DNA of 10,005 bases from Alphaproteobacteria bacterium. GTDB lineage: Bacteria; Pseudomonadota; Alphaproteobacteria; RF32; CAG-239. Both the position numbers and the translations under genes were made by a program. The notes under the pieces were generated by a model. The model was not told the DNA's origin and ran no database searches. It was given only the letters and a program-made list of their open reading frames with translations. This document shows, piece after piece, positions 1 through 10,005 of the stretch. Location of the stretch: positions 1 through 10,005 of the forward strand of contig JAGCFG010000019.1 in assembly GCA_017650255.1 (NCBI GenBank), written 5' to 3'. Each line of letters starts with the position of its first letter. Positions within the stretch are counted from its first letter, which is position 1.

Positions 1-362
1 ACCCACAAACTATTGCCAAACAAAATCGGAAAAACAACCGGCAGCACAAGTAACAACGTCATAACTACCAGCATCAACACAAAAATTTTCGCCGACGGCA
101 AAAGAGTTCCGAAAATATTTTTTGTAAAAATAAGCGGTTTGCGACCAAAATAGAACCTGAAAAAAGCAAACCAAAATACATAATAGGCCGCCAGCCAAAC
201 AACAAAAAATCTGTCATGCCAAGCATCAAAAACCTTAAAACCGACCACAAAGAACAAAGCATTTAATATCGAGAAAAAGGTCATTTCTTTCCATTTTGTT
301 GCACAATATGCAAACGATTCTCTAAACAATCTTCTAAGGCTAATTTTTGCGGCAATTACCAT
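1..362 (-). CDS. Unidentified multi-pass membrane protein, N-terminal part
   Basis: This open frame has no stop before the window edge, so only its first 120 residues are visible. It starts at ATG 362-360. An AGGAG Shine-Dalgarno sequence overlaps the TAG stop of tolA with ideal spacing, so it is very probably the next gene of the tolQRA operon. The basic N-terminus (about residues 6-25, rich in K and R) is followed by three hydrophobic stretches at about 27-48, 51-72 and 90-116, rich in Phe, Trp and Tyr. This is an inner-membrane pattern. I do not recognise the family. In many proteobacteria tolB follows tolA, and this is not TolB, which is a periplasmic beta-propeller with a signal peptide. 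Its co-translation with tolA suggests an envelope role, but that is inference. Confidence 0.75.
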   Translation of the reverse strand, partial: MVIAAKISLRRLFRESFAYCATKWKEMTFFSILNALFFVVGFKVFDAWHDRFFVVWLAAYYVFWFAFFRFYFGRKPLIFTKNIFGTLLPSAKIFVLMLVVMTLLLVLPVVFPILFGNSLW

Positions 363-372
363 ATTTTTTCTC

Positions 373-1332
373 CTAGTTCACCGTGTGGCTAATCGGATTA
401 AACCGCAACAACATTGTTTTCCACATATCATATTTTTGCGGGTATTTCTGTGCCAAAATATTATACGGCTGACAAACAAAAACAGCTCTTTTTGCACTAT
501 CGGCAACAGCCGCAAAGTGCTTATCCCGATTATATCTTGCCTTGTCCAAAATATCCACAGAACGCACTGTTCCGTCTTTGTTAAGATATGCCCTAACCTC
601 AATAATCATATCCTCAATTCCCATCGCTCCGGGATCAAGATTCCAACAAGCACGCAATCTTCCGGCAATAGCATCTGCTTCCGAAATCGACAAATCACTA
701 AAATAAGAACCTCCAACTCCTCCGGCAATTCCCATATTATTCACTTGTGTTCCATGCTTTATTGTGGCATTAGCACTTTGCTCGCCGAGCTTTTTCTCCA
801 TATTGTCGACAGACGCCAACAAATCTTTTAATGGATTATCCAAAACCGGCTGGTTCTTTTGTTTCTTTGGTTCCTCTTTCTTCGGCTCCGGTTTTTTGGG
901 CGGAGTAGGCTTTTTGGGCTGAGGCTTCGGAGTTGGTTTCTTCGGATCCGGCTTTTTATCTTCCTGTTCCGGCTTGCTTGGTTGAGGAGGAACTACAAAA
1001 TCCTGTTTCGGCTCAACTGGTTGCTCATCTTCAATCGGCTCAGCGTCTTCCTTATCATCAGCATCATCAGGACTGACCTCTTGTGGTCTTTCATCGTCTT
1101 TAGATTTTTGTTCTTCTATTTTTTCTCTTGTTGCCGGAGAATCTTCATCAGCAAATTCCGCCTTTGTTGGCAAATTAGTCATCTCCGAAATCTTGACATC
1201 ATTCAAATCAACAATAATCGGCACTTGATCAAGTGTCATATCCTTGTGTCTGAAAAACGGCAAATCCACCATTACCATCAAGATAACGATGCCATGCAAT
1301 GCCAAAGATTTATATAAAGACGACTTTCTCAA
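373..1332 (-). CDS. tolA: TolA, energy-transducing protein of the Tol-Pal system
   Basis: TolA links the TolQR proton channel in the inner membrane to TolB/Pal at the outer membrane and helps invaginate the envelope during division. The 319-residue product has a single N-terminal membrane anchor at about residues 9-27. This anchor contains the S-x3-H pair (Ser9, His13) typical of TolA/TonB anchors that contact TolQ/TolR. A long hydrophilic linker (about 55-170) is rich in Pro, Lys, Glu and Asp, with many KKP/KPxP runs. A globular C-terminal domain (about 217-319) has two cysteines that could form a disulfide. The start must be TTG at 1332: the tolR stop lies in the same frame two codons upstream, and the next Met falls inside the anchor. 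Only a weak purine-rich AAGAAG precedes it. The identification rests on domain layout and on following tolQ-tolR. Confidence 0.9.
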   Translation of the reverse strand: MRKSSLYKSLALHGIVILMVMVDLPFFRHKDMTLDQVPIIVDLNDVKISEMTNLPTKAEFADEDSPATREKIEEQKSKDDERPQEVSPDDADDKEDAEPIEDEQPVEPKQDFVVPPQPSKPEQEDKKPDPKKPTPKPQPKKPTPPKKPEPKKEEPKKQKNQPVLDNPLKDLLASVDNMEKKLGEQSANATIKHGTQVNNMGIAGGVGGSYFSDLSISEADAIAGRLRACWNLDPGAMGIEDMIIEVRAYLNKDGTVRSVDILDKARYNRDKHFAAVADSAKRAVFVCQPYNILAQKYPQKYDMWKTMLLRFNPISHTVN

Positions 1333-1338
1333 TTTCTG

Positions 1339-1788
1339 TTACTTCTTTTTCTCATCAGTTTGGTTAGGAGCCGGATCAGTTTTCAATCCAACCTTTTCAA
1401 AACCGGCATTCTTCAATAGCGCCATCAAACCCAAAACCCTGCCATAATGCGCTGCTGTATCACCGGATATAACAACGCTAATTTCAGGATTTGCCTCTCT
1501 TACTGCCGCAACTTTTGCCACAATTTCATCGGCCGGAATTTCTTCTTTTCCGATATAATAATATCCTTCTTCATCAACACTGATATTCAAAGTTGTCTCT
1601 TTACCGGTCAAATTTTTTCCACCGACTTTCGGCAAATCAATCGCAATTCCCGATGTCATAAGCGGTGCCGCCACCATAAACACCACCAACAAAACCATCA
1701 TAACATCCATCAAATTGGTGATATTAACATCAGAATTACGCCTGTTGCGACGCATTGAACGAAAGTTTTTTTCCATGATTTTCGGCAT
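1339..1788 (-). CDS. tolR: TolR, ExbD-family subunit of the Tol-Pal proton channel
   Basis: TolR is a single-pass inner-membrane protein that, with TolQ, converts proton flow into motion of TolA. The product is 149 residues, normal for the family. A basic N-terminus (about 7-18) is followed by the family signature around Asp28 (ITNLMDVMMVLLVVFMV). Asp28 is the proton-conducting acidic residue of the membrane helix. The remainder is the periplasmic ExbD/TolR domain, with a conserved IDLPK stretch just after the membrane. The ATG at 1788 overlaps the tolQ TAA by one base (TAATG), with AGGTG upstream inside tolQ, so the two are translationally coupled. The Lys-rich C-terminus (DEKKK) is a little unusual. 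Confidence 0.96.
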   Translation of the reverse strand: MPKIMEKNFRSMRRNRRNSDVNITNLMDVMMVLLVVFMVAAPLMTSGIAIDLPKVGGKNLTGKETTLNISVDEEGYYYIGKEEIPADEIVAKVAAVREANPEISVVISGDTAAHYGRVLGLMALLKNAGFEKVGLKTDPAPNQTDEKKK

Positions 1789-2531
1789 TATTCACCTGCC
1801 ATTTCGGCCCTTATGGCTGTATCATCAATTTCGCGCGACAAAATGCTCGAAAACTCTGTTGCAAAGTTTTCCAATCTGTTGGCATAGCGGTCAATATCCG
1901 AAGATATTTTGTTATAAGCAACCACAGCCGGAATTGCCGCAATCAAACCGAAAGCCGTTGTAAACAAAGCCTCAGCAATACCGGGAGCAATTGCCGCCAA
2001 AGAGTTGCTTTGGGTTGCCGCAATAGCATTAAAGCTGTTGATAATTCCCCAAACAGTACCAAACAATCCGACCAATGGCGCAACCGAACCGGTAGATGCC
2101 AAAAAGCCCATTCTTGTATCCAAACCGTCAACCTCTTTATCCATAGAAACCGCCATGGCTTTTTCGATACGTTGTTGCAAAGAAACACCTCGCAAGCCTC
2201 TGTCTGTTTTCGACTTCATAATATTTGTGCGCTTCCACTCACGCATTGCTGCAACAAACATTGCCGACATCGGGTCAGCAGGCTTGTTGCCAATGCTCTC
2301 ATAAAGCTTGTCAAGCGAGCCACCAGACCAAAATTTAGACTCAAAACTGCGCGAACGTTGTTTTACTTCACGCAAGGTAGCAATTTTATCAATAATAATC
2401 GCCCACGACCAAACCGATGCCAAAAGTAAACCTATCATAACCACTTTTGTAACCGTATCCGAGCTCCAAACCATGCTCCACATAGAAAGAGAGCTGCCGT
2501 TTGCGACTTCTGCTAAAGTTTGTGTATCCAT
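1788..2531 (-). CDS. tolQ: TolQ, ExbB/MotA-family proton channel subunit
   Basis: TolQ forms the pentameric inner-membrane proton channel that, with TolR, energises TolA during cell constriction. The product is 247 residues. A first membrane helix lies near residues 30-50. A cytoplasmic loop contains SLQQRIEKAM and DKEVDGLDTRMGFLASTGSVAP, and the second helix carries the hallmark APLVGLFGTVWGIINSF. The third helix (IAPGIAEALFTTAFGLIAAIPAVVAYN) is typical of MotA/TolQ/ExbB. The frame is open to 2588, but the ATG at 2531 is preferred: GAGG lies 5 bases before it, the N-terminus then matches TolQ proteins, and the extra 19 residues have no such signal. No ybgC thioesterase gene lies upstream; the next gene upstream is R1 with its own terminator. 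Confidence 0.96.
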   Translation of the reverse strand: MDTQTLAEVANGSSLSMWSMVWSSDTVTKVVMIGLLLASVWSWAIIIDKIATLREVKQRSRSFESKFWSGGSLDKLYESIGNKPADPMSAMFVAAMREWKRTNIMKSKTDRGLRGVSLQQRIEKAMAVSMDKEVDGLDTRMGFLASTGSVAPLVGLFGTVWGIINSFNAIAATQSNSLAAIAPGIAEALFTTAFGLIAAIPAVVAYNKISSDIDRYANRLENFATEFSSILSREIDDTAIRAEMAGE

Positions 2532-2636
2532 TTCTACCTCATAAATTACACTAAAACGATATTTTGGCACAAGATACAACAAAAACATAAATAATCAATT
2601 AATTTTCACACAAATTCATAACTATTTTTAAACCAC

Positions 2637-2672
2637 AAAAAATGTCGGCTTTCTTCCAACAGAAAACCGACA
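2637..2672 (-). terminator. Rho-independent terminator of repeat gene R1
   Basis: On the minus strand a stem TGTCGG/CCGACA, extended by TTCT/AGAA, is followed by six T. It lies 15 bases after the R1 stop and separates the repeat array from tolQ. It belongs to the GTCGG class of array hairpins. Confidence 0.85.
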
Positions 2673-2687
2673 CATCAGAGCAAAAGA

Positions 2688-3017
2688 CTATATTTTTTCT
2701 TTACTGAAACGCTCAAAAAGTTCTACCTGAGCCTTTTGGCAAAGAGGATGCAAATCAAGATAAGATTTGATAAGCTTAGGAGTACTGTGCTTGGCCAGTT
2801 CAACGGCCACTTCATCACAAAAAGCATGATACTTGGCATAGACCAAAATAGAATCAGATTTTCTCGACTTCACAAGCTCCATTTCTGCATCTCTGTCAAG
2901 CGAAAAGTCACGCACATAGCGTTTGAGAAGAGTAACATTTCCAAGCTTAATCAGCTTGATTTGCTCGGGCAAAGAAAGACTTTTCCCGTCCTTAATTTTT
3001 TGTTTTATCGTTTCCAT
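2688..3017 (-). CDS. 26-residue repeat (predicted alpha-solenoid) protein R1
   Basis: The 109-residue soluble protein has no signal peptide or membrane segment and no family I recognise. After a charged cap (METIKQKIKDG, nearly identical to R2) come about four repeat units: the LSLPEQIKLIKLGN unit, the LDRDAEMELVKSRKS unit, a CDEVAVELAK unit and a last partial CQKAQVELF unit. Each unit pairs an AExELVK-like helix with a xLIxxY-like helix, so a two-helix solenoid is expected. The third unit is the most degenerate, with HST in place of the usual G[ND]. The frame extends back to a TTG at 3023, but the ATG at 3017 matches the other family starts. No Shine-Dalgarno sequence is visible. It is the last gene of the array and has its own promoter and terminator. 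Function is unknown. Confidence 0.85.
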   Translation of the reverse strand: METIKQKIKDGKSLSLPEQIKLIKLGNVTLLKRYVRDFSLDRDAEMELVKSRKSDSILVYAKYHAFCDEVAVELAKHSTPKLIKSYLDLHPLCQKAQVELFERFSKEKI

Positions 3018-3057
3018 ACACAATGATATTTGGGTTAATAATAAAATTCAACGCTCC

Positions 3058-3086
3058 AATAAAATCACATTCACGCAATTTGTCAA
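3058..3086 (-). promoter_or_regulatory. Array-type promoter of R1
   Basis: TTGACA (3081-3086) and TTTATT (3058-3063) are separated by exactly 17 bases. The -35 box is preceded by AAAAAC, as in the other array promoters. The -35 box begins 69 bases before the ATG. The AT-rich leader contains the shared AATTTTATTATTA stretch. Confidence 0.7.
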
Positions 3087-3090
3087 GTTT

Positions 3091-3122
3091 TTCAATTTCG
3101 ATACACAACAAATTTGCTCAAC
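3091..3122 (-). repeat. Possible remnant of an array promoter/leader
   Basis: On the minus strand AAATTTGTTGTG is followed by TATCGAAATTGA. This resembles the leader segments of R3 (AAATTTGTTATC, then TATCGAAATTCA) and R2 (AAATTTGTTTTT, then ATTGAAATTTA). It lies immediately upstream of the R1 -35 box and has no gene behind it. It may be the leftover of a deleted unit. Confidence 0.4.
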
Positions 3123-3166
3123 AAAAAATGTTATCATTTGCTTTTGGGGCAAAAAAACAAATAATT

Positions 3167-3270
3167 GTCATGCCTCCGAGGACAAAAGTCAGAGGTCAAG
3201 GCATCTACCGCTTTTATTTTAATAAGTCGAAGATCCCTTGATTTTTTGCTCACGCAAAAAAAGGGATGAC
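3167..3270 (+). repeat. Composite palindromic intergenic repeat, copy 1
   Basis: The element is bounded by GTCATGCCT at the left and AGGGATGAC at the right, forming an imperfect terminal inverted repeat. It contains two hairpins. The left one (3167-3205) pairs ATGCCT with AGGCAT. The right one (3232-3267) pairs ATCCCTT with AAGGGAT, with TTTTTTGC/GCAAAAAA inside. A related copy in the opposite orientation lies at 7213-7297 and shares an exact 18-base core, AAGTCGAAGATCCCTTGA. Similar GTCAT...ATC palindromes are common dispersed repeats in alphaproteobacteria. Confidence 0.75.
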
Positions 3271-3288
3271 AGGGGAATTTAAATAAAC

Positions 3289-3319
3289 GTCATTACAAGC
3301 GCAACACAGCGCTCCATCC
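3289..3319. repeat. Short palindromic element (GTCATTAC...CATCC)
   Basis: A small hairpin, AGCGC/GCGCT with a 6-base loop, is framed by GTCATTAC on one side and CATCC on the other. The format resembles the widespread alphaproteobacterial GTCAT...ATCCA palindromes. It sits between composite copy 1 and the R2 terminator. Confidence 0.5.
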
Positions 3320-3332
3320 TTCCCAAAAAACA

Positions 3333-3360
3333 CAAAAAAAGGAAGGTCTTTAACCTTCCT
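3333..3360 (-). terminator. Rho-independent terminator of R2
   Basis: The perfect 8-bp stem AGGAAGGT/ACCTTCCT has a 5-base loop and is followed on the minus strand by seven T. It lies 15 bases past the R2 stop and belongs to the GGAAGG class. Confidence 0.9.
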
Positions 3361-3375
3361 GAATTTGCTCACTTT

Positions 3376-3669
3376 TCAAACAATCGGATAGCGCTTATGA
3401 TAAAGTTGAACAAGCTCCGGTTTTCCCAACTTTACAAGCTCCTTTTGTGCCTCAGTCCACAAAGTGTAGCGATTGATATACAACTCAATCAACGACACAT
3501 TTCCAAGCTTGATAAACTCTGTTTCCGCTTTCTGTGCAAAAAAACTTTTGTTAATATTTCGGCTGATATACTGCCGAACAAGTTCCACATTGCCTGACTT
3601 TACCAGCTTCAACTGCTCCTTTTCGGTCAGCCTTATTCCGTCTTTAATTTTCTGTTTTATCTTTTCCAT
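3376..3669 (-). CDS. 26-residue repeat (predicted alpha-solenoid) protein R2
   Basis: The 97-residue soluble protein is one of the cleanest representatives of the family. The cap MEKIKQKIKDG is followed by three units with textbook motifs: LTEKEQLKLVKSGNVELVRQYI, AQKAETEFIKLGNVSLIELYINRY, and WTEAQKELVKLGKPELVQLYHKRY. It ends three residues later, so the protein is almost nothing but repeats. It is the only member apart from R4's middle units with no Cys at the LC position; Ala or Trp replaces it. The ATG at 3669 is supported by the promoter spacing and by similarity of the start to R1, with no Shine-Dalgarno sequence. Three units is short for a stable solenoid, so it may oligomerise. Function is unknown. 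Confidence 0.85.
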   Translation of the reverse strand: MEKIKQKIKDGIRLTEKEQLKLVKSGNVELVRQYISRNINKSFFAQKAETEFIKLGNVSLIELYINRYTLWTEAQKELVKLGKPELVQLYHKRYPIV

Positions 3670-3700
3670 AATTTCGAATAATAATAAATTTCAATGGCTT

Positions 3701-3729
3701 AATAAAAACAAATTTCACCAACTTGTCAA
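3701..3729 (-). promoter_or_regulatory. Array-type promoter of R2
   Basis: TTGACA (3724-3729) and TTTATT (3701-3706) are 17 bases apart. The -35 box begins 60 bases before the ATG, the shortest distance in the array. The leader has GAAATTTATTATTATT and no Shine-Dalgarno sequence. Confidence 0.75.
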
Positions 3730-3744
3730 GTTTTTTTCGGCCGC

Positions 3745-3785
3745 AAAAAACGCCGACTTTTCTTTTAACTGGAAAACATCGGCGT
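3745..3785 (-). terminator. Rho-independent terminator of R3
   Basis: The outer stem ACGCCGA/TCGGCGT and an inner pairing of TTTTC with GAAAA are followed by T6 on the minus strand. It begins 8 bases past the R3 stop and belongs to the CGCCGA class. Confidence 0.9.
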
Positions 3786-3792
3786 CGGTTTT

Positions 3793-4035
3793 TCATTTAT
3801 CTTTCACAGATTCATATGCCATATAGGCTTCAGGGTTCATCTGGTAACGTTGACAATAAAGTTCTATCAACTCGACATCACACAATTTGACGAGTGCCAT
3901 CTCAGCTTCAGGACAAAACTTGCAAGACATCAAATGACGTTTGATTAATTCTTTGTCGCCGGATTTTACCAGCTTCATTTGTTCTTTTTCAGACAACCGT
4001 TTTCTGGCTCTGATTTTTTCTTTAATTTCCTTCAT
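3793..4035 (-). CDS. 26-residue repeat (predicted alpha-solenoid) protein R3
   Basis: At 80 residues this is the shortest family member. A charged cap (MKEIKEKIRARK) leads into two full units of exactly 26 residues, LSEKEQMKLVKSGDKELIKRH and FCPEAEMALVKLCDVELIELY, and a partial third (MNPEAYMAYE). The CPEAE of unit 2 carries the recurrent Cys. With only 2.5 units it may be a truncated relative or a capping or regulatory partner, but the frame is intact and it has its own promoter and terminator, so I do not call it a pseudogene. The ATG at 4035 has no Shine-Dalgarno sequence. Function is unknown. Confidence 0.8.
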   Translation of the reverse strand: MKEIKEKIRARKRLSEKEQMKLVKSGDKELIKRHLMSCKFCPEAEMALVKLCDVELIELYCQRYQMNPEAYMAYESVKDK

Positions 4036-4070
4036 AATGATATTAAATTAATGATGAATTTCGATACCTC

Positions 4071-4099
4071 ATTGATAACAAATTTCCCCAATTTGTCAA
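4071..4099 (-). promoter_or_regulatory. Array-type promoter of R3
   Basis: TTGACA (4094-4099) is followed after 17 bases by ATCAAT (4071-4076); shifting by one base gives TATCAA, closer to a sigma-70 -10 box. The spacer is very similar to that of R2 (AATTGGGGAAATTTGTT against AGTTGGTGAAATTTGTT). The -35 box begins 64 bases before the ATG. Confidence 0.7.
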
Positions 4100-4111
4100 G
4101 TTTTAAACAAC

Positions 4112-4136
4112 AAAAAGGAAGGCTTTTAGCCCTCCT
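4112..4136 (-). terminator. Rho-independent terminator of R4
   Basis: The 9-bp stem AGGAGGGCT/AGCCTTCCT, with one G-U pair and a 3-base loop, is followed by five T on the minus strand. The stem starts on the last base of the R4 stop codon, so gene and terminator abut. It belongs to the GGAAGG class. Confidence 0.88.
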
Positions 4137-4714
4137 TAAATTTTCCACATTGCTTTGTGGTACTCTGCCAAATGTGAACCTTTCAGATTGGACAGTTCTA
4201 GCCTTGCCGCCTTTGAAAGCGGACAAATCTGGATATAGTCCTTAATCAGCTGAACATTTCCGAGTTTGACCAATTTTACTTCGGCATTCGGATGGAGAGA
4301 ATTTTTCTCCATATACCATTTCAAAAGGTCATAATCACCGCATTGCAAAAACTTAGATTCAGCCACCGCGCTGGTAAAATAGAACTTGTTGAGATACCTT
4401 TTCACAAGGTCCAAATCCCCAAGTTCCAACAGCTTCAGCTGAGCTTTCGGATGCAAAGAATAAGAATATTCTCGCAAAAGCTCCTGATTTCCAAGCTCCA
4501 ACATCGCAACCTCGGCAGCCGGACAGAAAGGCCACACCTTAACATACTCCAAAAGCATATCAAGATTGCCTGTCTTGAACATTTTCATTTGACCATCCTG
4601 TGACAACAAATGTTGTTTAATATACTGCCCGAACAACTCCATATCTCCGGACTGTACCAACTTAACTTCCTCCGCAGGCAAAAGCCGCTCAATCGGTTCG
4701 AATTTCTTTTCCAT
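4136..4714 (-). CDS. 26-residue repeat (predicted alpha-solenoid) protein R4
   Basis: The 192-residue soluble protein has about seven repeat units. It begins with a divergent cap (MEKKFEPIERLLPAEEVKLV), then units headed by SQDGQMKMF, CPAAEVAMLELGN, HPKAQLKLLELGD, a TSAVAESKFLQCGD unit, HPNAEVKLVKLGN and a last SKAARLELSN unit. The heading residue varies (Ser, Cys, His, Thr), with His in two units where other members have Cys. The frame is open to 4783, but that start would fall inside the -35 box; the ATG at 4714 fits the conserved promoter-to-start distance and the MEK- family start. It ends with MWKI. No Shine-Dalgarno sequence is seen. Function is unknown. Confidence 0.85.
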   Translation of the reverse strand: MEKKFEPIERLLPAEEVKLVQSGDMELFGQYIKQHLLSQDGQMKMFKTGNLDMLLEYVKVWPFCPAAEVAMLELGNQELLREYSYSLHPKAQLKLLELGDLDLVKRYLNKFYFTSAVAESKFLQCGDYDLLKWYMEKNSLHPNAEVKLVKLGNVQLIKDYIQICPLSKAARLELSNLKGSHLAEYHKAMWKI

Positions 4715-4754
4715 AAAATAATATATTAGTGCATAATAAAATTTTCCGCTCGCA

Positions 4755-4783
4755 AAAAAATCACAATTTTTATTTTTTGTCAA
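4755..4783 (-). promoter_or_regulatory. Array-type promoter of R4
   Basis: TTGACA (4778-4783) lies 17 bases from TTTTTT (4755-4760), within the TTGTGATTTT context shared with R5 and R6. The -35 box begins 69 bases before the chosen ATG. The leader contains GAAAATTTTATTATG. Confidence 0.65.
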
Positions 4784-4795
4784 GTTTAAAGCCCT

Positions 4796-4834
4796 AAAAA
4801 AACGCCGATGCTCTCATATAAAGAACATCAGCGT
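4796..4834 (-). terminator. Rho-independent terminator of R5
   Basis: A 13-bp stem, ACGCTGATGTTCT with AGAGCATCGGCGT (including G-U pairs), has a 7-base loop and is followed by T7 on the minus strand. It lies 7 bases after the R5 stop and belongs to the CGCCGA class. Confidence 0.9.
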
Positions 4835-4841
4835 CAAAATC

Positions 4842-5423
4842 TCACTCAGCCCTAGGAATTTTTTTCATTTTCTCCAACTCTTCTTGAGCCTCTGCGCCAA
4901 AATTATATCTGCACAGATAATGCTCAATCAGTTCATCATCTCCCCTTTTGACCAGCTCAATTTCCGCCGACCGCCAAAGCATATTCTCCCTGAAATAAAT
5001 TTTCAACACTTCAGCACTGCCGTTCTTGGCCAGCTCAATCTCAGCCTCCTCACACAAAGGATACAGATGATTTTCCAGATAAAATTTTATCAGTTCCTCA
5101 TTTCCAAGCTTCACAAATTCTTCCTCGGCAGTTTCACAGTCAAAAACGTCGACAGAAATAAATGCCCTAATCAAATCGACATTCTTCGTTTTGACGAGAG
5201 CAATTTGCGTATCGCTACACAAAAACCTGCGCCTATACATCATATAAAATTGCACAAGGTCAACATCACCACGCTCTACCAAAGCCACTTCGGCATCACA
5301 GCACAAGTTTTTTTTGCTCAAATACTCTCGAACCTGCTCTTCATCGCCGTATTTCACAAACTTAACTTGTTCCTTTTTACTTAAAGGAAGCATCTTTTGA
5401 ACTTTTTTTAAAATTTTTTCCAT
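4842..5423 (-). CDS. 26-residue repeat (predicted alpha-solenoid) protein R5
   Basis: The 193-residue soluble protein has about seven units. The cap MEKILKKVQKMLPLSKKEQVKFVKYGD leads into units starting LCCDAEVALVERGD, LCSDTQIALVKTKN, DCETAEEEFVKLGN, LCEEAEIELAKNG, LWRSAEIELVKRGD and FGAEAQEELEK. Several units have two to three extra residues between repeats, so spacing is looser than in R3 or R8. It has the most Cys-headed units (three, plus one shifted Cys), making it the best candidate for a cysteine ladder. The ATG at 5423 matches the family start; an out-of-frame ATG lies just upstream and no Shine-Dalgarno sequence is seen. It lies directly downstream of the EF-Tu fragment gene but is separated from it by a terminator and its own promoter. 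Confidence 0.85.
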   Translation of the reverse strand: MEKILKKVQKMLPLSKKEQVKFVKYGDEEQVREYLSKKNLCCDAEVALVERGDVDLVQFYMMYRRRFLCSDTQIALVKTKNVDLIRAFISVDVFDCETAEEEFVKLGNEELIKFYLENHLYPLCEEAEIELAKNGSAEVLKIYFRENMLWRSAEIELVKRGDDELIEHYLCRYNFGAEAQEELEKMKKIPRAE

Positions 5424-5462
5424 ACATAAATATTTTAATAATAATAAAATTTCCAGGCCGCC

Positions 5463-5491
5463 ACAAAATCACATTTTCTGATTTTTGTCAA
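5463..5491 (-). promoter_or_regulatory. Array-type promoter of R5
   Basis: TTGACA (5486-5491) and TTTTGT (5463-5468) are 17 bases apart. The spacer AAAATCAGAAAATGTGA is nearly the same as those of the EF-Tu fragment and R6. The -35 box begins 68 bases before the ATG. Confidence 0.75.
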
Positions 5492-5503
5492 GTTTTAAAC
5501 AAC

Positions 5504-5529
5504 AAAAACCGCTCCGATAGAGGAACGGT
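5504..5529 (-). terminator. Rho-independent terminator of the EF-Tu fragment gene
   Basis: The stem ACCGTTCC/GGAGCGGT, with one G-U pair and a 6-base loop, is followed by T5 on the minus strand. It matches neither of the two main hairpin families of the array closely. It lies 7 bases after the stop. Confidence 0.88.
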
Positions 5530-5536
5530 CCTTGTT

Positions 5537-6118
5537 TTACTTCAAAATTTTTGAGATTACGCCGGTGGCAATTTTTCTCTTACCTTTGAAAATAGGGAAA
5601 CTGGTGCCCTCTTCCATCACCAACGGACAAATCAATTCAATCGTCACATCGGCACTGTCTTTCGGCATCACCTTGTCAGCCCCGTCAGGCAACAAAATTT
5701 GCCCGGTAACTTTGACGGTATTAAAACCGAATTGCAGCAACGCTTTGTGGCATAACGGAATTCCGCCCTCTTTCTCGGCCAAAACAAGGCACTTTGCCTC
5801 AAATTTCGAGTGCGCAACCGCTGTTCCGGGGGTTGCCAGTACTTGCCCGGGAGTAATATCTTCTTTTTTCACTCCGCGGAGCTGAACACCGATATTATCA
5901 CCGGCTTTTGCCTCATCAAGCAGCTGACGAAATTTTTCAATTTGGACGGCGACTGTTTTTTGGGTCTTATTAAATCCGACAATTTCCAGCTCGTCCCCCT
6001 TGCGAATAACACCGCTCACTACTCGACCGATAACAAAGGTGCCGCGGCCGGTAACATTGAAAACACTGTCAATCGGCATCAAAAATGCCTGTTTTTCTGA
6101 ATTTTGTTCATTTTCCAT
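5537..6118 (-). CDS. Stand-alone EF-Tu domains 2 and 3, lacking the GTPase domain
   Basis: The 193-residue protein aligns by eye with the last two beta-barrel domains of elongation factor Tu, which carries aminoacyl-tRNA to the ribosome. After 11 polar residues it enters domain 2 at FLMPIDSVFNVTGRGTFVIGR (EF-Tu: [21 protein letters not shown]). It continues through EIVGFNKTQK, IEKFRQLLDEAKAGDNIGVQLRG and PGQVLATPGT into domain 3 (KFEAKCLVLAEKEGG, FGFNTVKVTG, VMPKDSADVTIELICPL). There is no G domain: no P loop, DCPG or NKCD motif, and the upstream DNA is promoter. Domain 2 keeps residues matching the EF-Tu aminoacyl pocket (GRGT, the E and FR of IEKFR, the N of GDN). Domain 3 has lost the HTPFFKGYRPQFY region and is shorter there. 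The clean boundary and intact promoter and terminator argue for a functional paralog. It may bind tRNA ends or an EF-Tu partner, but this is inference. Confidence 0.9.
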   Translation of the reverse strand: MENEQNSEKQAFLMPIDSVFNVTGRGTFVIGRVVSGVIRKGDELEIVGFNKTQKTVAVQIEKFRQLLDEAKAGDNIGVQLRGVKKEDITPGQVLATPGTAVAHSKFEAKCLVLAEKEGGIPLCHKALLQFGFNTVKVTGQILLPDGADKVMPKDSADVTIELICPLVMEEGTSFPIFKGKRKIATGVISKILK

Positions 6119-6159
6119 AAAAAATAATTTTTAGTTCATAATAAAATTTTCAGACCGAC

Positions 6160-6188
6160 ACAAAACCATATTTTCCGATTTTTGTCAA
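6160..6188 (-). promoter_or_regulatory. Array-type promoter of the EF-Tu fragment gene
   Basis: TTGACA (6183-6188) and TTTTGT (6160-6165) are 17 bases apart. The spacer AAAATCGGAAAATATGG differs from that of R5 at only a few bases. The -35 box begins 70 bases before the ATG and the leader has GAAAATTTTATTATG. The promoter places this unrelated protein in the same regulon as the repeat proteins. Confidence 0.75.
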
Positions 6189-6193
6189 GCAAC

Positions 6194-6227
6194 AAAAAAC
6201 GCCGACACTCATTACAAGTATCGACGT
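6194..6227 (-). terminator. Rho-independent terminator of R6
   Basis: An 11-bp stem, ACGTCGATACT with AGTGTCGGCGT (two G-U pairs), has a 7-base loop and is followed by T6 on the minus strand. It lies 8 bases after the R6 stop and belongs to the CGCCGA class. Confidence 0.9.
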
Positions 6228-6235
6228 TAGCAGGT

Positions 6236-7048
6236 TTACAAATCACCGTCATCACCGGGACGAAAGAAACACTTCACATGGAGGTTGCGTTCCACCCCCC
6301 AGCGTTTTTCATAAGCGGCAATCAGCTTCTCGTTGCCGAGCTTCAGCAGCTCTTCTTCTGCCGGCGGAGAGAATCTGTATTTGTTAAAATAACATTTTAT
6401 CCGCTCGATATCACCGGTTTCGACCAACTTTGCTTCAACTTCCATAAGAAAGTCATCGTGAGAAATATAAATCTTAAAAATTTCAACATTTTTAGACTTG
6501 ATAACTCTTATCTGAGCAGCTTCATCAAAACCGTGATCTTTCAGATAAGCTTTAAGCATCTCAAGATTTGCCATTTTAACAAGTTCATTTTGGGCATCAT
6601 AACCAATTGTAAAATACTTGTTATACCTGCCCACGTAGATTTTCAGCAACTCGACATTCTGCAAGCGCACAAGAGCCAATTCCCCTTTATCATCCAAAGT
6701 AGCATGAGAAAGATAGTTTTTCAAAAACTTGACATCAGCGGACTTAATAAGCTCTGCCACAGCTTCATCAGCATAAATATTCACAGCCGTAATCAGCTCC
6801 ATATTACCTGTTTTGACAACCGCAACTTGCGCCTTTGTGCAAAGACCAAACTCATCATTATAGGCTTTAATAAACTCCAAATTGCCGGTTTTTACCAGCG
6901 CAATCTGGGCAGTTTCAGCCAATTCCAAAGACAAAGTCTTCTTGCTGATATATTGCCGCATAAGTTCCACATCACCGGTAGCAACCAGTTTTTTCTGCTC
7001 CTTTCTGCTGAGTGGAGCAATCATTTGAATTCTTTTTTTAATGTCCAT
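6236..7048 (-). CDS. 26-residue repeat (predicted alpha-solenoid) protein R6
   Basis: At 270 residues with about nine units this is the longest family member. After the cap MDIKKRIQMIAPLSRKEQKKLV it runs through units headed by TAQIALVKTGN, LCTKAQVAVVKTGN, DEAVAELIKSAD, DDKGELALVRLQN, YDAQNELVKMAN, DEAAQIRVIKSKN, MEVEAKLVETGD and PPAEEELLKLGN. A non-repeat tail (about the last 20 residues, ending RPGDDGDL) contains a Cys and a basic stretch. One unit near residue 75 is shortened by about three residues. No signal peptide or membrane helix is seen. The ATG at 7048 has no Shine-Dalgarno sequence; promoter spacing supports it. It precedes the EF-Tu fragment gene in transcription order, with a terminator between them. 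Confidence 0.85.
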   Translation of the reverse strand: MDIKKRIQMIAPLSRKEQKKLVATGDVELMRQYISKKTLSLELAETAQIALVKTGNLEFIKAYNDEFGLCTKAQVAVVKTGNMELITAVNIYADEAVAELIKSADVKFLKNYLSHATLDDKGELALVRLQNVELLKIYVGRYNKYFTIGYDAQNELVKMANLEMLKAYLKDHGFDEAAQIRVIKSKNVEIFKIYISHDDFLMEVEAKLVETGDIERIKCYFNKYRFSPPAEEELLKLGNEKLIAAYEKRWGVERNLHVKCFFRPGDDGDL

Positions 7049-7089
7049 AATATTAATAATTTTAAATTTATAATACTCATTTAGCCATC

Positions 7090-7118
7090 ACAAAATCACA
7101 TTTTCATATTTTTGTCAA
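7090..7118 (-). promoter_or_regulatory. Array-type promoter of R6
   Basis: TTGACA (7113-7118) and TTTTGT (7090-7095) are 17 bases apart with spacer AAAATATGAAAATGTGA. The -35 box begins 70 bases before the ATG. The leader is AT-rich but diverges from the AATTTTATTATT core of the others. Confidence 0.75.
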
Positions 7119-7153
7119 GTTTTTTCAAATAGTGACAGGCACATAAAATAAAC

Positions 7154-7193
7154 TTCATCACGCGGAGGACTGCAAGTCCTACGTAGTGATCCA
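7154..7193. repeat. Palindromic element (TCATCAC...GTGATCCA)
   Basis: The imperfect hairpin ATCACGCGGAGGACT/AGTCCTACGTAGTGAT has a very short loop and is flanked by TC on one side and CCACGAC on the other. The layout resembles dispersed alphaproteobacterial palindromes. It lies next to composite repeat copy 2. Confidence 0.6.
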
Positions 7194-7212
7194 CGACAAA
7201 TTACATATAACA

Positions 7213-7297
7213 GTCATCCCTCCAAAAACGTCAGTTTTTGGTCAAGGGATCTTCGACTTTTCTTTACACCTCGGACTTTTGCCCTCAAAGGCATGAC
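7213..7297 (-). repeat. Composite palindromic intergenic repeat, copy 2
   Basis: This is related to 3167-3270 but inverted. Read on the minus strand it begins GTCATGCC, carries GGCAAAAGTCCGAGGT (copy 1 has GACAAAAGTCAGAGGT), then the identical core AAGTCGAAGATCCCTTGA, and ends AGGGATGAC. Its strong hairpin (7216-7250 on plus) has arms CCAAAAAC/GTTTTTGG where copy 1 has TTTTTTGC/GCAAAAAA, so pairing is kept despite sequence change. The outer AGGCAT arm of the other hairpin has been lost. Confidence 0.75.
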
Positions 7298-7324
7298 AAT
7301 CTGCAATTATCCTTTATCATATCA

Positions 7325-7351
7325 CAAAAAAAGGAAGGCTATTGCCCTCCT
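7325..7351 (-). terminator. Rho-independent terminator of R7
   Basis: The 8-bp stem AGGAGGGC/GCCTTCCT, with one G-U pair and a 4-base loop, is followed by T7 on the minus strand. The stem overlaps the last codons and stop of R7, so the end of the gene is part of the hairpin. It belongs to the GGAAGG class. Confidence 0.88.
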
Positions 7352-7977
7352 TTCTTTTTTTCAAAAAGTGAAAGTTTCCACCATTTTGCTTCATAAACTT
7401 GCAACAACCTGTCATTTCCCCGCAACACAAGCTCTCTTTCAGCATTGTCCGGCAAAGGTCGCCGATTGATATAACATTCCACAATCTTGGCGTTGGCGAT
7501 TTTAACAATCTCGGTCACATTGTCCGTGTAGAGATTGTTCCCCTGTCTTTGCATATACTTTTCAAACAAGCCGGCATCGCCGCGCTTTATCAACTCTCTT
7601 TCCAGCTTTTTGCCCAAAAGAAACCTGTTGAAATACAGCACCACCAACGCTGCCTCGCCTTGTTTGATAAGCATCTCTTGCGCGGCAGGAGAAAACTTGT
7701 GACCTTCGGAAATATACAGAGCAATCAGCTCTCCGTTCCCCGATTGCAAAAGCTTTATCTCGACTTCCTCCTCCAACCGATAATGAGCAACATTGCCGGA
7801 AACATAGTGTTTGAAACATGCCTGGTTTTCAGGCTTCAAGAGTTCAAATTCAGCCTCTTTGCAAAGACTGCAATTTTCCAAATACCTGTCAAACAGTTCC
7901 AAATCGCCTGATCTGACCAGTTCAATTTCTTCCTGCGCACACAACTTCTGTCCGCTTTCAATTTTTTCTCTATTCAT
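7339..7977 (-). CDS. 26-residue repeat (predicted alpha-solenoid) protein R7
   Basis: The 212-residue soluble protein has about seven units: LCAQEEIELVRSGDLELF, LCKEAEFELLKPEN, LEEEVEIKLLQSGNGELIALYI, FSPAAQEMLIKQGE, GKKLERELIKRGD, TDNVTEIVKIAN and PDNAERELVLRGNDRLLQVY. A short basic tail (FEKKKGGQ) overlaps the terminator. Two inter-repeat loops are longer than usual, at GNVAHY and QRQGNN. It is the only member with no -35 box: 84 bases separate its ATG (7977) from the R8 stop, and that gap holds the R8 stem and a truncated leader. It is therefore probably expressed by read-through from R8. No Shine-Dalgarno sequence is seen. Function is unknown. Confidence 0.83.
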   Translation of the reverse strand: MNREKIESGQKLCAQEEIELVRSGDLELFDRYLENCSLCKEAEFELLKPENQACFKHYVSGNVAHYRLEEEVEIKLLQSGNGELIALYISEGHKFSPAAQEMLIKQGEAALVVLYFNRFLLGKKLERELIKRGDAGLFEKYMQRQGNNLYTDNVTEIVKIANAKIVECYINRRPLPDNAERELVLRGNDRLLQVYEAKWWKLSLFEKKKGGQ

Positions 7978-8012
7978 AATACATATTTTAAATTAATAAT
8001 AAATTTCAATAG

Positions 8013-8052
8013 CTTAACGCCGACATTTCCTTAATTTAAGAAATATCGGCGT
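8013..8052 (-). terminator. R8 terminator stem without a U tract, fused to the R7 leader
   Basis: The 13-bp stem ACGCCGATATTTC/GAAATGTCGGCGT is followed on the minus strand by TAAGC instead of the six or so T present in the related hairpins of R3, R5 and R6. The next bases (TTAAGCTATTGAAATTTATT) match the R2 leader (TTAAGCCATTGAAATTTATT). It is probably a weakened terminator or processing hairpin within an R8-R7 transcript. Confidence 0.65.
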
Positions 8053-8061
8053 CAATTTTTC

Positions 8062-8508
8062 TTACAACGGCAAAGACACATCCGGATGATTAGCAATATG
8101 CAGAGCAATCAAATCTCTATTTCCCAGATCGACAAGTTCTTCTCTTGCTTTTCTCTCAAGAGGACGTTTGATAATATATGCACTGATACCATCGGCATTG
8201 CCGCTTTTGACAAGCTCAATCACGGCGCTTTCTGCCAAAAGATGTCTGTCCATATAAAGCACTATCAACTCGGAATCACCGGACTTTACCAACTCAATTT
8301 CCGCATCTTCGCAAAAAGAATAGCGCTTGATATAAGGCTTAATCCACTCCGGCTTGCCCTGTTTGACAAGCTCAATTTCAGCATACTTGCTCATGGGATA
8401 ATTTGCCGCATATATCTCAAACAACGACAAATTGCCAAGCTTTAAGAGTTCAACTTCTTTTCTCGGGGACAATGTTTGTCCGTCTTTAACTTTTTCTTCC
8501 AATTCCAT
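8062..8508 (-). CDS. 26-residue repeat (predicted alpha-solenoid) protein R8
   Basis: The 148-residue protein has five units of exactly 26 residues and shows the family period most clearly: SPRKEVELLKLGN, SKYAEIELVKQGKPEWIKPYIKRY, CEDAEIELVKSGDSELIVLYMDRH, AESAVIELVKSGNADGISAYI and ERKAREELVDLGNRDLIALHI. The cap (MELEEKVKDGQTL) resembles those of R1 and R2, and it ends soon after the last unit (DVSLPL). One unit carries the FC-x-x-AE cysteine. No signal peptide or membrane segment is seen. The ATG at 8508 has no Shine-Dalgarno sequence but is placed by promoter spacing. It is probably first in a two-gene unit with R7. Confidence 0.86.
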   Translation of the reverse strand: MELEEKVKDGQTLSPRKEVELLKLGNLSLFEIYAANYPMSKYAEIELVKQGKPEWIKPYIKRYSFCEDAEIELVKSGDSELIVLYMDRHLLAESAVIELVKSGNADGISAYIIKRPLERKAREELVDLGNRDLIALHIANHPDVSLPL

Positions 8509-8544
8509 AATAATATATTTTTTCTAATTACAACCATTGTCCGG

Positions 8545-8573
8545 CAAAATATCACGCAAATTGCTCTTGTCAA
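8545..8573 (-). promoter_or_regulatory. Array-type promoter of R8 (and probably R7)
   Basis: TTGACA (8568-8573) lies 17 bases from ATTTTG (8545-8550), within the GCGTGATATTTTG context similar to the GTGATTTTATT of R1. AAAAAAC precedes the -35 box as in its relatives. The -35 box begins 65 bases before the R8 ATG. Confidence 0.7.
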
Positions 8574-8618
8574 GTTTTTTCCTTGTCGTGTTCTGCTCTT
8601 TTCTTCTTTAAACCAAAC

Positions 8619-8649
8619 AAAAAAGGAAGGTCATTTTTCAACCTTCCTT
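8619..8649 (-). terminator. Rho-independent terminator of R9
   Basis: The perfect 9-bp stem AAGGAAGGT/ACCTTCCTT has a 9-base loop and is followed by further T on the minus strand. It lies 22 bases after the R9 stop and belongs to the GGAAGG class. Confidence 0.9.
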
Positions 8650-8671
8650 TATTCTCATCAAAGAGTTTGCC

Positions 8672-9130
8672 CTAAACAATCCGAAACTTGTCAGGCGCGA
8701 CATAAGCCTCGGCAAGGCCATTCCCACGCGACGGCAACATCTTGACAATGTCGTCACAAAGCGGAAACTTCGTCCCCACCATACAGAAAAGGTCTTCCTT
8801 GCGACCGTGCTCGAGCAGATATTTCTGCGCTGCATGGCTCAAGGGATAGCGCTTGATATACGTCTGCAGCAAGCGGCTATCCTTGCGTTTGATAAGAAGC
8901 ACCTCAGCATCTCCTGTGAAGGCACGCTTCTCAATGTAGGTATCAATCACCTCCGGACGGCAGTTGCCGACGAGAATTTTCTCTCCTTCGGGCGAAAGAT
9001 TATAGGCACGAACATAGCGCGAGGCTTCGTGATAGTCAGCATTCTGCATAAATGTCAGCTCCGACTTCGGGTCCAGACGAGGTCCGGTATAAGGCACCTC
9101 TACTTGCTTAATAATTCTATGGCTTTTCAT
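8672..9130 (-). CDS. Divergent 26-residue repeat protein R9
   Basis: The 152-residue soluble protein is first in transcription order within the array. An N-terminal stretch unlike the others (about 1-19, ending YTGPRL) is followed by about five units: DPKSELTFMQNAD, SPEGEKILVGNCRPEVIDTYIEKR, TGDAEVLLIKRKDSRLLQTYIKRY, SHAAQKYLLEHGRKED and CDDIVKMLPSRGN. The middle two are clearly family-like (TYIEKRAF, TYIKRYPLS), while the last two have lost the LI-x-x-Y half. Its DNA is visibly richer in G and C than the other repeat genes, and its promoter is of a different type. The ATG at 9130 is preceded only by a weak AAGAA. It may be an older or separately regulated member. Function is unknown. Confidence 0.82.
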   Translation of the reverse strand: MKSHRIIKQVEVPYTGPRLDPKSELTFMQNADYHEASRYVRAYNLSPEGEKILVGNCRPEVIDTYIEKRAFTGDAEVLLIKRKDSRLLQTYIKRYPLSHAAQKYLLEHGRKEDLFCMVGTKFPLCDDIVKMLPSRGNGLAEAYVAPDKFRIV

Positions 9131-9175
9131 TTCTTGAATAATTTGGTGAACAATAATTTCTGATTCCTACCACCG

Positions 9176-9204
9176 GTCATACCCCTTTTTTGCATCAATG
9201 TCAA
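9176..9204 (-). promoter_or_regulatory. Sigma-70-like promoter of R9
   Basis: TTGACA (9199-9204) and TATGAC (9176-9181) are 17 bases apart. The spacer and -10 box differ from the array type, and the AAAAC prefix and AATTTTATTATT leader are absent. It lies just past the ctrA terminator. Confidence 0.7.
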
Positions 9205-9226
9205 CCTGCATTCTCAAGTATATCGA

Positions 9227-9258
9227 CAAAAAAAGCTCCCGTTTATGGGAGCTTTTTG
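9227..9258 (-). terminator. Rho-independent terminator of ctrA
   Basis: The stem AGCTCCC/GGGAGCT has a 6-base loop and A and T runs on both sides, giving T7 on the minus strand. It begins 4 bases after the ctrA stop and isolates ctrA from the repeat array. Confidence 0.93.
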
Positions 9259-9261
9259 CAA

Positions 9262-9951
9262 CTATTTTTTTATCTCATCCGGATCACGCAGAACATATCC
9301 TCTGCCCCAAACGGTTTCGATATAATTTTTTCCACCACTGGCTTTTTCCAGCTTTTTGCGCAATTTGCAGATAAAGACATCAATAATTTTGAGTTCCGGC
9401 TCATCAATACCGCCATACAAATGGTTCAAAAATTGGTCTTTGTTCAAAGTTGAGCCCTTGCGCAGCGACAACAACTCCATAATACCATATTCTTTTCCGG
9501 TCAAATGCAGATTCTCACCATTAACGCTGACCGTCTGCGTATCCAAATTAACCTCGACATCACCTGTTTTGATAACCGAGTTAGAATGCCCCTTAGAACG
9601 ACGCACAATCGCTTGAATACGCGCCAACAGCTCCGCACGATCAAACGGCTTTGTAAGATAGTCATCGGCACCAAAACCAAGTCCCTTAACTTTTTTATCC
9701 GGCTCACTCAAACCAGACAAAATCAACACCGGAGTCTCAATTTTTGCCGAGCGCAAACGCTTCAAAACTTCATAACCGTTAATATCCGGCAGCATCAAAT
9801 CCAATATTATAATGTCATAATCATAAAGTTTACCGATTTCCAAACCATCTTCACCAAGATCGGTAGTATCAATAATCATTCCTTCTTTTTTGAGCATTGT
9901 TTCGATACTTTGCGAAACAGCATAATCATCTTCTACCAATAAAACGCGCAT
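9262..9951 (-). CDS. ctrA: CtrA, cell-cycle response regulator
   Basis: CtrA is the alphaproteobacterial OmpR-family regulator that, when phosphorylated by the CckA-ChpT relay, controls cell-cycle, division and motility genes. The receiver domain (about 1-120) has the acidic pair EDD at 7-9, the phosphoacceptor Asp51 in ILDLMLPD, and the TKPF lysine. The linker [16 protein letters not shown] and the winged-helix domain ([58 protein letters not shown]) are almost diagnostic of CtrA. The frame is open to ATG 9963. I choose the ATG at 9951 because GGAG lies 6 bases before it and CtrA proteins begin MRVLL; ATG 9963 has only T-rich sequence before it. That gives 229 residues. The C-terminus DEIKK lacks the terminal Ala-Ala of the Caulobacter protein. 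Confidence 0.95.
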
Positions 9952-9986
9952 CATTTTCTCCATAAAAAAATAGTTTTTATGCGCAC

Positions 9987-9992
9987 ATAATA
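9987..9992 (-). promoter_or_regulatory. Possible ctrA -10 box
   Basis: TATTAT on the minus strand lies 35 bases before the chosen ctrA ATG. A matching -35 box would fall beyond the window edge, so the promoter cannot be confirmed. No complete TTAA-N7-TTAA CtrA box is visible in the few bases present. Confidence 0.3.
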
Positions 9993-10005
9993 CACACGAT
10001 TTTTA

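What the first reader, a model, noticed from the sequence alone, without database searches (positions are those of the whole stretch)
2688..9130. Tandem array of nine paralogous 26-residue-repeat proteins between tolQRA and ctrA
Nine adjacent genes encode proteins made almost wholly of one degenerate repeat, [LF]C-x-x-AExELVKxG[ND]xELIxxYIxRY, in about 2.5 to 9 units each. The period is exactly 26 in R3 and R8. The spacing of hydrophobic residues fits a two-helix solenoid reminiscent of LRV or HEAT repeats, but I know no named family with this consensus. Local expansion, variable unit number and lack of any other domain suggest a diversifying family of binding or scaffold proteins. That function is inference.
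Basis: partly seen in the sequence, partly recalled or inferred. Interest (0 to 1): 0.85.

Follow-up and report, generated by a model that had tools for sequence, protein, structure and literature searches.

The report
Gut bacterial ankyrin-like helical repeat array
A small-genome gut bacterium carries a cluster of nine different genes, each making a protein built only of short paired helices, an unnamed, fast-changing family that looks like a home-grown set of binding proteins whose targets are unknown.

Summary
Nine minus-strand genes encode proteins made of a 26-residue repeat (44 units at >=8 bits; shuffles average 0.01). They are not strictly adjacent: an EF-Tu domain 2+3 gene without the GTPase domain lies between R5 and R6. 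AlphaFold2 gives an all-helical solenoid of paired helices (R8: pLDDT 96.1; R5: 87.2). Among solved folds ankyrins and DARPins dominate, but the unit lacks ankyrin's hairpin, length and TPLH motif, and no Pfam or NCBIfam model reaches its cut-off. The family occurs in 75 of 152 genomes of one bacterial family and in none sampled outside it. The window's genome holds about 27 members. Orthologous or best-matching pairs are 45-68% identical, against 87-98% for eight neighbours. I read it as a lineage-specific repertoire of ankyrin-like binding modules, mostly expressed as single-gene cassettes. Protein binding is inferred; partners are unknown. A type IV secretion ATPase gene is common in these genomes (113 of 136), so host-directed effectors remain a serious rival.

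The parts
2688..3017 (-). R1, repeat protein, 109 aa from ATG (a TTG start at 3023 is possible), 3 units
3376..3669 (-). R2, repeat protein, 97 aa, 3 units
3793..4035 (-). R3, repeat protein, 80 aa, 2 units, exact 26 spacing
4136..4714 (-). R4, repeat protein, 192 aa, 7 units
4842..5423 (-). R5, repeat protein, 193 aa, 6 units; AF2 model (single sequence) pLDDT 87.2
5537..6118 (-). Inserted non-repeat gene: EF-Tu domains 2 and 3 without the GTPase domain, 193 aa, upstream region like that of the repeat genes
6236..7048 (-). R6, repeat protein, 270 aa, 9 units
7339..7977 (-). R7, repeat protein, 212 aa, 7 units
8062..8508 (-). R8, repeat protein, 148 aa, 5 units at exact 26 spacing; AF2 model pLDDT 96.1, pTM 0.87
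8672..9130 (-). R9, divergent member, 152 aa, 2 clear units, best match 53% identical in the nearest genome
3018..3088 (-). TTGACA box and SD-less AU-rich leader of R1
   Evidence: the model was built from it
3665..3731 (-). TTGACA box and leader of R2
   Evidence: the model was built from it
4032..4101 (-). TTGACA box and leader of R3
   Evidence: the model was built from it
4710..4785 (-). TTGACA box and leader of R4
   Evidence: the model was built from it
5419..5493 (-). TTGACA box and leader of R5
   Evidence: the model was built from it
6114..6189 (-). TTGACA box and leader of the EF-Tu domain gene
   Evidence: the model was built from it
7044..7120 (-). TTGACA box and leader of R6
   Evidence: the model was built from it
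7976..8037 (-). Leader of R7 (no TTGACA box seen; not used to build the model)
   Evidence: E 0.003
8504..8575 (-). Promoter-like stretch of R8 and weak leader match
   Evidence: E 0.85
2642..2673 (-). Terminator-like hairpin after R1
3340..3360 (-). Terminator-like hairpin after R2
4115..4137 (-). Terminator-like hairpin after R4
4801..4835 (-). Terminator-like hairpin after R5
6198..6228 (-). Terminator-like hairpin after R6
8622..8650 (-). Terminator-like hairpin after R9

Best explanation
The array is one of several clusters of a lineage-specific protein family in small-genome gut alphaproteobacteria. Each protein is a cytosolic alpha-solenoid of stacked two-helix units (about 10 + 10 residues, period 26) that packs like ankyrin repeats without the beta-hairpin (predicted). 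The positions best kept among units (3, 7, 8, 11, 12, 15, 16, 19, 20, 23) form core and turns and the variable helix positions the surface (inferred from the sequence pattern, not computed on the models). Each protein probably acts by holding a different partner protein on that surface, as inhibitor, adaptor or scaffold (inferred from fold and evolution, not shown). Most genes look like self-contained cassettes: seven of nine have a TTGACA box upstream, none of the nine a Shine-Dalgarno site, and six a listed terminator-like hairpin, so single genes can be copied, gain or lose units and diverge. Fast divergence of genes that are nonetheless kept points to partners that change, most likely proteins of a host, competitor or phage (inferred).
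Confidence: 0.55

Rival explanations
1. The proteins are type IV secretion effectors that act inside a eukaryotic host (gut protists or the animal), like the ankyrin effectors of intracellular bacteria.
For: VirB4-type family PF03135 in 113 of 136 genomes of the family, own genome included, and T6SS VipB in 0 of 136. Most genomes are 1.0-2.0 Mb and named CtrA relatives come from animal guts. Ankyrin effectors of Legionella and Rickettsia are reviewed in PMC11514114 (section 5, part 1 read).
Against: The VirB4 gene is common with or without repeats (G002 and G006 have it and no repeat match), and G001, the second richest genome of the genus (24 matched places, 92% complete), has no VirB4 hit. 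No secretion signal could be tested. The lineage is not shown to live in host cells.
Confidence: 0.22
2. They are true ankyrin repeats by descent that lost the beta-hairpin, a divergent branch of the ankyrin superfamily.
For: Ankyrins and DARPins dominate the solved structural neighbours and most named rows of the viral list; 132 of R8's residues lie on a 160-residue chain, as five 26-residue units on five longer ones would. The G-[ND]-x-E-L-[IV] step resembles ankyrin's G-H-x-E-[IV]-V step (unit consensus; ankyrin motif recalled).
Confidence: 0.3
3. They are an orphan immunity or antitoxin repertoire against polymorphic toxins of competitors.
For: Tandem single-gene units without hydrophobic segments, diverging fast.
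Against: No toxin family was recognised beside them in the window; no T6SS in 136 family genomes; only stray PADLOC hits.
Confidence: 0.15
4. They are nucleic-acid-binding solenoids (Pumilio- or TALE-like) that act on AU-rich leaders, their own included.
For: Two-helix units and a conserved AU-rich leader before many of the genes; Pumilio domains appear further down the Foldseek lists.
Against: Net charge ranges from -8 to +8, and the leader also precedes unrelated genes.
Confidence: 0.06
5. The array is a by-product of gene duplication with no selected function.
For: 77 of 152 family genomes have no match at E <= 1e-6, so the family is dispensable; dN/dS is higher than in neighbours.
Against: Frames stay open and two syntenic pairs show dN/dS of 0.13 and 0.20; the leader is kept across genera.
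Confidence: 0.05

Closest known systems
Ankyrin repeats and designed ankyrin repeat proteins (DARPins)
   Same: Antiparallel helix pair per unit, stacked; dominant among solved structural neighbours of both models; conserved framework with variable positions; pure-repeat proteins.
   Different: Unit 26 instead of 30-34 residues, no beta-hairpin, no TPLH motif, conserved Y23 and L/F3-[SC]4, no Pfam ankyrin match (ankyrin features from PMC11514114, section 5).
De novo designed helical repeat proteins (DHR54; 5cwo)
   Same: Best Foldseek E-value for R5 (DHR54, 0.043) and best, weak profile match in the PDB (5cwo, E 0.028).
   Different: Designed proteins; TM only about 0.2 for DHR54; no common descent possible.
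LRV and HEAT repeats
   Same: Short helical repeats; a phage LRV protein is second in the viral library (E 0.013, TM 0.38) and an archaeal HEAT-like protein is in R8's Foldseek list (E 2.0).
   Different: No Pfam LRV or HEAT match and none seen by title among the 50 entries listed for either model by the second aligner.
Expanded ankyrin gene families of intracellular bacteria
   Same: Many paralogous pure-repeat genes in a small genome with a VirB4-type gene.
   Different: No sequence relation found; host cell and translocation not shown.

Membership tests
Alpha-solenoid proteins | Tandem stacked all-helical units forming an elongated domain | tested here: met
   AF2 models of R5 and R8: 13 and 11 helices, nearly all in regular pairs, no strands. 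Prediction only.
Ankyrin repeat | Unit of 30-34 residues | tested here: not met
   Lag 26; 44 units fitted at 26. Definition from PMC11514114.
Ankyrin repeat | Beta-hairpin between helix pairs | tested here: not met
   No strand in either model.
Ankyrin repeat | TPLH motif and glycines at 4, 15, 27 | tested here: not met
   Unit consensus has no TPLH and one conserved Gly, at unit position 15, in 31 of 44.
Ankyrin repeat | Match to ankyrin profiles | tested here: not met
   No ankyrin model for 9 of 9 window members up to E 10 or for 10 further members up to E 0.1.
Ankyrin repeat | Same backbone arrangement of helix pairs | tested here: inconclusive
LRV, HEAT, ARM, TPR, Sel1, PPR, Pumilio, TAL repeats | Match to the family's Pfam profile at its cut-off | tested here: not met
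   Below cut-off only: TPR_EMC2 (R1, E 0.039), TPR_CFAP46_N (E 3.1e-5, 24.2 of 27 bits) and a HAT model (E 1.6e-4) for one highly repetitive relative, with no stretch passing on its own.
Type IV secretion effector | Translocation into a target cell | not testable with these tools
   Only the presence of PF03135 genes was tested (113 of 136).
Polymorphic toxin immunity protein | Cognate toxin gene next to it | tested here: inconclusive
   Window flanks are TolR, TolQ, CtrA, an EF-Tu fragment and two genes without a match; no toxin recognised. Other arrays were only read by eye.
Known anti-phage defence system | Match to PADLOC models | tested here: not met
   Only single-member hits, best E 0.0072, for 9 members.
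EF-Tu (for the inserted gene) | GTPase domain plus domains 2 and 3 | tested here: not met
   Domains 2 and 3 match (6e-19, 1.2e-12), the G domain is absent; 69 of 125 columns invariant in nine relatives' EF-Tu are kept.

The most novel reading that the evidence does not exclude
A natural DARPin-like repertoire: a bacterial lineage has evolved its own hairpin-less solenoid scaffold and uses tens of individually expressed, rapidly diversifying copies as a changeable set of protein binders against moving targets (host, competitor or phage proteins), many under a shared Shine-Dalgarno-less leader.
Probability: 0.15. Interest if true: 0.9.

Novelty: new variant of a known kind. Interest (0 to 1): 0.6.

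Why it matters
A large, unannotated repeat family takes up about 27 genes of one 1 Mb draft genome and is spread over 12 of 16 genera of a gut bacterial family, yet reached no Pfam or NCBIfam cut-off for 19 members tested. In prediction its units form a short ankyrin-like module with no hairpin, of use to students of repeat evolution and binder design, and its fast change gives a testable handle on what these uncultured gut bacteria fight or manipulate.

Tried and rejected
Searches that found nothing: R5 in phages and plasmids by tblastn; R8 in IMG/VR (27 pattern matches, none a relative); Rfam and tRNA in the window. PHROGs and PADLOC gave only single-member stray hits (best E 0.0016 and 0.0072). 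PDB profile searches gave nothing below E 0.028 (A1) and 0.14 (A4). The unit model against open frames of the 80 ctrA loci of named genomes gave no hit at E 1e-3; in a looser run on 15 of these loci two frames reached E 0.005 and 0.04 with one unit each, which I take as chance. So the array is not a standing feature of the ctrA neighbourhood; other sites in those genomes were not tested.

A first leader pattern was too strict and hit nothing, the window included; a model and a looser pattern replaced it. The idea that the leader belongs only to the repeat genes was dropped: of 16 pattern places in the own genome (1 in the reversed control) five precede repeat genes, nine precede other proteins, one is spurious and one is a second reading of the same start. 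hhalign of a unit pair against nine typed consensus repeats gave no signal (best score TPR 6.05, within the range of its shuffles, maximum 7.3). T6SS was absent (0 of 136); for VirB4 no association with repeats was visible, but no statistic was computed. Families absent from the aligner's lists are not excluded.

Literature: six searches listed no paper that by title or abstract start concerns this repeat; only the listed rows were seen and only open-licence papers are held. I saw passages of PMC8992543 and, of PMC11514114, passages, abstract, outline and part 1 of 2 of section 5; other papers were seen only as listings.
Full report
WHAT IS THERE. The window is contig C69 of a 1.01 Mb draft genome, 79% complete. 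On the minus strand lie, from left to right, an unmatched gene, a TolA-like gene, tolR, tolQ, nine repeat genes R1-R9 with one foreign gene between R5 and R6, and ctrA. The contig fits the genome's genus: its CtrA, TolQ and TolR are 98, 98 and 93% identical to those of the nearest genome, G001. The 15 named CtrA matches at 85-92% identity are uncultured alphaproteobacterial (one 'proteobacterium') assemblies; titles name roe deer rumen, caecum and colon and water buffalo colon among the sources. That they are GTDB order RF32 is my guess; PMC8992543 (passages) reports rumen alphaproteobacterial MAGs in orders Rs-D84 and RF32.

THE REPEAT. Lag 26 is the top or a leading lag in all nine proteins and is not among the five top lags of the EF-Tu gene. 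A matrix seeded with four R8 units settles on 44 units, all in the nine repeat proteins; it finds 0.01 on average in 100 sets of shuffled proteins. The matrix was trained on the units that it counts, so the contrast shows a shared repeat, not an independent discovery rate. Best-kept residues are Y23 (39 of 44), L11 (35), G15 (31), L19 (30), K13 (30), L3 (29) and A7 (27). The N-terminal stretch (consensus KIxxGxxLSxKEQxKLVKxG) is a shared first unit.

FAMILY AND RANGE. A profile of the nine proteins (A1) finds 34 places in the own genome on eight contigs at E <= 0.001. Matched by eye to open frames, these are about 27 genes: 9 on C69, 7 on C33, 3 on C6, 3 on C109, 2 on C114 and 1 each on C65, C93 and C131. 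A second flavour (LCxxAxLKxFxLPN) in the own and other genomes is homologous: profile-profile probability 99.8, E 2.7e-28 (shared repeat structure may inflate this). With A1, 75 of 152 genomes of the same family match at E <= 1e-6, 57 of 109 among the good ones, in 12 of 16 genera. Of 57 relatives 15 match, none of the 24 outside the family. Of 385 genomes spread over the class 3 match, all in this family. With the second profile (A4), 1 of 398 genomes over the phylum matches, the own genome. Other phyla were not searched except through Pfam, PDB, phage, plasmid and IMG/VR collections. In the own genus 2 of 13 genomes are rich (31 and 24 places), 4 have one or two places and 7 none.

EVOLUTION. 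The C33 array and the G001 C12 array are largely collinear. Six syntenic repeat pairs (four C33/C12, two C6/L113) and R9 with its best G001 match are 45-68% identical with dN 0.20-0.53; the R9 and one C6 pair share the same G001 gene, so the pairs are not all independent one-to-one orthologues. An eighth pair (C93/L111) is 27% and probably not orthologous. Eight neighbouring control genes are 87-98% identical with dN 0.007-0.094. dN/dS was 0.13 and 0.20 in the two syntenic pairs with computable dS (0.56 in the eighth pair), and 0.013-0.062 in seven controls; the rest are saturated. So the genes are under purifying selection but change several times faster in protein than their neighbours. Across 28 mapped units of six pairs, positions 8 (22 of 28), 7, 11 and 23 (20 of 28) are kept best and 9, 26, 5, 10 worst (6, 7, 8, 9 of 28); the correlation with within-window entropy is -0.57. 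There are exceptions both ways (12 and 15 kept in 14 and 15 of 28; 17 and 24 in 17 and 18), and no test of positive selection was possible at this distance. By BLAST score among 51 proteins, five of R1-R8 (R1, R2, R5, R7, R8) have as best G001 match a repeat gene that stands beside ctrA in G001; R3 and R6 point to another gene, and R4 shows no G001 gene among its top four. This suits growth of R1-R8 from a ctrA-side ancestor by tandem duplication, which I consider likely but not proven.

CASSETTES AND LEADER. R1-R6 and the EF gene share a TTGACA box and a leader (mean column identity 71%). The consensus scan, which also wants a good -10 hexamer, accepts only R8's promoter among these, so the promoters rest on conservation. 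Terminator-like hairpins are listed after R1, R2, R4, R5, R6 and R9, with a weak one at the end of R7 (14 sites found against 5.4 expected). The leader model finds further matches before repeat genes on C33 (three), C109 and, weakly, C65 (E 0.03), one at the end of contig C93 whose gene is cut off, and some before non-repeat genes. None of the ten genes (R1-R9, EF) has a Shine-Dalgarno-like stretch, nor 13 of 14 repeat genes elsewhere in the genome, against 11 of 16 control genes with one. Over 29 repeat genes of G001 and other genera, 22 carry TTATT in the leader and 0 a Shine-Dalgarno site; of 16 neighbours 1 and 8 (two of the 16 have little or no upstream sequence) (narrower pattern). Starts were picked mechanically. 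The leader pattern occurs 16 times in the own genome against 1 in the reversed control and also precedes membrane, lipoprotein-type and other proteins. It looks like a leader for lineage-specific single genes, not a private mark of this family.

THE EF-Tu PIECE. The inserted gene matches EF-Tu domains 2 and 3 only. It begins at the start of domain 2; in the roughly 120 bases between it and R6 I see a hairpin and the common upstream region but no G-domain remnant. It is about 50% identical to the relatives' full EF-Tu. In 32 genomes searched, the other hits are long frames (358 aa or more) or short pieces, many at contig ends; I saw no other frame of stand-alone size with both domains, though not every short piece was checked. 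It keeps 69 of 125 columns that are invariant in nine EF-Tu of relatives. Its role is unknown; a decoy or regulator that meets EF-Tu's partners is a guess.

HOW IT MOST LIKELY WORKS. Shown by computation: repeat, family range, shared upstream regions, rate contrast. Predicted: the fold. Inferred: cytosolic place (no strongly hydrophobic segment), protein binding through variable positions, and an opponent that changes. A VirB4-type gene in 113 of 136 family genomes leaves room for export into a host; T6SS VipB is absent in all 136.

LIMITS. One draft genome, unnamed relatives, no expression data, predicted structures only, and a fold comparison limited to solved structures and viral models.

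Noticed in passing
window 5537-6118 (-): Stand-alone EF-Tu domains 2+3 gene without GTPase domain, about 50% identical to relatives' EF-Tu, with the same kind of upstream region as the repeat genes; no other frame of that make-up seen in 32 genomes.
   Followed up: partly
upstream of R1 and R7 and of genes on C6, C15, C27, C33, C60, C74, C89, C114 of the own genome: SD-less AU-rich leader pattern (TTATTMAYYNAAA, 4-14 bases, ATG) 16 times in the genome against 1 in the reversed control; it precedes many lineage-specific single genes. Similar leaders stand before two small membrane proteins on C34.
   Followed up: partly
window about 3153-3299 and 7268-7300: Interspersed non-coding repeat between genes of the array, with copies 72-90% identical on several other contigs of the genome.
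   Followed up: no
L057 2430-2855 (+): Protein with a signal-peptide-like start and a tandem YGYNxxGDYVPTSVG repeat, inside the C33 array of repeat genes.
   Followed up: no
L114 3855-5648 (-): 597-residue protein rich in YYENGQLxxExNYKNGK repeats (MORN-variant-like by eye, name recalled) within a repeat array of another genus.
   Followed up: no
family-wide; own genome C126:1516-2007: One VirB4/TrbE-type gene per genome in 113 of 136 genomes of the family, most frames 810-831 codons long, suggesting a conserved chromosomal type IV secretion system.
   Followed up: no
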